From: Pyrinomonadaceae bacterium
GTDB lineage: Bacteria > Acidobacteriota > Blastocatellia > Pyrinomonadales > Pyrinomonadaceae
NCBI GenBank assembly: GCA_014380365.1
Contig: JACMJZ010000025.1
Location: 1-64,000 of the forward strand
Direction of reading: 5' to 3'
Length of the DNA stretch: 64,000 nt
Part shown: one piece after another, positions 1 to 64,000 of the stretch
How positions within the stretch are numbered: the first letter of the stretch is position 1
How the letters are laid out: each line of letters starts with the position of its first letter
Program-made: the position numbers and the translations under genes
Notes under the pieces: generated by a model
Told to the model about the DNA's origin: nothing
The model's input: only the letters and a program-made list of their open reading frames with translations
Database searches by the model: none

Positions 1-147
1 ATTCAGAGCTTTGGAACTGTGAACACGGTTACAGATGAAGCGTATTCGATTCAAATTTTTGACGGCGTCTGAAGAGTCACCGGGATAGCGACTAACCATC
101 CGGGCAGCAATGGCGGCTACAGTGCTCAGAATACAATCTATGACATC
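1..147 (+). pseudogene. upstream part of RHS-repeat gene, cut by in-frame TGA
   Basis: Frame 1 is open from the window edge apart from one TGA at 70-72. The peptide before it (ending QIFDGV) and after it (starting RVTGIATNHPG) together read like a normal RHS/YD repeat, in which the residue at the stop would be glycine (the usual pattern is DGxGRV). One G-to-T change (GGA to TGA) explains the stop. The frame continues without shift into the long reading frame that follows. This is either a real nonsense mutation splitting the RHS gene or a sequence error. The start of the gene lies left of the window. Confidence 0.6.
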
Positions 148-2796
148 ATGGGCCGGCTGCATAAGCAGTCAAATCCGACGGAGGTTTCAAGCGCATGGAA
201 TCCGACGGGCGACGATGCCGCCGGATGGGTGTATCGATCCCAGCTTTACGACTGGAAGAGTCGTGCTACTGTTTCAACCAATACGGATTCTACGCAGGCG
301 GCAAATTCATATGGCGGGTGCGGCTGTGCAGGCGGTGAGGTCGTCACGATCAGTGACGCCGTAGGGAGGCAGAAGAAGGTCTACAGCGATGTCCTAGGCC
401 GGCCATGGAAAACTGAAATTCTCAACTTCGATAATACGGTTTATGCAAGTTCGGTAAATTCTTACAACGCTCGCGATCAAGTCACCAGCACGAAGGAGTA
501 TCAGGGCGAGGCTACCAGCGATGGCTCGTGTCCAACCGGCACGTGTCAGGAGACAACCGTGAGTCATGATGGCTACGGCCGTGTAGCTTTTCAACATGCG
601 CCTGAACAAGTCTCGGGCGGAAACACAGCCTACACTTATAAAGCTGACGATTCTCTCTGGACAGTCAGTGACGCGCGCGGGGCGAGAGTTTCCTATAGCT
701 ACAATGGTCGCAAGCTATTGACGGGAATCAATCATAGCGCCGCTGCGCCCATCTTCGTGCCTGCCGCAGTCAGCTTCGACTACGATCCGGCCGGCAATCG
801 CAGATCGATGGTTGATGGAATGGGATACGTGGTCTATCAATATGACCAACTTTCCCGGCTGCTTTCGGAGTCGCGCTCACTCAATGCTCTGCCCAATGCG
901 CCCGTGCCTAACAACGCCTACACTATTTCTTATGAGTATAATCTGGTTGGAAAAGTGAAGGGCATCACCGATCCATTTGGGTACCAGGTCAGCTATACAC
1001 ATGACACAGCAGGACGACTCGACAGCATCAGCCGTCCTGGCCCTCAGGGCTTCCCGGATACCATGTCGGACATCCATTATCGAGCATTCGGGAAGCTTAA
1101 AGAGAGTACGTTTAGGTGGAATGCGAATAGCAGCACTATCGCTTACACGCACGACGCTAGGATGGAAGTAAATCGGTTACAGATCACAAGCTCGGTCGCC
1201 GGGATTCAAGGTGCACAATACCAACGCTCCAACGACGGCCGCGTCAGCTATGCCCAGGATCTCTCTGATCCGGAATTTGATCGTGGATATTCGTTTGACC
1301 AAATGGGTAGAGTGACGCAGGGGTTAACGGGTGCAGAGGCACGAAACACCTTGCCCGCCAATGGGCCATACAAACAGACTTATGGTTACGATGCCTTCAG
1401 TAATCTAACTAGCCGCACTGGTCGGCATTGGACGAAGAATGTTCCAACGCAGACAGGCAGTTACGTAAACAACCGAAACACGCAGTGGCAGTATGATCTT
1501 GATGGGCGGACCACGCAGGCCGGCACACAACAGTTCAGATATGATGCAGCAGGTCGACCAGTAAATCCGACTGGCACCCTCCTGGACACCTATGATGGGG
1601 ATGGCTTGGCCGTCAAAAAGTATTCTCCTTCGGCTAGTTACGAATTGCCATCAAGCGTGCTCGGCGGCCAGGTTGTTACCCAGATTGGGCCACAGGGGAA
1701 TAAAGAGATCACTTACGTTTACGCCAACGGCAAACGTGTCGGGCGAGAGGGCTTCTGGGAAATTAAAAGCGCGATTAACAGCGGTGACTACAATATCGCC
1801 TATGGTAGCGTGGTGGCTCGTACGAACGAATTTAGCCCAATTGGTGACAATGTTGGAGTGGATAACCCATACCTTGACGGAGGTAGCTGGGATCGCAGCC
1901 TCCTTTACCCGGCGTACGGTGATCCATCGACGTTCACCTGTGCGTGGAATGGTTTAGAAGTAAATTGCTCAAGTCTGAATAAATTCTACTTAAGCAAGAA
2001 CCGTGAATGGATTCTGACATTAACAATCCGCGGGCGTGTTGGCGGGGCTGTGAATCAAACCAAAGCCGAGTTGGTGCCCGGGGGAGATCAGCTCGGAAAG
2101 GTGGTTTACGGCTCAGCTGGCCCTGGCGGAGAACCGTCCTCGGTAGAAATCATTGCCGAGCCCGATAGCTTTGAATTAAGAAGCATGGGAACAATGATGA
2201 ATTGGATCGAGATGAAGCCTCTTGAGTACGGGTTTGTCATTCCCCAACGAACTCAGTGGCGAGCAGTCGATCCCGCCGAGATACGCAAGGCCTTGGCAAG
2301 GATGCTTGACAAGGACGGCTGTGGAAAATTTGTAGAGGAGTTGATTAACCGACTAGCTGGCGATACGGGAAACCCCTTCGTCTCTGACTATGCCTTGGAT
2401 CTGTTCGACACGGTGGCGGGCCAAGGCAATTTTGTGCGAGGAGGTTTAGCAGATAAAAACCGGGTTTCATCAACAGTTTCGGGACAAATGGTTTATGGAA
2501 AGGGGAAAAAGCCCGGTAACGCTGCCGTCCATCTTGGTAGCTACTTCAATGGCCCAGTGCAAGCGAGTTCAGTAAACTTCATTGACGCCTTTGACACGCT
2601 GCATGAACTGATACACCACGCAGGATTAAATGACTATTACTACGACGAGCAGATTGCACAAACACTGTTTGGTATGACTGGAACGCCAGGGCTACCTGAC
2701 AAGAAAGACTACAAGAACAATAGAGACTTCATAGGGGCGAATTCCGCATATTTTAGTAAAGTACTTAGCACCAAGTGTCCGGTACTTTCTAGGTAA
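148..2796 (+). CDS. RHS/YD-repeat protein with C-terminal HExxH metallopeptidase-like domain
   Basis: This is the C-terminal part of an RHS-repeat protein. YD-type repeats (YDxxGR, YSYNGRK, YEYNLVGKV, YDAAGRP) run through roughly residues 30-540. RHS proteins form a large beta-barrel shell that carries a variable C-terminal toxin. The usual conserved closing motif before the toxin (RYYDPxxGRF) is not seen; the repeats pass into about 330 unrelated residues. These contain HELIHHAG, with zinc-site residues H819, E820 and H823, so the tip is probably a metallopeptidase. The first in-frame ATG after the upstream TGA is at 148, but the natural protein surely began further left. A small gene follows after 5 nt and could be its partner. 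That the tip is a toxin is inferred; the RHS call is firm. Confidence 0.8.
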   Translation: MGRLHKQSNPTEVSSAWNPTGDDAAGWVYRSQLYDWKSRATVSTNTDSTQAANSYGGCGCAGGEVVTISDAVGRQKKVYSDVLGRPWKTEILNFDNTVYASSVNSYNARDQVTSTKEYQGEATSDGSCPTGTCQETTVSHDGYGRVAFQHAPEQVSGGNTAYTYKADDSLWTVSDARGARVSYSYNGRKLLTGINHSAAAPIFVPAAVSFDYDPAGNRRSMVDGMGYVVYQYDQLSRLLSESRSLNALPNAPVPNNAYTISYEYNLVGKVKGITDPFGYQVSYTHDTAGRLDSISRPGPQGFPDTMSDIHYRAFGKLKESTFRWNANSSTIAYTHDARMEVNRLQITSSVAGIQGAQYQRSNDGRVSYAQDLSDPEFDRGYSFDQMGRVTQGLTGAEARNTLPANGPYKQTYGYDAFSNLTSRTGRHWTKNVPTQTGSYVNNRNTQWQYDLDGRTTQAGTQQFRYDAAGRPVNPTGTLLDTYDGDGLAVKKYSPSASYELPSSVLGGQVVTQIGPQGNKEITYVYANGKRVGREGFWEIKSAINSGDYNIAYGSVVARTNEFSPIGDNVGVDNPYLDGGSWDRSLLYPAYGDPSTFTCAWNGLEVNCSSLNKFYLSKNREWILTLTIRGRVGGAVNQTKAELVPGGDQLGKVVYGSAGPGGEPSSVEIIAEPDSFELRSMGTMMNWIEMKPLEYGFVIPQRTQWRAVDPAEIRKALARMLDKDGCGKFVEELINRLAGDTGNPFVSDYALDLFDTVAGQGNFVRGGLADKNRVSSTVSGQMVYGKGKKPGNAAVHLGSYFNGPVQASSVNFIDAFDTLHELIHHAGLNDYYYDEQIAQTLFGMTGTPGLPDKKDYKNNRDFIGANSAYFSKVLSTKCPVLSR

Positions 2797-2801
2797 AGGT
2801 C

Positions 2802-3653
2802 ATGACAATCATCGACATACTCTTGTTCGTGGCGCTGTTCAGTATCGATCCATCAAAGGTTGACGGATGGAGGGGAATCGTACCTTTGCATTCTACTCGT
2901 GCGGACGCGGAACGACTTCTGGGTCCTCCAGTAAGACCTTGCGCGAACGGATGCCACTACGCAACGGAAAGTGAGCGCGTATTTGTTCTCTATTCAGGCG
3001 AACCGTGTACGGGAGGTGACCATAATCGCTGGCGTATCCCGCATGACACAGTTCTCAGTCTTAGTGTCTACCCTAAAGTGAAGCCGAAACTGCCTGACCT
3101 GAGATTGGATCGAAGAAAGTTTACAAGGACGGAAGATCCTGAATTGCATGGTTACTCTTACTATACCAATGAAGAGGACGGCGTCACTTATTCGATTTCG
3201 GATAGACGTGTAGTTATCGGGATTGATTGGTTTGGTACTGCACGAGATGCCAAAACTCTTCGCTGCCCCACTGTGAGGCCACCTTTTGCAACTGAGAATG
3301 CACCTTTCGATCGTGCTAGTGTCGGAGTGACTCTTGAAGAAGACAAGCCTCGTTTAAAGCAGTTTGCAGAGAATTTGAAGAAAGCGCTGGGTACCAAGGG
3401 TTATGTCATTGCTTATGGTGGCGAGTTAGGACCAGCCCGTGTTGCGAAGATGAGGTTGAAGTGCATTAGAGACTACCTGCAAAAGACCCACCAAATTAAG
3501 CCCTCTCGTCTGGTGATGCTAGACGGGGGCTACCGCGCCGAAATCAGTGTTGATTTGTTTTTAGTGCGAGTAGGTGATCCCATACCTAAACCAGCACCCA
3601 CACGGTATCCGGTCGCTGTTCGGGATGTGCCTCCAAGAACGAACCCTTGCTGA
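2802..3653 (+). CDS. unrecognised protein with OmpA-like C-terminal region
   Basis: This 283-residue product starts 5 nt after the RHS gene, with AAAGG overlapping the RHS stop as ribosome site, so the two are probably cotranscribed. It has a short hydrophobic N-terminus (about residues 3-14). An N-terminal domain of unknown type follows, with cysteine pairs near residues 47-51 and 69. The C-terminal region, about 165-260, resembles OmpA-like modules: it has the GYVIAYGG strand, an arginine-rich helix (R..KCIRDYLQ) and the DGGYR..ISVDLFLV ending. The next gene carries the same module. It could be an immunity or accessory protein for the RHS effector by position, but no family function is recognised. 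Confidence 0.7.
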   Translation: MTIIDILLFVALFSIDPSKVDGWRGIVPLHSTRADAERLLGPPVRPCANGCHYATESERVFVLYSGEPCTGGDHNRWRIPHDTVLSLSVYPKVKPKLPDLRLDRRKFTRTEDPELHGYSYYTNEEDGVTYSISDRRVVIGIDWFGTARDAKTLRCPTVRPPFATENAPFDRASVGVTLEEDKPRLKQFAENLKKALGTKGYVIAYGGELGPARVAKMRLKCIRDYLQKTHQIKPSRLVMLDGGYRAEISVDLFLVRVGDPIPKPAPTRYPVAVRDVPPRTNPC

Positions 3654-3871
3654 GCGTGCGCCATACCTGCATCAGCTTTACAACAAGCATTGATTAAAGC
3701 GCCATTGCAGCGAATCATCAGTCGCAAAGGCACCGTCCTCGGGCTTGGAGTTTTAGGTTTCCCGTTTTAGAGAAGACTTCCAAGAAGCAATGGGTGTCTG
3801 AGCAATTCAGAAGCAATTTCCCGGATGTCGTGGAGAGACGTGTTGTTCCTCTAAAAAAGTGAGGGCATGTA

Positions 3872-4660
3872 ATGAGCAAGATACGACGCATTAGAATGTT
3901 TCCAGCTCTTATGCTGATTTTCCTCTGCATTGTCGGGTTAGGGTCCACGCAATCCGGCAGCACTCAGAATCGTTTTGATCCACCTTGTACCAGTCTTCAT
4001 TTGCTTTGTCCTTCGCATCTGGTGAGCGGTTCCGATCCTATAACCTTGAGAGGCGATGTGCTCGGGGCTAAGGACATACTGGGTATTGAAGGAGCACGGA
4101 GAGTCAGTTACGCATGGCAAGTATCTGGCGCTAAAATCATCGGCGGCCAGGGCACCTCCGAAATTGTCATCAAGCCCACTAGAGACAAACAAGACGAGGA
4201 GAGCTGTATAAAAGTGACATTGCAGGTTAAAGGCGTGCCGCCCACTTGTGAGAGTGTAAAGTCCTGCACTCTACGAGTTAATTATAAATGCGCTCCGCCT
4301 TTGCGGTTTGATGATGAATATCAGGTTGCCTCTTTGCAAGCCGAACAAGTGCACTTGGATAAGATCGCACATTCTCTAAACGAGAGAGGATCGGACTCTA
4401 TCTTATATCTTGTTGCTTACGCTGGCCGAAGCGCGTGTATCTCGGAGTCGCAATGGCGCGTTGCCAGAGCAAAGAAATACCTCATAGAAGAAAAACGCAT
4501 ACATGAGGATCGCATAGTCGCGGTGGATGGCGGTTTTCGCGAGAGTTTTGCGATTGAACTCTTCGTCTTGCCAGAAAATGGTTGTGGCCCATTACCAACT
4601 CCCACCGTAAGAGCCGCCGATGTAACCATCACTGGGTTGTGCGCAAGAAAGTACAACTAA
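3872..4660 (+). CDS. secreted protein with PKD-like and OmpA-like domains
   Basis: The 262-residue product has a basic N-terminus and a hydrophobic segment (about residues 9-24) acting as signal peptide or anchor. Residues about 35-140 form an Ig/PKD-like domain (CPSHLVSGSDPITLRGDV, YAWQVSGAKIIGGQGTS), a pattern common in acidobacterial secreted proteins. Residues about 145-250 repeat the OmpA-like module of the preceding gene (YLVAYAGRS, R..RAKKYL, DGGFRESFAIELFVLP). GAGGGC lies just before ATG 3872. The 218-nt gap before it holds no gene. Likely periplasmic or cell-surface; exact role unknown. It lies inside the presumed integrated element that ends at about 4998. Confidence 0.7.
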   Translation: MSKIRRIRMFPALMLIFLCIVGLGSTQSGSTQNRFDPPCTSLHLLCPSHLVSGSDPITLRGDVLGAKDILGIEGARRVSYAWQVSGAKIIGGQGTSEIVIKPTRDKQDEESCIKVTLQVKGVPPTCESVKSCTLRVNYKCAPPLRFDDEYQVASLQAEQVHLDKIAHSLNERGSDSILYLVAYAGRSACISESQWRVARAKKYLIEEKRIHEDRIVAVDGGFRESFAIELFVLPENGCGPLPTPTVRAADVTITGLCARKYN

Positions 4661-4950
4661 CTTGAATCGTTACGCTGAACCCTCCGCAGGGTGCAGGGTT
4701 CCTACCGACTACTGGCGTGCTTTTGCGTTCAAATGAGGGCCCATAGGCAGACCGAGCGTTCCGCCTGCAACAGCCCTCTCAATGCAAAGGTATGAGCGCC
4801 TATTTTACACCGGCAACGGTGTGACTATAGTGTGACAGCTGAGCCAATCGCGTGGGAACAAGGCGAAACCTAGACTGACAACAAGACAGCGAAAGACAAA
4901 CAAAACCAGTCACAAGAGCCTGAACGAAACTCAGTGAAACAAACGGAAAG
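4661..4950. other. non-coding stretch before the attachment-site remnant
   Basis: No convincing gene is present. A hairpin GAACCCT/AGGGTTC at 4677-4701 may end transcription of the preceding gene, although no T tract follows. Minus-strand reading frames across 4800-5242 are artefacts of the tRNA fragment. Confidence 0.4.
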
Positions 4951-4998
4951 TGACTGGCAGTCATGAGGTCAGGGGTTCGATCCCCCTCGGCTCCACCA
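4951..4998 (+). other. 3' half of tRNA-Ala(GGC): attachment-site remnant
   Basis: The segment runs from the anticodon arm to CCA. It holds U33, anticodon GGC at 4956-4958, a five-base variable loop, a T arm AGGGG-TTCGATC-CCCCT, and CGGCTCC-A-CCA, whose U70 fits the G3-U70 identity pair of alanine tRNA. No matching 5' acceptor strand (GGGGCCG expected) or D arm lies upstream, so this is not a whole tRNA gene. Tyrosine recombinases often use the anticodon-to-3'-end part of tRNA genes as attachment site. The intact tRNA would then lie to the left of the element, beyond the window. The next 320 nt to the sigma gene hold no gene. Confidence 0.7.
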
Positions 4999-5318
4999 AA
5001 TACTCGCAATACCTGGGGCATCCACCATCATCGTGGATCCCCTCGTGCTTGAACCCAACACAGTTTGGAAGTACATCAGCGTCCGCCGCTACTTCATATT
5101 CCTCAGTGAATCGATTGCCGAGGATACGTAGGGGGCTGTCTTTGAACCAAATGAAGAAGAACATCCGAGAGCAGGTGTAATTTCGAGGGCGCAAAAAGTC
5201 CCAATTTACAGGCCGACTCATTCGAAACCAGAAAATCCTCACATCTGATCGTTACTTTTCCCGTTCTGATGTTAATAAGAGGGTGACGGTAAATTGTTCC
5301 CCTCAGGCAAGTGGCTGC

Positions 5319-5945
5319 ATGACTAATCCTCCCGATAAGGCAGACGAGGCCAGGCTGATTGAGAGAAGCGCCCGCGGAGACGCGAAGGCTTTCACACGGG
5401 TGTATCAGCTTTACCGCGATCGCGTGTTCGGATTCGCTCTGCGCATGCTGGGGGATTACCAGACCGCCGAAGATGTCACGCATGAGGCCTTTATCGCATT
5501 GATTGAACACCCGGAACGGTACAGGCCGGAGCGCGGGTCGCTGTTGACTTTTCTTTGCGGCGTAGCACGCAACCACATTCTCCTGCACTGGCGGCGTCGA
5601 GGCTATCAACTCGAAGACCAGATCGAAGACGACTGGGAGATAGCGTCACCAGGCGAGGCGCAGAATCCGCTGAACAATTTCCTGGGCCGCGAACGCGCGG
5701 CGACAGTTGCTGCCGCAGTTGACGGGTTGCCGGTATTGCAAAGGGAAGCTCTCGTACTAAGAGAATTCCAGGAACTTAGTTATGCAGAGATTGCGTCCGT
5801 CACCAGCACGTCGGTTGATGTTATCAAGATGCGCCTGAGGCGCGCGCGCCAGTCTCTAACTTCAAGGCTTTCAGGATATTTGAATTCGGAAGAAGGTTCC
5901 CATGAACTGCAACGAAGCACGACAAAATCTAGAACCTGCGCTTGA
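5319..5945 (+). CDS. ECF-type RNA polymerase sigma-70 factor
   Basis: A 208-residue extracytoplasmic-function sigma factor. Region 2 (about residues 24-92) includes YQLYRDRVFGFALRML for core binding and the TAEDVTHEAF helix. Region 4 (about 135-195) includes LPVLQREALVLREFQELSYAEIA and a helix-turn-helix that reads the -35 element. A GTG at 5283 would add 12 residues unlike the family; ATG at 5319 fits family length better. The gene overlaps the anti-sigma gene by 44 nt, giving a co-regulated switch. It is the first clearly chromosomal gene right of the tRNA remnant. Target promoters cannot be told from the sequence, but such clusters are usually self-regulated. Confidence 0.9.
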   Translation: MTNPPDKADEARLIERSARGDAKAFTRVYQLYRDRVFGFALRMLGDYQTAEDVTHEAFIALIEHPERYRPERGSLLTFLCGVARNHILLHWRRRGYQLEDQIEDDWEIASPGEAQNPLNNFLGRERAATVAAAVDGLPVLQREALVLREFQELSYAEIASVTSTSVDVIKMRLRRARQSLTSRLSGYLNSEEGSHELQRSTTKSRTCA

Positions 5946-6594
5946 CGGCGCGCTTGATGAGGCAGCCCAACGGCTACTTCGTGAACACGTGTCCACCTGC
6001 GCTTTGTGTAAAGAAAGACTCGCGCAACTCGAGGCGGTTCGCGCGCTACTACGCGAGGCTGCACCGACGTCGCCTTCAGAATCGCTGGACGCGCGTGTCA
6101 TGGGTTCGTTTCGCAAGCACCATGCGGCCAGGTCAGACGGGCGAGCCGCAGCGATTCGGTTGAGAGATTTATTCTTCGGTTCGCTGCGTGTGCCGGTCCC
6201 GATCATGGGGATGTTACTAGTCGCGGTGGTGGCGATCGTGTTGCTGGCGTATAGAACAGGAAAACAAAACGCTCAGCAGATTGTCGTTAACGCGGCGCCG
6301 GCTGCTTCTGAACACTTGCAGACTAGCGACTCGCCTGGCGAGGTCGACAAAACTGTTCCGGTCGACAAAACCATTCCCGTGCCCGCGACGGCGAAACTAG
6401 TTCAAGCTTCAGCAAGTCGTTATCGGAGCAACAGGCTTCCGGCGAGGGTAAAAAGCGAAGTAACAGAACAGCCGTTACAGAGCTCGACGGTAATCACCTC
6501 AAACAGCACCAACTATTCGACGGTTGCAGTCCTAAAGGGCTTTGAGCCGCTACCAATCGCGACGGCGCGAATTATTAAAGGAGAACAGCGATGA
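5902..6594 (+). CDS. membrane anti-sigma factor with zinc-finger (ZAS) domain
   Basis: The 230-residue product begins with a zinc-binding anti-sigma domain: C3, H29, C33 and C36 form the HxxxCxxC signature. One membrane helix lies at about residues 99-117 (IMGMLLVAVVAIVLLAY). An extracytoplasmic tail of low complexity follows. The start lies inside the sigma gene, with GGAAGAAGG upstream, so translation is coupled. It should hold the ECF factor at the membrane until a signal arrives. The stop overlaps the ATG of the next gene (ATGA), placing all three in one operon. Confidence 0.88.
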   Translation: MNCNEARQNLEPALDGALDEAAQRLLREHVSTCALCKERLAQLEAVRALLREAAPTSPSESLDARVMGSFRKHHAARSDGRAAAIRLRDLFFGSLRVPVPIMGMLLVAVVAIVLLAYRTGKQNAQQIVVNAAPAASEHLQTSDSPGEVDKTVPVDKTIPVPATAKLVQASASRYRSNRLPARVKSEVTEQPLQSSTVITSNSTNYSTVAVLKGFEPLPIATARIIKGEQR

Positions 6595-7622
6595 AACTAC
6601 AACGCTACCTTTGGATCGCTTTGACTGTATCAGTGCTGACAACTTTCATGGCCGTCGATGTGGCTGCCCAGGATCGACCCGTTTGGCAAGGCGGTGTCAG
6701 TTTTCGCGATGGAACCGTCATCAAGATGGGTGTGGGAATAGTACCAGTCGGCGCTTTGGACATCGGAGGAGTTAGCCCCGGCACAGTGGTCGGCATGATG
6801 GCGCCCAATGAAGCGGGTGTACATCTGTTTATCCGCATGCTCAAGCTTGGTGATGGGCGGGTCGCAATTTATCAGGTGAGCGTTAAACCCCTGAAGGAGA
6901 AACGCCAATTCGAGGTGACATTGCGTTCGGCAACCCCAAGTCCCCAGCAAGCCAAAGAGTGGGGCCTGGTTGGCACGCGGACAGAGTCGAGCTTTCTCAG
7001 AAACTACGAGAAACCGATCATAGTTGATAACGGTGACACGCTGGCGATTGAGGTGTTGGGGAATCCACGCACAGGGGTAAGGCTGGTGGACTATTTTCTC
7101 ATCTCAGACCATCCCATTCCCGAGGTGGAAAGCAATCGCGAAACACTGGCAAAGCAAGCGCGGTCGCTGGCGATGGAGGACATTGAGTTGAGCGTTTTCA
7201 GTTTTGACATCCGCAGGAACAGCAAATCGATCTTCAAGAGCGAAGGGGGAGTGCGTGGAAGATTCATCTGGTTGGACGTACCAGGCGTCGGACGCTTTCT
7301 TTTTTCGCTGACGCAACGCTCCGAGGATGGTGGCTTCGTAAAAGCCGCCTACGTCACCGGGCAGCAAATTAGTTTTAGCCACGGTGGTGACCAGTATGAG
7401 GTGGTAACCAATCAGCCGATCGTTCATGCTTCGGGCATTTACAACTTATGGATGTTGTTTGATCCAACGTTTAGTTCTCCGACACCCAATCTCTTCAGAC
7501 AAGGTGACGGATTTAGCGTCGGAGCTGCTGACGACTTCCCGGGGGTCAAAGGAATGACACAAAAGGGAGGCTCTTCCGAGATTTCAGATGAAGCGACGAG
7601 TCGTTTACTAGAGCTGCGCTGA
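6591..7622 (+). CDS. secreted protein of unknown function in the sigma/anti-sigma operon
   Basis: A 343-residue product with a clear Sec signal peptide (MKLQRYLWIALTVSVLTTF, cleavage near VAA-Q at residue 27). The start overlaps the anti-sigma stop as ATGA and GGAG precedes it. The mature part is rich in beta strands and has no recognised catalytic motif. A stretch at about residues 100-160 reads like a beta-sandwich. Its position suggests it is either the sensor input or the effector of the ECF system, probably periplasmic. I do not recognise the family. Confidence 0.8.
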   Translation: MKLQRYLWIALTVSVLTTFMAVDVAAQDRPVWQGGVSFRDGTVIKMGVGIVPVGALDIGGVSPGTVVGMMAPNEAGVHLFIRMLKLGDGRVAIYQVSVKPLKEKRQFEVTLRSATPSPQQAKEWGLVGTRTESSFLRNYEKPIIVDNGDTLAIEVLGNPRTGVRLVDYFLISDHPIPEVESNRETLAKQARSLAMEDIELSVFSFDIRRNSKSIFKSEGGVRGRFIWLDVPGVGRFLFSLTQRSEDGGFVKAAYVTGQQISFSHGGDQYEVVTNQPIVHASGIYNLWMLFDPTFSSPTPNLFRQGDGFSVGAADDFPGVKGMTQKGGSSEISDEATSRLLELR

Positions 7623-7636
7623 TCGACGAACACTCG

Positions 7637-8998
7637 TTACTTAGCAATGGTGTTACTGGGTTTCATCAAACGAAATAGAGGATAACTCACTGCGAGCAAC
7701 GCCAGCGCATAAATACTGTTGCGCATGTCCGCGGCTATCGCTCCCACCAGAAACAAGACTGAACCAACGAGTGCCAGTCCCGTAGTCCATGGATAACCCC
7801 AGGCGCGATAGGGACGTTCTTTCTCCGGTTCGCGGTGGCGCAGCACAAACACTGAGATAAAGGAAAGCGTGTAGTTCGCCACAAAGAAGAACGCGAGGAT
7901 GGTGATGACCTGCTCGAACGTTTGGCCAAAGACGATAAAGACAACTGCCACCGCAGCGCTGGCGAATAACGCGAACGTCGGAGTGCCGCCCTTGTTCACC
8001 GCTGCCGCTTTCTTTGTGAATAGTCGATCCCGGCTGATTGCAAATAACACTCGCGTTGCCATCAGGTGATAGGCATTGATAGCGCTCAACATCGATAGGA
8101 TTGTCAGCGAGCGAAAAACAGTGTCGCCATATGCTCCGAAAACAACTTGAGCAGCAACGCCGGCGGCGAAATCCTGTCCGGCGATTTTTGAAATCGGCAG
8201 CACATATAGAAGGGCCACGTTAACCAATAGATAGATGGCGATAACCAAAAGTACGCCGCCAAACAGCGCGCGCGGAATATCGCGGCCAGGGTTGCTCACC
8301 TCTTCTGAAAAGTAAATCACGCCGGCCCAACCATCATAGGTATAGATGACGGCTTGCAGGGACAAGACGATGGCCGTGACCAGTGCAAAGCCAACTGGCA
8401 TGGTTTGAGTCGCGGGTGCGGCTAAAGAACTCTGCCCGCCCAGAACAAAGACGGCAGCAATCAGCCCCAGGAAGGCAAGCGCTTTGAGCGAGCTGGTGAG
8501 GTTCTGAGCAGTGCTCCCCCAAATAATTCCGCGCCATTGCAAGACAGCGAACACGATTGCCACCGCTACCGCAATGACTACGGCTTTCCCTTCCAGCGAG
8601 GAATACAACGCGCCGGCAAATTGCCCAATCAGCAATGAAACGGCGGCTGTCGCACCGCAGGTCGACAGCCAATCGCTCCAACCAACCACGAAGCCGGCAT
8701 ACTCACCCAGAGCATAGCGCGAGAAAACATATTGCCCGCCCGACTTTGGGATCATGGCGCCGAGTTCGGCCATCGAGATGGCACCCAACAAGGCATACAG
8801 TCCGCCAAGGACCCACACTGCGAGAAAAAGCGCGGGATGCGGCAGTTGCGAGGCGATGGAGCCGGGTGCTCGAAAGATTCCCGCGCCAATAGTGTTGCCA
8901 ATTATTACGGCGAGTCCAAACCCCAGGCCGAGCACGCGCAGGAGTCGTCCGCGTTTTTCTGCATCAGAAGTGATTTGCTGTCTCTCCAGTTGTTTCAC
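7637..8998 (-). CDS. APC-family amino acid permease
   Basis: A 453-residue integral membrane protein with about twelve hydrophobic segments. The first helix carries the substrate-site motif GNTIGAGIFRAPG (about residues 34-47), typical of the LAT/SteT branch of the amino acid-polyamine-organocation superfamily. GGQYVFSRYALGEYAGF at about 86-102 is also family-typical. It should import or exchange amino acids at the inner membrane. It converges with the sigma operon, with only 14 nt between stops. A palindromic repeat lies directly upstream (9012-9124). Substrate cannot be assigned; the family call is firm. Confidence 0.92.
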   Translation of the reverse strand: MKQLERQQITSDAEKRGRLLRVLGLGFGLAVIIGNTIGAGIFRAPGSIASQLPHPALFLAVWVLGGLYALLGAISMAELGAMIPKSGGQYVFSRYALGEYAGFVVGWSDWLSTCGATAAVSLLIGQFAGALYSSLEGKAVVIAVAVAIVFAVLQWRGIIWGSTAQNLTSSLKALAFLGLIAAVFVLGGQSSLAAPATQTMPVGFALVTAIVLSLQAVIYTYDGWAGVIYFSEEVSNPGRDIPRALFGGVLLVIAIYLLVNVALLYVLPISKIAGQDFAAGVAAQVVFGAYGDTVFRSLTILSMLSAINAYHLMATRVLFAISRDRLFTKKAAAVNKGGTPTFALFASAAVAVVFIVFGQTFEQVITILAFFFVANYTLSFISVFVLRHREPEKERPYRAWGYPWTTGLALVGSVLFLVGAIAADMRNSIYALALLAVSYPLFRLMKPSNTIAK

Positions 8999-9011
8999 CT
9001 CATCGAAGAAT

Positions 9012-9124
9012 CAAAGCCGCAGAGGACGCAAAGTAAGGCGCAAGGGTCCGCAAAGCACTAGTGCCAATCTATCAGAAACTCCTTTGCGGTTCTTTGCGAA
9101 GTCTCTGCGTCCTTTGCGGTTAAT
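9012..9124. repeat. inverted repeat, CTTTGCG family
   Basis: Left arm GCCGCAGAGGACGCAAAG (from 9015) pairs imperfectly with right arm CTCTGCGTCCTTTGCGG (9103-9119). The arms repeat the words CGCAAAG and CTTTGCG several times around a short unique centre. It fills the whole gap upstream of the permease gene. Confidence 0.7.
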
Positions 9125-9153
9125 CGGCAGCACTGTCCAGGAACCTGCCAGAC

Positions 9154-10341
9154 TTACTCCGCAACTCCCAATTTAAGATCTGTGAAAAGCAGTCGATGAA
9201 ACAGATGCTCGCCTGCCTCACGCCGCACTGAAAGTCGTCCGGCATCGTAAGCGCGCGAATTCAGGCCTCGCTGCACCGACCGGCAGATATCCTCGTCTTC
9301 ATGCTGGATACGCTGTCCCACTTCGATGCTCGCCTGATTGCGCTCACGCGCATCCTCAGATACATCCGCAAAGTAAAAATCGAAAATAACTTCTGTCTTG
9401 TTTACTCCGTGGGGTATGACCAAATTCGTATCCATCGCGCCCTCGTACCAGTTGATCATGAAATTTGGATAGAGCCAGTAGTAGAGCGCGCGGTCGCCCT
9501 GACGCACGGCGCCGGTTTCGGCTTCAGCCCCTTCGCTAACGACCGGGCTCGCTTGCAGGCAAAAATCCTCGCCGTTTTCAATCGTGTAGTTGCTGTAATC
9601 GAGCACGCTGTCGAGACCTTTGTGCAGGTGCGGAACGTGGTAGCCGCCGTCAAGATAGTTGTCGACGAAAACTTTCCAGTTGCAGTCGAAGGTGTAATGA
9701 CGCCGCTCAAGCCAGTGGAGTTTCCCCAGGCCGAGCGGCTTGATCTGGTTCCTTAGTTTAGCGGACGGGAAACTGTTGGGCGTGGCATGCGCATCCTGCG
9801 CATGATCTGAAATTAACGTTTGATCATCTGGGGCGCTGGGTATCACGGGCGAGACGCCCGTGCCACATCCGCTGAGTCTAACGAAAACCCAACTCTCCCA
9901 GACTGCCGTTTCGACTGGAACCAAACCATTTTCCGAACGCTCGAAATTGCAAACACCCGTGAAATCTGGGGTGCCCTTAAGTTCACCTTCGAGCGAATAA
10001 GTCCAACCATGATAGGGACAACGAAGGTAGCTCGCAGTTCCTTCAGACTCGGTCATCACGGCCGCGGCGTGGTGACTACAAACATTGAAGAATCCGCGCA
10101 GTTCGTTATCGTTGCCACGGACGACAACGATTGGCTCACCGGCTATTTCGCAGGTGACGTAAGCCCCCGCCAGCTCAAGCTGATCAATTCGCGCGACGAG
10201 TTGCCAGGATTGAGCAAAGACGGTTTGCAGCTCAAGCGCATAGATGCGCTCATCGATGTACCAGGAGGCAGGGATGGTCGCGGCGCGTTCCAGCGGCGCG
10301 TTTGGATCGTAGTTGTCGATGACTTCCTTAAGGGATTTCAT
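9154..10341 (-). CDS. Rieske [2Fe-2S] aromatic ring-hydroxylating/choline-monooxygenase-like oxygenase, alpha subunit
   Basis: A 395-residue oxygenase subunit. The Rieske cluster ligands are C88-x-H90 and C108-xx-H111 (CPYHGW). The mononuclear iron site of the C-terminal domain has D227-N228 and H235/H240 (GYHVPHLH), with an extra glycine relative to the usual DNYLECYHVP. Overall it looks closest to choline/carnitine monooxygenase-like Rieske proteins. It needs a reductase partner, not present nearby. Residues about 159-187 (CGTGVSPV...HAQDAHAT) are not family sequence but the translation of a palindromic repeat inserted in frame (9782-9866), in the linker between the two domains. Whether the enzyme tolerates it is unknown. 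The substrate cannot be assigned. Confidence 0.88.
   Translation of the reverse strand: MKSLKEVIDNYDPNAPLERAATIPASWYIDERIYALELQTVFAQSWQLVARIDQLELAGAYVTCEIAGEPIVVVRGNDNELRGFFNVCSHHAAAVMTESEGTASYLRCPYHGWTYSLEGELKGTPDFTGVCNFERSENGLVPVETAVWESWVFVRLSGCGTGVSPVIPSAPDDQTLISDHAQDAHATPNSFPSAKLRNQIKPLGLGKLHWLERRHYTFDCNWKVFVDNYLDGGYHVPHLHKGLDSVLDYSNYTIENGEDFCLQASPVVSEGAEAETGAVRQGDRALYYWLYPNFMINWYEGAMDTNLVIPHGVNKTEVIFDFYFADVSEDARERNQASIEVGQRIQHEDEDICRSVQRGLNSRAYDAGRLSVRREAGEHLFHRLLFTDLKLGVAE
9782..9866. repeat. palindromic REP-like element inside the Rieske gene
   Basis: An 85-nt element bounded by GTGGCA (9782-9787) and TGCCAC (9861-9866). It has two hairpins: ATGCGCA-tcc-TGCGCAT (9787-9803) and CACGGGC-gagac-GCCCGTG (9844-9862). 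Translated on the gene strand it gives GTGVSPV and HAQDAHAT, a peptide pattern seen in many acidobacterial and planctomycete annotations where such repeats fall in genes. It sits in frame in the oxygenase gene. Confidence 0.8.
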
Positions 10342-10380
10342 CCTGTGGGCAAATATTCAGTTCAGCTCGAAGTCAGGAGA

Positions 10381-10441
10381 CGGGCTTCCACCCCAGCGGG
10401 GCTGCCCCGCAGGGGACCCCGGGCTTGCTCCGGCTCGTTGG
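10381..10441. repeat. GC-rich palindromic repeat (GGGGCTGCCCC family)
   Basis: CCCCAGCGGGGCTGCCCC and the following GGGGACCCCGGGC form overlapping hairpins. Related copies occur at 40037-40090 (opposite orientation) and 56276-56362, each between genes. It lies between the dipeptidase stop and the oxygenase start. Confidence 0.7.
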
Positions 10442-10452
10442 ATAGCGAGCCA

Positions 10453-11835
10453 TTACCGCTTTAGGTTTGCGATCTCCTCGAAGTATTTCGCAAACGCCAC
10501 CATGCCGCCGGAAGCCTGCTGCCAATCGAAGTTTTCATTGGGTGCGTGATAGCCGTGCTCCGGAAGCGACAGACCCAGGAACAAGACCGGACACTTCAGT
10601 ACTTTTTCAATGCTGGTCATCGCGCCAATCGTTCCGCCGTCGCGCACAAACACCGCGTCGCGCTCAAACGCAAACTTAACTGCCTGCTTCAACAGTCCCG
10701 GAAGGGGTCCGTCCATCGGCGTGCGAAACGCTGGAGCCGCGTGTTCAAAGTGCATCTTCACATCCGGGTTTTTCTCCTTCACCGCAGCTTCAATCAGTTT
10801 TCTGATTTTCTGCGGATCCTGTCCCGGCACCAGACGGCATGATGCTTTCACTTCCGCGCGCGGCGGCACGATTGATTTGAGACCCGGGCCCTGATAGCCG
10901 CCCACCACACCATGAATTTCCAACGTCGGTTGTCCCCAGATCCGCTTCATCATTTCAAGGGAATCGTCTGTGCGCGTTAGTTTCAGGTGATGCGCTTTCT
11001 TGAAGTGGCTCGCGGTGAACCCGGAGTTTGCCCAATCGTTGAGTTCCTCCTCAGTGGGAGGGATCACGTCGTCGTAGAAGCCGTTGATCAGGACCAGGCC
11101 GGTAACCGGATCGTAGATATCGCAAACGAGTCGCATCAGCTCGGCGATGGGATTGCGCGCCGCACCACCGACCTCTCCTGAGTGGGTATCGGTTTCTGCC
11201 GTTTCCAACGTCAGCAGAAAACCGAGCAGTCCACGCAACCCTGCTGAGCAAGCCGGATGCTCGCGCGAGACCCAGACCGTATCCGACACCACCACTGAAT
11301 CTGTTTTCAGATCCGCACCCGCCTTGGTAATGATCTTTTCAAAATTCGGCGAACCAATCTCTTCTTCAAACTCCCAAAGGAATCTGATGTTCACCCCGAT
11401 GCCCGCCTCCAACGCCGCCCGCGCGCCATAGAGCGCCGCCAGTGCCGGGCCCTTATCGTCGGTAGTGCCGCGGCCAAAATAGCTCTCGCCTTTCTGCGTC
11501 ATAATGAAAGGCTCTGTCTCCCACGGCTCGGTTTCTTTCGAGGCGGGTTGCACATCCATATGATTGTAAACGGTCACCGTAGGCAGATTTGGGTTCTCAC
11601 CAAAAACTGCGTGCACAGTCGGGTTACCATTGGCCACTTCATAGACCTGAACCTTTCCGCCAAACCGCTGCAGCGTATCGACCGTCAGTTCAACGCCTTT
11701 TCTGATATCTTCGGCATGCGTGGGGTCACATGAGACGGTGGGAGTCTCCACGAAACGCTTCAGCAGCGCTTCGTATTCCTCGCGATGACCGTTTGCAAAA
11801 GAGAAGAGTTCGTCTCGATCTAGTGGGTGCGCCAT
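10453..11835 (-). CDS. M20-family metallopeptidase (dipeptidase)
   Basis: A 460-residue zinc peptidase of the M20 (CPG2/carnosinase-like) family. Metal and catalytic motifs are visible: NHMDVQPA (first metal histidine and bridging-site Asp), GRGTTDDKGP (bridging Asp) and EFEEEIGSPN (catalytic Glu pair). A dimerisation domain follows (RGLLGFLLTL, TDTHSGEVGG) and a C-terminal HGYHAPNE motif. It should hydrolyse dipeptides in the cytoplasm. ATG 11835 was chosen because GGAGG lies at correct spacing; the open frame upstream encodes 45 residues unlike the family. It may act with the amino acid permease further downstream. Confidence 0.92.
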   Translation of the reverse strand: MAHPLDRDELFSFANGHREEYEALLKRFVETPTVSCDPTHAEDIRKGVELTVDTLQRFGGKVQVYEVANGNPTVHAVFGENPNLPTVTVYNHMDVQPASKETEPWETEPFIMTQKGESYFGRGTTDDKGPALAALYGARAALEAGIGVNIRFLWEFEEEIGSPNFEKIITKAGADLKTDSVVVSDTVWVSREHPACSAGLRGLLGFLLTLETAETDTHSGEVGGAARNPIAELMRLVCDIYDPVTGLVLINGFYDDVIPPTEEELNDWANSGFTASHFKKAHHLKLTRTDDSLEMMKRIWGQPTLEIHGVVGGYQGPGLKSIVPPRAEVKASCRLVPGQDPQKIRKLIEAAVKEKNPDVKMHFEHAAPAFRTPMDGPLPGLLKQAVKFAFERDAVFVRDGGTIGAMTSIEKVLKCPVLFLGLSLPEHGYHAPNENFDWQQASGGMVAFAKYFEEIANLKR

Positions 11836-12362
11836 TCTGAATCCTCCGCTGAAAATGGATAGTCGATTATGCCGGACGGCGTACTCGGAGCACTTAATTC
11901 GCCCCGGCGCGCCAAAATCGATTCTCAAGATGATTAGCCAATGGCACAGTGTAATCAAGATGCCCGGCAAAACGCCAAAGGGCGAACGGGAAATTGCCCG
12001 TTACTGCAACTGCGAGGGCAACGCTTTCCAGACCTTGCCTCACTAACTCGCAGAGCTCGAGTGACTATATTCGCTTGGCCGTTGGCGGATTCGATATCAA
12101 AACCGCGAATCTCTGGAGAGCGGAACTTCAGATTCGGAGAACCACGCTGACGAAATTGTAGGGGCGTCCCTCCGTGGGCGGTCCGGATCGGCTGAAGGGG
12201 CCCCACCAGGGGACGCCCCGACAGAATTAGGACCCTGGTACGCGCCCGCGTTCAATTCGTTTGGGTCGTTCGTGTTATTCTGACAGCCCGCTTTTGCGGG
12301 AAGCGGCTCGCGGCAAGCATGGCCGAGTAGCAATGAGGGTACCAGGACTTCAGGAGGCTTTT
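11836..12362. other. intergenic region between divergent peptidase genes
   Basis: It separates the divergent dipeptidase and S41 protease genes and must hold both promoters. It contains one GC-rich inverted repeat at 12158-12223. No coding region is convincing. Confidence 0.4.
12158..12223. repeat. inverted repeat GTAGGGGCGTCCC / GGGACGCCCC
   Basis: GTAGGGGCGTCCC at 12158-12170 is matched by GGGGACGCCCCGAC near 12209-12222, with a GC-rich centre (GTGGGCGGTCCGGATCGG). It is another palindromic element in an intergenic region. Confidence 0.65.
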
Positions 12363-14063
12363 GTGAGTACAAGATCATACGCAACCCGGGTCATTAGTTT
12401 TGTATTGGTGCTTTGTTTCGCGGGAAGCATCTATAGCCAGCAAACTGGTTCCGCGCGCCGGCTGCCCGGCAGCACAACCGAAAACCCGCGTCCTGTTTCC
12501 CCTTCAACTGTTACCGGTGCGGCCGTCAAGAATGATCTGGCGGAGGCCTTGTCAGTAATTCAGGACAATTATATCGACGGCAAGAAGTTGGACTACAACT
12601 CGATTTTCAAGTCGTCGATCAACGGCATGCTGACCGTGCTCGATCCGCATTCAAACTATTTCGATCCAATTGAGAATGCGGCGTTTAGAAATGAACAGCG
12701 TTCGGAATACTTCGGGATCGGCGCCACGATCGGTGACCTGCGCGAGGGTGCTAACGTTGACACTTACATTCGCGCAACCTTCGACAATGCCCCGGCCGCG
12801 CGCGCGGGACTGCGTTTTGGCGACCGCATAGTCGCGATTGACGGGCAATCGATGACTGGAAAAACCTATTCCGAAGTGCGCAAGTTTCTGCTCGGGCCAC
12901 GCGGTACGGTGGTAAAGGTCACTGTCGAACACGTCGCGAATAAGCAAACGGAAACCGTCACCATCACTCGCGATGCAGTGTCGGTTCCGTCCATTCCGCA
13001 GGCTTACCTTGTCCGCCCAGGGGTTGGCTACGTAGCGATGACGAGTAGTTTCAGTCAAACCACCGCAGATGAATTTGAAGTCGCGCTCACCGATCTTCAT
13101 TCGCAGGGCATGAAGATGTTGATTCTCGACCTGCGCGGAAACCGTGGCGGATTGTTGTTTCAAGCCGTCCGCGTCGCCAATGCCTTTCTGCAAAGTGGGC
13201 AGGTGATCGTCACGCAAAAAGGACGCATCAGGGGGGCCACCGAACCGCCATTCACGGCAATCAATGAAGCACCCGATCAGATTCCCTTAGTTGTCTTAGT
13301 CAATGGCGAGAGCGCCTCGGCGGCGGAGATTGTTGCCGGCGCCTTGCAGGATCACGACCGCGCTTTGATCGTAGGAGAAAATACGTTTGGGAAAGGACTC
13401 GTCCAACTTCCGATCCAACTCGAACACGATTCAGCATTGCTGCTGACTGTAGCCAAATATTTCACGCCCTCCGGCCGCCTGATTCAGCGCGACTATTCCA
13501 ACGGCGGTTTTTATGACTACTACACGCGCGGCGGGTTGTCGGCTGATAGAAGTAAGGAACCGGTTCAGCCGGTGGGGCCAGAGAAACGCACCGATACGGG
13601 ACGCGCGGTCTATGAAGGGGGCGGTATTACGCCGGACGAATTCGTAAAGCCAACCCCGTTCAAGGCCAGCGAAAACCGGCTGGCGAATTCTATTTTCGGT
13701 TTCGCCCTGGAGTTGGTTGCCGGACGGGTAGCTGGCTTTGAAAACTACCGGGTGAACAAGCCAATCGATTATGACCACGATGTTTCGCCGTCAGATTTCC
13801 CGGTCACCGAAGCCTTATTCAAAGAGTTTCAGCGGTTCGTTGCCGGCAAACCAGCGCTCAAAGTAACTCCCGAGCAGTTAGCCAAGGCACGGCCGTTTGT
13901 CGAGCGTCAGCTACGTTTCGAGTTGGCAACTGCCGCCTATGGATCGCTCGTTTCCGTTCAGGTTTTTTACGAGAACGACCCGCAGATCGCGCGCGCCGTT
14001 GAAGTAATGCCACGCGCGCGCGAACTTGCCTTGTCCGCGCGCCGCGCCCGAGCCCGCTCGTGA
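12363..14063 (+). CDS. S41-family carboxyl-terminal processing protease with PDZ domain
   Basis: A 566-residue secreted protease of the CtpA/Prc family. The chosen GTG at 12363 has AGGAGG five nt upstream and opens directly into a signal peptide (RVISFVLVLCFAGSIYSQQ). A PDZ domain follows (IVAIDGQSMTGKTYSEV). The S41 core contains the SAS motif at 317-319 (GESASAAEIV) and the catalytic lysine K344 (FGKGLVQ), a Ser-Lys dyad. It should trim or degrade proteins in the periplasm from their C-termini. The C-terminal 150 residues are an extension often seen in acidobacterial members. It is a single gene followed by a long repeat cluster. Confidence 0.93.
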   Translation: MSTRSYATRVISFVLVLCFAGSIYSQQTGSARRLPGSTTENPRPVSPSTVTGAAVKNDLAEALSVIQDNYIDGKKLDYNSIFKSSINGMLTVLDPHSNYFDPIENAAFRNEQRSEYFGIGATIGDLREGANVDTYIRATFDNAPAARAGLRFGDRIVAIDGQSMTGKTYSEVRKFLLGPRGTVVKVTVEHVANKQTETVTITRDAVSVPSIPQAYLVRPGVGYVAMTSSFSQTTADEFEVALTDLHSQGMKMLILDLRGNRGGLLFQAVRVANAFLQSGQVIVTQKGRIRGATEPPFTAINEAPDQIPLVVLVNGESASAAEIVAGALQDHDRALIVGENTFGKGLVQLPIQLEHDSALLLTVAKYFTPSGRLIQRDYSNGGFYDYYTRGGLSADRSKEPVQPVGPEKRTDTGRAVYEGGGITPDEFVKPTPFKASENRLANSIFGFALELVAGRVAGFENYRVNKPIDYDHDVSPSDFPVTEALFKEFQRFVAGKPALKVTPEQLAKARPFVERQLRFELATAAYGSLVSVQVFYENDPQIARAVEVMPRARELALSARRARARS

Positions 14064-14067
14064 GTAG

Positions 14068-14240
14068 CTTGACGGCTTCGCCGTCCGATGTGCGGTAGTG
14101 GCTATGCCCTACCGTCAGCGACTCTAAATACTAGGGCTACGCCCGCTATCTCCGGGGCGCAGCCCTTATTTTTTAGTTTTCGGCTCGGAAGGTCCCAGAC
14201 CTTCCGCACATCAAGTGGCGTAGCCACTAAAAACTAGACT
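14068..14240. repeat. multi-branched palindromic element
   Basis: Several perfect or near-perfect hairpins sit side by side: GACGGC-ttc-GCCGTC (14071-14085), GGTAG...CTACC, AGGGCTaCGCCC/GGGGCGcAGCCCT, CGGAAGGTC-cca-GACCTTCCG, and AGTGGC-gta-GCCACT. An outer stem GATGTGCGG (14087-14095) with CCGCACATC (14204-14212) closes several of them into one multi-arm structure. A similar layout occurs at 25074-25233. Confidence 0.7.
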
Positions 14241-14261
14241 CAATCAATCAGCATTTCATTT

Positions 14262-14363
14262 TCCTCTGTGTAACCTCCGTGTTCTCTGTGTCTCTATGGC
14301 GGTCAATCGCCCAATAAAGATTCACCACCGAGTCACAGAGAACACAGAGGACGCACAGAGATT
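14262..14363. repeat. inverted repeat, CTCTGTG family
   Basis: CCTCTGTG...GTGTTCTCTGTG on the left (from 14263) is mirrored by CACAGAGAACACAGAGG on the right (14334-14350). The arms consist of repeated CTCTGTG/CACAGAG words. Confidence 0.7.
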
Positions 14364-14414
14364 AACTCGAATCAGCTACTACCATTGGTAAACGGCACGG
14401 TGAACGGCTTCACG

Positions 14415-14442
14415 ATTTACCATTTACCATTTACCATTTACC
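14415..14442. repeat. four perfect tandem copies of ATTTACC
   Basis: Four exact 7-nt units ending 4 nt before the GTG start of the lipid kinase gene. They occupy the place where a ribosome site would be expected. Copy number could vary between strains. Confidence 0.85.
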
Positions 14443-14446
14443 TCCC

Positions 14447-15430
14447 GTGCATAAGCCTCTCATCATCGTCAACAACGCAGCCGCCAAAGCTCGGCACGCG
14501 TGGCCGGTGGTTCGAAACCAACTCGAAGCTGTTGGTCTCGACTTTGATGTCTACGCCACCACGCAGCCTGGCGATGCGACCATGCGAACCCGCGTCGGAT
14601 TGAAAGAGGGGGTGACCACCATCGCGGTAGTTGGCGGCGACGGCACACTCAGCGAGGCGGCTGAGGGCTTCTTCGAGTTTAACCAGCAACTGGGAGAGCT
14701 ACCGAATCCGATGAATTCCGCAGCCGCATTGGCAATTCTCCCGGCCGGCACCGGTGATGATTTTGCTCGCGGCTTAGCGCGCCAACGTGCCCCGCTGGCC
14801 GAGTGGATCGATATCTTCATCGCTCATTGCCAAGCGCGAACTGCAGACAGCACGCGCACGGTTGACGTTCTCTATGGGCTTTGTAACGACTACCGCAAAC
14901 CTTTTATTTGCCTGAATGCTTCCTCGATGGGCATTGGCGGCGAGACGGCCGCGCGCGTGGCAGCGCAGGGGAAGTTTATGCGCGGGCTTTCAGGCGAGGC
15001 GCGTTTCGCGTTGGCTGCTATGGCTGGCTTGGCTTTTTGGCGTGAACGCCGTGTGCGCGTCGTGGTCGACGATGTTGAAATGCTGGATGGCCCTGTGAAC
15101 CTGGCGGCAGTTGCAAACGCGCTGTATGCGGGTGGCGGGATGATGCTGTCGCCGCAAGCGCGGAACGACGACGGCAAACTGGACGTCGTCACCGCCTCCG
15201 GTCTGAATCGCGCTGAGGTGTTGCGCGAACTGACCCGGATTCACAAAGGCGGTCACGTCGCCAACCCAAAGGTGCGCATCACTCAGGGAACTCGCGTGCG
15301 GGTGGAAACTTTTTCACCAGCGGATGCGATGAAGATTGAAGCTGATGGAAACGTGCGGGGTGTTACGCCGGTCGAGTTTCGCGTGATGCCGCGAGCTCTG
15401 CGGTTTGTTGTTGGAGAAGAATCAAAATGA
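14447..15430 (+). CDS. diacylglycerol/lipid kinase family protein (YegS/DagK-like)
   Basis: A 327-residue protein of the DAGK catalytic-domain family. The ATP-binding signature VVGGDGTLSEAAEG (about residues 62-75) and the LPAGTGDDFARGL motif (about 101-113) are clear. A C-terminal beta-sandwich domain follows (GGGMMLSPQARNDDGKLDVV). It should phosphorylate a lipid such as diacylglycerol at the inner membrane. The start is GTG 14447; no Shine-Dalgarno is seen because a tandem repeat lies immediately before it. The N-terminal KPLIIVNNAAAK is family-typical, so the start is probably right. Confidence 0.85.
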   Translation: MHKPLIIVNNAAAKARHAWPVVRNQLEAVGLDFDVYATTQPGDATMRTRVGLKEGVTTIAVVGGDGTLSEAAEGFFEFNQQLGELPNPMNSAAALAILPAGTGDDFARGLARQRAPLAEWIDIFIAHCQARTADSTRTVDVLYGLCNDYRKPFICLNASSMGIGGETAARVAAQGKFMRGLSGEARFALAAMAGLAFWRERRVRVVVDDVEMLDGPVNLAAVANALYAGGGMMLSPQARNDDGKLDVVTASGLNRAEVLRELTRIHKGGHVANPKVRITQGTRVRVETFSPADAMKIEADGNVRGVTPVEFRVMPRALRFVVGEESK

Positions 15431-15440
15431 AATCTTAGGA

Positions 15441-15571
15441 TTCTCTCATTCACACCGTGGCTTTAGCCCGGTGACTTACGCTAGTGGTCGGGCCGGAAAC
15501 CGTTTAAAACGGTTTCAGGCTGACGCGGACTTTAATGAACACCGGGCTAAAGCCACGGGTGTGAATGAAAG
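15441..15571. repeat. long inverted repeat with CGTGGCTTTAGCCCGGTG arms
   Basis: Left arm 15441-15473 pairs with right arm 15540-15571 (CACCGGGCTAAAGCCACG), nearly perfect over about 30 nt. A central hairpin GAAACCGTTT/AAAACGGTTTC lies at 15496-15516. It separates the convergent kinase and rpiB genes and may serve as a terminator. Confidence 0.8.
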
Positions 15572-15597
15572 CACTTACTTTCTGCTCAACCTGCAAC

Positions 15598-16047
15598 CTA
15601 TCGGTTCTTTTCAATCTCCGCAACCTTTGCCAAGCGGCGCCGGTGCCGCTCTTCCCCCGTGAATCGCGCGGCTACAAAAGCGCGCACGATCTCCAGCGCG
15701 AGTTCCACGCCGGTAACACGGGCTCCCAGGCAAAGCACGTTGCAGTCGTCATGTTCACGTGATTGATGTGCGGAGTAGGTGTCGCCACAGAGCGCGGCGC
15801 GGATGCCCGTGAGCTTGTTGGCGGCAACTGCAGCGCCGACCCCACTCCCGCAAATGAGGATTCCTATCTCGGCCTCGTTAGACTGTACTGCTCGGCCAAC
15901 TTTCAACGCGTAATCCGGATAGTCGTCAGGACGCGAACCCACGTGCGTGCCGAAGTCGATCAAATCGTGCCCGGCGCCGCGCAGTTCCTCGATCACCTGC
16001 TCATTGAGCGGATAACCGGCGTGGTCAGCGGCGATCGCAATTTTCAT
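15598..16047 (-). CDS. rpiB: ribose-5-phosphate isomerase B
   Basis: A 149-residue sugar-phosphate isomerase interconverting ribose 5-phosphate and ribulose 5-phosphate in the cytoplasm. The N-terminal MKIAIAADHAGYPL, the active-site loop ILICGSGVG with its catalytic cysteine, and SAHQSREHDDCNVL are all RpiB hallmarks. Length is normal for the family. It starts 9 nt after the transketolase stop, as the last gene of a pentose-phosphate operon. Some RpiB/LacA-like proteins act on allose or galactose phosphates, but the operon supports ribose. Confidence 0.95.
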   Translation of the reverse strand: MKIAIAADHAGYPLNEQVIEELRGAGHDLIDFGTHVGSRPDDYPDYALKVGRAVQSNEAEIGILICGSGVGAAVAANKLTGIRAALCGDTYSAHQSREHDDCNVLCLGARVTGVELALEIVRAFVAARFTGEERHRRRLAKVAEIEKNR

Positions 16048-16056
16048 CGTTTAGTT

Positions 16057-18198
16057 TCAGAGCAGATCTCGCGCCTTGGTCAAAACGTTCTCCACGTTGA
16101 AACCCAACTCGCGCAGCGCCACATCGCCCGGCGCGGAGGCGCCGAAGCGATCGAGGCAAACGACGTCGCCAGTTGCACCAACGTAGCGGTCCCAACCCTG
16201 GCGCACGCCGGCTTCAATAGCCAGACGCGCAGTAATGGAAGGTGGTAACACCTCGTTGCGGTAATCTGCCGGCTGTTCGTCGAAAAGCTCGCAGCAGGGC
16301 ATGGAGACAACGCGGGTTGCGATGCCTTCTGCCTGCAGCTTTTCGCGGGCTTCGAGCGCAAGGGAAACTTCGGAGCCGGTGGCGATGAGGATTAACACGG
16401 GTGTGATGCCTGCCGCGTCCGTTTGCGCCCTCCCTGACGGTCGGGCTACTGCCCCGTCGACCCGGTCGCTACCGCCCCCGGTTCTGATAGGACTTTGGAC
16501 TTTGGACTCTCGACTTTGGACTTCGCTTGCTTCGGCGAGAATGTAGGCGCCGCAGCGAAGGCCGTCAGCGGCGGCAAAACGGGTGCGATCAATCAACGAA
16601 ACTTTTTGGCGGGTCAACGCGAGTGCTGTCGGCGCATTGCGGCGCAGGATCGCGATGCGCCAGGCCTCGCTTACCTCAGCCGAGTCTGCCGGACGGATGA
16701 CGAAGAGATTCGGAATCGCGCGCAGCGCCGCCACGTGTTCGATCGGCTGGTGAGTTGGGCCGTCCTCGCCAAGTCCGATCGAGTCGTGCGTGAAAACGTA
16801 GATCACCTGCACTTCCGAAAGCGCCGCGAGGCGAATCGCCGGGCGCATGTAATCCGAGAACGTGAGAAACGTTCCGCCGTAGGGAATCAAACCGCCGTTC
16901 AAGGAAATTCCCGTGAGCGTGGATCCCATCGCATGCTCACGCACGCCGAAGTGAATAATCCGGCCCTCGTAAGAACCCGCTTCGAAGTCCCCACCTTCTT
17001 TGATGTCGGTGTTGTTGGAAACGCCGAGGTCAGCCGAGCCGCCGATCAACATCGGCAGGTGCGGCGCCAGCGCATTGATGACCTCACCGCTCGCCACTCG
17101 CGTCGCCACTGGCTTCGCATCTTTGAAGTCGGGCAAGTGGCTCTCCCAATTTTCCGGCAGCTCGCCTTTCACTGTTGAGCGCCATTGCTTTCCGAGTTCA
17201 GCATGCGTCTCTTCGTATTTTCCGACCAGCGTTTTCCACTGCTGTTCTTGCTGGCTGCCGCGATCGACGGCTTCGCGAAAGTGGGCCAGGGCGTCGTCAG
17301 GAACAAAGAACTGTTTGTCCTCGGGCCAGCCGAGATGCCGTTTCGTTTCCCGCACTGCCTCTGCGCCGGGCGCATCGCTGTGGGCTTTGCGCGTGCCCTG
17401 CGTCGGCATGCCGTAGCCGATTACTGTCTTCACTGAAATCAGCGACGGCTTGTCGGAGACTGACTGTGCCTCGCGAATCGCGGCGTCGATCGACTCCAGA
17501 TCGTTACCGTCCTCAACTGTCAGTGTGTGCCAGCCGTAAGATTCAAAGCGGCCGGGCACGTCTTCACTAAATGCTAAATTGGTAAAACCCTCAATCGTGA
17601 CATTGTTGTCATCGTAGAGATAGATCAGTTTGCCAAGCTTGAGATGACCGGCCAGCGAGGCTGCCTCGGCCGCCACGCCTTCCATCAAATCGCCATCGGA
17701 AACGATCGCATAGACATAATGATCGATAAGCGGAAAGTCCTGCTGGTTAAACTTCGCGCCCAGGTGCGCGGCGCCCATCGCCATGCCAACACCATTCGCA
17801 AAGCCCTGGCCGAGCGGCCCGGTAGTGATTTCAACACCGGGCGTCAGTCCATATTCAGGATGACCAGGCGTCTTCGATCCAAACTGGCGAAAGTTTTTCA
17901 GTTCATCGAGCGGCAGGTCATAACCGGTGAGATATAGCAGCGAGTAAAGCAGCATCGAACCGTGTCCCGCGGATAGGAGAAAGCGATCGCGATTCTCCCA
18001 TTTCGGATTTTGGGGATTGTGACGCATAAAACGTGCCCACAACACATAAGCCATCGGCGCCGCGCCCAGCGGCAAACCCGGGTGGCCAGATTCGGCTTTT
18101 TGGATTGCATCAAGCGACAGAGTTCGAATCGTATTGATGCAAAGTTGATCCAGATCGGGCGTGGGCGGGGTGTTTTCCTGCTGCACTGTGGCGCTCAT
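16057..18198 (-). CDS. tkt: transketolase
   Basis: A 713-residue thiamine-diphosphate enzyme moving two-carbon units between sugar phosphates. Seen: GHPGLPLG near the N-terminus, the ThDP/Mg motif GDGDLMEG-like ([16 protein letters not shown]...NNVTIEG), [15 protein letters not shown], and the ATGSEVSLA segment of the C-terminal domain. The usual length is about 660-680; the excess comes from residues about 558-599, which are not transketolase sequence but translated repeats (16402-16527), placed just before [14 protein letters not shown]. The rest of the fold is intact. It lies in an operon with the FGGY kinase (17 nt) and rpiB (9 nt). Confidence 0.95.
16402..16527. repeat. repeat insertion inside the transketolase gene
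   Basis: Two repeat types are joined: tandem GGACTTT words with GGACTCTCGACTTTGGAC (about 16494-16523), and a GC-rich segment GGTCGGGCTACTGCCCC...CCGGTCGCTACCG (about 16439-16475). The words CCCGGTCGCTACC and GGTTCTGAT recur between genes near 39328-39358. On the gene strand they add about 42 residues without breaking the frame. Confidence 0.75.
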
Positions 18199-18215
18199 TT
18201 CACCGTCCTGTTGGT

Positions 18216-19769
18216 TTATTTGATTACAGTTTCGTAGATTCGCTGCTGGCGCGCGAGCCCATCCTGATACCGCACATGATGAGACATCGTCGGCTCAAAG
18301 ACTGTTTCGACCGGCACTGAAAATTCCGCAATGCTCTGTATTTTGCCCGCCGCTTCGAGCGCAAGCAAGGCGGCGCCGCGCATGGACGCTTCGGCTTCCT
18401 GACACAGCGTCACCGGACGACCGAGAACGTCTGCCAGGATCTGTATCCAGACACGCGAAGAACGCAGCGCATTCCCAGAGGCCATGATCGTCGCGCCGGG
18501 CGCCAGGGGTTCGAGCGCTGTCGCAATCAGCGCAAAGCGATACGCGATCGATTCCATCGCCGCGCGCAGAATTTCGATGGGACGAGTATGTGAAGTGAGA
18601 CCTGAGATCGCGCCACGCGCATCGGCGTTCCAGCCCGTGCTTCGTTCGCCCGACCAGAACGGGAGGATCGTCAGACCGTGGGCATCCGGCTCTAATCGCG
18701 CGAGTTCGCTTTCGATGAACTCGGCATCGTCGTTTGGGAGCAACGATTCTCTTAACCACCGATAGAGACCGCCACCGTCGGACAACGCACCACCAACAAT
18801 CACCCGAGTCCTGTCGACGCGATAAGACCACAATTCCGGTGGCACACGCGCAGGCGGCTCGCCCGCAAACAGCACTCGCATCGCTCCCGACGTGCCGATC
18901 ATCAACGCAACTTTATCGTTTGAGGTGCAACCGGCGCCGATGCTGTTAGCCGCGCCGTCGCCTATGGCCGGCGACATGCGCGCTCCAGTTAACTGCGGCC
19001 AGCGCTCCGCATAGTCTGGCGTTAGCCGGTGAAACGTCTTGCTCGGGGACGCAATTTCAGGAAGGCTCTCGACGCTAACATCGAGCGCCTCCAACATTTC
19101 CTGATCCCATTCACAGGTTCGCTGGTTGAGCAGGCCCGTGCCCGAAGCCATGCAAACACTGACGGCGCATTCGCCAAACAAATGCAGCGTCAGGTATTCG
19201 GCAAACGAAAGCCAGTTGGTCGTGCGCCGGAAGACTTCTGGTTCTTCATTCCGCAATCGTAAAAGTTTTGCCGGCCAGTAGCTCGGGTGCATTCGGCAAC
19301 CGGTGCGCGCGTGAACCCACTGCTCGTTCAGTTTAGAGCGCAGATCTGAAACCGCAGCAGCCGCCCGGTTGTCGGCCCATCCGAGCACAGGAGTGGTCGC
19401 CTGGCCGCTTTCATCTATTCCCACCAGGCTGTGCCAAAAACAGGAGACAGCTATCAACTCGACACGCGTGGTCGCCTCAAGGAATTGAGCTTCGACGAGG
19501 GTGGCGTCAATCGTTTGGATAACTTGCAAGCGTAGCGCGTCGGCATCACTCGTGGAGAAATCCGTAACGCCGGGCGACAGTCGATTTGTCCTGGCGCTTG
19601 AACCGTGGATCTCGGCGCCGCGTTCATCGAAGAACGCTGCGCGAATTCCTGACGTGCCGATATCGATCGACAGCATGACCGGCGCCTTTGATCCGGCGTC
19701 CGTCATGATCGAGACGAGCTCGGGCATGGGCTCGAACACCTCGACCACTTGATCCAGCACGTTGCTCAT
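18216..19769 (-). CDS. FGGY-family carbohydrate kinase (gluconokinase/xylulokinase-like)
   Basis: A 517-residue sugar kinase of the FGGY family. The ATP-binding start [19 protein letters not shown], the metal-site region GWADNRAA, and the C-terminal nucleotide motifs ([37 protein letters not shown]) are present. It probably phosphorylates gluconate or a pentulose feeding the downstream transketolase and RpiB; the exact sugar is not determined. ATG 19769 was chosen; the open frame upstream runs through a palindromic repeat (19781-19855) and is not family sequence. It is first in the operon. Confidence 0.88.
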
Positions 19770-19780
19770 ATTCTTTGTAA

Positions 19781-19855
19781 CGCAAACTGTTAGTTTGCGA
19801 TTGAATTGACCACCTGGTTGGAGGTTACGCTTCCGACGCAAACTAACAGTTTGCG
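19781..19855. repeat. paired palindromes CGCAAACTGTTAGTTTGCG
   Basis: Palindrome CGCAAACTGTTAGTTTGCG at 19781-19799 and its partner CGCAAACTAACAGTTTGCG at 19837-19855 face each other across 37 nt. The same pair recurs at 29402-29487. It lies immediately upstream of the kinase start and would affect its leader. Confidence 0.85.
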
Positions 19856-19942
19856 TACGGTAGCGCGTGAAGCATCGCACGGTCGCGTCTCGTAGTCCAC
19901 TATTGTTCCGAGGATATAGTTCACTGCAAATCTCCTGCTAGA

Positions 19943-20677
19943 ATGCCTCTAATGCACGCCGAGACTCTTCACTGCCCAAACTGTGGCGCCGCTAGTTCAA
20001 CCGAGGCATCGCTGTGCGCGTTTTGTGAGTCACGCCTCGCTACTGTTGCTTGTCCGTCGTGCTTCGGCATGATGTTCATTGGCAGCAAACACTGCCCAAG
20101 GTGTGGCGCAGCGGCAGTCGCCCCCGAAAGCGCAAGCGTCGAAGCGCGACCATGTCCCCGCTGCCGCATGGAGATGAATTCGATTGTGATTGGGGCTGCG
20201 CCGCTGAGCGAATGCTCGCGTTGTGAAGGGCTGTGGGTCGACGTCAGGGCGTTTGAAAAAATCTGCGCCGATCGTGAACAGCAATCAGCGGTCCTGGGAA
20301 CTGCCGCGCCGGCATCAACAGGCGCCGGCGAAATCAGCAAGGTGAAGTATGTGCCGTGTCCCCAGTGTTCACAGTTGATGAACCGAATGAATTTCGCACG
20401 CTGCTCAGGTGTGATTGTTGATGTCTGCAAAAATCACGGGACGTGGTTTGATCGTGAGGAGCTGAGTCGGATCATCGAATTCATTCGTGCTGGCGGATTG
20501 AATGCTTCGCGTGCAAAAGAGAAGCTGGCCATCGCCGAGGAACGCGAACAACTGCGCCAGGAGCGACTTGCTTTGGACATGCGCCAGTCATCCATTTTAG
20601 GAGTCGAAGGCCATGAAGACCACCGTGCAACCGGCATCGCGTCAGCGCGTGGCTTGCTCAAGTTTCTGTTGGACTAA
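19943..20677 (+). CDS. zinc-ribbon protein with TFIIB-type zinc-finger domains
   Basis: The 244-residue product has at least four CxxC zinc knuckle pairs. Two N-terminal ribbons are seen at about residues 9-27 (CPNCGAA...CAFC) and 35-55 (CPSC...CPRCGAA). Two zf-TFIIB-like repeats follow at about 70-95 (CPRCRMEM, CSRCEGLWVD) and 135-165 (CPQCSQLM, VCKNHGTWFDREEL). A charged coiled segment follows at about 185-220. The family occurs in many soil bacteria and its function is unknown; a role in protein or nucleic-acid binding is only an inference. ATG 19943 or 19952 may be the start. Confidence 0.8.
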   Translation: MPLMHAETLHCPNCGAASSTEASLCAFCESRLATVACPSCFGMMFIGSKHCPRCGAAAVAPESASVEARPCPRCRMEMNSIVIGAAPLSECSRCEGLWVDVRAFEKICADREQQSAVLGTAAPASTGAGEISKVKYVPCPQCSQLMNRMNFARCSGVIVDVCKNHGTWFDREELSRIIEFIRAGGLNASRAKEKLAIAEEREQLRQERLALDMRQSSILGVEGHEDHRATGIASARGLLKFLLD

Positions 20678-20695
20678 GGAAGTCATCCACAGGAA

Positions 20696-20822
20696 GCTAT
20701 CCGCGGATTACGCCGATTAATACCTTTAGGAACAGTTACGAGGACAAGGCGGAAAGGGCGTTGAAGACTATAAAGCACCTAATTGGGTATGCGTTTCTGA
20801 ATCAGCGTAATCTGCGGATAGC
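20696..20822. repeat. inverted repeat GCTATCCGCGGATTACGCCGATTAA
   Basis: Left arm at 20696-20720 is mirrored by TGAATCAGCGTAATCTGCGGATAGC at 20798-20822. A single arm-like copy (GTCCGCGGATTACGCCGATTCC) lies at 40634-40655. It fills the gap between two convergent genes. Confidence 0.8.
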
Positions 20823-20827
20823 GAATC

Positions 20828-21865
20828 TTACCTGACTGTCTTCTTCACCAAACTCACAAAGTTCGTGATGTCCCCTTCGGTGGTGTCAAACGAAGTCATC
20901 AGCCTGACTTCCGACTTCTCTTCGTTCCAAATGTAGAAGAAGTATTTCTTCTGCAACAACGGAACGGACCGCTTCGGCACCAGGGCAAACACGCCGTTCG
21001 CTTCAACCTTCTGAGTCACTGTTATCTGCGGAATCCCGGCAAGCGCTGCGGCAAGCATTTGGGCCATGCGGTTAGCGTGCTGCGCGTTACGGCGCCAGAG
21101 ATCGTCTGTCAGGAGCGCTTCAAACTGCGCTGAGATAAATCGCATTTTTGAAGGAAGCTGCGCACCCTGCTTGCGCGTGTACTTGAAATCCTCCGCCAGC
21201 TTCTGGTTAAAGAAAACCACCGCCTCGCCATACATCATTCCATTTTTGGCCCCACCAAAAGAAAGGATGTCGACACCTGCGTCTCTGGTTATCGCGCGAA
21301 GTTTTACGTCGAGACTTGCAGCCGCGTTTGCGATGCGAGCGCCATCCATGTGCAGCAGCAGGCCGTGGTCGTGCGCGAAACTTGCCAGCGCTTTCAATTC
21401 ACGCGGCTTGTAGACCGTACCCATTTCCGTAGCTTGCGAGATCGAAATCACCCGCGGCTGCACGTGGTGCTCAAAACCAACTTCGTGAAGCAGAGGTTTT
21501 ATGTGTTCTACCGTTAGCTTTCCGTCGTCCGTTCGTACGCCCAGGAGTTTGCAGCCGGTAAACTTCTCCGGAGCGCCGCACTCATCAACGTTGATGTGCG
21601 CAGTCTCGGCGCAAATCACCGCGTGATGCGGCTGGGTCGCGGCTTTCAAGCCCAGGATGTTTGCCCCAGTCCCACCGAAAACGAAAAAGACCTGCGTATC
21701 CTTGCCCAGATGCTCGCGAAATTTCTTAACGGCGCGCGCTGTGTAGACGTCGTCACCGTAAGCGATCACATGGCCGTCATTCGCCGCGGCCATCGCCTCC
21801 ATCACGCTGGGATGAACCCCGGCATTGTTGTCACTGGCAAAGCTGCGCCTTGGTTTGGTTTGCAT
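20828..21865 (-). CDS. ltaE: low-specificity threonine aldolase / beta-eliminating lyase
   Basis: A 345-residue PLP enzyme cleaving threonine to glycine and acetaldehyde. Seen: RRSFASDNNAGVHPSVM at the N-terminus, the PLP-stacking region ETAHINVDECGAPE, the aspartate in LLLHMDGARIANA, and the Schiff-base lysine in SFGGAKNGMMYGE. The family's conserved part begins near MQTKPRRSF, so ATG 21865 is used; ATG 21880 and GTG 21919 are alternatives and no ribosome site decides clearly. It stands alone, converging with the zinc-ribbon gene. Confidence 0.9.
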   Translation of the reverse strand: MQTKPRRSFASDNNAGVHPSVMEAMAAANDGHVIAYGDDVYTARAVKKFREHLGKDTQVFFVFGGTGANILGLKAATQPHHAVICAETAHINVDECGAPEKFTGCKLLGVRTDDGKLTVEHIKPLLHEVGFEHHVQPRVISISQATEMGTVYKPRELKALASFAHDHGLLLHMDGARIANAAASLDVKLRAITRDAGVDILSFGGAKNGMMYGEAVVFFNQKLAEDFKYTRKQGAQLPSKMRFISAQFEALLTDDLWRRNAQHANRMAQMLAAALAGIPQITVTQKVEANGVFALVPKRSVPLLQKKYFFYIWNEEKSEVRLMTSFDTTEGDITNFVSLVKKTVR

Positions 21866-22114
21866 GCTCACGTCGCCCATTCCTGTTGATTGACCCTTCT
21901 TCGTTGTTATTTCTACCACGTTTGGCAGCTATCCGCCTGTTTCGGCCCCAATTCCATCGGAGACCTCTTGCTATCAGCTTGATTGGCAACTCTGGACATC
22001 ATCTTCTAATCAGAAGTATGCTGCCAGTGACAGGCGAACAAGCCCGCTAACGAAATATCGCGAATTCTTCGCGATAACTGCTCCCGCGCAGGCTCATCAA
22101 AACGGAGGATTGAA

Positions 22115-22651
22115 ATGAAAGAACGACAATTTACCAAAAAAGGCGGCGCAGGCATTCTGGGACTAGTGATGCTCATCGGGATTGGATTTGCTTCTGCCAC
22201 TACGGCCCAAGCTCAGTCGCGGGATGATCCCTCATGGAACAAGGACTCACGTAACTCAGATTCGGTGCAGGCCCAGGCTTATCGCGAAGCGGAACTGAAT
22301 CGACGTCACGGCGGAGGGCCAAGGACCGAAGTTATTCCGGTATCACAAGTCGTGATGTTGCAGGCGAAGGTCCTGGTCAATAACCACAGCACTCGCGAAA
22401 TCACCTCCGTGGCGTGGGTGGTCTCATTCAGCGACCCCCAAACTGGTGCACTAGTTGCCACACGTAACGTGATTTCTAAATCTCGTATAGCTCCCGGCAA
22501 AAAGAAGACGCTTAAGAAATCTGTACCAGTTCCCCGCGTAACGCATGCCGCGGCCCCATACCGTAATCAGGCAAGGCTCGTCTCGCCCCTGGTTACGGCA
22601 AAGGTTGCCAGCGTGACTTACGCTGACGGGTCAACTTCGAACACGCCGTAA
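22115..22651 (+). CDS. small secreted protein, paralogue 1
   Basis: A 178-residue product with signal peptide (ILGLVMLIGIGFASATTAQAQ) and GGAGG seven nt before ATG 22115. The mature part has a strand-rich domain including SVAWVVSFSDPQTGALVATR and SKSRIAPGKKKTLKKSVPVPR, and ends VASVTYADGSTSNTP. It may be an Ig-like domain of the kind that binds partners outside the membrane, but no named family is recognised. It is about two-thirds identical by eye to the gene at 22838, produced by a local tandem duplication. The leaders (CGATAACTGCTCCCGC) are also duplicated, so both are probably expressed alike. Confidence 0.8.
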   Translation: MKERQFTKKGGAGILGLVMLIGIGFASATTAQAQSRDDPSWNKDSRNSDSVQAQAYREAELNRRHGGGPRTEVIPVSQVVMLQAKVLVNNHSTREITSVAWVVSFSDPQTGALVATRNVISKSRIAPGKKKTLKKSVPVPRVTHAAAPYRNQARLVSPLVTAKVASVTYADGSTSNTP

Positions 22652-22715
22652 GCTTTGCGAGCGAGGTTGATGACGGCCCGGCGATTCACCGAGGATTCAT
22701 CGTGCGAGGTTTCTA

Positions 22716-22784
22716 TTAGACCTCGCGTCTCTTGAAGTCCTTGATAATCTCGCGGGCCGCATTCGCGCCCGGCCCTCCAGTCAC
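22716..22784 (-). pseudogene. duplicated 3' tail of the oxidoreductase gene
   Basis: Read on the minus strand this encodes VTGGPGANAAREIIKDFKRR then EV and a stop. It matches the end of the complete gene at 23415-25013 except for one Gly-to-Arg change. It has no start and is a by-product of the tandem duplication. Confidence 0.85.
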
Positions 22785-23483
22785 ATTCTTTGCGATAACT
22801 GCTCCCGCTCAGGCTTTGACTAGAACGGAGGAGTAAAATGAAAGAACGACAATTTACCAAACAAAGCGGCGCAACCATTCTGGGACTAGTGATGCTCATT
22901 GGGATTGGTTTCACTTTTGCCACCATGGCCCAGGCTCAGTCGCAGGATAATCCCTCCTTTAACAAGGACCCTAACTCAGAATCGCTGGACGCTCAGCGTT
23001 ATCGTGAAGAAGAATTGAATAGACGCTTCAGCCGAGCACCTTTACTCAAACCCTCACCACGACCTCGCTTCGACACTTTGGAGGCAAAGGTCCAAGTGAC
23101 CAACCGCAGTACGAATGAGATCAGGGCTGTGTCCTGGGTAGTCTCATTCACAGACCCCGGAACGGGAGCGCTACTCGCCACTCGTGACGTGGTTTCTAAA
23201 TCTCGTATAGCTCCAGGCAAAAAGAAGACGCTTGAGAAATCTGTACCGGTGCCCCGAGTCTTGCGTGCTGGCTTGGCCCCGCGCCGGTCACGGCTCGTCA
23301 TAGTTACGGGGAAGGTTGCCAGCGTGACCTACGCAGACGGGTCAACTTCGAACACGCCCTAAGCTTTACGAGCGAGGCTGATGATCGCGCGGAGATTTCA
23401 GCGAGGGAGGCCTGTTAGACCTCGCCTCGCTTGAAGTCCTTGATAATTTCGCGGGCCGCATTCGCGCCCGGCCCTCCAGTCAC
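22785..23483. repeat. tandem duplication, unit 2
   Basis: Second unit of about 699 nt. It starts at ATTCTTTGCGATAACTGCTC and ends at GGCCCTCCAGTCAC inside the intact oxidoreductase gene. That gene's true 3' end is therefore the parental copy, and unit 1 is the added one. Confidence 0.85.
22838..23362 (+). CDS. small secreted protein, paralogue 2
   Basis: A 174-residue product, paralogue of the gene at 22115. It shares the start MKERQFTK, the signal peptide (ILGLVMLIGIGFTFATMAQAQ), the central AVSWVVSFTDPGTGALLATR and the ending VASVTYADGSTSNTP. GGAGG precedes the ATG. The least conserved part is a proline/arginine-rich stretch at about residues 65-85. It is probably exported to the periplasm or outside. 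Function unknown; divergence between copies suggests the duplication is not very recent. Confidence 0.8.
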   Translation: MKERQFTKQSGATILGLVMLIGIGFTFATMAQAQSQDNPSFNKDPNSESLDAQRYREEELNRRFSRAPLLKPSPRPRFDTLEAKVQVTNRSTNEIRAVSWVVSFTDPGTGALLATRDVVSKSRIAPGKKKTLEKSVPVPRVLRAGLAPRRSRLVIVTGKVASVTYADGSTSNTP

Positions 23484-25013
23484 GCCGCCACCCGGATGAG
23501 TCCCTGCTCCGCACAGATACAGTCCCTTGAGTGGAGTGCGATATTGCGCCCAGCCGATGATGGGCCGAAACGTGAACGACTGGTCGAGCGTCTGTTCCCC
23601 ATGATGAATGTGTCCACCGCTGAGGCCGTAAGTCTGTTCGAGATCCAAAGGCGTGATGATCTGCCGCGCCACTATCAGTTCCGTTAGTTTTGGCGCATAC
23701 GTCGCCAGTGCCGCCACGACATCATCCGCAAACTGTTCCCGCCGCGAATTCCAGTCACCTTCCTTCAACTTGTAAGGCGCATACTGCACATACACAGACA
23801 TCACGTGCGCGCCCGCCGGCGCGAGCGTAGGGTCGGTCAGCGACGGGATGGTGATATCCATGTAAGGCGACGGGGAATAGTCGCCATACTTCGCCGCGTC
23901 AAACGCGCGCTCGAGGTAGTCGATATCGGGTCCCACATGGATCCTCCCCGAAAGCTTCAGCGCCGCTTCGCCATTATCAACTTCCAAAAACGCAGGCAAG
24001 CCGGAGAGGGCCAGATTGATCTTCGCGGAAACTCCAAGCGCGCGATAATGCTGTACCTTCGAGAGAAAACTCGGATCGAATTCGACCGGATCTACAAGAT
24101 TCAGCAAAGTAGTACGCGGGTCGGCATTGGACACTACTGCGCGCGCTGAAATCTCATCGCCGTTTTTGAGTACGACTCTTGCTGCCTTGCCTTCGTTAGT
24201 TTCGATTCGTCTCACGTCGGCAGCGGTGCGGATTTCGACGCCCGCGCCTGCCGCAGCTTTGGCGAGCGCTTCAGTAACGGCGCCCATCCCTCCGCGGGCG
24301 AAATTGGTCGAACCCCGTGCGGAACCATCCAACGCAGCCTGCCAGAGTAGTCCGGTGCTGGTGCCTGCTGACCAGGGCCCGGCAAAAGCGCCGGAGATTC
24401 CGCGCGCCGCAATCATCGCTCGCAAAGTTTCACTTTCAAACCATTCCGCAACCAGATCGGCCACGGCCATGGGCCCCCAACGCAACAAGCGATAAGCGTC
24501 CTGTTTATCCAACCCCCGAAACGACATCCCCAGCTTACCCAGGCCCCACAACTCCGCGGCGGCAGGGCTATCAATTGAAGGCGGCGTCATCGTCACGAGC
24601 GGCGCCAGTACGCGTCCGATGCGCGCGAAGCTCTTTTCAAATTCTGGATAGCTCTTCGCGTCCGCGGTGGAAAACTTTTCAATCTCGGCGACAGCGCGCG
24701 CCTGGTCGTCCCACAAACAAAGGGGCGGCCTGTCTAGATTCAGAGCCAGCGCGCGCACTTCCGGCTTGATAAACTCGAGTCCATGGCGTTTCAGATCGAG
24801 GTCTTTGTAAACGTGGGGGAGCAACGGACCGGCGGAGTGTGCAAGGGTTGAACAACGAAAGCCGGGATGAATTTCTTCGGTAATGGAACCGCCGCCGACA
24901 GTTTCGCGACGCTCGAGCACGAGGGTCTTCAAGCCGGTCTTGGCCAGGTAGCAGGCTGCGACAAGTCCGTTGTGGCCGCCGCCAACAATAATGATGTCGT
25001 ATGAGTTCGTCAA
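23415..25013 (-). CDS. phytoene-desaturase-like FAD oxidoreductase (PYROXD2 type), copy 1
   Basis: A 532-residue flavoprotein. The N-terminal FAD/NAD-binding fold has IIIVGGGHNGLVAACYLA (GxGxxG variant) followed by LVLERRETVGGG. The C-terminal FAD-contact motif LYLCGAGTHPGGGVTGGPG is typical. It belongs to the CrtI-like amine-oxidoreductase superfamily, closest by pattern to PYROXD2 homologues, whose bacterial substrates are unknown; no carotenoid genes lie nearby. A second homologue follows at 25259. Its 3' end was captured in the neighbouring tandem duplication. Confidence 0.88.
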   Translation of the reverse strand: MTNSYDIIIVGGGHNGLVAACYLAKTGLKTLVLERRETVGGGSITEEIHPGFRCSTLAHSAGPLLPHVYKDLDLKRHGLEFIKPEVRALALNLDRPPLCLWDDQARAVAEIEKFSTADAKSYPEFEKSFARIGRVLAPLVTMTPPSIDSPAAAELWGLGKLGMSFRGLDKQDAYRLLRWGPMAVADLVAEWFESETLRAMIAARGISGAFAGPWSAGTSTGLLWQAALDGSARGSTNFARGGMGAVTEALAKAAAGAGVEIRTAADVRRIETNEGKAARVVLKNGDEISARAVVSNADPRTTLLNLVDPVEFDPSFLSKVQHYRALGVSAKINLALSGLPAFLEVDNGEAALKLSGRIHVGPDIDYLERAFDAAKYGDYSPSPYMDITIPSLTDPTLAPAGAHVMSVYVQYAPYKLKEGDWNSRREQFADDVVAALATYAPKLTELIVARQIITPLDLEQTYGLSGGHIHHGEQTLDQSFTFRPIIGWAQYRTPLKGLYLCGAGTHPGGGVTGGPGANAAREIIKDFKRGEV

Positions 25014-25073
25014 TTAGTGTATTTACAGTTCTGCTTCGGGACTTTCTCTAGATATGTACGAGTTAATGCCTTT

Positions 25074-25233
25074 GCGGCTCCGCCGCGGCACAGTGCGGAA
25101 AGGCTTTGCCTTTCCGGTCAGAAACCTCAGGTCTTCCTGAGGCTATGCCTCTGGAATCGAGGCATAGCCTCCAGTTAACTAAGTCGTTAACGGTAAGGCC
25201 GAGCCTTACCGCACTGTGCGGCGGCAGAGCCGC
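25074..25233. repeat. multi-branched palindromic element
   Basis: An outer stem pairs GCGGCTC...GGCACAGTGCGG (25074-25098) with CCGCACTGTGCGGCGG...GAGCCGC (25209-25233). Inside are hairpins GGAAAGGC-ttt-GCCTTTCC, CCTCAGG-tctt-CCTGAGG, GAGGCTATGCCTC/GAGGCATAGCCTC and GGTAAGGC-cga-GCCTTACC. The architecture matches 14068-14240. It separates the two oxidoreductase genes. Confidence 0.8.
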
Positions 25234-25237
25234 AAGA

Positions 25238-25262
25238 AGACAGACAGGAATGTCTGTCCTAC
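25238..25262. repeat. GGACAGACATTCCTGTCTG hairpin
   Basis: GACAGACAGGAATGTCTGTC forms a hairpin that overlaps the stop codon of the following minus-strand gene. A related hairpin (GTAGGACAGGCAGGAATGCC and complement) lies at 41528-41554, so this is a recurrent element. Confidence 0.6.
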
Positions 25263-26839
25263 TTCTTATCCTTCAGCATCTGCATTGCAGCATTGCGACC
25301 CGGCGCACCCATGATGCCGCCGCCGGGATGCGTCGCTGAACCGCACATGTAGAGATTGCGGATCGGCGTGCGGTATTGCGCCCAGCCTGGCGCCGGTCGC
25401 AAAAAGAAAAGTTGTTCCAGCGTTAGTTCGCCCTGGAAGATGTTGCCTTCAGAAAGACCAAAGTCACGCTCGATGTCTAAAGGAGTCAGAACCTGCCGGT
25501 GCAGAATCAAGTCCTTGATGTTGGGTGCGTGCTCGGCGATGGTATTGATCACCGTGTCGCCAAACTCTTCTCGTTTGTCGTCCCAGTTTCCCTCCTTCAA
25601 ATTGTATGGCGCGTATTGCACGAAGCAGGACATCACATGTTTTCCCGGCGGCGCTACTGACGGATCAGTCAGACTGGGAATAACCATGTCGATGTAGGGC
25701 CGGCGCGAGAAGCGGCCATACTTGGCGTCGTCGTAAGCGCGCTCCATGTAATCGACGCTCGGCGAGATCGACACTGCGCCACGCAGGTGTGGGCCGGCGC
25801 CCGGCAGACATTTGAAATCGGGAAGCCCATCCAGCGCGAGATTAACTTTGCCGGACGAGCCGCGATACTTGTAACGCTTCAGGTCAGCAGCAAAGTCAGC
25901 GGGCAAGTGTTCCTCGCCTATCATCTTCATAAACGTCAAACGCGGATCGACGCTTGACGAAACTGTGTCCGCGTAGATTTCGTCACCGTTCTGGAGGACG
26001 ACTCCTTTCGCCTGGCCGTTCTTCAGTAAGATTTTTGCGATCGGCGCTTCGGTGCGAATCTCGGCTCCGAATTCGCGGGCCGAGTCGGCGATTGCGTTTG
26101 AGATTGCGCCGGTGCCTCCGCGCGATAGTCCCCACGAGCGAAACGCGCCGTCAATCTCGCCCATGTAGTGGTGCAGCAGGACGTAAGCCGTGCCGGGTGA
26201 ACGCACGCCGAGAAACGTGCCGATGATTCCTGACGCGGACATCGTTGCCTTGAGCACGTCTGTCTCGAACCACTGGTCGAGAAAGTCTACCGCGCTCATA
26301 GTCATTAATTGCACCTGGTTGTATTTGTCTTCGGCGTCGAGGTTTTGAAACCTGCGCCCGAGAAAAAACAGATCCTTGAGCCCTTTTGGATTGAGCGACG
26401 TGGGATCGGGCGGCGTCATGCTCATGATTGGCTTCACAAAACGCGCCATCTCGAGCATTGCCTTGCCGTATTCGTCGTAAGCTTCGGCGTCGAGTTTGGA
26501 GTGGCGCGCAATCTCGCGCCTCGTCTTCGCGTGGTCATTGACGCGCCAGAGGTAATCACCATTGGCCATCGGCGTGAAGGTGCCGTCAAGCGGGAGAATC
26601 TCTAACCCGTGTCGCGACAAATCGAGTTCACGAATAATCTCGGGCCGCAGCAACGAGACGACGTAGGAACAAACTGAAAACTTGAAGCCGGGAAAGACTT
26701 CCTCGGTTACGGCCGCACCGCCCAGCACGTAACGTCGTTCGAGCACCAGCACACGCTTGCCCGCGCGCGCCAGATAGGCAGCGTTCACCAGTCCATTATG
26801 TCCGCCACCAATGACGATGACGTCGTATTTGTTACTCAT
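25259..26839 (-). CDS. phytoene-desaturase-like FAD oxidoreductase (PYROXD2 type), copy 2
   Basis: A 526-residue homologue of the preceding gene. It has the same FAD fold (VIVIGGGHNGLVNAAYLARA, LVLERRYVLGGAA) and C-terminal motif LYMCGSATHPGGGIMGAPG. ATG 26839 starts directly at MSNKYDVIVIGGG; the open frame upstream (45 residues) is not family sequence. The pair is arranged head to tail on the minus strand, 245 nt apart with a palindromic element between. The two proteins are clearly diverged, so they may act on different substrates. Cytoplasmic flavoenzyme; substrate unknown. Confidence 0.88.
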   Translation of the reverse strand: MSNKYDVIVIGGGHNGLVNAAYLARAGKRVLVLERRYVLGGAAVTEEVFPGFKFSVCSYVVSLLRPEIIRELDLSRHGLEILPLDGTFTPMANGDYLWRVNDHAKTRREIARHSKLDAEAYDEYGKAMLEMARFVKPIMSMTPPDPTSLNPKGLKDLFFLGRRFQNLDAEDKYNQVQLMTMSAVDFLDQWFETDVLKATMSASGIIGTFLGVRSPGTAYVLLHHYMGEIDGAFRSWGLSRGGTGAISNAIADSAREFGAEIRTEAPIAKILLKNGQAKGVVLQNGDEIYADTVSSSVDPRLTFMKMIGEEHLPADFAADLKRYKYRGSSGKVNLALDGLPDFKCLPGAGPHLRGAVSISPSVDYMERAYDDAKYGRFSRRPYIDMVIPSLTDPSVAPPGKHVMSCFVQYAPYNLKEGNWDDKREEFGDTVINTIAEHAPNIKDLILHRQVLTPLDIERDFGLSEGNIFQGELTLEQLFFLRPAPGWAQYRTPIRNLYMCGSATHPGGGIMGAPGRNAAMQMLKDKK

Positions 26840-27012
26840 GAATTGTTTCGGTAATGCAGTTTGCTGAAGTAGGTCAAGCATACTTATAATCGCTCGGCCT
26901 GACAAACACGCCTTTGAGTTAGCGCACGTTACAATTTTGGAGACGACACCGAAGCCCAAGTGCCATTCGACCAATGCTGAACGCTGGGGTTCTCACATTT
27001 AAGGAGTTTGCC

Positions 27013-27606
27013 ATGCGCGAGCCACTGCCGCTGGCGACCATCCACGAGGCCGTGCTCGAATTTCTGCGCGGGCGCGATGATGTAGTTGTGTTTGGCGCCA
27101 CCGCGGTCAACGCATATGTGGATGAGCCGCGCATGACGCAGGACATCGATCTGATGTCGACTCGCGCTCCGGAACTTGCTGAAGAGTTGCGTGAATATCT
27201 GACCGAACGCTTCCATATTGCCGTACGCGTGCGGACAGTTCGCGGAGGCAAGGGTTATCGGCTGTTTCAAATGCAAAAGGCTGGCAATCGTCATCTGGTA
27301 GATGTGCGCCCAGTGGCATCCTTGCCGGACTCACAAACGATTGAAGACATCCGTGTGCTGACTCCGGCCGAACTCATTGCTTACAAGGTGATCTCTTACA
27401 ACTCGCGGCGGGGTAAGCCGAAAGCTGGTACTGACTGGCGAGATCTGGCGATGCTTTTGTTGACTTTCCCCAAATTGAAGACTGAATCAGGTGCTGTTAG
27501 TGAGAAACTGCGCTCGGTCGACGCAACCGAAGAAGTGATGAAGGAGTGGCGAGATTTGGTCTCCCAGACAATAAGCCCTCCAGATGACGATGCCGAGTTT
27601 GACTAA
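27013..27606 (+). CDS. AbiEii-like nucleotidyltransferase
   Basis: A 197-residue protein of the DNA-polymerase-beta-like nucleotidyltransferase fold. GATAVNAYVDEPRMTQDIDL (G28 to L47) supplies the metal aspartates D44 and D46, the pattern of AbiEii/type IV toxin-like enzymes. ATG 27013 was chosen because AAGGAG lies seven nt upstream; 13 more in-frame codons exist but read as non-conserved. No AbiEi-type antitoxin gene is adjacent, so a toxin role is unproven. It could equally be a housekeeping nucleotidyltransferase. The downstream gene is unrelated. Confidence 0.75.
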   Translation: MREPLPLATIHEAVLEFLRGRDDVVVFGATAVNAYVDEPRMTQDIDLMSTRAPELAEELREYLTERFHIAVRVRTVRGGKGYRLFQMQKAGNRHLVDVRPVASLPDSQTIEDIRVLTPAELIAYKVISYNSRRGKPKAGTDWRDLAMLLLTFPKLKTESGAVSEKLRSVDATEEVMKEWRDLVSQTISPPDDDAEFD

Positions 27607-27663
27607 AGCTCTCAGACCAAAAAGCCGAACGCAGCTCCCAGGTTGCGCCAACCCAACTAATCC

Positions 27664-28866
27664 ATGCCAATCGGAACCGCTTTCCACGAAAGAACTTTTC
27701 CACTCTGCGAGAGTTTGAACTACCGAGAGTGGTCCGGTTATTACGCCGTCAGCTCCTACGAGCCGCATCACGAACACGAGTACAACGCGATTCGCAACGC
27801 GGCCGCGCTGATCGATATCTCGCCGTTGTTTAAGTACCGAGTTTCAGGACCAGACGCGACGCGCCTGGTGGATCGCATTATTACCCGCGACATGAGGAAG
27901 GTCTCGGTGGGCCATGTGATTTACACCCCCTGGTGCGACGAGCACGGTAAAGTGATCGACGATGGCACGGTTTCGCGCCTGCAGGAAAATACTTATCGCT
28001 GGACGGCAGCCGATCCGAGCCTGCGCTGGTTTACCCAAAACGCTTCGGGTATGGAGGTGCAAATCGAAGACATCTCTGAAAGCGTCGCCGCCCTTGCGCT
28101 GCAAGGCCCAACGTCCGGACGGCTGCTCAGGAGTTTGGTTAAAGACGCCGACATCGAGAACCTCAAATACTTCCGAGTTACAACGGGAACTATTGCCGGC
28201 GTGCCGGTTGAGATTTCGCGCACCGGTTACACGGGAGACCTCGGTTATGAAATCTGGGTCTCGAGCGAACAGGCGGTAGGAATTTGGGACGCATTGATGG
28301 AAGCTGGCGGCGCGTTTGATATTCATCCGGCTGGCATGTTGGCGCTCGACGTGGCGCGCGTGGAAGCTGGGCTGCTGCTAATCGAAGTGGATTTCAATAG
28401 CTGCAAGAAAGCGTTGATTGACGAACAACGATACTCGCCATTTGAGATGGGGCTCGGGCGTCTGGTGCACAGCGGCAAGAATCGCTTTATCGGCCAGGCG
28501 GCGTTGATTGCCGAACAGCAGCGAGGACATGCACGCGAGATTGTCGGACTCGAGATCGACTGGCCTGAGGTTGAGCAACTCTTTGAAACTGCCGGCTTGC
28601 CGCCAGCGGTTTCTCCCATCACTTCGCGCGTTGCCGTCCCGGTCTTCAAAGATGGAACTCAGATTGGTAAAGCCACTTCCAGCACCTGGTCGCCGACGCT
28701 AAAAAAGATGATCGCTCTGGCGACGTTGAAACGTGAATACACAAAGCCGGGCATGCGCCTGCAGTTTGAAATCACCGTTGAAGCCAAACGACATCGTGTA
28801 GGAGCGACCGTGGTGAAGCTGCCTTTCTTCAATCCGAAGCGAAAGACCGCGACACCGGTTGTCTAA
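27664..28866 (+). CDS. GcvT-family aminomethyltransferase (folate-dependent demethylase)
   Basis: A 400-residue member of the glycine-cleavage T-protein family, which transfers one-carbon groups to tetrahydrofolate. Seen: YNAIRNAAALIDISPLFKY near the N-terminus, the folate-site EISRTGYTGDLGYEIW (about residues 181-196), and a C-terminal barrel with KATSSTWSPTLKKMIALA. It differs from true GcvT at several points and no gcvH or gcvP is nearby, so a role in methylated-amine or dimethylglycine-type demethylation is more likely. It starts at ATG 27664 with no strong ribosome site. Confidence 0.85.
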   Translation: MPIGTAFHERTFPLCESLNYREWSGYYAVSSYEPHHEHEYNAIRNAAALIDISPLFKYRVSGPDATRLVDRIITRDMRKVSVGHVIYTPWCDEHGKVIDDGTVSRLQENTYRWTAADPSLRWFTQNASGMEVQIEDISESVAALALQGPTSGRLLRSLVKDADIENLKYFRVTTGTIAGVPVEISRTGYTGDLGYEIWVSSEQAVGIWDALMEAGGAFDIHPAGMLALDVARVEAGLLLIEVDFNSCKKALIDEQRYSPFEMGLGRLVHSGKNRFIGQAALIAEQQRGHAREIVGLEIDWPEVEQLFETAGLPPAVSPITSRVAVPVFKDGTQIGKATSSTWSPTLKKMIALATLKREYTKPGMRLQFEITVEAKRHRVGATVVKLPFFNPKRKTATPVV

Positions 28867-28906
28867 GACAATTCTTTTGAGCTTGCCCACGCTCCGTAGT
28901 GCACAA

Positions 28907-29377
28907 TCAAATCACACAGGCCAAGCGTTCTTCGTTCAAGGATACAAAGCCGTGTCGTTCGTAGAATCTGCGCGCTTCCGGATTTTGCAGGTGCACGGCC
29001 ACGTCGATGCGCGTGACGGATTCTTTCCTGAGCTGCTCTTTCAATTGTTCCAGGAGAGCGGAGCCGATTCCTTTACCACGGCGGTCTGACTTAACGGAAA
29101 CGTCGTCGAGCTTTGCGACTACTGCGCCCATTGAAGTTGAGATCGCATAGCAGACCACGCAAATCCCTGCCAGTTCATCGTCGTCCAAAGCCAGCCACAC
29201 AAATCCCAGCTCGGGGCGCTCAAGAAAGAGATCGAGAGCGTCGTTGAGTCCCTGAAGTCCGCAGTCTCCATAGGCTTTGCTGCTGTCCAGATAATGCTCG
29301 TCCTCGTTGAGAAACGCCTGCAGCATTTCGAAAGCACCCGCGACTTCGGACGCGGTTAATTTGCGACATGTAATCAA
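28907..29377 (-). CDS. GNAT-family N-acetyltransferase
   Basis: A 156-residue acetyltransferase. The acetyl-CoA motif A is VSVKSDRRGKGIGSALLEQL (R/Q-x-x-G-x-G/A pattern), followed by the RFYERHGFV motif B. TTG 29377 is preferred because AAGGAG lies seven nt upstream. A longer open frame to 29449 reads into a palindromic repeat (29402-29487) and is not conserved. It would acetylate a small molecule or protein in the cytoplasm; the substrate is unknown. Confidence 0.82.
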   Translation of the reverse strand: MITCRKLTASEVAGAFEMLQAFLNEDEHYLDSSKAYGDCGLQGLNDALDLFLERPELGFVWLALDDDELAGICVVCYAISTSMGAVVAKLDDVSVKSDRRGKGIGSALLEQLKEQLRKESVTRIDVAVHLQNPEARRFYERHGFVSLNEERLACVI

Positions 29378-29401
29378 GCGAAACTCCTTTCGGATGAAGT
29401 G

Positions 29402-29487
29402 TAACGCACGCCTGTTAGTTTGCGTCTGGACCTCCAGCGTCGCAAACAATGCTTGCGAATCGCAAACTAACAGTTTGCGCTACGGGA
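29402..29487. repeat. paired palindromes, CGCAAACTAACAG family
   Basis: CCTGTTAGTTTGCG (29411-29424) faces CGCAAACTAACAGTTTGCG (29461-29479). Both match the elements at 19781-19855. It lies directly upstream of the GNAT gene. Confidence 0.8.
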
Positions 29488-29591
29488 GACAATGCTACAG
29501 AAGTTCGCCGGTGCTATAATGCCGCCGTCCACATTCCAGACGAGTTCCAAATCAAGCAATTCCATTTTCCGCAAATTGAGGTTTAAGAACC

Positions 29592-32500
29592 ATGAAGCAT
29601 GTTCTCCTGTCAGCCCTGGTGCTAATTCTTGCAGCGTCGTCACTCGCGTTTGGTCGCGAAGCCAGACTTGTTCGTTATCCGCATTATCACAACGGCCGCA
29701 TAGTTTTCAGTTATCTCGGCGACGTTTGGACTGCGGACGAAAATGGCCAAAACGTCCAACGGCTGACCGTCAATCGTGCCCGCGACGTCTATGCGCGGTT
29801 TTCGCCTGATGGAAAGTGGATCGCTTTCTCCAGCGATCGCAACGGCAACCTCGACGTTTTCATTATCCCTGCGGCAGGTGGCGCGGCGAAACAGTTGACA
29901 GTCCATTCGGCCGACGACACGGTGCTCGGCTGGCGGCCTGATTCACGCGCCGTGCTTTTCAGCAGCAACCGCGGTGAAGACTTCGCGGGCCAGCTATATC
30001 TCGTGAGCGTTGACGGCGGCCTGCCCACGAAAGCAGGCACCGACATGGGCGTCCAGGCAGCATATTCGCCGGACGGGAAACGATTGGCCTACAACCCCAG
30101 GGCGCAAGCCTATTGGCGCAAGTTTTATCGCGGCTCTGCGTCGAGCGACGTCGTGGTGATGGACGTCGCCACTAAAAAGTTTACCCAGCTGACTGATTTC
30201 GACGGTCACGACTCGTGGCCCATGTGGGGGAATGACGGCGGTATCTATTTCGTCAGCGACCGCGACGGCGATGGACTGACGAATATCTGGCGCGTCTCCG
30301 GCGACGGCGGCAAGGCCGATCGAATTACGGCATTTAAGAGCGGCGACGTGCGCTGGCCCTCAGTTAGCAGTGACGGGCGCACGATCGTTTTCGAGCACGA
30401 CTTCAGCATTTGGAAGCTCGACGTGAACAGCAAGAAGACCTCGCCAATTCAACTCAACATCGCCGCGGAGACCCAGGAGAATCTCAGCGAGGTACAAAGT
30501 TTCAACTCCCAGTCAGACGATTTTGACCTGGCGCCTTCGTCGCGGCGTGTGGCCCTTTCGATTCACGGGGAGATCTTTACCGCCCCAGTCGAGGAAGGCG
30601 ATCTCAAGCAACTGACCGATAGCCCGGCGCGCGACCGCTCCGTCAGTTATGCGCCAGACGGCAAGTCAATCGCATTTGTTTCCGACCGCAGCGGGCGCGA
30701 AGAAATCTACATCGCGGCAACTGACGGCGCCGGCGAAGCCCGGCAGGTCACAGATATCGACACGCTAAAGCTTGGTTATCGTTGGTCGCCGGACTCCAAA
30801 GAAATCGCGTTCGCCGCCTCCGACGGCAAACTGCGCAAAGTGGACACCGCGACGAAAAAGGTCACCGAGCTTGATTCGTCAAACTACGGGAGCATCAGCG
30901 CGCCAATGTGGTCGCCGGACGGCAAGTGGCTCGCTTATTCCAAGGCTGACGTGACGCGTACCACCGACATCTACCTGATTGCGTCGTCGGGGGCGGAAAA
31001 GGACGCGCACAAGGTAACCTTCGATTCGAATAGCGACGCGAATCCTGTCTTTGCGGCAGATGGTCGCAAACTCTTCTTCCAGCGCGTCGAAGCTACTGGC
31101 GGAAACACTCCCAACTCAGTTCAGATCTATTCGGTGGCCCTCGAACGTCTGGATCGCGATCCGGATGACGCCGAAGAGCGTGCGGAAACAGAGACGCCGG
31201 CCACGCCGGCAGACCCGGGTGCTGAGGGTGCAGCAGCGGGCGGTGCCGGTCCTCGTCGCGGCCCGGCAGAACGCCGGAGCCCGCCGCGCGAAACCAAGAT
31301 GGACTGGGCCGGAATGAAGCGGCGTACGCGCCAGATCACGCGCATGCCTTTTCCCGTTTCAAACTACACGGTAGCGCCGGATAGCCGCACGATAGTTTTC
31401 GTTACAAGTGAACCGGCGGGTCCCGCAAGCGTCCCCGTGATCTATTCGATCCAGGACGACGGCAAACGACTCACGCGCATCCTGTCTGGTCAGCCGCCCA
31501 GCGAAGAGGGTGGTCAGGGCGGTGGTGGTGGCTTTGGCGGCGGCGGTATCTCCGAGTTGAGTATCTCGCGCGATGGCCGCACGCTCTTCTTCAGCGAACG
31601 CGACGGAATTTATTCGGTGGCTGTACCTCCGTCACCGGCGCCCGGTTCTGCGGCCGCCGCAGCCGCCGCAGGCGCACCGCGCGGAGAAGGCACGCGCAGA
31701 CGGATTAACTTCAACGTGCGAGTTCGCGTCGATCGTCCTGCCGAGTGGGCCGAGATGTTTGACGATGCCTGGCGGACGATGAAGTATCGTTTCTACGATC
31801 CCAAAATGCACGGGACCGATTGGGACGCGGCGCGGGCAAAGTATCGCCCCCTCGTCGACTACGTCGGCGACCGGCAGGAGTTGCTGAACATCGTCAATGA
31901 GATGATCGGCGAGCTGAATGCTTCGCATACGGGTACAGCACCGCCTCCACGCGGAGCCGCAGGCGGAGTTTCAACCGGGCATTTAGGTGTGGAACTTGAA
32001 GCTGACAACGCCTCAGGGCGTTATCGCGTGACCTACATTTACGAAAATGGTCCCGCCGATAAAGATTGGGTGCGTGTGAATGTGGGCGACTACCTGCTCG
32101 CCATCAATGGCAAGCAGGTGCGGGCCGGAGACAACTACTGGCAGTTACTCAACAATCGACTTAATCGCAAGAGCGAGATCACCTTCAACCGTAAACCAGC
32201 GGAAGACGGGGCCTGGGTTACACGTATTGAAACCATCAACACCGGCGCCTACGGCCAGTTGCGTTATGAGCGCTGGGTGAAGGAGCGCCGGCAGAAGGTG
32301 GATGAACTTTCGGGAGGCCGCATTGGCTATCTTCACATCCAGTCGATGAACCAGCCCTCGCTGCGGAAGTTTGAAAAGGAGATTCGCGAGTTTCGCAACA
32401 AGGAGGCGTTGGTGATTGACCAGCGCTGGAATGGCGGCGGCAATATCGAACAGGAACTGCTGGCCATTCTGGTCCAGAGGCAATATCAGATCTGGCAACC

Positions 32501-32900
32501 ACGCGGCACAGAGGCGATGGGACGGCCGTTTGCGGCATTCTTCGGGCCGAAAATCGTGCTGCAAAACTGGCGCTCCGCGTCGAATGCGGAAATGTTTCCG
32601 GCCGGCTTCCGTGCGCTGGGTCTGGGTAAAGTAGTTGGCACGCCCACGATGGGCGCCGTGATCGGTACGGGCAGTTATTCGCTTATCGATGGCTCAACGG
32701 TGCGCACGCCCGGCGTGGGAGTTTTCCTCGCCGATCCCAAACGCACGAACATGGAAAACAATGGCGTGCAACCAGACCTGCTGGTGGACAACACACCCGC
32801 AGACACGCTGGCAGGGCGCGACCGTCAACTCGAAGTGGCGGTTGAAGAGCTGATGAAGCAACTGCAGGGACCAAAGCGAAACGTGGCGCGAGGCGAGTAA
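29592..32900 (+). CDS. tricorn protease homologue (S41 peptidase with beta-propellers)
   Basis: A 1102-residue secreted peptidase. A signal peptide (VLLSALVLILAASSLAFG) is followed by WD40-like TolB-type blades (FSPDGKWIAFSSDRNGN and several SPDGKxxAF/xSDR units) forming two propellers to about residue 690. A low-complexity Gly/Pro/Ala stretch separates them from the PDZ region (VNVGDYLLAINGKQVRAG) and the S41 core (IDQRWNGGGNIEQELLA, then SASNAEMFPAGF carrying the catalytic serine). Tricorn degrades peptides; here it is exported. Length matches acidobacterial tricorn homologues. It is monocistronic. Confidence 0.93.
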   Translation: MKHVLLSALVLILAASSLAFGREARLVRYPHYHNGRIVFSYLGDVWTADENGQNVQRLTVNRARDVYARFSPDGKWIAFSSDRNGNLDVFIIPAAGGAAKQLTVHSADDTVLGWRPDSRAVLFSSNRGEDFAGQLYLVSVDGGLPTKAGTDMGVQAAYSPDGKRLAYNPRAQAYWRKFYRGSASSDVVVMDVATKKFTQLTDFDGHDSWPMWGNDGGIYFVSDRDGDGLTNIWRVSGDGGKADRITAFKSGDVRWPSVSSDGRTIVFEHDFSIWKLDVNSKKTSPIQLNIAAETQENLSEVQSFNSQSDDFDLAPSSRRVALSIHGEIFTAPVEEGDLKQLTDSPARDRSVSYAPDGKSIAFVSDRSGREEIYIAATDGAGEARQVTDIDTLKLGYRWSPDSKEIAFAASDGKLRKVDTATKKVTELDSSNYGSISAPMWSPDGKWLAYSKADVTRTTDIYLIASSGAEKDAHKVTFDSNSDANPVFAADGRKLFFQRVEATGGNTPNSVQIYSVALERLDRDPDDAEERAETETPATPADPGAEGAAAGGAGPRRGPAERRSPPRETKMDWAGMKRRTRQITRMPFPVSNYTVAPDSRTIVFVTSEPAGPASVPVIYSIQDDGKRLTRILSGQPPSEEGGQGGGGGFGGGGISELSISRDGRTLFFSERDGIYSVAVPPSPAPGSAAAAAAAGAPRGEGTRRRINFNVRVRVDRPAEWAEMFDDAWRTMKYRFYDPKMHGTDWDAARAKYRPLVDYVGDRQELLNIVNEMIGELNASHTGTAPPPRGAAGGVSTGHLGVELEADNASGRYRVTYIYENGPADKDWVRVNVGDYLLAINGKQVRAGDNYWQLLNNRLNRKSEITFNRKPAEDGAWVTRIETINTGAYGQLRYERWVKERRQKVDELSGGRIGYLHIQSMNQPSLRKFEKEIREFRNKEALVIDQRWNGGGNIEQELLAILVQRQYQIWQPRGTEAMGRPFAAFFGPKIVLQNWRSASNAEMFPAGFRALGLGKVVGTPTMGAVIGTGSYSLIDGSTVRTPGVGVFLADPKRTNMENNGVQPDLLVDNTPADTLAGRDRQLEVAVEELMKQLQGPKRNVARGE

Positions 32901-32939
32901 ATCTAGTGAGTGATTAATCTGTAGGGGGCTGAAACTCTG

Positions 32940-34091
32940 CTAGCCTTCTGGGCACTCTGGACAATATTTCCTTCGACGCGCCTTGATTAGTTCCAAACTC
33001 CTTTGCAAAGAGTCTTGGTCAATCGTCTCCAGAGTTACGACTATCTCAGGCTCGGTAATAAACTGACGAACAACCTCTTGGTATGCCGCTTCCGCGTCGG
33101 CCGTGGGAGCACGAAGGTCCCTTCGGTCGTAAGGAGGTTTCTGCCGAACGACATCCATAACAAAATGGAGCATCTTATAAGAACCTCCCTGTCGGGGGCG
33201 TTCGAATTCATATGTCCTTATACCTTGGGTTGCGTCTACATACCAATCTTCTTCCTTTAGAATTGACGCCAAAACCTTGGGAACGCCGAGTTTGAAGAAC
33301 ATCTCGAACTGAGTCTCTTGTAGCAGTCTGACGTCAGCGAGTCCGGTACGTGTTTGGAACAACGGAAGTAAATCTGCGTCCCTCGCTAGGTTTTCAGTTA
33401 AACGGTCCCTTAGCATATTTAGGTATTCCTCGGTGAGGTTCGGCGGGCCGATTTGCGTCGTGAACATTAAACTAAAGCCATCGACTGTTTTGCGCTGGGC
33501 GCCTGGCAGGGCTCTACGCTGCCATTCAAACAACTTTCGCAAGGCTCGGAACATTCGTCCCGGGAACTCGTCGCCAGGCACGAGAAAGAACTGTTCTAGA
33601 TCGAGATTGAGCACATCGAACGGAAAAGCCCGCTTGAAGTCTCGGCGCAGAGAGGTCTGGAGTTGTGCGGTTCTGACCTCATGAGTATCTTCGCCTTCCT
33701 CGGGAGGATTGAGTGGAGCGTTAGAGTCTAACGGTGCATCCTCTTCTGGATCCTCTCGTAACACCAAATCTACAAAATCGTCGGGGAACCCAATCGACCC
33801 CGGTATTCTCCGTTGGGTTTCAATCACGTCCTCATTGGTCTTATCGAAAAAGAAAACAGTGTCGAACCTATCATTGTTCGAGCGTCTAATGACTCTGGCG
33901 ATATCAAGCATTAGGACATCTATCGCGCCGACGGCACAGAACGTAAAGTAGCGCAGTCGTCTGGAATCACTCCTCGCTGGCGTGGTCGCCCGGATAGATC
34001 TCAACCGCTTCCGGCACACAGGGAGCCAACCATCAGTCCTCACAAAATGCTTTAGTAGATCGTTCTCGTATACGAAGAATCCGGGGGGCAT
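32940..34091 (-). CDS. unrecognised third protein of methyltransferase/GHKL operon
   Basis: A 383-residue protein with no family I can name. Its alternating hydrophobic strands (RYFTFCAVGAIDVLMLD at about residues 48-63, FDTVFFFD at 76-83, FDVLNLDLEQF at 158-168) look like a Rossmann-type fold. They recall degenerate SAM-methyltransferase-like proteins, but the glycine-rich SAM loop is not convincing. An acidic linker covers about 113-138. The C-terminus has CPECPEG. ATG 34091 lies 3 nt after the ATPase stop, so translation is coupled. It is probably the effector or specificity part of the operon; this is inference. Confidence 0.75.
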   Translation of the reverse strand: MPPGFFVYENDLLKHFVRTDGWLPVCRKRLRSIRATTPARSDSRRLRYFTFCAVGAIDVLMLDIARVIRRSNNDRFDTVFFFDKTNEDVIETQRRIPGSIGFPDDFVDLVLREDPEEDAPLDSNAPLNPPEEGEDTHEVRTAQLQTSLRRDFKRAFPFDVLNLDLEQFFLVPGDEFPGRMFRALRKLFEWQRRALPGAQRKTVDGFSLMFTTQIGPPNLTEEYLNMLRDRLTENLARDADLLPLFQTRTGLADVRLLQETQFEMFFKLGVPKVLASILKEEDWYVDATQGIRTYEFERPRQGGSYKMLHFVMDVVRQKPPYDRRDLRAPTADAEAAYQEVVRQFITEPEIVVTLETIDQDSLQRSLELIKARRRKYCPECPEG

Positions 34092-34094
34092 ATT

Positions 34095-35675
34095 TTACCA
34101 ACCCATGAGGAGTTTCAAGACCAGTTCTGTAAAAACCTTTCGTTGCTTCTCTCGATTCTTTTCTCTAAGTGAAATTTCATAGATCGCCAACAGTGAGCTT
34201 GCTAGTTGACGGTAAGGCTTCTTAGTTTTCAAGTCGTCCGGGTCGGGGAGCACGAGCTCCAAGTGCTTGGCCTTCTCTACAAGTTTCGCCTCTGGCAAAT
34301 GGCCTGGTTCGACGCTCTCATGGGTTATCTTGACGGGTCCGTCGACCAGCGCAGACGATATTGCTTGCAAATGCTCTGTGTGTTCCTCCTCCTTTGCGCT
34401 GGCCTTTGCCTTGGAGCGAAGCCCTATCTTCTTGTAGACTTCAGGAAAAACCTGATTATGAAGAAGGTCGTGGAAATAAGATTGTAGAATTCTAAACTCT
34501 GGATGAAATCTATTGAAACTGTCTCGGTCTATATTAAGCGCATCTTCTAAGCCCTCATCTACGTAAATCTCTGCAGTTACCCATTTCGCCCTTGGACCTT
34601 CATTGAATCTATAATCCATGAGCGAGGGATCGTAATAACCAATCCCGACGTTCTTGATTCGAATCAAAACACCCCGAAGCTCGTCTGGTAGGAGTTGCTT
34701 TCCCTCTTGAACCACCACGTAACCATGAAATCGCAAATCCTTGGAATAAACTCGCCTAGCTTGAGGTTCGATTCGTATTGTTGTATATCCTGCCTTATTC
34801 CCTCGAAGAGCAATGGGTTTCAAAAGCTGTAACTCGTCAACGTATACCTTGAAATCAGAAGATTCAAGCCTACGTTGGTCCTCGGCAATTAGCTTACTTG
34901 GTAGAGCAGTCTCACTGATAAAGGGAATCGGACAGGCCGCAGCAAGCTCCCAAAGTAGCCGCCAGTAGTCTCCGAGCTCCTGAAGGGAATGTACGCTAGA
35001 AAATATTTGGAGGGCTCGCTTCCACTCTCTAGGGGGCTCCTTGAATTTCTCAAACTTCGTTTTGTCGAGCGACTCCTTGAAGGTTTGAACGAATGTTGGA
35101 TGAATCTCATTCGTAATGATAGTCGTTCCCACCTCAACATCGTTCGGATCAAAGTCCTTCTCAAATTCATACTTGCCTATATCCACGATCTTCAACGGTG
35201 AAGTCGCTTCACCTGGTTCTTGAACCATGATGTCCTTCACTATCGCAGCGTCGTCATCATCTAGACGTTCTTTCAAAAGATCGTACAAGGTAACGCGCGC
35301 CCGAAACCCCGTGTTCTTGTCGGTTTTCGATGTTATTGTGAAAGCACCGCAGACTTGGGCTATTCCCAGCATTCCAATACCTAGGCGTCCAATAACTTGC
35401 CTATTGTTTATGAGAGACTTTTCCTCCTCCTCACGCTTTTCGCTGTTACCAATACCCCCGGACATGAGGTTTTGAAAATCATCTCTCGCAAATCCATCGC
35501 CGTCGTCTTTAATAGAAAGCTGAAAGAAATTTGGATAATTGGTATTGATCCGTACGGTGAGTGCGTTTGCATCCCAAGCGTTACTTACTAGTTCTCGCAA
35601 AGCACTTGCTGGGCTTCGATACAAACCGCGACTTAAGTGGGCAAGAACTTTCTCGTGTACTTTTATTCTTGGCAA
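34095..35675 (-). CDS. GHKL ATPase (MORC/Hsp90-like) in methyltransferase operon
   Basis: A 526-residue protein with an N-terminal GHKL (Bergerat) ATPase domain. The N-box is ALRELVSNAWDANA (E28, N32, D35), the G1 motif DDGDGF (57-62) and the G2 loop GRLGIGMLG (96-104). This layout, ending at about residue 110, is that of MORC/Hsp90/MutL-type ATPases rather than histidine kinases, as there is no dimerisation/phosphoacceptor domain. The remaining 400 residues are unknown with a charged C-terminus. TTG 35675 has GGAG seven nt upstream and lies 3 nt after the methyltransferase stop. MORC-type ATPases are known partners of restriction-modification genes. Confidence 0.85.
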   Translation of the reverse strand: MPRIKVHEKVLAHLSRGLYRSPASALRELVSNAWDANALTVRINTNYPNFFQLSIKDDGDGFARDDFQNLMSGGIGNSEKREEEEKSLINNRQVIGRLGIGMLGIAQVCGAFTITSKTDKNTGFRARVTLYDLLKERLDDDDAAIVKDIMVQEPGEATSPLKIVDIGKYEFEKDFDPNDVEVGTTIITNEIHPTFVQTFKESLDKTKFEKFKEPPREWKRALQIFSSVHSLQELGDYWRLLWELAAACPIPFISETALPSKLIAEDQRRLESSDFKVYVDELQLLKPIALRGNKAGYTTIRIEPQARRVYSKDLRFHGYVVVQEGKQLLPDELRGVLIRIKNVGIGYYDPSLMDYRFNEGPRAKWVTAEIYVDEGLEDALNIDRDSFNRFHPEFRILQSYFHDLLHNQVFPEVYKKIGLRSKAKASAKEEEHTEHLQAISSALVDGPVKITHESVEPGHLPEAKLVEKAKHLELVLPDPDDLKTKKPYRQLASSLLAIYEISLREKNREKQRKVFTELVLKLLMGW

Positions 35676-35678
35676 GTT

Positions 35679-36977
35679 CTATCTCCTGCCGTTGGTCTTG
35701 CGTAGGATGAGGATATTCTCGTTAACCGCTTTCGAAGTTGCGGACGACCAACGTGTGCGCCAGTGTTCAATAGCATCTGTCTCGAATCCAACTTCCTTTG
35801 CGAGCGACGAGAGTATCTTGGCAGTTGGTATGTGCACCTGTAAATATGAAGATTGGTCCCCGACGACATAGGCGCACATGGCATTAGGTTTCAACAGTCT
35901 TCGAATGCTTTTAAAATGGCGTCGCATGCCGCCGAAGTACTCCGAGATAACGGTTGGATATAGGCGTCCAAAACCATGGTCGATATCCTTGGTCTTGCGT
36001 TCAAGTTCTTTCACAATTCTCTTGATTGCTTTGTGACGGGTAACTAATGCCGCGTCATCATCGTCCTTGTATATGTTTTTGGTGTGTGACCGAATCATTT
36101 TCTCTTTTATCGCTCGCAGACTCTCGCGATCCGATACAAGGCCTAAGAACACAAGCTCCAAGCGCGCATTCCGAGTGTAATCGTGCTCCGTAGGATATGG
36201 AGGCGAACAAATTCCTGCCGAGAAGCGACCGGTGATCGTGGGTTTTAGCAGCTCATAGCACTTTCGTGAATCGCCTTGGAATATCTCGACGCCTCCGGGA
36301 TTCAGCGAAGCGATCGCGTTGAGATCGGAGCCCATCTTCCTGACTCGTTTTTCAAACCCGGCGAACACGTCAGCGTCCTCTTTCTCTGTGACGCAGTAAA
36401 GCTCAGGTCCAAACTTTACATTTGAAGCGCCCAGAACGATCTCCGAAATGAGCGCTAGCGTCAGGGCGTTCTTATATGAGGCAGAGGTCGGAAGGTTCTC
36501 AATGGACGATTTTATGGCGATTGATTTTCGAAGTGGCTCTGCGCTGATCCAGCCTCGCTTAAGCATACCAGTTGACTGCAAATACCGAGTGGTAGTGTGG
36601 GAAAGGTATTTCGTATCCGACCGAAGACGAAGGCGCTGGCGCTTTTCGACGTCGTCAAGCAGGTCGAGTAACCTGCCGCTCTTGAGCGTCCAATTTGTTT
36701 TGACTCGCGCAGAAAAGCAACTCGATGGATTGGCGTCGATACCCACGGCATCAATCCCATTCTTGAGGCATTCCACCAACGTTGTTCCGCTACCGCAGAA
36801 GGCATCAATAACCGCGTCGCCTCTTCGCAGCGCAAATCGATCCAGTAATTTTTTCACTAAATGATCCGAATAACCGGGAACTATGCGGTACCAATTGTGA
36901 ACCTCGCCATTGAGAATAGTCTGCTGTGAGGGCGGTGTCTGACGCTTCTTAGATGGTGTGATTTCTGGGATAGTCAA
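35679..36977 (-). CDS. DNA adenine/cytosine-N4 methyltransferase
   Basis: A DNA amino-methyltransferase. The SAM-binding motif I is FCGSGTTLVE and the acidic loop AVGIDANP follows. The catalytic motif IV is SPPYPTEHDYTR about 200 residues later, with the intervening region likely reading the target. Motif order is I then IV. The start is uncertain: TTG 36977 lies only 2 nt after GGAGG, and a TTG at 37049 lies upstream of a good -10 box (37017-37022). Lengths are 432 or 456 residues. It is the first gene of a three-gene operon that is AT-rich compared with its neighbours, suggesting horizontal transfer. Modified base and target site are unknown. Confidence 0.85.
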   Translation of the reverse strand: MTIPEITPSKKRQTPPSQQTILNGEVHNWYRIVPGYSDHLVKKLLDRFALRRGDAVIDAFCGSGTTLVECLKNGIDAVGIDANPSSCFSARVKTNWTLKSGRLLDLLDDVEKRQRLRLRSDTKYLSHTTTRYLQSTGMLKRGWISAEPLRKSIAIKSSIENLPTSASYKNALTLALISEIVLGASNVKFGPELYCVTEKEDADVFAGFEKRVRKMGSDLNAIASLNPGGVEIFQGDSRKCYELLKPTITGRFSAGICSPPYPTEHDYTRNARLELVFLGLVSDRESLRAIKEKMIRSHTKNIYKDDDDAALVTRHKAIKRIVKELERKTKDIDHGFGRLYPTVISEYFGGMRRHFKSIRRLLKPNAMCAYVVGDQSSYLQVHIPTAKILSSLAKEVGFETDAIEHWRTRWSSATSKAVNENILILRKTNGRR

Positions 36978-37016
36978 ATCCTCCGTGAGGCAAAAGTGAA
37001 GAGCCGTGGCGGTTGG

Positions 37017-37022
37017 ATTATA
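37017..37022 (-). promoter_or_regulatory. probable -10 box of the methyltransferase operon
   Basis: The minus strand reads TATAAT exactly. No good -35 element at 17 nt is seen. It supports a transcript start near 37010 and hence a translation start downstream, near 36977. Confidence 0.4.
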
Positions 37023-37091
37023 GGCCCGACCTGAAGGGATGGCTAGCAAAAACGTCGGGCCAAGAGGCGGCCTCGGGAGTTGCTCGTTTAG

Positions 37092-39050
37092 CTAGCGTTT
37101 TAGGACAAAGTCTTTCGGGACAAACTCAAGGGAGCGAATGGTTCCATTGGTTTTCGTCCGCGCATCGGTTTTCGCTACATAACAGACGACGACATTCACC
37201 GGCTTGCGCGGACCGCACGTGATCTCACCGGCGATGTCTGCGCTGTAAGTCGTAATATCAACCTGCTCAAAGCTTGCCGCCTTAAGTCTGAGCAGTTGAG
37301 CACCATTCTTGACGACGAAGGTTATGCCTCTCGCGTCGCATTCAATGCGCACAAGAATGCCTCCTACTTGCGTTTCACCGGCTGCCGGTTTTCGCAGTGC
37401 CTCCCGCAAGTGGGAGGAGGGATCGACGTCCTTGACCGTTTCAGCCTGGTCAGGGGTCACGACTAACTCTCTGAGGACGGGCTTGTCAGGCGAACCTCGC
37501 TCGCCCGTGTCGGCGCGGAAGCGGGTCATCTGTTCCTGAATCGAAGATATCGAAGCCAGCAAACTCTGCGCATTTGCTTTGATCTGCGGGTCGGCGCCGT
37601 TTGCCGCCAGCGGCACAACCACGTTTCGTGCAACCTCGTATTCCTGCTTACGCATGTACAGTTGGGCGAGCACAAATAGGAATTCTTCACTGCCGGGCGA
37701 GAGCGAAACCGCGCGCCTGATCATGGCAATCGATTCATCCAGTTCCTCGCCCGTGACCAGGTTCACAAAAGCCAGCAGATGATACGATTCCGGAAAATCG
37801 GGCTTGAGTTCGATCGCTTTACGCAGTTCCGCGCGCATTTTCTTCGCCGTTTCCGCGGGAACACCATAAACAGGTTGTCCCTCAGTCATAACTTCCCGAC
37901 TCAACGCAAAGGCGTAATAGTAGTGCAACAGATAGTTGCCTGAATTTTCGGCGACTGCCTGCTCAAGGTGTGCCCTGGCCTCAGGGATTTTCTTTTGCTC
38001 CATGAGAACCATGCCCAGTGATGCATGGGCCATCGCCAGCTTCGGATCGAGTGCCAACGCTTGCTCCAGTCTGGTCTTCGCATCATTAGGGCGGTGAATG
38101 TGATGGAGCAGGTCACCAAGATAGGCTTGCGCCTCTGCTTCAGAAATGGGTGCGGCCTTCATCTCTGAATCGAACTCGAGTTTCTTTTCGAAAGTCGCAA
38201 TCTGACCGCGGTAGGAGCTACGCTGAATGTAGTCTTTCAATTCCTTCTGCATGCCGGCATAGTCTGTCTGGAATGCCTGACGAAACGCAGTCTCCATCGG
38301 AGTGTTTTGACGAAGCAAGGTGACAAATGCTCCGAGCTGAGGCAGACGCTTTCCTTCGTTGCCCTGGACCAAATAATGCATGAGCGCCCACGACTGGGCA
38401 TAGAAGAGTCCCCGGGCGTCGTGTTTGTTGCGCTCCAGCGAGTAGTAGTCAACCGCAAATAACTTGTCGAGAGGCAATAGCTGCGTCGTCCGTAGCAGCT
38501 CAAGATGATGGGAGATGAGATTGCCGAGGTAAACTTTGCGATCGTCTTCGATCTTGAAGGTACTGTAATACTCGGCGATGCCTTCGTTGAACCAGGCCGG
38601 TACGTTGGTTCTGCCCAACGTGTTGTTGACTAACAAGTGAACGTATTCGTGAAAGATCGTGGTGAAGGAGTCCTCCCCACGATTTTCTGTCGTTAACGTG
38701 ATGTAATTTACGTCGCGGCCCGGCTGGAAATACCCGGCGACCGCTACTGTCTTGCCGTCAGCCACTGGTTTGAAAGGTTTGTACGAGCTGTCGCTCTTGA
38801 ACACGATGACGGTGGTGGGGACAGGGGAGGTGAAAGCCATTCCCGGAAAGAGTCTCGAAAACACGTCGCGAAACTGTTCGAGCTTTACCGCGACCTGGCG
38901 GATCTCTTTCTCGTTCGCGTTGCCAACCAGAAAGAAATTCTTTGAGCGTACGCTGGTCCAGGTGTCTTTGGCAGAGACGGGCTGATGCGTTGGAACGACC
39001 GCCAAAAAATAGAACACGATCGCCAGGGCAAGGGTAAATCGCTTAATCAT
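37092..39050 (-). CDS. secreted TPR protein with gluzincin-type metallopeptidase domain (DUF1570/peptidase-MA-like)
   Basis: A 652-residue protein with signal peptide (FTLALAIVFYFLAVVP). The N-terminal domain carries HEYVH (H134, E135, H138) and a downstream NEGIAEYYST giving the glutamate ligand, the pattern of gluzincins. Residues about 295-500 contain tetratricopeptide repeats (AQAYLGDLLHHIHRPNDA, AMAHASLGMVLMEQKKIPEA). A C-terminal beta domain ends at KDFVLKR. Probably a periplasmic peptidase or an enzyme with a protein-binding scaffold. The family call is firm, the substrate unknown. Confidence 0.85.
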   Translation of the reverse strand: MIKRFTLALAIVFYFLAVVPTHQPVSAKDTWTSVRSKNFFLVGNANEKEIRQVAVKLEQFRDVFSRLFPGMAFTSPVPTTVIVFKSDSSYKPFKPVADGKTVAVAGYFQPGRDVNYITLTTENRGEDSFTTIFHEYVHLLVNNTLGRTNVPAWFNEGIAEYYSTFKIEDDRKVYLGNLISHHLELLRTTQLLPLDKLFAVDYYSLERNKHDARGLFYAQSWALMHYLVQGNEGKRLPQLGAFVTLLRQNTPMETAFRQAFQTDYAGMQKELKDYIQRSSYRGQIATFEKKLEFDSEMKAAPISEAEAQAYLGDLLHHIHRPNDAKTRLEQALALDPKLAMAHASLGMVLMEQKKIPEARAHLEQAVAENSGNYLLHYYYAFALSREVMTEGQPVYGVPAETAKKMRAELRKAIELKPDFPESYHLLAFVNLVTGEELDESIAMIRRAVSLSPGSEEFLFVLAQLYMRKQEYEVARNVVVPLAANGADPQIKANAQSLLASISSIQEQMTRFRADTGERGSPDKPVLRELVVTPDQAETVKDVDPSSHLREALRKPAAGETQVGGILVRIECDARGITFVVKNGAQLLRLKAASFEQVDITTYSADIAGEITCGPRKPVNVVVCYVAKTDARTKTNGTIRSLEFVPKDFVLKR

Positions 39051-39398
39051 TCGTTATTCCTTCAGTAAAAGGTTGAGTCCCGTCCGGGAACCGGCAGAGG
39101 CTGAGTTGTTTGTTCCGAGCGCTGGAGGCACTGCGTCCAAGTTGCGCACTATACGAATAGCCGATTGTCGGTGTCAAATTTCCACTCCGGCGCCTGCGAT
39201 GAAGTGAGATGTGCCGGCGGAGTGTGGGTTGCCTGTGGTAGAGAAGGGCGGCTTCGTGAACGGCAGTCATACAGCGTTTGTACCACCGGGGCGGCAAGAG
39301 AGTTAGTTAGGGCCTATCGATTTACCCGGTCGCTACCCCGACTTGTCTGGGTTCTGATTTGTCTTTGAGGTGCCAGCAGGATGGTTTTCGCGCTACCT
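39051..39398. other. intergenic with repeat-like words
   Basis: No gene is convincing. Around 39325-39360 the words ACCCGGTCGCTACC and GGGTTCTGATT match the repeat found inside the transketolase gene. Confidence 0.4.
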
Positions 39399-39992
39399 TT
39401 ACGGCCGGAAGATGGAAGAATCAGATAAACGAAAAGCGTATTCGGCAATCACCCACTGCGACACAGGTGCGCCGTCTTTTAGAGCTGGCCTAAACTTCAT
39501 CTTGCAGCCAGCGCGCATCGCGTTTTCCGTCAGGCCGGCGGGAAGGCCCCTAATGACTCTTACTCTCGAGACTTTACCGTTGCCGGAAAGCAGCAGCCTG
39601 AGGACAACGAAACCCTGAATGCCATTGCGGCGAGCTTCCTTCGTGTACGATGGTTTAGGCTTGGCCGTTATCTCAACGCTGGAGTCCGTTTCTTTGGAAG
39701 TGAGTATTCGCTCGTTGGGCTCTGTTGTCCCGTTTCCCGCCGCGCCTTCCGCAGTTTCGAGAATCCTCTCCAGCGTTCCATCATCAGAACATCGATAATC
39801 CTGATTTCGTTCGGCGGTAATGGATGTAGCTCGCACTTCCGCGGCGATTGTCTTCGGCGGTTTATCTGCTCCCGTCTCCTCCTGCGCGGGCAGAGGAACT
39901 TGCACCTTAAGGTCTTTGGGTCGCCTCCCAGACTGCGAGTGTGCAACCGAAGCGAGAAGAAGTACCGCGACTAGAGAAACTACTACCTTCAT
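39399..39992 (-). CDS. periplasmic TonB C-terminal-domain protein
   Basis: A 197-residue product. The signal peptide (MKVVVSLVAVLLLASVAHSQ) begins at ATG 39992. The C-terminal 90 residues are a TonB-like domain (SYTKEARRNGIQGFVVLRLL, RAGCKMKFRPALKDGAPV), with a short linker before it. No proline-rich TonB membrane anchor is seen, so it is a stand-alone TonB-fold protein, common in Acidobacteriota. The frame upstream of 39992 is open but crosses a palindromic repeat (40037-40090) and is unlikely to be coding. Role outside the membrane is not known. Confidence 0.8.
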   Translation of the reverse strand: MKVVVSLVAVLLLASVAHSQSGRRPKDLKVQVPLPAQEETGADKPPKTIAAEVRATSITAERNQDYRCSDDGTLERILETAEGAAGNGTTEPNERILTSKETDSSVEITAKPKPSYTKEARRNGIQGFVVLRLLLSGNGKVSRVRVIRGLPAGLTENAMRAGCKMKFRPALKDGAPVSQWVIAEYAFRLSDSSIFRP

Positions 39993-40036
39993 TTGGGGGC
40001 ATTGTATAGCAAAGTCAATAACAGAAGCCCAACCGA

Positions 40037-40090
40037 AGCCGGGAGCGCAAGCAGCGGGGTCCCCGACCGGGCACCCCGGTTGGGTGCTCG
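40037..40090. repeat. GC-rich palindromic repeat (GGGGCTGCCCC family), reversed
   Basis: On the minus strand this reads GGGGTGCCCGGTCGGGGACC then CCGC, followed by TGCTTGCGCTCCCGGC. It matches the elements at 10381-10441 and 56276-56362. Confidence 0.65.
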
Positions 40091-40188
40091 TCCTGCCTGC
40101 TGTTTCTTGTTCAAAGGAAGAGCCCTTGCTTACGCGCGGGCTTCTGCCAGGCGAGCCTGTGTTTGGCGCGGGGCTGATGATCACACAA

Positions 40189-40220
40189 AGAGGCGGGCCC
40201 AATCATTCGGCCCGCCTCTA
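40189..40220 (-). terminator. probable terminator of the ferredoxin gene
   Basis: GAGGCGGGCC and GGCCCGCCTC form a perfect stem of about ten pairs with an 8-11 nt loop, 22 nt after the ferredoxin stop. On the minus strand it is followed by TTTGTGTG, a weak T tract. Confidence 0.6.
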
Positions 40221-40241
40221 AATAAAGCAAGATTCTCTGGA

Positions 40242-40541
40242 CTACTCTTCGGGACCAGTGCAGCTTGGCCCATGCAAAGCAGGAATCTTTTGACTGATCA
40301 CCGGAAAGTTTGGCGCCTCATCGATATTGATCTGGGTCCAGTGCGCATAGTTTTCCGGCACGTTGGTGTCCGCGAAGATTGCTTCGACGGGACATTCCGG
40401 CACGCAGGCATCGCAATCGATACAGGTGTCGGCATTGATATAAAGACGATCCGGCAGTTCGTGAAATGCTTCGACCGGGCAGACCGCCGCGCAGTCGGTA
40501 TATTTGCAGTCAACACATAACTCGACAACTACATAGGTCAT
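40242..40541 (-). CDS. fdxA: 7Fe-type ferredoxin
   Basis: A 99-residue cytoplasmic electron carrier. The first cluster has C9-xx-C12-x4-C17-x3-C21 (CVDCKYTDCAAVCPV), the pattern of 3Fe-4S/4Fe-4S FdxA ferredoxins. The second has CIDCDACVPECP (C40, C43, C46, C50). The C-terminus is an acidic tail typical of the family. It is monocistronic with a strong hairpin just downstream. Possible partners are the Rieske oxygenase and the molybdenum enzyme, but this is not shown by position. Confidence 0.93.
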   Translation of the reverse strand: MTYVVVELCVDCKYTDCAAVCPVEAFHELPDRLYINADTCIDCDACVPECPVEAIFADTNVPENYAHWTQINIDEAPNFPVISQKIPALHGPSCTGPEE

Positions 40542-40693
40542 TAGTGGAATATGCTCCTTTGGTTGATGGCAAATAGTTATTCAGTAACGCATGTAATGTC
40601 AACAGAAAAATACCAGAGCAAAGAGAAGCTACTGTCCGCGGATTACGCCGATTCCATAGATTGAAGTTCGATTACAGAATTCCGAAAACAAGC

Positions 40694-40757
40694 GATCCAC
40701 GAAAGCACACCAACTAACACGAAATGCTGTTAGTGTTATTCGTGTGTCTAACGGATC
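40694..40757. repeat. inverted repeat, GATCCACGAAAG family
   Basis: GATCCACGAAAGCACAC on the left faces GTGTGTCTAACGGATC on the right. Related arms lie at 51520-51580 and 62790-62850. Confidence 0.65.
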
Positions 40758-40830
40758 GTTTTGCTGTCTGGATTTGGTTGCCGCACAAACCGCATTGTGA
40801 AAATCTGGGAATGACACCGCGACTGGCGCG

Positions 40831-41508
40831 CTAACTTCCCGCGGATTCTTTTTTCACAACGCTGCCCGGGCCGTTTACAGTTTGCTTCACGTGCGGGTCT
40901 CCATGATAAGTGACGCGCGAGGGACCGCTCACGGTGACGTCCAACTCGTTTTCGGCATAGACTTCAACTTTTGAAACTCCATTCGATTCGACCCTGGCAC
41001 GATCAGCGCGCAGTCTATGCGTGTCGATGTTGGCAGCACCGTTTGCGTCTATCCCCAGAGCCTTGGTTTCTCCAGACACTCGGATCGTTGGCGCGCCGTT
41101 TACATCCAACCCAAACTTATCATTCTTTAATCCCGTGATTTCGATTCTGCCGACGCCATTGGCGGAAAGGCCTTCGAGATTTGGCGCTGAAATCTTTAGC
41201 GAAATCGGCTTGCGAGGTGAAATACTCCGCTTGCTCCGGATGTGCAGCACGTTATTGGAAACTTCGGTGGTAATCAACGGCAGAATATTGTCGTCTCCCT
41301 CGATCTCCAGGCTCAGCGGCGACTGGGCCTTAAACTCGATTTCGTAAGCTCCCTCGGTCGAGATCGAAGTGAAGTTGGCGACGCTGCGCTTCTCTTTCTG
41401 ACGATTGCCCGACCCAGCCACGCCGTCGTGAATTACGTTGCATCCAACCCCGAGCGACGCCAGGATCATTACAAGCAGAATCTTTTTCACCTTAGTGTTC
41501 TCCTTCAC
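40831..41508 (-). CDS. DUF2807-type lipoprotein (putative auto-transporter adhesin head domain)
   Basis: A 225-residue lipoprotein. The leader ends in the lipobox LGVGC at about residues 19-23. The mature part is a right-handed beta-helix of repeated turns (SANGVGRIEITG, VNGAPTIRVSG, IDANGAANIDT, VESNGVSKVEV, VSGPSRVTYHG), the hallmark of the DUF2807/GIN domain. Surface or periplasmic adhesion is often proposed for the family but not proven. It stands among zinc-ribbon and membrane genes with no shared function visible. Confidence 0.85.
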   Translation of the reverse strand: MKENTKVKKILLVMILASLGVGCNVIHDGVAGSGNRQKEKRSVANFTSISTEGAYEIEFKAQSPLSLEIEGDDNILPLITTEVSNNVLHIRSKRSISPRKPISLKISAPNLEGLSANGVGRIEITGLKNDKFGLDVNGAPTIRVSGETKALGIDANGAANIDTHRLRADRARVESNGVSKVEVYAENELDVTVSGPSRVTYHGDPHVKQTVNGPGSVVKKESAGS

Positions 41509-41527
41509 CTTTTTGTGAGTGTCCCGA

Positions 41528-41554
41528 GTAGGACAGGCAGGAATGCCAGTCCTA
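41528..41554. repeat. GTAGGACAGGCA hairpin
   Basis: GTAGGACAGGCAGGAATGCC with its complement forms an imperfect hairpin just upstream of the DUF2807 gene. It is related to the hairpin at 25238-25262. Confidence 0.6.
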
Positions 41555-41556
41555 CG

Positions 41557-42009
41557 TTATCGCGTCGGTTCATTGCGGGAATAGTCCAGCGTGCGTGTTG
41601 TGTTTTCGGTGACGCTCGGTAGCGGCTCTGGCAGCGAGCGCGGCTGCGGGCCGCGAAGCTCGGCTGTCGTCACTGGCTGTTGCGGCGAAATAACGCGTGC
41701 GTTCTCTTTGCCGCCAATCACTTTTGATAGTTGTCTGCACAGAAAAAACTCGACAACGCCCACCAGCGAGAAGGTCATGAACATAAAAATGCCAATCAGT
41801 TCTTCATGAAACTGCGCGCCGTTCTTCAGAGCGATCGCGCCGCCCAGCATCAGACCCAGGCCCGCGATACCAAGAACCGTAATCGCCGAGATCAATTGAG
41901 TGCTGATCGCTCCCGACTTCGGATCATCGCGCTCCTTCAAGCTGGCGCCGCAGCGATTGCAGTAACTGAGACCGGGAGTCAGCGGTGTCGCACAGGTTGA
42001 ACAGTACAT
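41557..42009 (-). CDS. zinc-ribbon membrane protein
   Basis: A 150-residue product with an N-terminal zinc ribbon (C3, C6, C17, C20: CSTCATPL...YCNRCGASL). Two membrane helices follow at about residues 39-60 and 70-90. A basic tail with QPQ and RSLPEP words ends it. Such small zinc-ribbon membrane proteins are abundant in Acidobacteriota, with no assigned function. A putative -10/-35 was not identified. It precedes the DUF2807 gene on the same strand by 48 nt and could share its transcript. Confidence 0.8.
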   Translation of the reverse strand: MYCSTCATPLTPGLSYCNRCGASLKERDDPKSGAISTQLISAITVLGIAGLGLMLGGAIALKNGAQFHEELIGIFMFMTFSLVGVVEFFLCRQLSKVIGGKENARVISPQQPVTTAELRGPQPRSLPEPLPSVTENTTRTLDYSRNEPTR

Positions 42010-42130
42010 AAGAGATCCCTTTCCTTAGTTCTTCATGAACGCGAAGCTGAGTAGAGCACTTAGTGAGTCAAACGGCCCTTTACTGACCGATGTTCCGGTT
42101 AAAGTTCCACTCTTCAGTGTAAACGTGTAA

Positions 42131-43705
42131 TCAGCGCCCTGGAACGTAGGTCAGCCAGAAATAGATTGCCTGGCCGACACCGATGAAAAAGCCAATTATG
42201 GCGCCGAAGATCTCGATCTTCTTCAAGTGATGTTGGGCCACCGAAAGCACCAGGGCTTCCAGCTTTTCGAGCGGATACTCCGAAACCTTCTTCCGCACCA
42301 GGCCCCCTACATCAAATTCCGCAATCGCCGTAGGTAGTCGTTCGCGTGCGGCTATGGTAATTCGCTCCACAAGAGCTTCGCTTGCACTCCGCGCTGACTC
42401 CTCAGACACGTGATCACCCAGCCGGCCAATGGGCGCGATCATCAGCCGCTCGATCTGGGAGCTGAGGATCGAATTGATTGTGCGCGCTGTGTCGTCGCGG
42501 GACAGGAGACCCAGCAAACCGCTAGTGAGAAACTCTTTGGCTCGTTCGGCCAGATCCGGATCGATATGCTGCAGCGCCTCCGAAAGCGTGTGTGGCCTGA
42601 GGCGATTCAGAGCCTCGCCGACGTAGGTCGCTATGGAATTCGTTAACTCTTCGCTCTTAGCCAACTCCAGAATGCGATTAGCCAACTGTTCTTTGATCGA
42701 GTCAAACTTTTGCGAGTCGATCTGTCCGATCAGCGCTTGTAGAGGTTGCGCCAGCACTTTGTCTATCGTGGCGTTGAGAAACGCTTCGGCTTCCTGCTCA
42801 AAAGCGGGCCCACGCAAATATTCCTCGATCCGCCGCGGCAGCGTCTTGTTCACCAGTTCGTCAACTTCGCGGTGAATCCGTTCGCGCGAGATAAATATTT
42901 TCTTGATCAGCGACAGCTGCTCGTAATAGTCGTCCACCTCCCGCTTGATGAGCGCGCCGATCTGTTTCTGAGTGGTATCGCTGGTAGCGATATCCGCCAG
43001 GTGATGAACAATCGGTGGTACCTGGCTATCTATGCGCTCCTTGATGAAGGCGATAGTCTCGGGTGTAAACGTATCAGCCAGAGTGGCGTTGCTGCGCGCC
43101 AGATCGTCCAAACGCCCGGAGACGAACTCACGGACCTTCTGTTCGAAACCCTGGGCGTTCACTAACGCGCTGACACGATCCTCAACGAAGCCGAGTATCC
43201 GCGTTAACGCGTCGTCGTTCAACGTCTGGTCAACCCTTCGCGCAAGCAGTTCATCTATTTGGCGATCTACAAAAGCTCTAATCGCAGCTGCTGTCTCCTC
43301 GCTTTTCAACATCGCGGCGATGTGTTCCGCGAGTCGATACTGCAGTCCCGAAATCGTGTCGAGAACCTGTGCGCGCGCCTGCGCTGGCAGCGCGTCGAGA
43401 AAAGAAGGGTAAACAGTTGACAGCAAATCTTTCGAATAAGAATCAACGAAGTCTTCTATTTTGCGCTTGAAGAAACTTGTTTCGAATAACGCGTCGAAGA
43501 CGGTTTCCTGCGACACCAATTCATTGCCGACGGCGTTCCCGATAGACTCGGCGAGCTTCTCCCGATGCCGCGGGATCATGCCTTGCGGCCAAACGGTGAC
43601 GCTGAAGAGTTTTACAGGATTGTAAGGATGAAACAGCATCCAAATAGCCATCCACGCGGCGCCGAAGCCGTGAATCGTCGCGATGACGACGATCGCGATG
43701 GCCAC
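42131..43705 (-). CDS. DUF445-family membrane protein (YheB/YjiN-like)
   Basis: A 524-residue protein. The N-terminal hydrophobic start (MAIAIVVIATIHGFGAAW) and the family motif AIWMLFHPYNPVKLFSVTV match DUF445. Most of the rest is long amphipathic helices (repeated ELLARR, DLARSN, VEERITIAAR-like segments) forming a coiled structure. A C-terminal helix, about residues 497-518, returns to the membrane (FGAIIGFFIGVGQAIYFWL). Probably an inner-membrane scaffold with an extended stalk; function unknown. Stand-alone gene. Confidence 0.85.
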   Translation of the reverse strand: MAIAIVVIATIHGFGAAWMAIWMLFHPYNPVKLFSVTVWPQGMIPRHREKLAESIGNAVGNELVSQETVFDALFETSFFKRKIEDFVDSYSKDLLSTVYPSFLDALPAQARAQVLDTISGLQYRLAEHIAAMLKSEETAAAIRAFVDRQIDELLARRVDQTLNDDALTRILGFVEDRVSALVNAQGFEQKVREFVSGRLDDLARSNATLADTFTPETIAFIKERIDSQVPPIVHHLADIATSDTTQKQIGALIKREVDDYYEQLSLIKKIFISRERIHREVDELVNKTLPRRIEEYLRGPAFEQEAEAFLNATIDKVLAQPLQALIGQIDSQKFDSIKEQLANRILELAKSEELTNSIATYVGEALNRLRPHTLSEALQHIDPDLAERAKEFLTSGLLGLLSRDDTARTINSILSSQIERLMIAPIGRLGDHVSEESARSASEALVERITIAARERLPTAIAEFDVGGLVRKKVSEYPLEKLEALVLSVAQHHLKKIEIFGAIIGFFIGVGQAIYFWLTYVPGR

Positions 43706-43951
43706 GAGGAGCTTGAAAGTAAACGGATCGATGGCGAAACCTCTATGTGGCGTTCAGCGAACCACCTGGCTGCGCTAGGAGCCAAATGTTTAGATACAAC
43801 CAAATAATAATTTAGCTTAGCTCCGTCGGGAGCGAAATGTCATTACGCTCCTCACCGAGCTTGTGGGATTCTAGTCTTGGGCGGGGGCTATAAACATAGC
43901 GCGCCTAACGGCGCGGGGAGAAGGCACACTTTGGAGGGGAACGTTTGAGTC

Positions 43952-45340
43952 TCACGTGGGCATTTCCACCGGATAGCCCGCTTTGATCCATGCGCCAGTT
44001 CCGCCGGTCACATTCAGGAGATTCATGAAGCCGCGTTGCTCGAGAATGCTCGTCGCTGCGCTCGAACGATAACCTCCCGCGCAGATCACCGCGGTTGGTT
44101 TGGCCAGATCAAGAGCGAGATTCGTTTGTTCCAGTTTTAAGAGCTCGACCGGGACAGCGTGTGGCACGTGCCCGCTTTCAAATTCGGCGGGACGACGAAC
44201 GTCCAGCACCTGTAGTTCGCTTTCTTTCGCCGCTAAACTGTGCAGATCCTCGACCGTAATTTGCGGTACACGGGCCGATTTCAATCCCTCTGCGCGCCAG
44301 GCGTCAATTCCTCCGCGCAAATACCCTTTGACGCTTTCCAGCCCCACGCGCGCCAGGCGCATGATGGCTTCGTCCACTTTTTCTTCCGACTCTGCCACGA
44401 TAACTATTGGTGCTCCCATCGGGATTAGAGTAGCCGCCCAGATCGCAAACTGTCCGCCCAACCCGATGTTGAGTGAGCTGGGCACGTGACCTTCTCCAAA
44501 TTCAGCCGCGCCACGCACATCAAGAACAGTGTTCCCCGCGGCGATCCGATCCTTCACTTCCTGCGGCGAAAGGGCGGTCGGGCGCGCGATTTCAGACAAC
44601 CTGTTCGCGCCGGTGCGATTGATTTCAGCATCCTTCGAAAAGTACGCCGGTGCGTCGGGCATCTCGGATGTCATCATCGTTACGAATTTATCCTTAGACA
44701 TCGGTTTGAGCGCGTAGTTAACTTTACGCTGCTCCCCAATCGTGGACCAGGTTTCCTTTGACATGTTGCGCCCGCACATCGAGCCCGCACCGTGTGCCGG
44801 GTAAACTTCCGTCTCGTCGGGAAGCTGCAACATCTTTTGATGCAGCGTGTCGTACATCATCCCGGCCATCATCTGGGGCGTGTAACCCTTGCCGCCCGCG
44901 AGGTCGGGCCGGCCCACGTCGCCCACAAAGAGGCAGTCTCCGGTGAGCACTTTCTGCGGTTGCGCTGATATCTTGGGATCGATGACCAGAATTGAAATGC
45001 TTTCGGGCGTGTGGCCGGGAGTTTCCAAAACGCGTAGTACGACTTCACCGACTCTTAGCTCGTCGCCTTCCTTGACCGCGCGGTGTGGAAAGGTGGCTTC
45101 GGCCTTTGCGCCAAAAACAATCGTCGCGCCGGTGCGGGCGGCGAGTTCCCTGTGACCGCTGACAAAATCCGCGTGCAGGTGCGTCTCAATCACATACTTG
45201 ATTTTGAGATTGTGCGCAGCCGCGTCTTCCAGGTACTGATCCACATCCCGCTGCGGATCGACTACCGCCGCTTCGCCCTCAGAACCGATAATGTAGGAAG
45301 CATGCGCCAGGCAGCCTAGATAGAACTGTTTGAAATACAT
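43952..45340 (-). CDS. MBL-fold hydrolase fused to tandem rhodanese domains
   Basis: A 462-residue fusion. The N-terminal metallo-beta-lactamase domain has THLHADFVSGH (F in place of the usual second-site H, a variant common in this subfamily), the ETPGHTPESI motif and the zinc ligands of GDCLFVGDVGRPDL and VYPAHGAG. Two rhodanese domains follow. The first lacks a catalytic cysteine; the second has AVICAGGYRSSAA with the active cysteine. Such fusions act on persulfides or thiosulfate in the cytoplasm. ATG 45340 was chosen over 45367. It is separated from the molybdenum enzyme gene by an inverted repeat. Confidence 0.9.
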   Translation of the reverse strand: MYFKQFYLGCLAHASYIIGSEGEAAVVDPQRDVDQYLEDAAAHNLKIKYVIETHLHADFVSGHRELAARTGATIVFGAKAEATFPHRAVKEGDELRVGEVVLRVLETPGHTPESISILVIDPKISAQPQKVLTGDCLFVGDVGRPDLAGGKGYTPQMMAGMMYDTLHQKMLQLPDETEVYPAHGAGSMCGRNMSKETWSTIGEQRKVNYALKPMSKDKFVTMMTSEMPDAPAYFSKDAEINRTGANRLSEIARPTALSPQEVKDRIAAGNTVLDVRGAAEFGEGHVPSSLNIGLGGQFAIWAATLIPMGAPIVIVAESEEKVDEAIMRLARVGLESVKGYLRGGIDAWRAEGLKSARVPQITVEDLHSLAAKESELQVLDVRRPAEFESGHVPHAVPVELLKLEQTNLALDLAKPTAVICAGGYRSSAATSILEQRGFMNLLNVTGGTGAWIKAGYPVEMPT

Positions 45341-45349
45341 AAGACTTAC

Positions 45350-45481
45350 CGCTGGGAGCGCAGACATCCTGTCTGCAATAGGAGCTCAGCTCGCTAAAAT
45401 TATCTTGCCCCTCAAGCATTGATCCTTTAGGCCAGTTCGCGCTGCGCGCTCATTGCAGGCAAGATGCCTGCGCTCCCAGCG
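45350..45481. repeat. long inverted repeat CGCTGGGAGCGCAG
   Basis: Left arm CGCTGGGAGCGCAGACATCC (45350-) pairs with right arm ending in CGCTCCCAGCG (45471-45481), nearly perfect over about 35 nt. Each arm itself folds (CAGACATCCTGTCTG; CAGGCAAGATGCCTG). It fills most of the gap between the two genes. Confidence 0.8.
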
Positions 45482-45483
45482 AA

Positions 45484-48447
45484 TCATTTGACTCCCGCTG
45501 GCTCAGGGATCTCTTGCTCAGGTAATTTATAGAACTCGCGCGCCGGCTTCAAAGGGCGCAGCATCCAGTAGGGACGACGCGTCCCGTCGGGCGAGTATTT
45601 ATCCGCCGGCCGCGTCATGGCCAGCCACTTCTTGTAGACCTCGCGCGACTTCGCCGTGTCAACAAATACATCGCCAGTGTTGTCGCCCGGCTGAGCGCGC
45701 GTGACGCGGACTGCCTGGTGCCAACAGTGCATTCCGGAAATCGGATCCGGATGGACCGGAAAAGTCATGTTCTGATGCACGCCAACATCGCTCCACCAGA
45801 TGCGAAGCGTGTCCGGATCGCTCGACTCGTATGGCTCAGGGCCTCGCTCGCGCTTTAGCCCCCACTCGGTTCCCTCGTGATCAAGCTTCACCGTAGCCAT
45901 CAACTGTCTTTGTCCCTGTTCGGCCTGCTCGCTAGTCTTCCAACGACCCATGTGGTGACTGCAAGCAACAATGCCGGGACGAATACCTTCCGTCACCCAG
46001 GCGCGCACGACGTAGTGGCCAATCTCAGTTTCCACGCGCAGCAGGTCGCCAGTGCGCACGCCGAGTTTCGCCGCATGGTCGGTGTGGATCCAGAGCGGAT
46101 TAGTATGTGCGATTTCGTCGAGCCACTTCGCGTTAGCGCTCCGCGTGTGAATCTGGACTGGCAAACGAAAAGTTGAGATCAGAATCGTTTCATCCTCGGC
46201 AAGATTGGTGGGATGAACATGACTGGGAACGTAATTCGGAATCGCAAACTCAGGCCAGCCCCAATCGACGAGGGTGCGTGAATAGAATTCCAACTTCCCG
46301 CTCGGTGTCGGAAAGCCGCGCTTGATTTCCTCTCCGGCCCTGACGCCTACCAGCCGGCGGCCGTCCTCGTCCGGGTCAGGCGTGGGAGTCGGCACGATAT
46401 TCTGCGATGCAGGTTTGGCAGCACGGGTATAGATTCTGCCAAAGCGGTCCTCACGCATGTCCTCAAGCTCGGCGGTGGGAACTCGTTCGTCGTAGATCGC
46501 TCCAACCTTCCGATTGATTTCAAAAGCGCCGTAGCGACGCATGAACTCCATCGGAGTTAGACCTTCCGCGGCGGCTTTCTCAGGGAGGCCGGGAACCGAG
46601 TTGTCGAAGATCCACTCGTAGTATTCATCAATCCCGAGTCGAGTTCCCGGGCTCCTTTTTGACTCGGCATACTGGCGAATGCCGAGACTGCCGTCCGCGT
46701 CAATGCGCCAGGTCAGTTCCAACCAAAACTCGTTTTCTTCCCAAACCTCGCCGGGATTCACCTCGCGCGTGTCGTTAATTTCCTCGCCGGACCGTTCCCG
46801 GACCGCCTTCTTTACCGGCTGGCGAAACCCTAGCCACTGCGCATCGTGCGTTTCGTAGGAATGAAGGTCGTGACGCTCCGAGCCATGACCCATCGGCAGG
46901 ACGTAGTCGGCGAAGTAGGCGGTTTCGTTCCACGTCGGCGTCAGCGCCACGTAGCAGCCAACCAGCTTCGGATCAGTCAACATTTCAATCCAGGAGAAGC
47001 CGTCAGGATTGGTCCAGACCGGGTTGTAAACGCGCGTGAAATAGACATCGAGCTTGCCGCGTCCGTCCTTCAGCAAGTGCGGGAGGAGAAATGACATCTC
47101 GTTCATCGAGAGCGGATACTCGCGCGGCCAGGTGGTTTCGTTCCACATCTTCGGATGCGGCGGGGTGTACATCGGTTTGGGGACAAACTTGTTCCAGGCA
47201 TTCGGAAAAACGCCGCCTTCGGTTGCCACCGCGCCGAGCAGAGCGTTGAGCATGAAAATCGCGCGGGCCGTGGTCCAGCCGGCGCTGACCCCCGAAGAAA
47301 CGCTGCGCCAGTTGTGACTGGAAAAGCGCGTGCCTGCGGTGGCCACCAGCTTCGCGATCTCTTCTATTACGCGGGCGTCAACGCCAGACTCCGCGGCGGC
47401 AAACTCGAAGGAGTATTCCTCGTAAAGCTGTTTGAGGCTGTGCTCAAACTCTTCGAAGCGATTTTCAACGGAAGGATGTTCCTGGTTCGGTTGTTCGACA
47501 AACTTAAGTTTGTCGGACTCGGCACCCGGCACCCGGTACCCGGCACCTGCTTCCAGGTATTCCTCCCAGTTCCACCAGCGGCGCACGAAGTCGCGATTAT
47601 AGAGATTGTTCTGAATCAGGTAATTCGCAATCGCCAGCAGCATTGCGGCTTCGGAGCCGGGATAGGGCGCGACCCAGTAGTCGGCGTGCGTGGCAGTGTG
47701 GGAGAGACGCGTGTCGAAGACGATTAACTTGGCGCCGTTTGCTTTGCCGTCGATGACGCGTTGCGCGTGTGGGTTGAAGTAATGGCCCGACTCGAGATGC
47801 GCGCTGATGAGCAGAATGACTTTGGCGTTGGCGTGGTCGGGACTGGGCCGGTCGAGTCCCATCCAGAGTTGGTAACCTTCACGACTGCCGGAGGAACAAA
47901 TGTTCGTGTGCGAGTTGTGCCCGTCAACGCCCCAGGCCGCGAGTATGCGTTCGGTGAAACCATCTTCACCGGGCCGCCCGACGTGATACATAATTTCCTG
48001 ACGACGATTTTCAATTATTGCCTTGCGAATTCGCGCGGCAATGTCGTCGAGCGCATCGTCCCACGTGGTGCGTTCCCATTTTCCCTTGCCGCGTTCGCCG
48101 GCGCGCTTGAGCGGGTAGAGAATGCGATCGGGATCGTGAATCTGGTTGAGCGTCGCCGGACCCTTCGCGCAGTTGCGTCCACGGCTCCCCGGATGCTCGG
48201 GGTTCCCCTCAAACTTCTGCACTTCACCGGTAATCTTGTCGATGTAGGCGAGTAGGCCGCAGGCAGATTCGCAGTTGAAGCAGGTAGTGGGAACGAGTGA
48301 ATAATGTCGCTCCTTGCGCCGCGGCCACGCCTGCGAATCAAGCTCAGTCCAATTATCCCAGCGCTCTTTGGGAGGATACGCCGCGAGATGACTCCGGCTC
48401 GGCCCAGGATAGAAGGTTTCGTTTTGGTTGTCGTCAATTGACTTCAT
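45484..48447 (-). CDS. molybdopterin-dependent oxidoreductase, catalytic subunit
   Basis: A 987-residue member of the DMSO-reductase superfamily. The N-terminal [4Fe-4S] ligands are C56-xx-C59-xxx-C63 and C93 (TTCFNCESACG). The molybdenum ligand is probably C184 in TNICSSGSREGYQLW. No Tat signal is seen, so it is likely cytoplasmic. Residues about 316-331, reading YLEAGAGYRVPGAESDKL, come from tandem GGCACCC words at 47519-47552 and look like a repeat insertion. It may pair with the FeS/NrfD subunit at 49736, giving a membrane complex; substrate is unknown, but neighbours suggest sulfur compounds. Confidence 0.9.
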   Translation of the reverse strand: MKSIDDNQNETFYPGPSRSHLAAYPPKERWDNWTELDSQAWPRRKERHYSLVPTTCFNCESACGLLAYIDKITGEVQKFEGNPEHPGSRGRNCAKGPATLNQIHDPDRILYPLKRAGERGKGKWERTTWDDALDDIAARIRKAIIENRRQEIMYHVGRPGEDGFTERILAAWGVDGHNSHTNICSSGSREGYQLWMGLDRPSPDHANAKVILLISAHLESGHYFNPHAQRVIDGKANGAKLIVFDTRLSHTATHADYWVAPYPGSEAAMLLAIANYLIQNNLYNRDFVRRWWNWEEYLEAGAGYRVPGAESDKLKFVEQPNQEHPSVENRFEEFEHSLKQLYEEYSFEFAAAESGVDARVIEEIAKLVATAGTRFSSHNWRSVSSGVSAGWTTARAIFMLNALLGAVATEGGVFPNAWNKFVPKPMYTPPHPKMWNETTWPREYPLSMNEMSFLLPHLLKDGRGKLDVYFTRVYNPVWTNPDGFSWIEMLTDPKLVGCYVALTPTWNETAYFADYVLPMGHGSERHDLHSYETHDAQWLGFRQPVKKAVRERSGEEINDTREVNPGEVWEENEFWLELTWRIDADGSLGIRQYAESKRSPGTRLGIDEYYEWIFDNSVPGLPEKAAAEGLTPMEFMRRYGAFEINRKVGAIYDERVPTAELEDMREDRFGRIYTRAAKPASQNIVPTPTPDPDEDGRRLVGVRAGEEIKRGFPTPSGKLEFYSRTLVDWGWPEFAIPNYVPSHVHPTNLAEDETILISTFRLPVQIHTRSANAKWLDEIAHTNPLWIHTDHAAKLGVRTGDLLRVETEIGHYVVRAWVTEGIRPGIVACSHHMGRWKTSEQAEQGQRQLMATVKLDHEGTEWGLKRERGPEPYESSDPDTLRIWWSDVGVHQNMTFPVHPDPISGMHCWHQAVRVTRAQPGDNTGDVFVDTAKSREVYKKWLAMTRPADKYSPDGTRRPYWMLRPLKPAREFYKLPEQEIPEPAGVK
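47519..47552. repeat. tandem GGCACCC repeats inside the molybdenum enzyme gene
   Basis: GGCACCCGGCACCCGGTACC and a further GGCACC unit repeat in tandem with a 7-8 nt period. On the gene strand they encode the GAGYRVPGA stretch. Confidence 0.6.
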
Positions 48448-48592
48448 TGTTATGCGAGTTATGACTCATGTTGTTATTTTCCAGCAGTAACTCTTTTTGC
48501 TCAACGGTTGCCTCTTAGTAGGTTGCATTCACATTTTTGGACATCAGAAGTCTTTCGTTTAGGCGACCTCGTATTGCTGATACCAGGGGTTC

Positions 48593-49654
48593 TTATCGCG
48601 CGCAGTGCAGCGCTTCGAGACCGGGATTCGTCTGAAGATCCCAGAGCGTTTTCCGCTTGCCGTTGGCGCAAATCCCCACCACTTTTGGATTGCTCTTGCC
48701 GGTGATGTGCAGCGCTCCGCCGCTGCTCGTGGCGCCGTCCACGCCTCGACTCATACCGGTGTCAATCAGAAACAGCAGCCCGTAGCGTTGAAACAGGTCG
48801 GTCTTGTTTCGCTTCTTCCCGTCCGGGAATTCTACGTTGCCCGGTTGATGACCCTGAACAATGTGCTTCACTCCCAAGGCTGTCACATAGTTGGTCAGCA
48901 GCACCTGAGGGTCCGCGGTTTTGTTCCCCGTGTCGAACCAGGGCAAGCCGTTTGGACCCTGGGCATTCAGGCGGGCTTCCAGAATCGAATTGGCGCCGAT
49001 CAGTTCCTGGGTCGCGAATCCATCCTTCGCAAAACCGGCTTCGATCGCGGCACTCAGAGCCTGGATTGTTTGACCGTTAGTGTTTCCAGCGTGACTGAAG
49101 AACCAGTCGTTGACGCGTGCCGCGATGGGCAGCTCGCAGAGAAACTTTCCCAAATCGCCCTGACAGTTCGCGACCTCATTACGTTTCAATCCGGCCGCCT
49201 TCAGTTCCTTGCCAAACTCCGATGTCTTATGGCCATGCGGATCGGCCAGGAACTCCGCTTCGTGGTTCCCCATCGTGATGATCACCTGGCCGCCCTGAGC
49301 GGCGGCGGAAGATTGGAGCGCCCGCAGCAGCTTAATCACGTCCAGGGATTTGTGCCATTTGTCGACCATATCGCCGGTGACCACCAGGACTGCTTTGCCG
49401 GCTGCCCACTTCACGTCGCCGGGCTTTTTGGGCACACCTTTGATGATCTTTGCTTTCGCGAGGACAGCCGCCAGCCGGTCAGGGTCGGCGTGCGAGTCGC
49501 CGACCGCGTAGATATCTTCAGTCGTGTCCACCTGGACAACAACCGGGTGTTTGGCCCAATTCCTGCTGGCCTTTGGATTGCCGTTAGCGAGACCGCCGCA
49601 GAAGGTGAGCACCACGACGATACTGATAACTTTCAGAACAGAGTTGAGTTTCAT
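48593..49654 (-). CDS. secreted metallophosphoesterase (Shewanella-like phosphatase type)
   Basis: A 353-residue calcineurin-like phosphatase. A signal peptide (VISIVVVLTFCGGLANG) is followed by the five metal motifs: GDSHAD (near 53), GDMVDKW (about 93), GNHEAE (about 128), and later SHAG and QGHQPG. It should hydrolyse phosphate esters in the periplasm. It sits between the two presumed subunits of a molybdenum complex on the same strand but is probably unrelated to it. GGAGGATG-like spacing is good before ATG 49654. Confidence 0.9.
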   Translation of the reverse strand: MKLNSVLKVISIVVVLTFCGGLANGNPKASRNWAKHPVVVQVDTTEDIYAVGDSHADPDRLAAVLAKAKIIKGVPKKPGDVKWAAGKAVLVVTGDMVDKWHKSLDVIKLLRALQSSAAAQGGQVIITMGNHEAEFLADPHGHKTSEFGKELKAAGLKRNEVANCQGDLGKFLCELPIAARVNDWFFSHAGNTNGQTIQALSAAIEAGFAKDGFATQELIGANSILEARLNAQGPNGLPWFDTGNKTADPQVLLTNYVTALGVKHIVQGHQPGNVEFPDGKKRNKTDLFQRYGLLFLIDTGMSRGVDGATSSGGALHITGKSNPKVVGICANGKRKTLWDLQTNPGLEALHCAR

Positions 49655-49735
49655 GATTCATCCTCCGAGCGAGTTTTTTGCTCCTGTCTGTAGAGCAAGT
49701 GAGTACTCGGTGCAGCCCGCACTTCCGTTTGCGGA

Positions 49736-51331
49736 TCACGCCAGCGGCACTGACTGCCCTGCCTGCACGTAGGCGTTCTCAAAAAGCATTAATCCAATCA
49801 GAGCCAGCGGCGCGCCGGCTATACCTATCGATGTGCTGATGACGCCGGAGAGCGCCAGCCAGGGGATCACGCCGCCGAGCATCGATAGAATCATACCGAT
49901 CCAGAAGTCGCTCTTGTAACGGCCGCTCACCATCTCCCAAACTGCGAGACGCGCGTGGGCGGTCGAGTGCGTCAGCGAGACTTCGCCCCAGACCATCAGC
50001 ACGTGAAGCAAACTCAAGATAGCCAGCAGCCACAGCAGATTAAGGATCTCGGGGCGGATTTGGTCAATCATCACTCCATCCGGAGCGAAAAACCCTTTAG
50101 ACCAGACGAAAGCCAACAGCAGTACGGCTGAGCCCAGGAGTAAAGTTTGAACCAACAGATGCGGCGGCAGGAGCGGGTTTTGCCACATGTCGCGCGCCTT
50201 CGCCTGGGCGAAAAGATAGGCCGTGTAGATCGCCGTCAACACCGACAGCGGGATTCCCGCGACCATCAGCCAACTTTGAAGCGTTCTTGAACCAGACCAA
50301 CTGGCGACGAAATGAACCGCGAGCACCAGCGAGTAGCCCGCGATAATGAACGCACCCTTCACCAGCCAACTACGCCACTGCGGTCGGGTAAAGATTAGAT
50401 AGAAGCGCTCGGGATGCTCGAGGTCCCAGATCAGTAGTGCTCCGGTGATTGCCAGAAAGACTCCGGAGACAACCGGCGTCGCCCAAATCCAGATTGAATT
50501 GTTTGCGCTCATGAACCCAAACAACACGAGCAGCGCGGCGACCAGGTAAACTCCGGCGGCTATGCCTTTGGTCCAGGTGTAGAGGCTGACGCGCCAGTCC
50601 CAGGGAATTGAATGCGCGACATCGTAGGACAGCAACGCAGCTGCCGAGCTGTTGTTGAAGTTTGGATTACCGGAAACCACTTGCCCCGCGCCCTGTTGCT
50701 GTTCGCTCCACATAAACAGTCCGCCGTCAGGCCGGCGCGCGGCGAGCGGGTCGAGCGTCGCCTGGTGCGCGCCTTTGTAGAAAAGCTTTGGTAGCGTTTC
50801 CTTTTCGGGTCGACGGACGGCCACCGATTCGCGGTTGATAATCTGCGCGACGTACGACTCCTGGTCGTTCATGTCGCCAATGAGAATCGCTTGCGTCGGG
50901 CAGACAACGACGCACGCCGGCTCAAGCCCCACGTCGATCCGGTGCGCGCAGAAGTTACACTTCTCAGCCGAGTGGTCTTCCGGGTTAATGAAGATCGCAT
51001 CGTAGGGACACGCTGCGATGCACGCCTTGCAGCCGATGCAGATGGATTTGTCGAAATCAACAATGCCGTCTGCACGTTTGAACATCGCCGTGGTTGGGCA
51101 TGCGGTGGCGCAGGGAGCGTGCTCGCATTGATTGCAGCGCGTGACCTGATGCGCCCGGCGGGCGGTGGGAAACACGCCCACGTCGACGTGCTTAACGTAG
51201 GTGCGCGTGACGGAGAGCGGAACCAGGTTTTCCGACTTGCACGCCGTCGTGCATGCATGACAGCCGATGCATCGCGTATGGTCGATGACCTTGGCCCACT
51301 TCACCGCCTGGCTCTGTGGTTCTGTAACCAT
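49736..51331 (-). CDS. fused tetra-[4Fe-4S] electron transfer and NrfD-type membrane subunit
   Basis: A 531-residue fusion. Residues 15-165 hold four cysteine groups (CIGCHACTTAC, CNQCEHAPCATAC, CIGCKACIAACP, CNFCAHRIDVGLEPAC...C), giving four [4Fe-4S] clusters like DmsB/NrfC. The C-terminal half has about eight membrane helices with NrfD-type sequence (IPWDWRVSLYTWTKGIAAGV). It should move electrons between a membrane quinone pool and the molybdenum catalytic subunit at 45484. One metallophosphoesterase gene lies between. Fusion of the two subunits is unusual but known in related complexes. Confidence 0.88.
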   Translation of the reverse strand: MVTEPQSQAVKWAKVIDHTRCIGCHACTTACKSENLVPLSVTRTYVKHVDVGVFPTARRAHQVTRCNQCEHAPCATACPTTAMFKRADGIVDFDKSICIGCKACIAACPYDAIFINPEDHSAEKCNFCAHRIDVGLEPACVVVCPTQAILIGDMNDQESYVAQIINRESVAVRRPEKETLPKLFYKGAHQATLDPLAARRPDGGLFMWSEQQQGAGQVVSGNPNFNNSSAAALLSYDVAHSIPWDWRVSLYTWTKGIAAGVYLVAALLVLFGFMSANNSIWIWATPVVSGVFLAITGALLIWDLEHPERFYLIFTRPQWRSWLVKGAFIIAGYSLVLAVHFVASWSGSRTLQSWLMVAGIPLSVLTAIYTAYLFAQAKARDMWQNPLLPPHLLVQTLLLGSAVLLLAFVWSKGFFAPDGVMIDQIRPEILNLLWLLAILSLLHVLMVWGEVSLTHSTAHARLAVWEMVSGRYKSDFWIGMILSMLGGVIPWLALSGVISTSIGIAGAPLALIGLMLFENAYVQAGQSVPLA

Positions 51332-51710
51332 GAAAGCTCCCGTCTCAGTATTTTGGCGAGTGCGAACTATACCACGCGCGGGTGAGAACGAGACATGGCT
51401 CAGCTGGACGCTTTCTTCACGGCTGCAGCCGAGTCAAATTAGATTGTCTTAATTTAAGACTGGGCGGCATGGGTGAAGTCCGAAAAATTGTGACCTTTGC
51501 GGTACGCCGTTAAAAATGCGATCCACTAAGTACACGAAAGTTCCGAAAGGTTAGTGTTGCTTAGTGTAACTTAGTGGATACTCTCTTATTTGGTTCCATC
51601 GGACATCGCCGACGCGCTGCTCAGATTGACAAAAGTAGATGGGCATACGAAATTAGGCTCGGTTTATTACCGATCACTAATGATCGTGAGAGTTTCCTGG
51701 AGGTTCGTCA
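51332..51710. other. intergenic region upstream of the rhodanese gene
   Basis: No gene is seen. It contains an inverted repeat (51520-51580) and GGAGG at about 51700 serving the next gene. Confidence 0.4.
51520..51580. repeat. inverted repeat, GATCCACTAAGTACAC family
   Basis: GATCCACTAAGTACAC (51520-51535) faces GTGTAACTTAGTGGAT (51564-51579). Same family as 40694-40757 and 62790-62850. Confidence 0.7.
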
Positions 51711-52175
51711 ATGCGCCGTATTTATTCCTTTCTGGCAATCACTCTGCTGAGCCTGATGGTTTTGACCGGGTGTAACTCAGCCGAGAACAAGACGTCAAGC
51801 GCGGGACCTATAGCGCCTCAGACACCAGCTTCCAGGGCTGCTCCGACAGACGGTATCCGCCGGATCACTGTCGTCGAGCTGCGGGAGTTGTTGGCAAAGA
51901 ATGAGGCTGTGGTTATTGATGTGCGAAACCAGGAGGCTTATAACCTCTCACACATCCAGGGAGCGAAGCTCATCCCGGTAGCCGACACGTTGAAACATAT
52001 CGACGAGTTGCCGAAGGACAAGTTAATCGTTACCTATTGCGCTTGACCAAAGGAACAGACATCCGCCGGTTCGGCGGTGAGCATGAAATCAAAAGGTATC
52101 GAAAACACCGCCGCCCTGTTGGGTGGTTTTGCAGCATGGCAAAAAGCAGGATTGCCGGTCGCGTCTAAGCAGTAA
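51711..52175 (+). CDS. rhodanese-like lipoprotein, probable selenoprotein (Sec at in-frame TGA)
   Basis: Read through one in-frame TGA, this is a 154-residue rhodanese-domain lipoprotein. The leader ends in the lipobox LTGC (C21), so it is exported. The domain has the EAVVIDVRNQEAYNLSHIQG segment and the catalytic loop TYCA-x-PKEQTSAG. The TGA (52044-52046) takes the place of x at residue 112, where homologues have Cys (YCACPxExxSA pattern). After it the same frame continues with KSKGIENTAALLGGFAAWQK, the normal end of a rhodanese, to TAA at 52173. A bacterial SECIS-type hairpin follows (52063-52077). GGAGG precedes ATG 51711. Without readthrough the product stops at 111 residues and would lack the fold's end. 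Confidence 0.7.
52063..52077 (+). promoter_or_regulatory. candidate bacterial SECIS hairpin
   Basis: CCGCC-GGTTC-GGCGG: five G-C pairs and a five-base loop opening with G. It begins 16 nt after the TGA. Loop position and first-base G fit the known bacterial SECIS rule (loop 16-37 nt from UGA, G in the first two loop bases). Confidence 0.6.
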
Positions 52176-52203
52176 GCTCAATAGTTGAAGGCAGTCGACG
52201 ACA

Positions 52204-52794
52204 ATGCATTGTTCCAACTGCGGATCATATATCGCGCCAGGCGTGCGTTTCTGCTCGGGATGCGGTGCTGCCGCTACCGATCCGGAAGTAACTCGAATTG
52301 CGCGCGCCCAGAGTGGGATCCCAATCCGCACGGACGAGGTGAACGAAGACCTTGAGGAAGTCGTCTTCACCGTGCGTCCAACCATGATCTTTATCAAGCT
52401 TGGTTACGCGTTGGCTGTTCTCGGTGCGATTGGACTGGTGTTTTTGCTGGCGACCTTCACACCATTGCCTGCCTACATCTCAGTTCTGATGGGGCTTGCG
52501 CTGCTGCTGATTCCCGCCTATTACCACGTGAGACGAAACACGGTGCGGTACACTTTGACTGATGCAAAGATGGAGATTGATAAAGGCCTGATTGCACGCA
52601 CGACCCGAAACATTCCGCTGAGTAAGATTCAGGATGTCACGGTTTCAGCCAGTATTCCTCAGCGATTGTTAGGCTTTGGCGATCTCATTATTGACAACGC
52701 CAGCGAGGAAGGTGGCATTACCGTTCTTCACAACATCAGCAAACCCCGCCATTACGCCGACCTGCTTTTGCGCGAACTCCGACGCCGGCAGTAG
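52204..52794 (+). CDS. zinc-ribbon and PH-domain (bPH2-like) membrane protein
   Basis: A 196-residue product. A zinc ribbon (C3, C6, C17, C20) is followed by a linker, two membrane helices at about residues 62-100, and a bacterial PH-type domain (RYTLTDAKMEIDKGLIARTT...IPLSKIQDVTV...DLIIDNAS). This is the arrangement of YdbS/bPH2 proteins. It starts 28 nt after the rhodanese gene, so it may be cotranscribed. The role of such proteins is not established. The call of domains is firm. Confidence 0.85.
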   Translation: MHCSNCGSYIAPGVRFCSGCGAAATDPEVTRIARAQSGIPIRTDEVNEDLEEVVFTVRPTMIFIKLGYALAVLGAIGLVFLLATFTPLPAYISVLMGLALLLIPAYYHVRRNTVRYTLTDAKMEIDKGLIARTTRNIPLSKIQDVTVSASIPQRLLGFGDLIIDNASEEGGITVLHNISKPRHYADLLLRELRRRQ

Positions 52795-52893
52795 ACTCTC
52801 CTTAAGAATCACGAATTTCCAACCGCTTTTGACAGCGGAACATCTCAAGACCTTCGGGTTCTAAACAAGGGCGTTTCTAGTGAGGGCATCTTT

Positions 52894-54069
52894 TTGTCGA
52901 TTTCGATGAGTTTCAAAACCTGTCTATCTTTGGCCTTGTTGTGCCTGTCTTTCGTGGCAGTCAGCGCGCAAAATTTCCCGACAGATCCGTCTGCCAAACT
53001 TCTTCCAAACAAACTGGGAGACTTTCGTGCGGTCAGCCCGGTGGGTTCAGCCTCAAACAACTTGATTCCTGGTCTTCAGCACTCGGGGGGTATCTCATGG
53101 GCAAGCCGCAGTTACGTGGGCCAGGATGGAGCCAGTTTCACCGCCATTCTCGTTACGGCAGGTTCCGATTCCGGCGCCTATTCTTTCCTGAGTGAAACGA
53201 GGAGAATGGCCGAAAGCAGCATAGGCAGGACCGGCGATGCACCCATTGGAACGTCTGGGTTTTCGATTTGGGACGGCACTTATAACAACTTGTTTTTCTT
53301 CAAAGGCCGCAGATTTGTCTGCGTCGTGGAACGAGGCAAATCCACAGGCGTCGGGCCACTGACAGATTTCGCCAAAGTTTTAGCGGAGACGCTCGATAGA
53401 GGTGAAGGCGACATCCCCGTTCTTATAAAGCATCTGCCTAACTGGGAGGAGGCGAGACGTTCAGCTCTTTACATGGTCTCCACCGAAACCCTCAGAAAGG
53501 AGTTTGGCGATCAATCTGTTTTCAGCGTGGTTGATTTCGCGGGCGGGGCGGAGGCTGTCACGGCTGACTACGATGAATCAAGACTTGTCATCGTGGAATT
53601 CAACACTCCACAGCTCGCAACGGATAACAATCAGCGCATCATTGCAAAGCTTCAGGAGCTGCGCAGTCAAGGCCAACCAACGCCGACTGCCTATCGCCGC
53701 GTGGGCAACTATTCGGTGTTTGTTTTCGACGCGCCGAGTCAGCAAGCTGCGAATCAGTTAATCGACCAGGTGAAGTATGAGCAGATGGTGCAGTGGTTGG
53801 GTGAGAACCCCTATCGTTACGAACGCGCATTGCGTGAGTTCACGCAAACCACGCTCGGAGTTTTTGTGAACGTCGTAAAGGGATCGGGACTGGCGTTGGT
53901 TAGCTGTCTGGCGGTAGGTGGCTTGATCGGCGGGCTTATGTTTATTCGGCGGCGGGCACAGCAGCGCGAGGCCGAAGCTTATTCCGACGCCGGCGCAATG
54001 CTGCGATTGAATTTGGATGAGTTGACTCCGGAAGTTGACCCGACCAGATTATTGGGCCGCGGGAAATAG
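52894..54069 (+). CDS. secreted protein with C-terminal membrane helix, family unknown
   Basis: A 391-residue product. TTG 52894 is preferred because GAGGG lies seven nt upstream; ATG 52906 is the alternative. A signal peptide (CLSLALLCLSFVAVSA) leads to a soluble part of unknown fold (ASFTAILVTAGSDSGAYSFL, RFVCVVERGKSTG, YRRVGNYSVFVFDAP). A membrane helix lies at about residues 330-350 (GLALVSCLAVGGLIGGLMF) with a short basic tail. Probably a periplasmic domain anchored at its C-terminus. I do not recognise the family. A strong terminator follows. Confidence 0.8.
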   Translation: MSISMSFKTCLSLALLCLSFVAVSAQNFPTDPSAKLLPNKLGDFRAVSPVGSASNNLIPGLQHSGGISWASRSYVGQDGASFTAILVTAGSDSGAYSFLSETRRMAESSIGRTGDAPIGTSGFSIWDGTYNNLFFFKGRRFVCVVERGKSTGVGPLTDFAKVLAETLDRGEGDIPVLIKHLPNWEEARRSALYMVSTETLRKEFGDQSVFSVVDFAGGAEAVTADYDESRLVIVEFNTPQLATDNNQRIIAKLQELRSQGQPTPTAYRRVGNYSVFVFDAPSQQAANQLIDQVKYEQMVQWLGENPYRYERALREFTQTTLGVFVNVVKGSGLALVSCLAVGGLIGGLMFIRRRAQQREAEAYSDAGAMLRLNLDELTPEVDPTRLLGRGK

Positions 54070-54087
54070 AAATTAGCCTTGGACATC

Positions 54088-54130
54088 AAAAAAGCGTTGG
54101 GACCATTCCAGTCCCAACGCTTTTCTTTTT
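54088..54130. terminator. strong bidirectional rho-independent terminator
   Basis: AAAAAAGCGTTGGGAC and GTCCCAACGCTTTTCTTTTT form a perfect stem of at least 12 pairs with a 7-nt loop, with A and T tracts on the two sides. It can end the plus-strand gene at 54069 and the candidate minus-strand RNA at 54131-54350. Confidence 0.85.
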
Positions 54131-54350
54131 GCCCGAAACTAATGCGGGCTGCTGATCTTCCTGGGAGGCTCCCCCAAGCCCCTTCAGGACGTCGATCAGC
54201 AGCCCGCAATGATTGCTCGTTGATTGCGTACAAACGTTTGCTCCGTTCCCCCGAAAGAGCCACCGCCTGCCTTTCAAAGTCGCGAGAGGACGCCTCCCCC
54301 AAAGCTTCCACTCACCGCAATCGCCGAGCCTGACCCGATTTACCTTTATA
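54131..54350 (-). ncRNA. candidate structured RNA of unknown family
   Basis: No protein gene is convincing in 54131-54560. Read on the minus strand, the region has a 14-bp stem GCGGGCTGCTGATC/GATCAGCAGCCCGC (54145-54209) enclosing further pairs. Before it, a stem GATTGCG/CGCAATC closes a 100-nt GC-rich segment, and the strong terminator at 54088-54130 follows. A TATAAA-like word lies near 54350. It does not match 6S, SRP, tmRNA or RNase P motifs I know. The boundaries are approximate. Confidence 0.4.
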
Positions 54351-54563
54351 CCCTTTCTGTTCTGGCTTTCCTTTAGCACCGATCATGCCAAACAATCCTC
54401 GGCGGGGCTGGCGCAATCACAACCATCAAATTTTTTGGGAAATCCCGGGGATCTATCACCGGCGGACCAATCTCCGATCCCCGTCAGGTTCAGCGGTGGG
54501 CGAAACGCCGTACACGTTCCATACATCAGCGCGGCGGCGGCGCACGGTAAACAGACGAGAACC

Positions 54564-55688
54564 CTATGGAAGCGCGTTAATCAGCTCGTCAATCTCTGCC
54601 AGGGTGTTGTAGAGGTGGGGCGAGATGCGAAGTCGATCGCCTCGTGGGGCGGTGATGATGTTCCTTTTCTTCAAGTGGGCATAAAGATCCATAGAACTCA
54701 GCCCGGCGGTGTTTCGAATACAGACAATCGCCGACTTCTCGCCCGGGCGTCGCGAACTGACAAGTTGATAATTGCTGCGCTGAACGCGTTCACAAAGATG
54801 GTCTGTCAGAGTTTCCAAATGATCCTGAATACGCTGAACTCCGGTTTCACTCAAAAGCTTTAGACTTACTTCCAAACCATGAATAAGGGAGGCCGGTCCC
54901 GTACCCGTCTCCCAGGCGAGCGTGCCCACGTTCCAGCCCTGATCAAAGTTGCTGTAGTCATCCGGGTTTGGAACGCTGATCCAGCCCACCAAAGTAGGCT
55001 TCACTCGTGCACGGGCTCGAGCAGACAAATAGAGCCAGCCCACGCCTTCCGGCGTCAAAAGCCACTTGTGGCAGGCCCCAGCAGCGACGTCGATCAGTTG
55101 CGACTCGACATCGAGGGGAACGACTCCGAGAGATTGAATTACGTCCACAACAAGCAGCGCATCATGCGCACGTGCGGCGCGACCAACGCGCTCGAGGTCA
55201 GCACGAAACCCGGACGCATACTGAACATGACTAATGGCGACCAACCGCGTTCGGCCATCAATCAGCCCGCATAGTTCATCCAGGTCGACGCGGCCATCGC
55301 GTTCTTCACACATGCGCACTTCGACCCCGAAGGCGTCTCGCAAACGCAGCCAGGGATAAATGTTTGAGGGAAACTCGTTGCGAAAAGTGAGGATGTTATC
55401 GCCAGCGCGCCAGTCGAGACCGTTCGCCACCGTTGAGAGTGCGTCCGAAGTGTTCCTTAAAAACGCGACTTGTTCGGGACGCGCGCCAAGCATCCCAGCG
55501 AGCAACTGGCGCGTTCGTTCCTTGGTCGCGATCCAGCTACGGAAGTTTACGGATCCGTTTTCCGAAACGTCGCGTAACTGAGCTTGGATTGCGTCGATCG
55601 TCGCCTGCGGCGGAGGCGAGACGGCCGCGTGGTTTAAGTAGTTAGCACGCTTGGTTACGGGAAAGAGCGCGCGCAAGGTCTCGTTCAT
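54564..55688 (-). CDS. class V aminotransferase-fold PLP enzyme
   Basis: A 374-residue PLP-dependent enzyme of the aminotransferase class V/cysteine desulfurase fold. Seen: YLNHAAVSPPP near the N-terminus, the PLP-site VAFLRNTSDALST, DALLVVDVIQSLGVVPLD with its cofactor aspartate, and the lysine in AAGACHKWLLTPEGVGWLY. The family includes isopenicillin-N epimerase-like and kynureninase-like enzymes. The loop cysteine of true desulfurases is not seen, so the substrate is undetermined. It lies 6 nt after the next gene upstream (55695), likely one transcript. Confidence 0.88.
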   Translation of the reverse strand: MNETLRALFPVTKRANYLNHAAVSPPPQATIDAIQAQLRDVSENGSVNFRSWIATKERTRQLLAGMLGARPEQVAFLRNTSDALSTVANGLDWRAGDNILTFRNEFPSNIYPWLRLRDAFGVEVRMCEERDGRVDLDELCGLIDGRTRLVAISHVQYASGFRADLERVGRAARAHDALLVVDVIQSLGVVPLDVESQLIDVAAGACHKWLLTPEGVGWLYLSARARARVKPTLVGWISVPNPDDYSNFDQGWNVGTLAWETGTGPASLIHGLEVSLKLLSETGVQRIQDHLETLTDHLCERVQRSNYQLVSSRRPGEKSAIVCIRNTAGLSSMDLYAHLKKRNIITAPRGDRLRISPHLYNTLAEIDELINALP

Positions 55689-55694
55689 TCGGTT

Positions 55695-56252
55695 CTAGGG
55701 TGCGAATGGGTGGCCGTAGAATTCCTTGTACAACCAGCCCAGCACTCTTGCCTCCGCGGTACACAGCGTTTCCAGCCAACAATTAATCAGAAACTCGCGT
55801 CGCCCGCGAGCCGAAGGAATCTTCTCCGCTTCTTTTACTATCGAACCGCCGGCCGCCAGATCAAGCTTGTAAGCCTCAGCGGCCGATTCGTTTGCCTTCG
55901 ACGCGGAATCAAGCGCGTTTAGAAGTTGGCTGATCCATGAATGCAGGGAGCTTTCGGTCGCATACTGCGACAACGCCTGGACGATTCCTATCGCCAACCG
56001 GTCCTCAGCGCGATTGAAATCGAAAACAGGCTCTCCAGCAGCGCGGCTCTGCTCCTGTTTCCATTGAAAGACTTCTTCGACGTTGGGATGTTTGATGACG
56101 GCGACGCGCTGGTCGAAATCGAGAAACCATTGAATGACGTCGGGGACGGAATCGATGTCAACATTTCCCGATGCATCCCGCTGCAACGGCGGGAGGTTAA
56201 GCGGAGCCTCCTCGCTATCATCGGAGACGGGTGGTGAAATTCCAGGGTTCAT
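55695..56252 (-). CDS. unrecognised protein, cotranscribed with the class V enzyme
   Basis: A 185-residue, mostly helical, soluble protein without signal peptide or membrane segment. It has an acidic, proline-rich N-terminus (about residues 1-30), then helices (DVIQWFLDFDQRVAVIKH, LAIGIVQALSQYATESSLHS, EFLINCWLETLCTAEARVL). No family is recognised. It ends 6 nt before the class V enzyme start on the same strand. It could be a small partner of that enzyme; this is only positional. ATG 56252 is the start used. Confidence 0.7.
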   Translation of the reverse strand: MNPGISPPVSDDSEEAPLNLPPLQRDASGNVDIDSVPDVIQWFLDFDQRVAVIKHPNVEEVFQWKQEQSRAAGEPVFDFNRAEDRLAIGIVQALSQYATESSLHSWISQLLNALDSASKANESAAEAYKLDLAAGGSIVKEAEKIPSARGRREFLINCWLETLCTAEARVLGWLYKEFYGHPFAP

Positions 56253-56275
56253 TGGTTACTTTTCATTGTTCCGGG

Positions 56276-56362
56276 GCGCGAGCATCGTGCTTGCCGCTGC
56301 GGGCAACGTGGCACCCCAGCGGGGCTGCCCCGCCGGGGACCCCGCGATGCCCGCGCTCCCGG
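56276..56362. repeat. GC-rich palindromic repeat (GGGGCTGCCCC family)
   Basis: CCCCAGCGGGGCTGCCCC then GGGGACCCC recurs here, flanked by GCGAGCATCG and GCTCCCGG words. It is nearly identical to the core at 10391-10418. Confidence 0.7.
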
Positions 56363-56364
56363 GA

Positions 56365-57441
56365 TTATTCCCGATTTAACTTAAAGCCCGGGATCACTTC
56401 TCCGACGACATCTCCGCGCCGGTTGCGTACCGGAAAAAAGGCGTAGCGAGCAACAGCTTCCAACGATTCGTCAGCCAGTATGCCCAGCTGTCTTAGAGAT
56501 TCTATTACCACTGTTGGACGTGCTCGATGATCGTCGCCATCTTCGATCTTCAGAGCCAGGCCGAGGCCTCGCGGCCAATCTTCGCAAGGAAGTATGCCGC
56601 AGGTGTAGACACCTTCAGCGCCGACTTTCGAAACCAGTCGCCCTTTAGCAGCCCGCATGATTTCAGTGTCCAGCCGATCCTTCGTTCCGCCTATCAACTC
56701 GGGATAGGTGGTCATTCCCGACACGATGCGCGCGCAGGCGGACCTGGTGGTTTCGTCAAATTCCGCCGGAGGCAAAACCAGGCGTGCATACATCAGCGCC
56801 ATGGCTTTGACGGTGATCCCAAAAACCGGGACGCCGCAACCGTCTGTGCCTACCGCGATGTCTTCGATGGGAATGTCTGAAAACTGCGAGATTACCTTTC
56901 CAATAGCTTGCTGGACTGGATTGCCCGGCTCGTCATAGGTTTCAACCGGAGCCCCGACGTGCAAGGCCAGCGCGAGCATGCCCGCGTGTTTACCTGAACA
57001 GTTGTTTTGCAAAACATTGGGCGCCTCGCCTTTTTCGCGAAGCTCGCGGGAGACGTCTGGGCTGAATGGCTCGTGTATCCCACATTTCAAAGCCTCAGGT
57101 CCTAAACCGATCTTCCTGAGCATGGAAGCGGCAACTTCAGTGTGCAGGGCTTCCCCGTTGTGCGATGCACATGCGAGCGCAATTTCCCGCTCGTTGAAGT
57201 TGAATCGATCGGCAGCGCCTGAAGTAAGGAGAGGAATGGCCTGGTGCGGCTTGGCCGAGGAACGCAGGAAAGTGACCGTCTCGCGGGCGCCGAGCTGGAC
57301 CACAATCCTGCCGTCAGGTTCAACCGCGATGACATGTCCGCGATGCCGCGACTCGGTGAGTCCGCCGCGGGTGACTTCCACTAAAGGTTCAGGAGCAGGA
57401 ATTTCCTGGTTGTTTGCAGACGGTTGCTGGCTAACCTGCAT
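56365..57441 (-). CDS. asparaginase (thermolabile/type II-like family)
   Basis: A 358-residue enzyme of the asparaginase family distinct from the classical L-asparaginase I/II fold. Seen: VEVTRGGLTESRHRGHVIAV near the N-terminus, LACASHNGEALHTEVAASML, NCSGKHAGMLALAL, GTDGCGVPVFGI and SKVGAEGVYTCGIL, all family motifs. It should hydrolyse asparagine to aspartate and ammonia. No signal peptide is present, so it is cytoplasmic. It is followed by a palindromic repeat and stands alone. Confidence 0.9.
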   Translation of the reverse strand: MQVSQQPSANNQEIPAPEPLVEVTRGGLTESRHRGHVIAVEPDGRIVVQLGARETVTFLRSSAKPHQAIPLLTSGAADRFNFNEREIALACASHNGEALHTEVAASMLRKIGLGPEALKCGIHEPFSPDVSRELREKGEAPNVLQNNCSGKHAGMLALALHVGAPVETYDEPGNPVQQAIGKVISQFSDIPIEDIAVGTDGCGVPVFGITVKAMALMYARLVLPPAEFDETTRSACARIVSGMTTYPELIGGTKDRLDTEIMRAAKGRLVSKVGAEGVYTCGILPCEDWPRGLGLALKIEDGDDHRARPTVVIESLRQLGILADESLEAVARYAFFPVRNRRGDVVGEVIPGFKLNRE

Positions 57442-57530
57442 GGCCTTTCAAAAACCTCGATAACTTCGATTGAATTTGAGCGGCCATGTTAACACGAGTT
57501 GTCAGAACTCCGACGAGTCGGGGTTCTGAC

Positions 57531-57560
57531 AAAAAAGGCAGGAGGTTGACCTCCTGCCTT
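57531..57560 (-). terminator. rho-independent terminator of the 3D-domain gene
   Basis: On the minus strand, AAGGCAGGAGG-tcaa-CCTCCTGCCTT is followed by TTTTTG, a classic terminator 27 nt after the 3D-domain gene stop. A separate hairpin GTCAGAAC...GTTCTGAC lies next to it (57501-57530). Confidence 0.85.
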
Positions 57561-57586
57561 GCTGATTGATGTTAGAAAATTTAGCC

Positions 57587-58168
57587 TTAAGCTTTTGCAG
57601 CCCGTTTGGCGCGCTTGGCCGGATAACTCAGAACTGTCAGCTTCACCGTGCGACGTCCAAAGCGCATCGCTTCTCTTGAACTCGGTATCCAGATATCTAT
57701 TCGACGACCACGAATCAATCCGCCAGTGTCGGCCACGAGGTATTCGCCATGATAGCCAGGCACTTCCAATCTCACGCGCGAACCCAACGGCAAAACGCGC
57801 GGGTCGGCGGCAATAATACCTTTGCTAACCATGCGGCCACTCGCGGTCTTGCCCCGCAGACTGTAGGCCGTGGCTACGTAATTCGTCGCGGGAAAAAGCG
57901 GAGTCTCCGACTCTTCAACTCTTCCGCTGATCGTGGACGAGTCGGAGCTGGACGAGGTTGTTGGGCTCGACTTGGCGTCTTCGGCTTCTGCTTTACGAAG
58001 GATTTCGCGTGGGGCAACGGGGTCCTTCTGGGGATCCTGCTGCAATATGCTCTTCTGCTGGAATGGTGAAAACAGAGTTTCTGCTATGGAAGGCTTTGCA
58101 GAGAAAAGTATCAAACCAAAAAGAAGCGCACCTGCAATTACTGCGCTCCGGCCTAAAAATGCTTTCAT
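57587..58168 (-). CDS. secreted 3D-domain (RlpA/MltA-like) protein
   Basis: A 193-residue protein. The signal peptide MKAFLGRSAVIAGALLFGLI begins at ATG 58168, which has GGAG nine nt upstream; the longer open frame to 58240 lacks support. A low-complexity Ser/Asp linker (SPTTSSSSDSST) leads to the 3D domain (VATAYSLRGKTASGR, IAADPRVLPLGSRVRL, VADTGGLIRGRRIDIW), named for its three aspartates. Such domains act on or bind cell-wall glycan. It is monocistronic with its own terminator. Exact enzymatic activity is unproven. Confidence 0.88.
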   Translation of the reverse strand: MKAFLGRSAVIAGALLFGLILFSAKPSIAETLFSPFQQKSILQQDPQKDPVAPREILRKAEAEDAKSSPTTSSSSDSSTISGRVEESETPLFPATNYVATAYSLRGKTASGRMVSKGIIAADPRVLPLGSRVRLEVPGYHGEYLVADTGGLIRGRRIDIWIPSSREAMRFGRRTVKLTVLSYPAKRAKRAAKA

Positions 58169-58316
58169 TCGTCGGGGACTCCTGTCCAATGTAATTAATG
58201 TCTCAGCGCTCGCGCGAGTCAGTTCTATTGTCTCCACCACCGACTCAGGGAGTTAACTCAACAGCAGCCGGAGACAGGGGACTTGCACCTTAGATTGCGT
58301 GCGCTAAGTGTGTGGA

Positions 58317-58353
58317 TAAAACAAAACAAGCGGGGCGTTTATCCCCGCTTGTC
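58317..58353 (-). terminator. terminator-like hairpin upstream of the 3D-domain gene
   Basis: ACAAGCGGGG and CCCCGCTTGT form a ten-pair stem; on the minus strand it is followed by TTTGTTTT. It lies 150 nt upstream of the 3D-domain gene on the same strand with no gene before it, so it may be an attenuator or the end of a short RNA. Confidence 0.6.
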
Positions 58354-58872
58354 GAACAGGAAAACTAGCATACGAGGTGAGGGGTGTCTACCGGCGGTTC
58401 TGTCTAAAAAGGCTGCAAAATGGGCATAATTCGCCTAACTACTGGAATGTTTAGAGTTAGGAAAGGCCACCAATTTGCCCGAAGAATTCGCCCCAATATC
58501 GTGCACTCAGAACGCTTTGGGCGTGACTAAAACTGTATCCCTTTATCGTTCTTTGCGCGTTTTGTACTGTTCTTTGCGACAAAAACAGCTGGCCGCGAAG
58601 GAAGAAAAGGAGTTGGTTGGGCGAATCGGCTCCGACTTCGGAGCGGGAGCACGTCAGAGCTGAAGAGAGTTTTCCACTCGTCGAAGATTTCCAATTGAAA
58701 CTGGACTCGATCGTCGGGCATGAAATTTGATGTAGCCACCCTAGCTAATCATGACCAACCTCCGCAATTGTAGACTCGTTGTGCTGTGCTATTCAGCGCT
58801 TTCCCCACTCTTTTCCCCGTGGTCTTATCTATATGCTTTTGTTATTTTGATGAACTAGAGTATTTTTGTTAT
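58354..58872. other. intergenic stretch, no gene supported
   Basis: Nothing with codon or motif support is visible, although short open frames exist. If the hairpin at 58317-58353 ends a transcript, it would start here on the minus strand. The M1 peptidase promoter must also be here. Confidence 0.4.
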
Positions 58873-60744
58873 ATGAGACTACAACCCAGCCACAACTCTG
58901 ATCTAGACCAGGCAACTCTGGTTTCTGATTCAAAATCTGATTTTGCGCGAGATTTTCACTCCTATTCAAACCCTCATCAGATCAGAGTCAATCACGTTGA
59001 GCTGGAATTGGAGGTTGTTTTTAGCGAGAGAGTCCTGAAAGGGGTTGCCGTTCTAAGCTTTGAACGCCTTTCGTTGGACAGGAATTGCTCCCTGATTCTC
59101 GACACCAGGGATTTAAACGTGATCAAGGTCGAGGGTTCAACGGATGGCCTAACCTACTTCGCTACTTCGTTTTCTTTAGGTTCAAGAGATCCCATATTGG
59201 GCTCATCGCTTACTATCCAAATCATGGACAACTGTAGTTACATTCGGATTGAGTACTCCACGCACCCGAATGCATCGGCATTGCAGTGGCTTGATCCGGC
59301 GCAAACAGCAGGCAAGATCCAACCATTCATGTTCACGCAGTCACAGCCCATACATGCCAGGAGCTGGATTCCCTTGCAGGATTCGCCGCAGGTTCGTATC
59401 ACCTATAACGCCAAGATCCGAACACCGCAAAATCTACTGGCGCTGATGAGTGCTGAGAACCAGGCGAACGAGCCCGGCGATGGGAATTACAACTTCCAGA
59501 TGGAACAGCCGGTACCGTCGTATCTCATGGCACTGGCAGTCGGCGATTTGGCTTTTAGGCCGCTTGGAGGAAGGACCGGGGTATATGCTGAGAAGCCGGT
59601 TATCGAAAAGGCCTGGTTGGAGTTTGCCGATACAGAGAAGATGATGGAGGTGGCGGAACAACTGTATGGCCCTTACAGTTGGGGGCGCTATGACCTACTC
59701 GTTCTTCCGCCCAGTTTTCCCTGGGGAGGGATGGAGAATCCGAGACTAACTTTTATCACGCCCACCGCATTGGCAGGAGATAAGAGCTTGGTCGCCCTCG
59801 TCGCCCATGAGCTAGCACACTCCTGGTCCGGGAACTTGGTTACAAATGCGACCTGGAGAGACTTTTGGCTCAATGAAGGTGTTACGGTTTACGTCGAACG
59901 AAGGATACTCGAGGAGGTTTACGGGCGAGAACGGGAAGAGATGGAGGCATTGCTGGCAAGTGAAAATCTGGAGAAAATTCTGCCCGGCCTCGAAGAGCAG
60001 GACAGAATCATGCACATTGACTTGAAAGGACGTGATCCAGATGAGGGCATAACGAGAATTCCATACGATAAGGGCGCTCTTTTCTTGAGATATCTGGAGG
60101 AGACTTTCGGACGCGACCTGTTTGATCGATTTCTGCGCGATTACTTTACACACTTTGCATTTCAAAGTATCACTACCGCCGACTTCATTAATTATCTGAA
60201 GGAAAACCTTTTAGGTAAAAACCCAGGATTGGCCTCCCTGGAATCAGTCCTGGAGTGGATTTACGGATCTGGGATTCCTCTCAACGCCCCACAGCCTAAA
60301 AGCGATGCCTTCAAGAGGGTTGAGGTCCAGGCTGATCAATGGCTGCAAGGTACGACCCCGGCCTCGAAGCTTGAAACCGCTTCATGGACGACCCATGAGT
60401 GGCTCCACTTTCTCAGGTGCCTCCCTCAACCGCTTGACGTCGAGAAAATGCTGGAGCTGGATGAGGCGTTTCACCTGACTCAGTCGGATAACGCCGAGAT
60501 CGCTCATCAATGGCTGCTCATGGCGATTCGCAACAACTACCGGCAGGCATATCCGCGTGTGGAAGAATTCTTATTATCAACCGGTCGGCGAAAGCTAATA
60601 AGCCCGCTCTATCAGGAATTGGTCAAGACACCCGAAGGGAAGAGAAAGGGCATAGCGATCTACAGTCAAGCAAGGCCCACCTATCATCCTGTCGCCGTGA
60701 CGACAATCGATAACATTCTGGATTGGAACGGAAAAATTTCGTAG
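58873..60744 (+). CDS. M1-family metallopeptidase, leukotriene-A4-hydrolase type
   Basis: A 623-residue zinc aminopeptidase. The exopeptidase motif GGMENP and the zinc motif HELAHSWSGNLV (H312, E313, H316) with WLNEGVTVYVER (glutamate ligand about 335) are clear. The C-terminal armadillo-like domain (EWIYGSGIPLNAPQP, EWLHFLRCLPQPLD) is of the LTA4-hydrolase branch. No convincing signal peptide: ATG 58873 is preferred over the upstream frame from 58786, whose extra residues are hydrophobic but not conserved. It should cleave N-terminal residues from peptides. Converges with the next gene, with only one nt between. Confidence 0.92.
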   Translation: MRLQPSHNSDLDQATLVSDSKSDFARDFHSYSNPHQIRVNHVELELEVVFSERVLKGVAVLSFERLSLDRNCSLILDTRDLNVIKVEGSTDGLTYFATSFSLGSRDPILGSSLTIQIMDNCSYIRIEYSTHPNASALQWLDPAQTAGKIQPFMFTQSQPIHARSWIPLQDSPQVRITYNAKIRTPQNLLALMSAENQANEPGDGNYNFQMEQPVPSYLMALAVGDLAFRPLGGRTGVYAEKPVIEKAWLEFADTEKMMEVAEQLYGPYSWGRYDLLVLPPSFPWGGMENPRLTFITPTALAGDKSLVALVAHELAHSWSGNLVTNATWRDFWLNEGVTVYVERRILEEVYGREREEMEALLASENLEKILPGLEEQDRIMHIDLKGRDPDEGITRIPYDKGALFLRYLEETFGRDLFDRFLRDYFTHFAFQSITTADFINYLKENLLGKNPGLASLESVLEWIYGSGIPLNAPQPKSDAFKRVEVQADQWLQGTTPASKLETASWTTHEWLHFLRCLPQPLDVEKMLELDEAFHLTQSDNAEIAHQWLLMAIRNNYRQAYPRVEEFLLSTGRRKLISPLYQELVKTPEGKRKGIAIYSQARPTYHPVAVTTIDNILDWNGKIS

Positions 60745-60745
60745 C

Positions 60746-61834
60746 TTAGGCGCGAGTATTCGCTTTTCCTTCATCCTGATTCCCGGGCGCATTCATTTTT
60801 CCTACCGCAGCACTTGGCCTTGGTTCGGCCGCTTTAGACTTCCAGGTGACATACACTCCTTGATACGGCAATATCGGGTTATTTAGTACCCAGTGATACC
60901 TGTTGCGACTGAGCTGGTGCTCAGCTCCCTCTCCCAAAGATTCAGGAAGAAAAGGGGACGCCGAAACTTCCACCTCCGGTGGTGCTGTCACTTTCAAGGA
61001 GAAACCTTCGGTTTGGAGGCTATGCAGCAAAAATGAGACTCCACCTTCGAAAACTCTAACTGCTTCAAAGCTAACCACCACCGAGGCGTGCGTGGCTCCA
61101 ACTATTGAAATCTGTTTCTCGATTACCCAGTGATTAGGCCGAATGTTATCCTTTGCCTCCTCCTTACAGGCGTCTGCGCTATCTAACGTCAGAGGCACCT
61201 GGCAACCTTTAACGTTGACGCAGGTGAACTTTACTAATGGATCCAACTCTTCGACCGGCGCCTTTTCAACCATCGTTCTAAAGAGATAAGGCTGCCTTTC
61301 CGGCGTCCGGTTAACTATTTCGTAAGTCCACGTTGCTTCAATCTTCATGAACTTTGTAGTGCCCACTTTTATAGGCACAAGCGTATACGAACACCTGAAG
61401 TCCCTCCTTATGAACGACGCTCTGAGGATCTGGTTGTCCAGTTCGGCAAACGTGCCCTTCGGAAGCCTGTAACCGAGAACGTGCTCGAAGACGTCGTTCT
61501 TGATAGCCTCTTTCTCCTCCCTGAATCTTCGTTCGTCCCTTTTCCTTGCTACATACTCAATCGTCATTGCGAGAATAATGGCGACGACTCCGGCAACACC
61601 GATCTCGGTTAAAAGATGGGATCGCAATTCCCAGTGCAACTCGTGTTTGAGGACATAACCCCCGGTAAGGGCGGCGAGCGAAAACGCTCCGCACAATAGA
61701 TACATGCTTGTTTCTTTTCTTTCTCTAAACCGTCGCAGTGGTTCGAATTCCTTGAATTGCCAAGTGCCCTCAGATTTGAGAACAACTTCTCGGCCATCTT
61801 TGGTTGTCGCTTCAAATGGGTTTTGACTGTTCAT
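60746..61834 (-). CDS. membrane-anchored protein of unknown function
   Basis: A 362-residue product. Two adjacent membrane helices lie at about residues 44-62 (MYLLCGAFSLAALTGGYVL) and 75-95 (LTEIGVAGVVAIILAMTIEY). A charged coiled segment (RKRDERRFREEKEAIK) follows, then a soluble beta-rich domain to the end (MKIEATWTYEIVN, VVVSFEAVRVFEGGVSFLL). No family is recognised. The start carries a short KDGREV..KSEGTWQF motif resembling a small beta-hairpin found at the N-terminus of other unknown proteins. It is a single gene. Confidence 0.75.
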   Translation of the reverse strand: MNSQNPFEATTKDGREVVLKSEGTWQFKEFEPLRRFRERKETSMYLLCGAFSLAALTGGYVLKHELHWELRSHLLTEIGVAGVVAIILAMTIEYVARKRDERRFREEKEAIKNDVFEHVLGYRLPKGTFAELDNQILRASFIRRDFRCSYTLVPIKVGTTKFMKIEATWTYEIVNRTPERQPYLFRTMVEKAPVEELDPLVKFTCVNVKGCQVPLTLDSADACKEEAKDNIRPNHWVIEKQISIVGATHASVVVSFEAVRVFEGGVSFLLHSLQTEGFSLKVTAPPEVEVSASPFLPESLGEGAEHQLSRNRYHWVLNNPILPYQGVYVTWKSKAAEPRPSAAVGKMNAPGNQDEGKANTRA

Positions 61835-62052
61835 TGAAATCTCCTAACTACGACCATTTTGAGTCGGTGGTCGCGTGAAGGTATTAGGTGATTGGGCCTG
61901 GTCTCGCCGTTCCGCACGGTCAGGTGAGTGACCCAGTTGTGTCCGTCATTTCGCTGAGAGAAGCTTACCACAGCAAGCAACTCTCGATCGGTGGATCCCA
62001 GAAAAATAGCCTTACCTAAGAGTCCCGGTTCTACAGAAGAGCGGACCGATTC
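61835..62052. other. intergenic, no gene seen
   Basis: No feature is supported in this stretch. It holds the promoter of the gene at 60746. Confidence 0.3.
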
Positions 62053-62697
62053 TCAGAGTTGAAGAAAGTTTTCCAGCACTTGCCGCCCCTCGGCGTGCTC
62101 TTCGTCGAAGAGTTCCGGGTGAAACTGGACGCCAAACAAGGGTCGGTTCTCATGCTGCATGGCTTGGATCGCGCAGGTTTCATTGAAGGCGGTGCGCCGA
62201 AAACCTTCGGGCAACGCCTTCACTTCGTCAAAGTGAGAATGCCAAACGGTGAACCGCTGAGGCAGATCCTTGAAGATCCCCTCCTGCCCCGCGTCACCGG
62301 TTGTTTCAATCGCGAAGTAGCCGCGTTCGCGTTTTGCGCCTTCGTATCCTTCCCCCGGTTCCAACCTTCCCATCAAACCGACTGGCGCGCCAAACGCCGC
62401 CGCGATCTGTTGATGGCCGCCACAGACCCCGAGTATTGGACGCCGGGCGTTCTTGATCACATCAACCACGCCATCCAGCGAGCCTGGAGCGTACTTGTCC
62501 CAGGGATGGCTTTGACCACTCAAAACAATATGCGAAGGACCAACAGCCTCGACCCGCTCGAGCGAAACTGCAGGGTAGGGCTCGGTAAGTATCTCCACTC
62601 CCTCCCGCATTCGACCCAGCGCCGCTCGCAATTCGCGCGGACTCGCGCCCTGGCCGTCAAGCGTGTTGTCGATGAGATAGATGAGCGACGCACTCAT
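62053..62697 (-). CDS. class I glutamine amidotransferase
   Basis: A 214-residue GATase1 protein. The nucleophile elbow is GVCGGHQ (C92), and the histidine and glutamate of the triad are in QFHPE (H193, E195). The start MSASLIYLIDNTLDG at ATG 62697 resembles the stand-alone GMP-synthase-like/anthranilate-type amidotransferases; the 39 upstream residues of the open frame do not. It would release ammonia from glutamine for an acceptor domain that is not adjacent. Function undetermined beyond the family. Confidence 0.85.
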   Translation of the reverse strand: MSASLIYLIDNTLDGQGASPRELRAALGRMREGVEILTEPYPAVSLERVEAVGPSHIVLSGQSHPWDKYAPGSLDGVVDVIKNARRPILGVCGGHQQIAAAFGAPVGLMGRLEPGEGYEGAKRERGYFAIETTGDAGQEGIFKDLPQRFTVWHSHFDEVKALPEGFRRTAFNETCAIQAMQHENRPLFGVQFHPELFDEEHAEGRQVLENFLQL

Positions 62698-62789
62698 AGG
62701 ACAAGGGTACAAGCGTACGGCAAAAGGGTAAAGCCGGAGGTACCGGCGGGACGTTGCTGGTTTGAGATCGCGGCCAATCGGAAAAGGCA

Positions 62790-62850
62790 ATCCACGAATT
62801 ACACGAAAGTTCACGAAGAAATCTTAGTGTTCCCTCGTGTGATTTCTGGA
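62790..62850. repeat. inverted repeat, CCACGAATTACACGAAAG family
   Basis: AATCCACGAATTACACGAAAG (62789-62809) faces TTAGTGTTCCCTCGTGTGATTTC (62824-62846), imperfectly complementary. Related to 40694-40757 and 51520-51580. Confidence 0.6.
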
Positions 62851-62872
62851 CCGGCCTTCTTGAAGTCGGAAA

Positions 62873-64000
62873 CTACCTGGCAGGGGACAAAGCGGGTGGC
62901 TGCATAAGCTGCTGGCTTTCCTTTGGACCGAGGGCGAAAAGCTTGCCGTTGAATGCGCCGATGTAGATTCGACCATCAAGGACCGCCGGCGTGGAGTTTA
63001 TGTTTTCACCAATTTTCAACTCCCAAAGGCGTTCCCCATCTTTCGCTGAGAGCATGTACATCCACCCTGACTTATCGCCGAAGACCACGCGGCCGTCGAC
63101 CACCGGCGCGGTACCCCAGATAGGCGCGCGCACCAGGTGCTTCCATACGAGCTCGCCTTTGTCTGCGGTGAGGCAGTACATAAAACCGTTGTTGGAGCCG
63201 ATGTAGATCTTGTCCTTTACCACAATGGGACTGGCCCAGAAGCCGCTGCGCTCTTTGAAATTCCGGCTCAAGCCGCCATCCGCTTTAAACTTCCAAACCA
63301 GCTCGCCGTTTGCCTGCCGAAAGCTATAAACGTAACCGTCTTCGGCTGCCGTGTAGACAAATCCATTGGCGACTGCTGGAGTGGAATCTGAATCAGCGCC
63401 GATGCGCGCCTTCCAGACCGTCGACCCATCCTCCGTTTTCAGGCAGTAAAGATCGCCCTGCTCAGTGCCGATGTAGAAATGACCGTCAGCCGCCGCCAGG
63501 CTCCCCTCCATCGAACCGAGCCGCTCGGTCTTGTAAATCAACGAGCCGTCTTCAAAGTTGAGACAATAAAAAAATCCGTCTTCACTTCCGAAGTAGACGC
63601 GGCCGTCTATAACCGCGGCGGTGCCGTCTATTTCAAATCCTGTTTTGTACTTCCAGAGCAGCGTTCCATCGTTGGCGTTGAGACAATAAAGGTGGTGGTC
63701 CAGCCCGCTCGCCAGGAGTCGATCGCCCACGATGGCCGGGGTGGACTTCAGACTGTCTTCTGTCTTGAAGCTCCAGATCAGGCTGCCGTCGTTTTTGTTC
63801 AGACAGTAAAGAGTGCCGTCAGCCGAACCGAAGTGGACGCGATCCTCGCCAACAGAGGGCTGGCCGGGCCAACTGGTTCCGCCCCAGGGATCTTTGTGCA
63901 AACGACCGGAAGTAAACTTAGTTTCGAATTCCCACAAAACTTCGCTCGGGCGATCTGACCAGGGCCCGGTGCCGTAGAAGTTCCGCGAAGTATTCCCTAA
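62873..64000 (-). CDS. PQQ-like beta-propeller protein (BamB-like), 5' end outside window
   Basis: At least 376 residues of a beta-propeller. Blades repeat the pattern GxVYFGSxDGxxYCLNxxDGxLxWK, about eight times, as in PQQ-binding or BamB-type propellers. Cysteines recur in the YCL motif. The frame stays open to the window edge with sensible sequence (NTSRNFYGTGPWSDRPSE), so the TTG at 63937 is not the real start and the gene is cut. It may serve as a scaffold or as a redox enzyme; no dehydrogenase cofactor residues could be judged. The rest lies to the right. Confidence 0.88.
   Translation of the reverse strand, partial: LGNTSRNFYGTGPWSDRPSEVLWEFETKFTSGRLHKDPWGGTSWPGQPSVGEDRVHFGSADGTLYCLNKNDGSLIWSFKTEDSLKSTPAIVGDRLLASGLDHHLYCLNANDGTLLWKYKTGFEIDGTAAVIDGRVYFGSEDGFFYCLNFEDGSLIYKTERLGSMEGSLAAADGHFYIGTEQGDLYCLKTEDGSTVWKARIGADSDSTPAVANGFVYTAAEDGYVYSFRQANGELVWKFKADGGLSRNFKERSGFWASPIVVKDKIYIGSNNGFMYCLTADKGELVWKHLVRAPIWGTAPVVDGRVVFGDKSGWMYMLSAKDGERLWELKIGENINSTPAVLDGRIYIGAFNGKLFALGPKESQQLMQPPALSPAR

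Follow-up and report, generated by a model that had tools for sequence, protein, structure and literature searches.

A predicted selenocysteine-containing rhodanese lipoprotein of Acidobacteriota and its possible role in sulfane-sulfur handling

The rhodanese gene at 51711-52175 of the window (the whole 64,000-nucleotide stretch of DNA analyzed here) carries an in-frame TGA, which raises the question of whether the codon ends a short protein or encodes selenocysteine (Sec), and what such a selenoprotein might do. The gene starts with ATG at 51711, preceded by a GGAGG Shine-Dalgarno motif on sequence inspection. The active-site region reads TYC-A-TGA-PKEQTSAG, and the TGA is followed by 42 sense codons with a normal rhodanese end, and then by TAA. 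The sequence and positions reported in an earlier note on this DNA (gene at 51711-52175, TGA at 52044-52046, TAA at 52173) were reproduced on re-reading. Conventional ORF calling ended the product at 111 aa, as that note had expected of annotation. The coding features were as follows.

51711-52175, + strand: gene for the predicted Sec-containing rhodanese lipoprotein, 154 aa with UGA read as Sec112; read-through homologues across most genomes of the family

52038-52040, + strand: codon of Cys110, at the catalytic rhodanese cysteine position (an alignment column in which the rhodaneses invariably have Cys)

52044-52046, + strand: in-frame TGA, codon 112, predicted Sec

52173-52175, + strand: TAA, the gene's true stop; in most orthologues the next stop lies 42-47 codons past the TGA

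The read-through protein matched the rhodanese domain (Pfam PF00581, 60.4 bits, gathering cut-off 22.2). AlphaFold2 returned a confident rhodanese core with a strand at 105-109, a loop at 110-115 and a helix at 116-127, and a Foldseek search with this model matched solved rhodanese domains, including persulfide dioxygenase-rhodanese fusions. Cys110 falls in the invariant Cys column that opens the active-site loop, the place of the catalytic rhodanese Cys; therefore, Sec112 would be the third residue of that loop. If translation truly ended at the TGA, or the gene had decayed by mutation, the truncated 111-residue protein that standard ORF calling yields would be made, lacking the C-terminal portion of the domain.

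Homologue DNA was extracted, and 125 distinct sites with a Cys two residues earlier were compared. The site codon was TGA in 82/125, TGC or TGT in 28/125 and another codon in 15/125, the last being rhodaneses of different loop types (e.g. CxGGxR). The in-frame UGA of the window gene is aligned with Cys in homologues, as in known selenoprotein families. The 28 sites of the same loop type with Cys codons agree with the earlier note, which had stated that homologues have Cys at this position, and close relatives, in which varied non-Cys codons would have spoken against Sec, showed only TGA or Cys codons. When 97 related genomes were searched with read-through allowed, every one (97/97) gave rhodanese matches, and the best match from most members of the family contained exactly one stop, a TGA. 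Comparison of relatives also showed that coding continues through this codon: past the TGA the third codon positions still change most (e.g. 7/4/22 differences by codon position against homologue L026), and the pattern is the same as before it. A sequencing error at the TGA is very unlikely and was rejected, since many independent genomes share the codon. It is found in dozens of genera, and the coding sequence beyond it is conserved, which makes a truncated or decayed gene exceedingly improbable. In a protein tree of 110 TGA or Cys domains, for which few columns were available and many forks were unresolved, at least 15 label changes were counted, 8 of them forced by well-supported branches, and Sec and Cys have therefore been exchanged repeatedly. 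With so many natural Sec/Cys pairs at hand, the contribution of Sec to a rhodanese could readily be tested.

Several other rhodanese types were seen among the homologues. Three (L010, L086 and L095) have the loop C-x-G-P-T-U, with the TGA five residues past the catalytic Cys. In six others (L169-L172, L174 and L177), YDSDP replaces YC-x-C/U, so that Asp stands in place of the catalytic Cys as well as at the Sec/Cys position; these homologues are perhaps non-catalytic. Tandem pairs of Sec rhodanese genes occur in several genera (L108, L109, L110 and L116).

A candidate selenocysteine insertion element was located directly downstream of the TGA.

52063-52077, + strand: bacterial SECIS-type hairpin, stem 52063-52067/52073-52077, loop 52068-52072 (GGUUC), recognized from covariation and from the contrast with Cys homologues

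The five-pair GC hairpin that the earlier note had placed 16 nt after the TGA is present in the sequence: CCGCC (52063-52067) pairs with GGCGG (52073-52077) around the DNA loop GGTTC. On its own this hairpin is ordinary (single-sequence fold, z = -0.66; 41/200 shuffles equally stable), and it matched no known SECIS family in Rfam. As the single-sequence fold was not significant, comparison across relatives was used. All five inner pairs were intact in 69/82 TGA homologues vs. 1/28 Cys homologues, and when the register was slid the hairpin was found in 0/82 TGA genes. Reshuffling synonymous codons within columns left 47.8 +/- 3.5 hairpins intact (maximum 59 in 2000 shuffles, 69 observed), a null that ignores relatedness and whose margin is too generous; with uniform synonymous codons, 4.5 intact hairpins were obtained. 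The two loop-adjacent pairs (C-G, C-G) and the second loop base, G, were invariant in 82/82 TGA genes and variable in Cys genes. The window and some genus mates have C-G as the outermost pair (52063/52077), most others have G-C, and the pair next to it changes from C-G to T-A in some relatives; cells changed on both sides of the stem numbered 15, compared with 5.7 +/- 1.8 in shuffles (0/500 as high). These comparisons clearly support, well beyond chance, a SECIS hairpin close downstream of the TGA with a conserved apical-loop G. Its retention only where the TGA is present further argues against a plain stop. A SECIS model built from the homologue sites, the window's own site among them, scored that site at 41.5 bits; the next-best hits reached 7.9 bits within the window and 16.7 bits genome-wide. 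When the genome was searched with this model for other selenoproteins, only the gene at 51711-52175 rose above noise, as is to be expected from a model tied to the rhodanese family.

The genome holding the window (34 contigs, 95% complete) encodes the full selenocysteine machinery: tRNA-Sec with anticodon TCA (69.7 bits), SelB (330 bits), SelA (534 bits) and SelD (357 bits), i.e. all four components that the earlier note had named for checking. Among the 97 related genomes, tRNA-Sec and SelA were each found above curated cut-offs in 90. Two near-complete genomes (G035 and G055) were without tRNA-Sec and SelA, and their best rhodanese matches were stop-free; this fits a link between the Sec rhodanese and the Sec trait, although two genomes are too few for proof. 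The SelD of the window's genome (L064:1501-2430) has a Sec of its own (SCSGU) and is itself a predicted selenoprotein. One related genome (G015:C6:98652-100877, C11 and C15) has four tRNA-Sec genes, two of them about 2 kb apart.

The residue inserted at the UGA is not evident from sequence alone, and read-through with an ordinary amino acid, by suppression or under a reassigned code, is conceivable. This is very improbable, since UGA swaps with Cys codons in this loop type, the genome has complete Sec machinery and the hairpin accompanies the TGA; a reassigned code is further opposed by several orthologues in which TGA serves as the terminal stop. Judged from comparative sequence evidence, the gene at 51711-52175 almost certainly encodes a selenoprotein, a reading that the earlier note had proposed and that the Sec machinery, the restriction of the site to TGA or Cys codons and the recurrence in many genomes all support. 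Ribosomes would decode UGA codon 112 as Sec by means of SelB, tRNA-Sec and the adjacent downstream hairpin. Because ORF calling cuts the protein inside its active-site loop, annotations probably misrepresent a protein that is widespread in this bacterial class.

The N-terminus carries a predicted export signal.

51711-51773, + strand: signal peptide with lipobox LTGC and predicted lipidated Cys21; most orthologues have similar N-termini

The sequence has the signal peptide and the lipobox ending in Cys that mark a lipoprotein (MRRIYSFLAITLLSLMVLTGC), and the product would be exported and then lipid-anchored through its N-terminal cysteine. Lipoprotein-type N-termini were assigned to most clade members by a simple pattern rule, not by SignalP. 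The earlier note had considered a lipid-anchored Sec rhodanese unusual, which does not hold within the clade, where most members look like lipoproteins. An open-paper literature search found no papers on Sec rhodanese lipoproteins in Acidobacteriota or on the lipoprotein clade.

Relationships to known rhodaneses were then considered. The BpPRF persulfide dioxygenase-rhodanese and the GlpE and YgaP rhodanese domains are not known to have Sec or a C-x-C/U loop. They share the fold and the catalytic Cys position with the window protein but, unlike it, are not exported lipoproteins (BpPRF, PDB 5ve3). Sec rhodaneses as such have been reported before, as the earlier note had stated (NF041203, PMC13188914, PMC9312934): the C-x-U form corresponds to 'Rhodanese-like form 3, CxU' (PMC13188914) and appears also in PMC9312934. 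Forms 1, 2 and 4 and TsoB likewise have Sec in a rhodanese domain, but theirs lies in UxxS, UxxG and UxxxxU motifs, and TsoB has a DsbD-like part (PMC13188914). The best NCBIfam match of the window protein was NF041203 (rhodanese_LYCAU, rhodanese-related (seleno)protein) at 87.4 bits, below the curated cut-off of 115. The window protein has the YC-x-(U/C) loop motif of that family (TYCAU), with Sec at the same position; it differs in its lipoprotein signal peptide, and in the tree it branches apart from L082 (91.1 bits), a Cys paralogue encoded by this same genome that is closer to NF041203. The C-x-U Sec rhodanese is an already predicted family, and the sequence comparisons give good support for regarding the lipoprotein clade as a new variant of it.

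Neighboring genes were compared across 21 Sec rhodanese loci, several of them on short contigs. In the window, three genes of recurrent families lie on the opposite strand.

49736-51331, - strand: 4Fe-4S/NrfD fusion protein (PF13247 and PF03916), divergent neighbor; family in 13/21 loci

45484-48447, - strand: molybdopterin oxidoreductase; family in 11/21 loci

43955-45367, - strand: MBL-fold, persulfide-dioxygenase-like protein with two rhodanese domains (a Lactamase_B and two Rhodanese stretches); family in 8/21 loci

By this comparison the neighborhood is conserved, and the Sec rhodanese lipoprotein, conserved across dozens of related genera, stands in this uncultured bacterium beside sulfur-oxidation-like genes. 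A relative of the molybdoenzyme on Rhodococcus jostii pRHL3 (56% identity) follows genes for DsrE, TusA and an FeS protein, with MBL-fold genes around. Assignment of the molybdoenzyme as SoeA, PhsA or PsrA was rejected, its NCBIfam matches all being far below their cut-offs (PhsA, 204.5 of 694 bits). Also near the Sec gene, at 54564-55688 (- strand) of the window, is a class V aminotransferase of the cysteine desulfurase/selenocysteine lyase superfamily, below all NCBIfam cut-offs.

In known pathways, glutathione receives sulfane sulfur faster with the help of rhodanese, and sulfite is formed by persulfide dioxygenase (PMC11507549). Taken together with the recurrent sulfur-type neighborhood, this favors a sulfane-sulfur role, and with moderate confidence the protein is proposed to be exported, anchored in the membrane and active as a sulfane-sulfur transferase or a persulfide relay that would use Cys110-x-Sec112. 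Sulfane sulfur would be taken up on Cys110 or Sec112, giving a persulfide or a perselenide, and the Cys-x-Sec pair would hand it on or free it reductively. In this genus the protein would probably serve the adjacent persulfide-dioxygenase-like rhodanese protein and the molybdenum/FeS/NrfD oxidoreductase. Points against this reading are that the partner proteins look cytoplasmic or membrane-bound, whereas the rhodanese looks exported, and that some genera (L113, L116 and L117) have the Sec rhodanese but no molybdenum operon close to it. More tentatively, the exported Sec rhodanese lipoproteins of one Acidobacteriota class might form a clade of selenium-dependent sulfur carriers for sulfane-sulfur oxidation. 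Their partners would be persulfide dioxygenase and a quinone-linked enzyme of the molybdenum/NrfD type, and the sulfur would pass along a Cys-x-Sec persulfide/perselenide relay; no description of such relay chemistry for rhodaneses was found in the literature. In Acidobacteriota, the finding would connect the use of selenium with the handling of sulfane sulfur outside the cytoplasm.

The selenoprotein might instead mature or protect the adjacent molybdoenzyme, with no part in sulfur oxidation. It adjoins the molybdopterin oxidoreductase gene, and in other genera a molybdate-type ABC transporter (substrate-binding protein, permease and ATPase) is also found at the locus. Molybdenum cofactor sulfuration is cytoplasmic, however, and the rhodanese is predicted to be exported; several genera moreover keep the Sec rhodanese with no molybdoenzyme nearby, and this alternative is considered improbable.

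The main rival to a sulfur transferase is an extracytoplasmic thiol/selenol redox relay, in which Cys110-x-Sec112 of the selenoprotein would act in peroxide or disulfide reduction. Most predicted selenoproteins have thiol oxidoreductase homology (PMC9312934), and Sec rhodanese domains of this type also form fusions with VTT/DedA and cation-antiporter proteins, neither of which is an obvious sulfur enzyme. Retention of the catalytic rhodanese Cys and the sulfur-related neighborhood at genus level speak against a redox relay, which is judged rather unlikely; sulfane-sulfur transfer is the preferred reading.

The fusion proteins are of two kinds. In one, a Sec (TGA) C-x-U rhodanese domain lies behind a VTT/DedA membrane domain (L009:2386-3375, L093:1462-2421 and L096:25-1890); these fusions are absent from a 2026 review, and no paper on them was found. 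In the other, a Sec C-x-U rhodanese domain is fused to a cation/proton antiporter (PF00999; L075:154-1842 and L080:226-1854).
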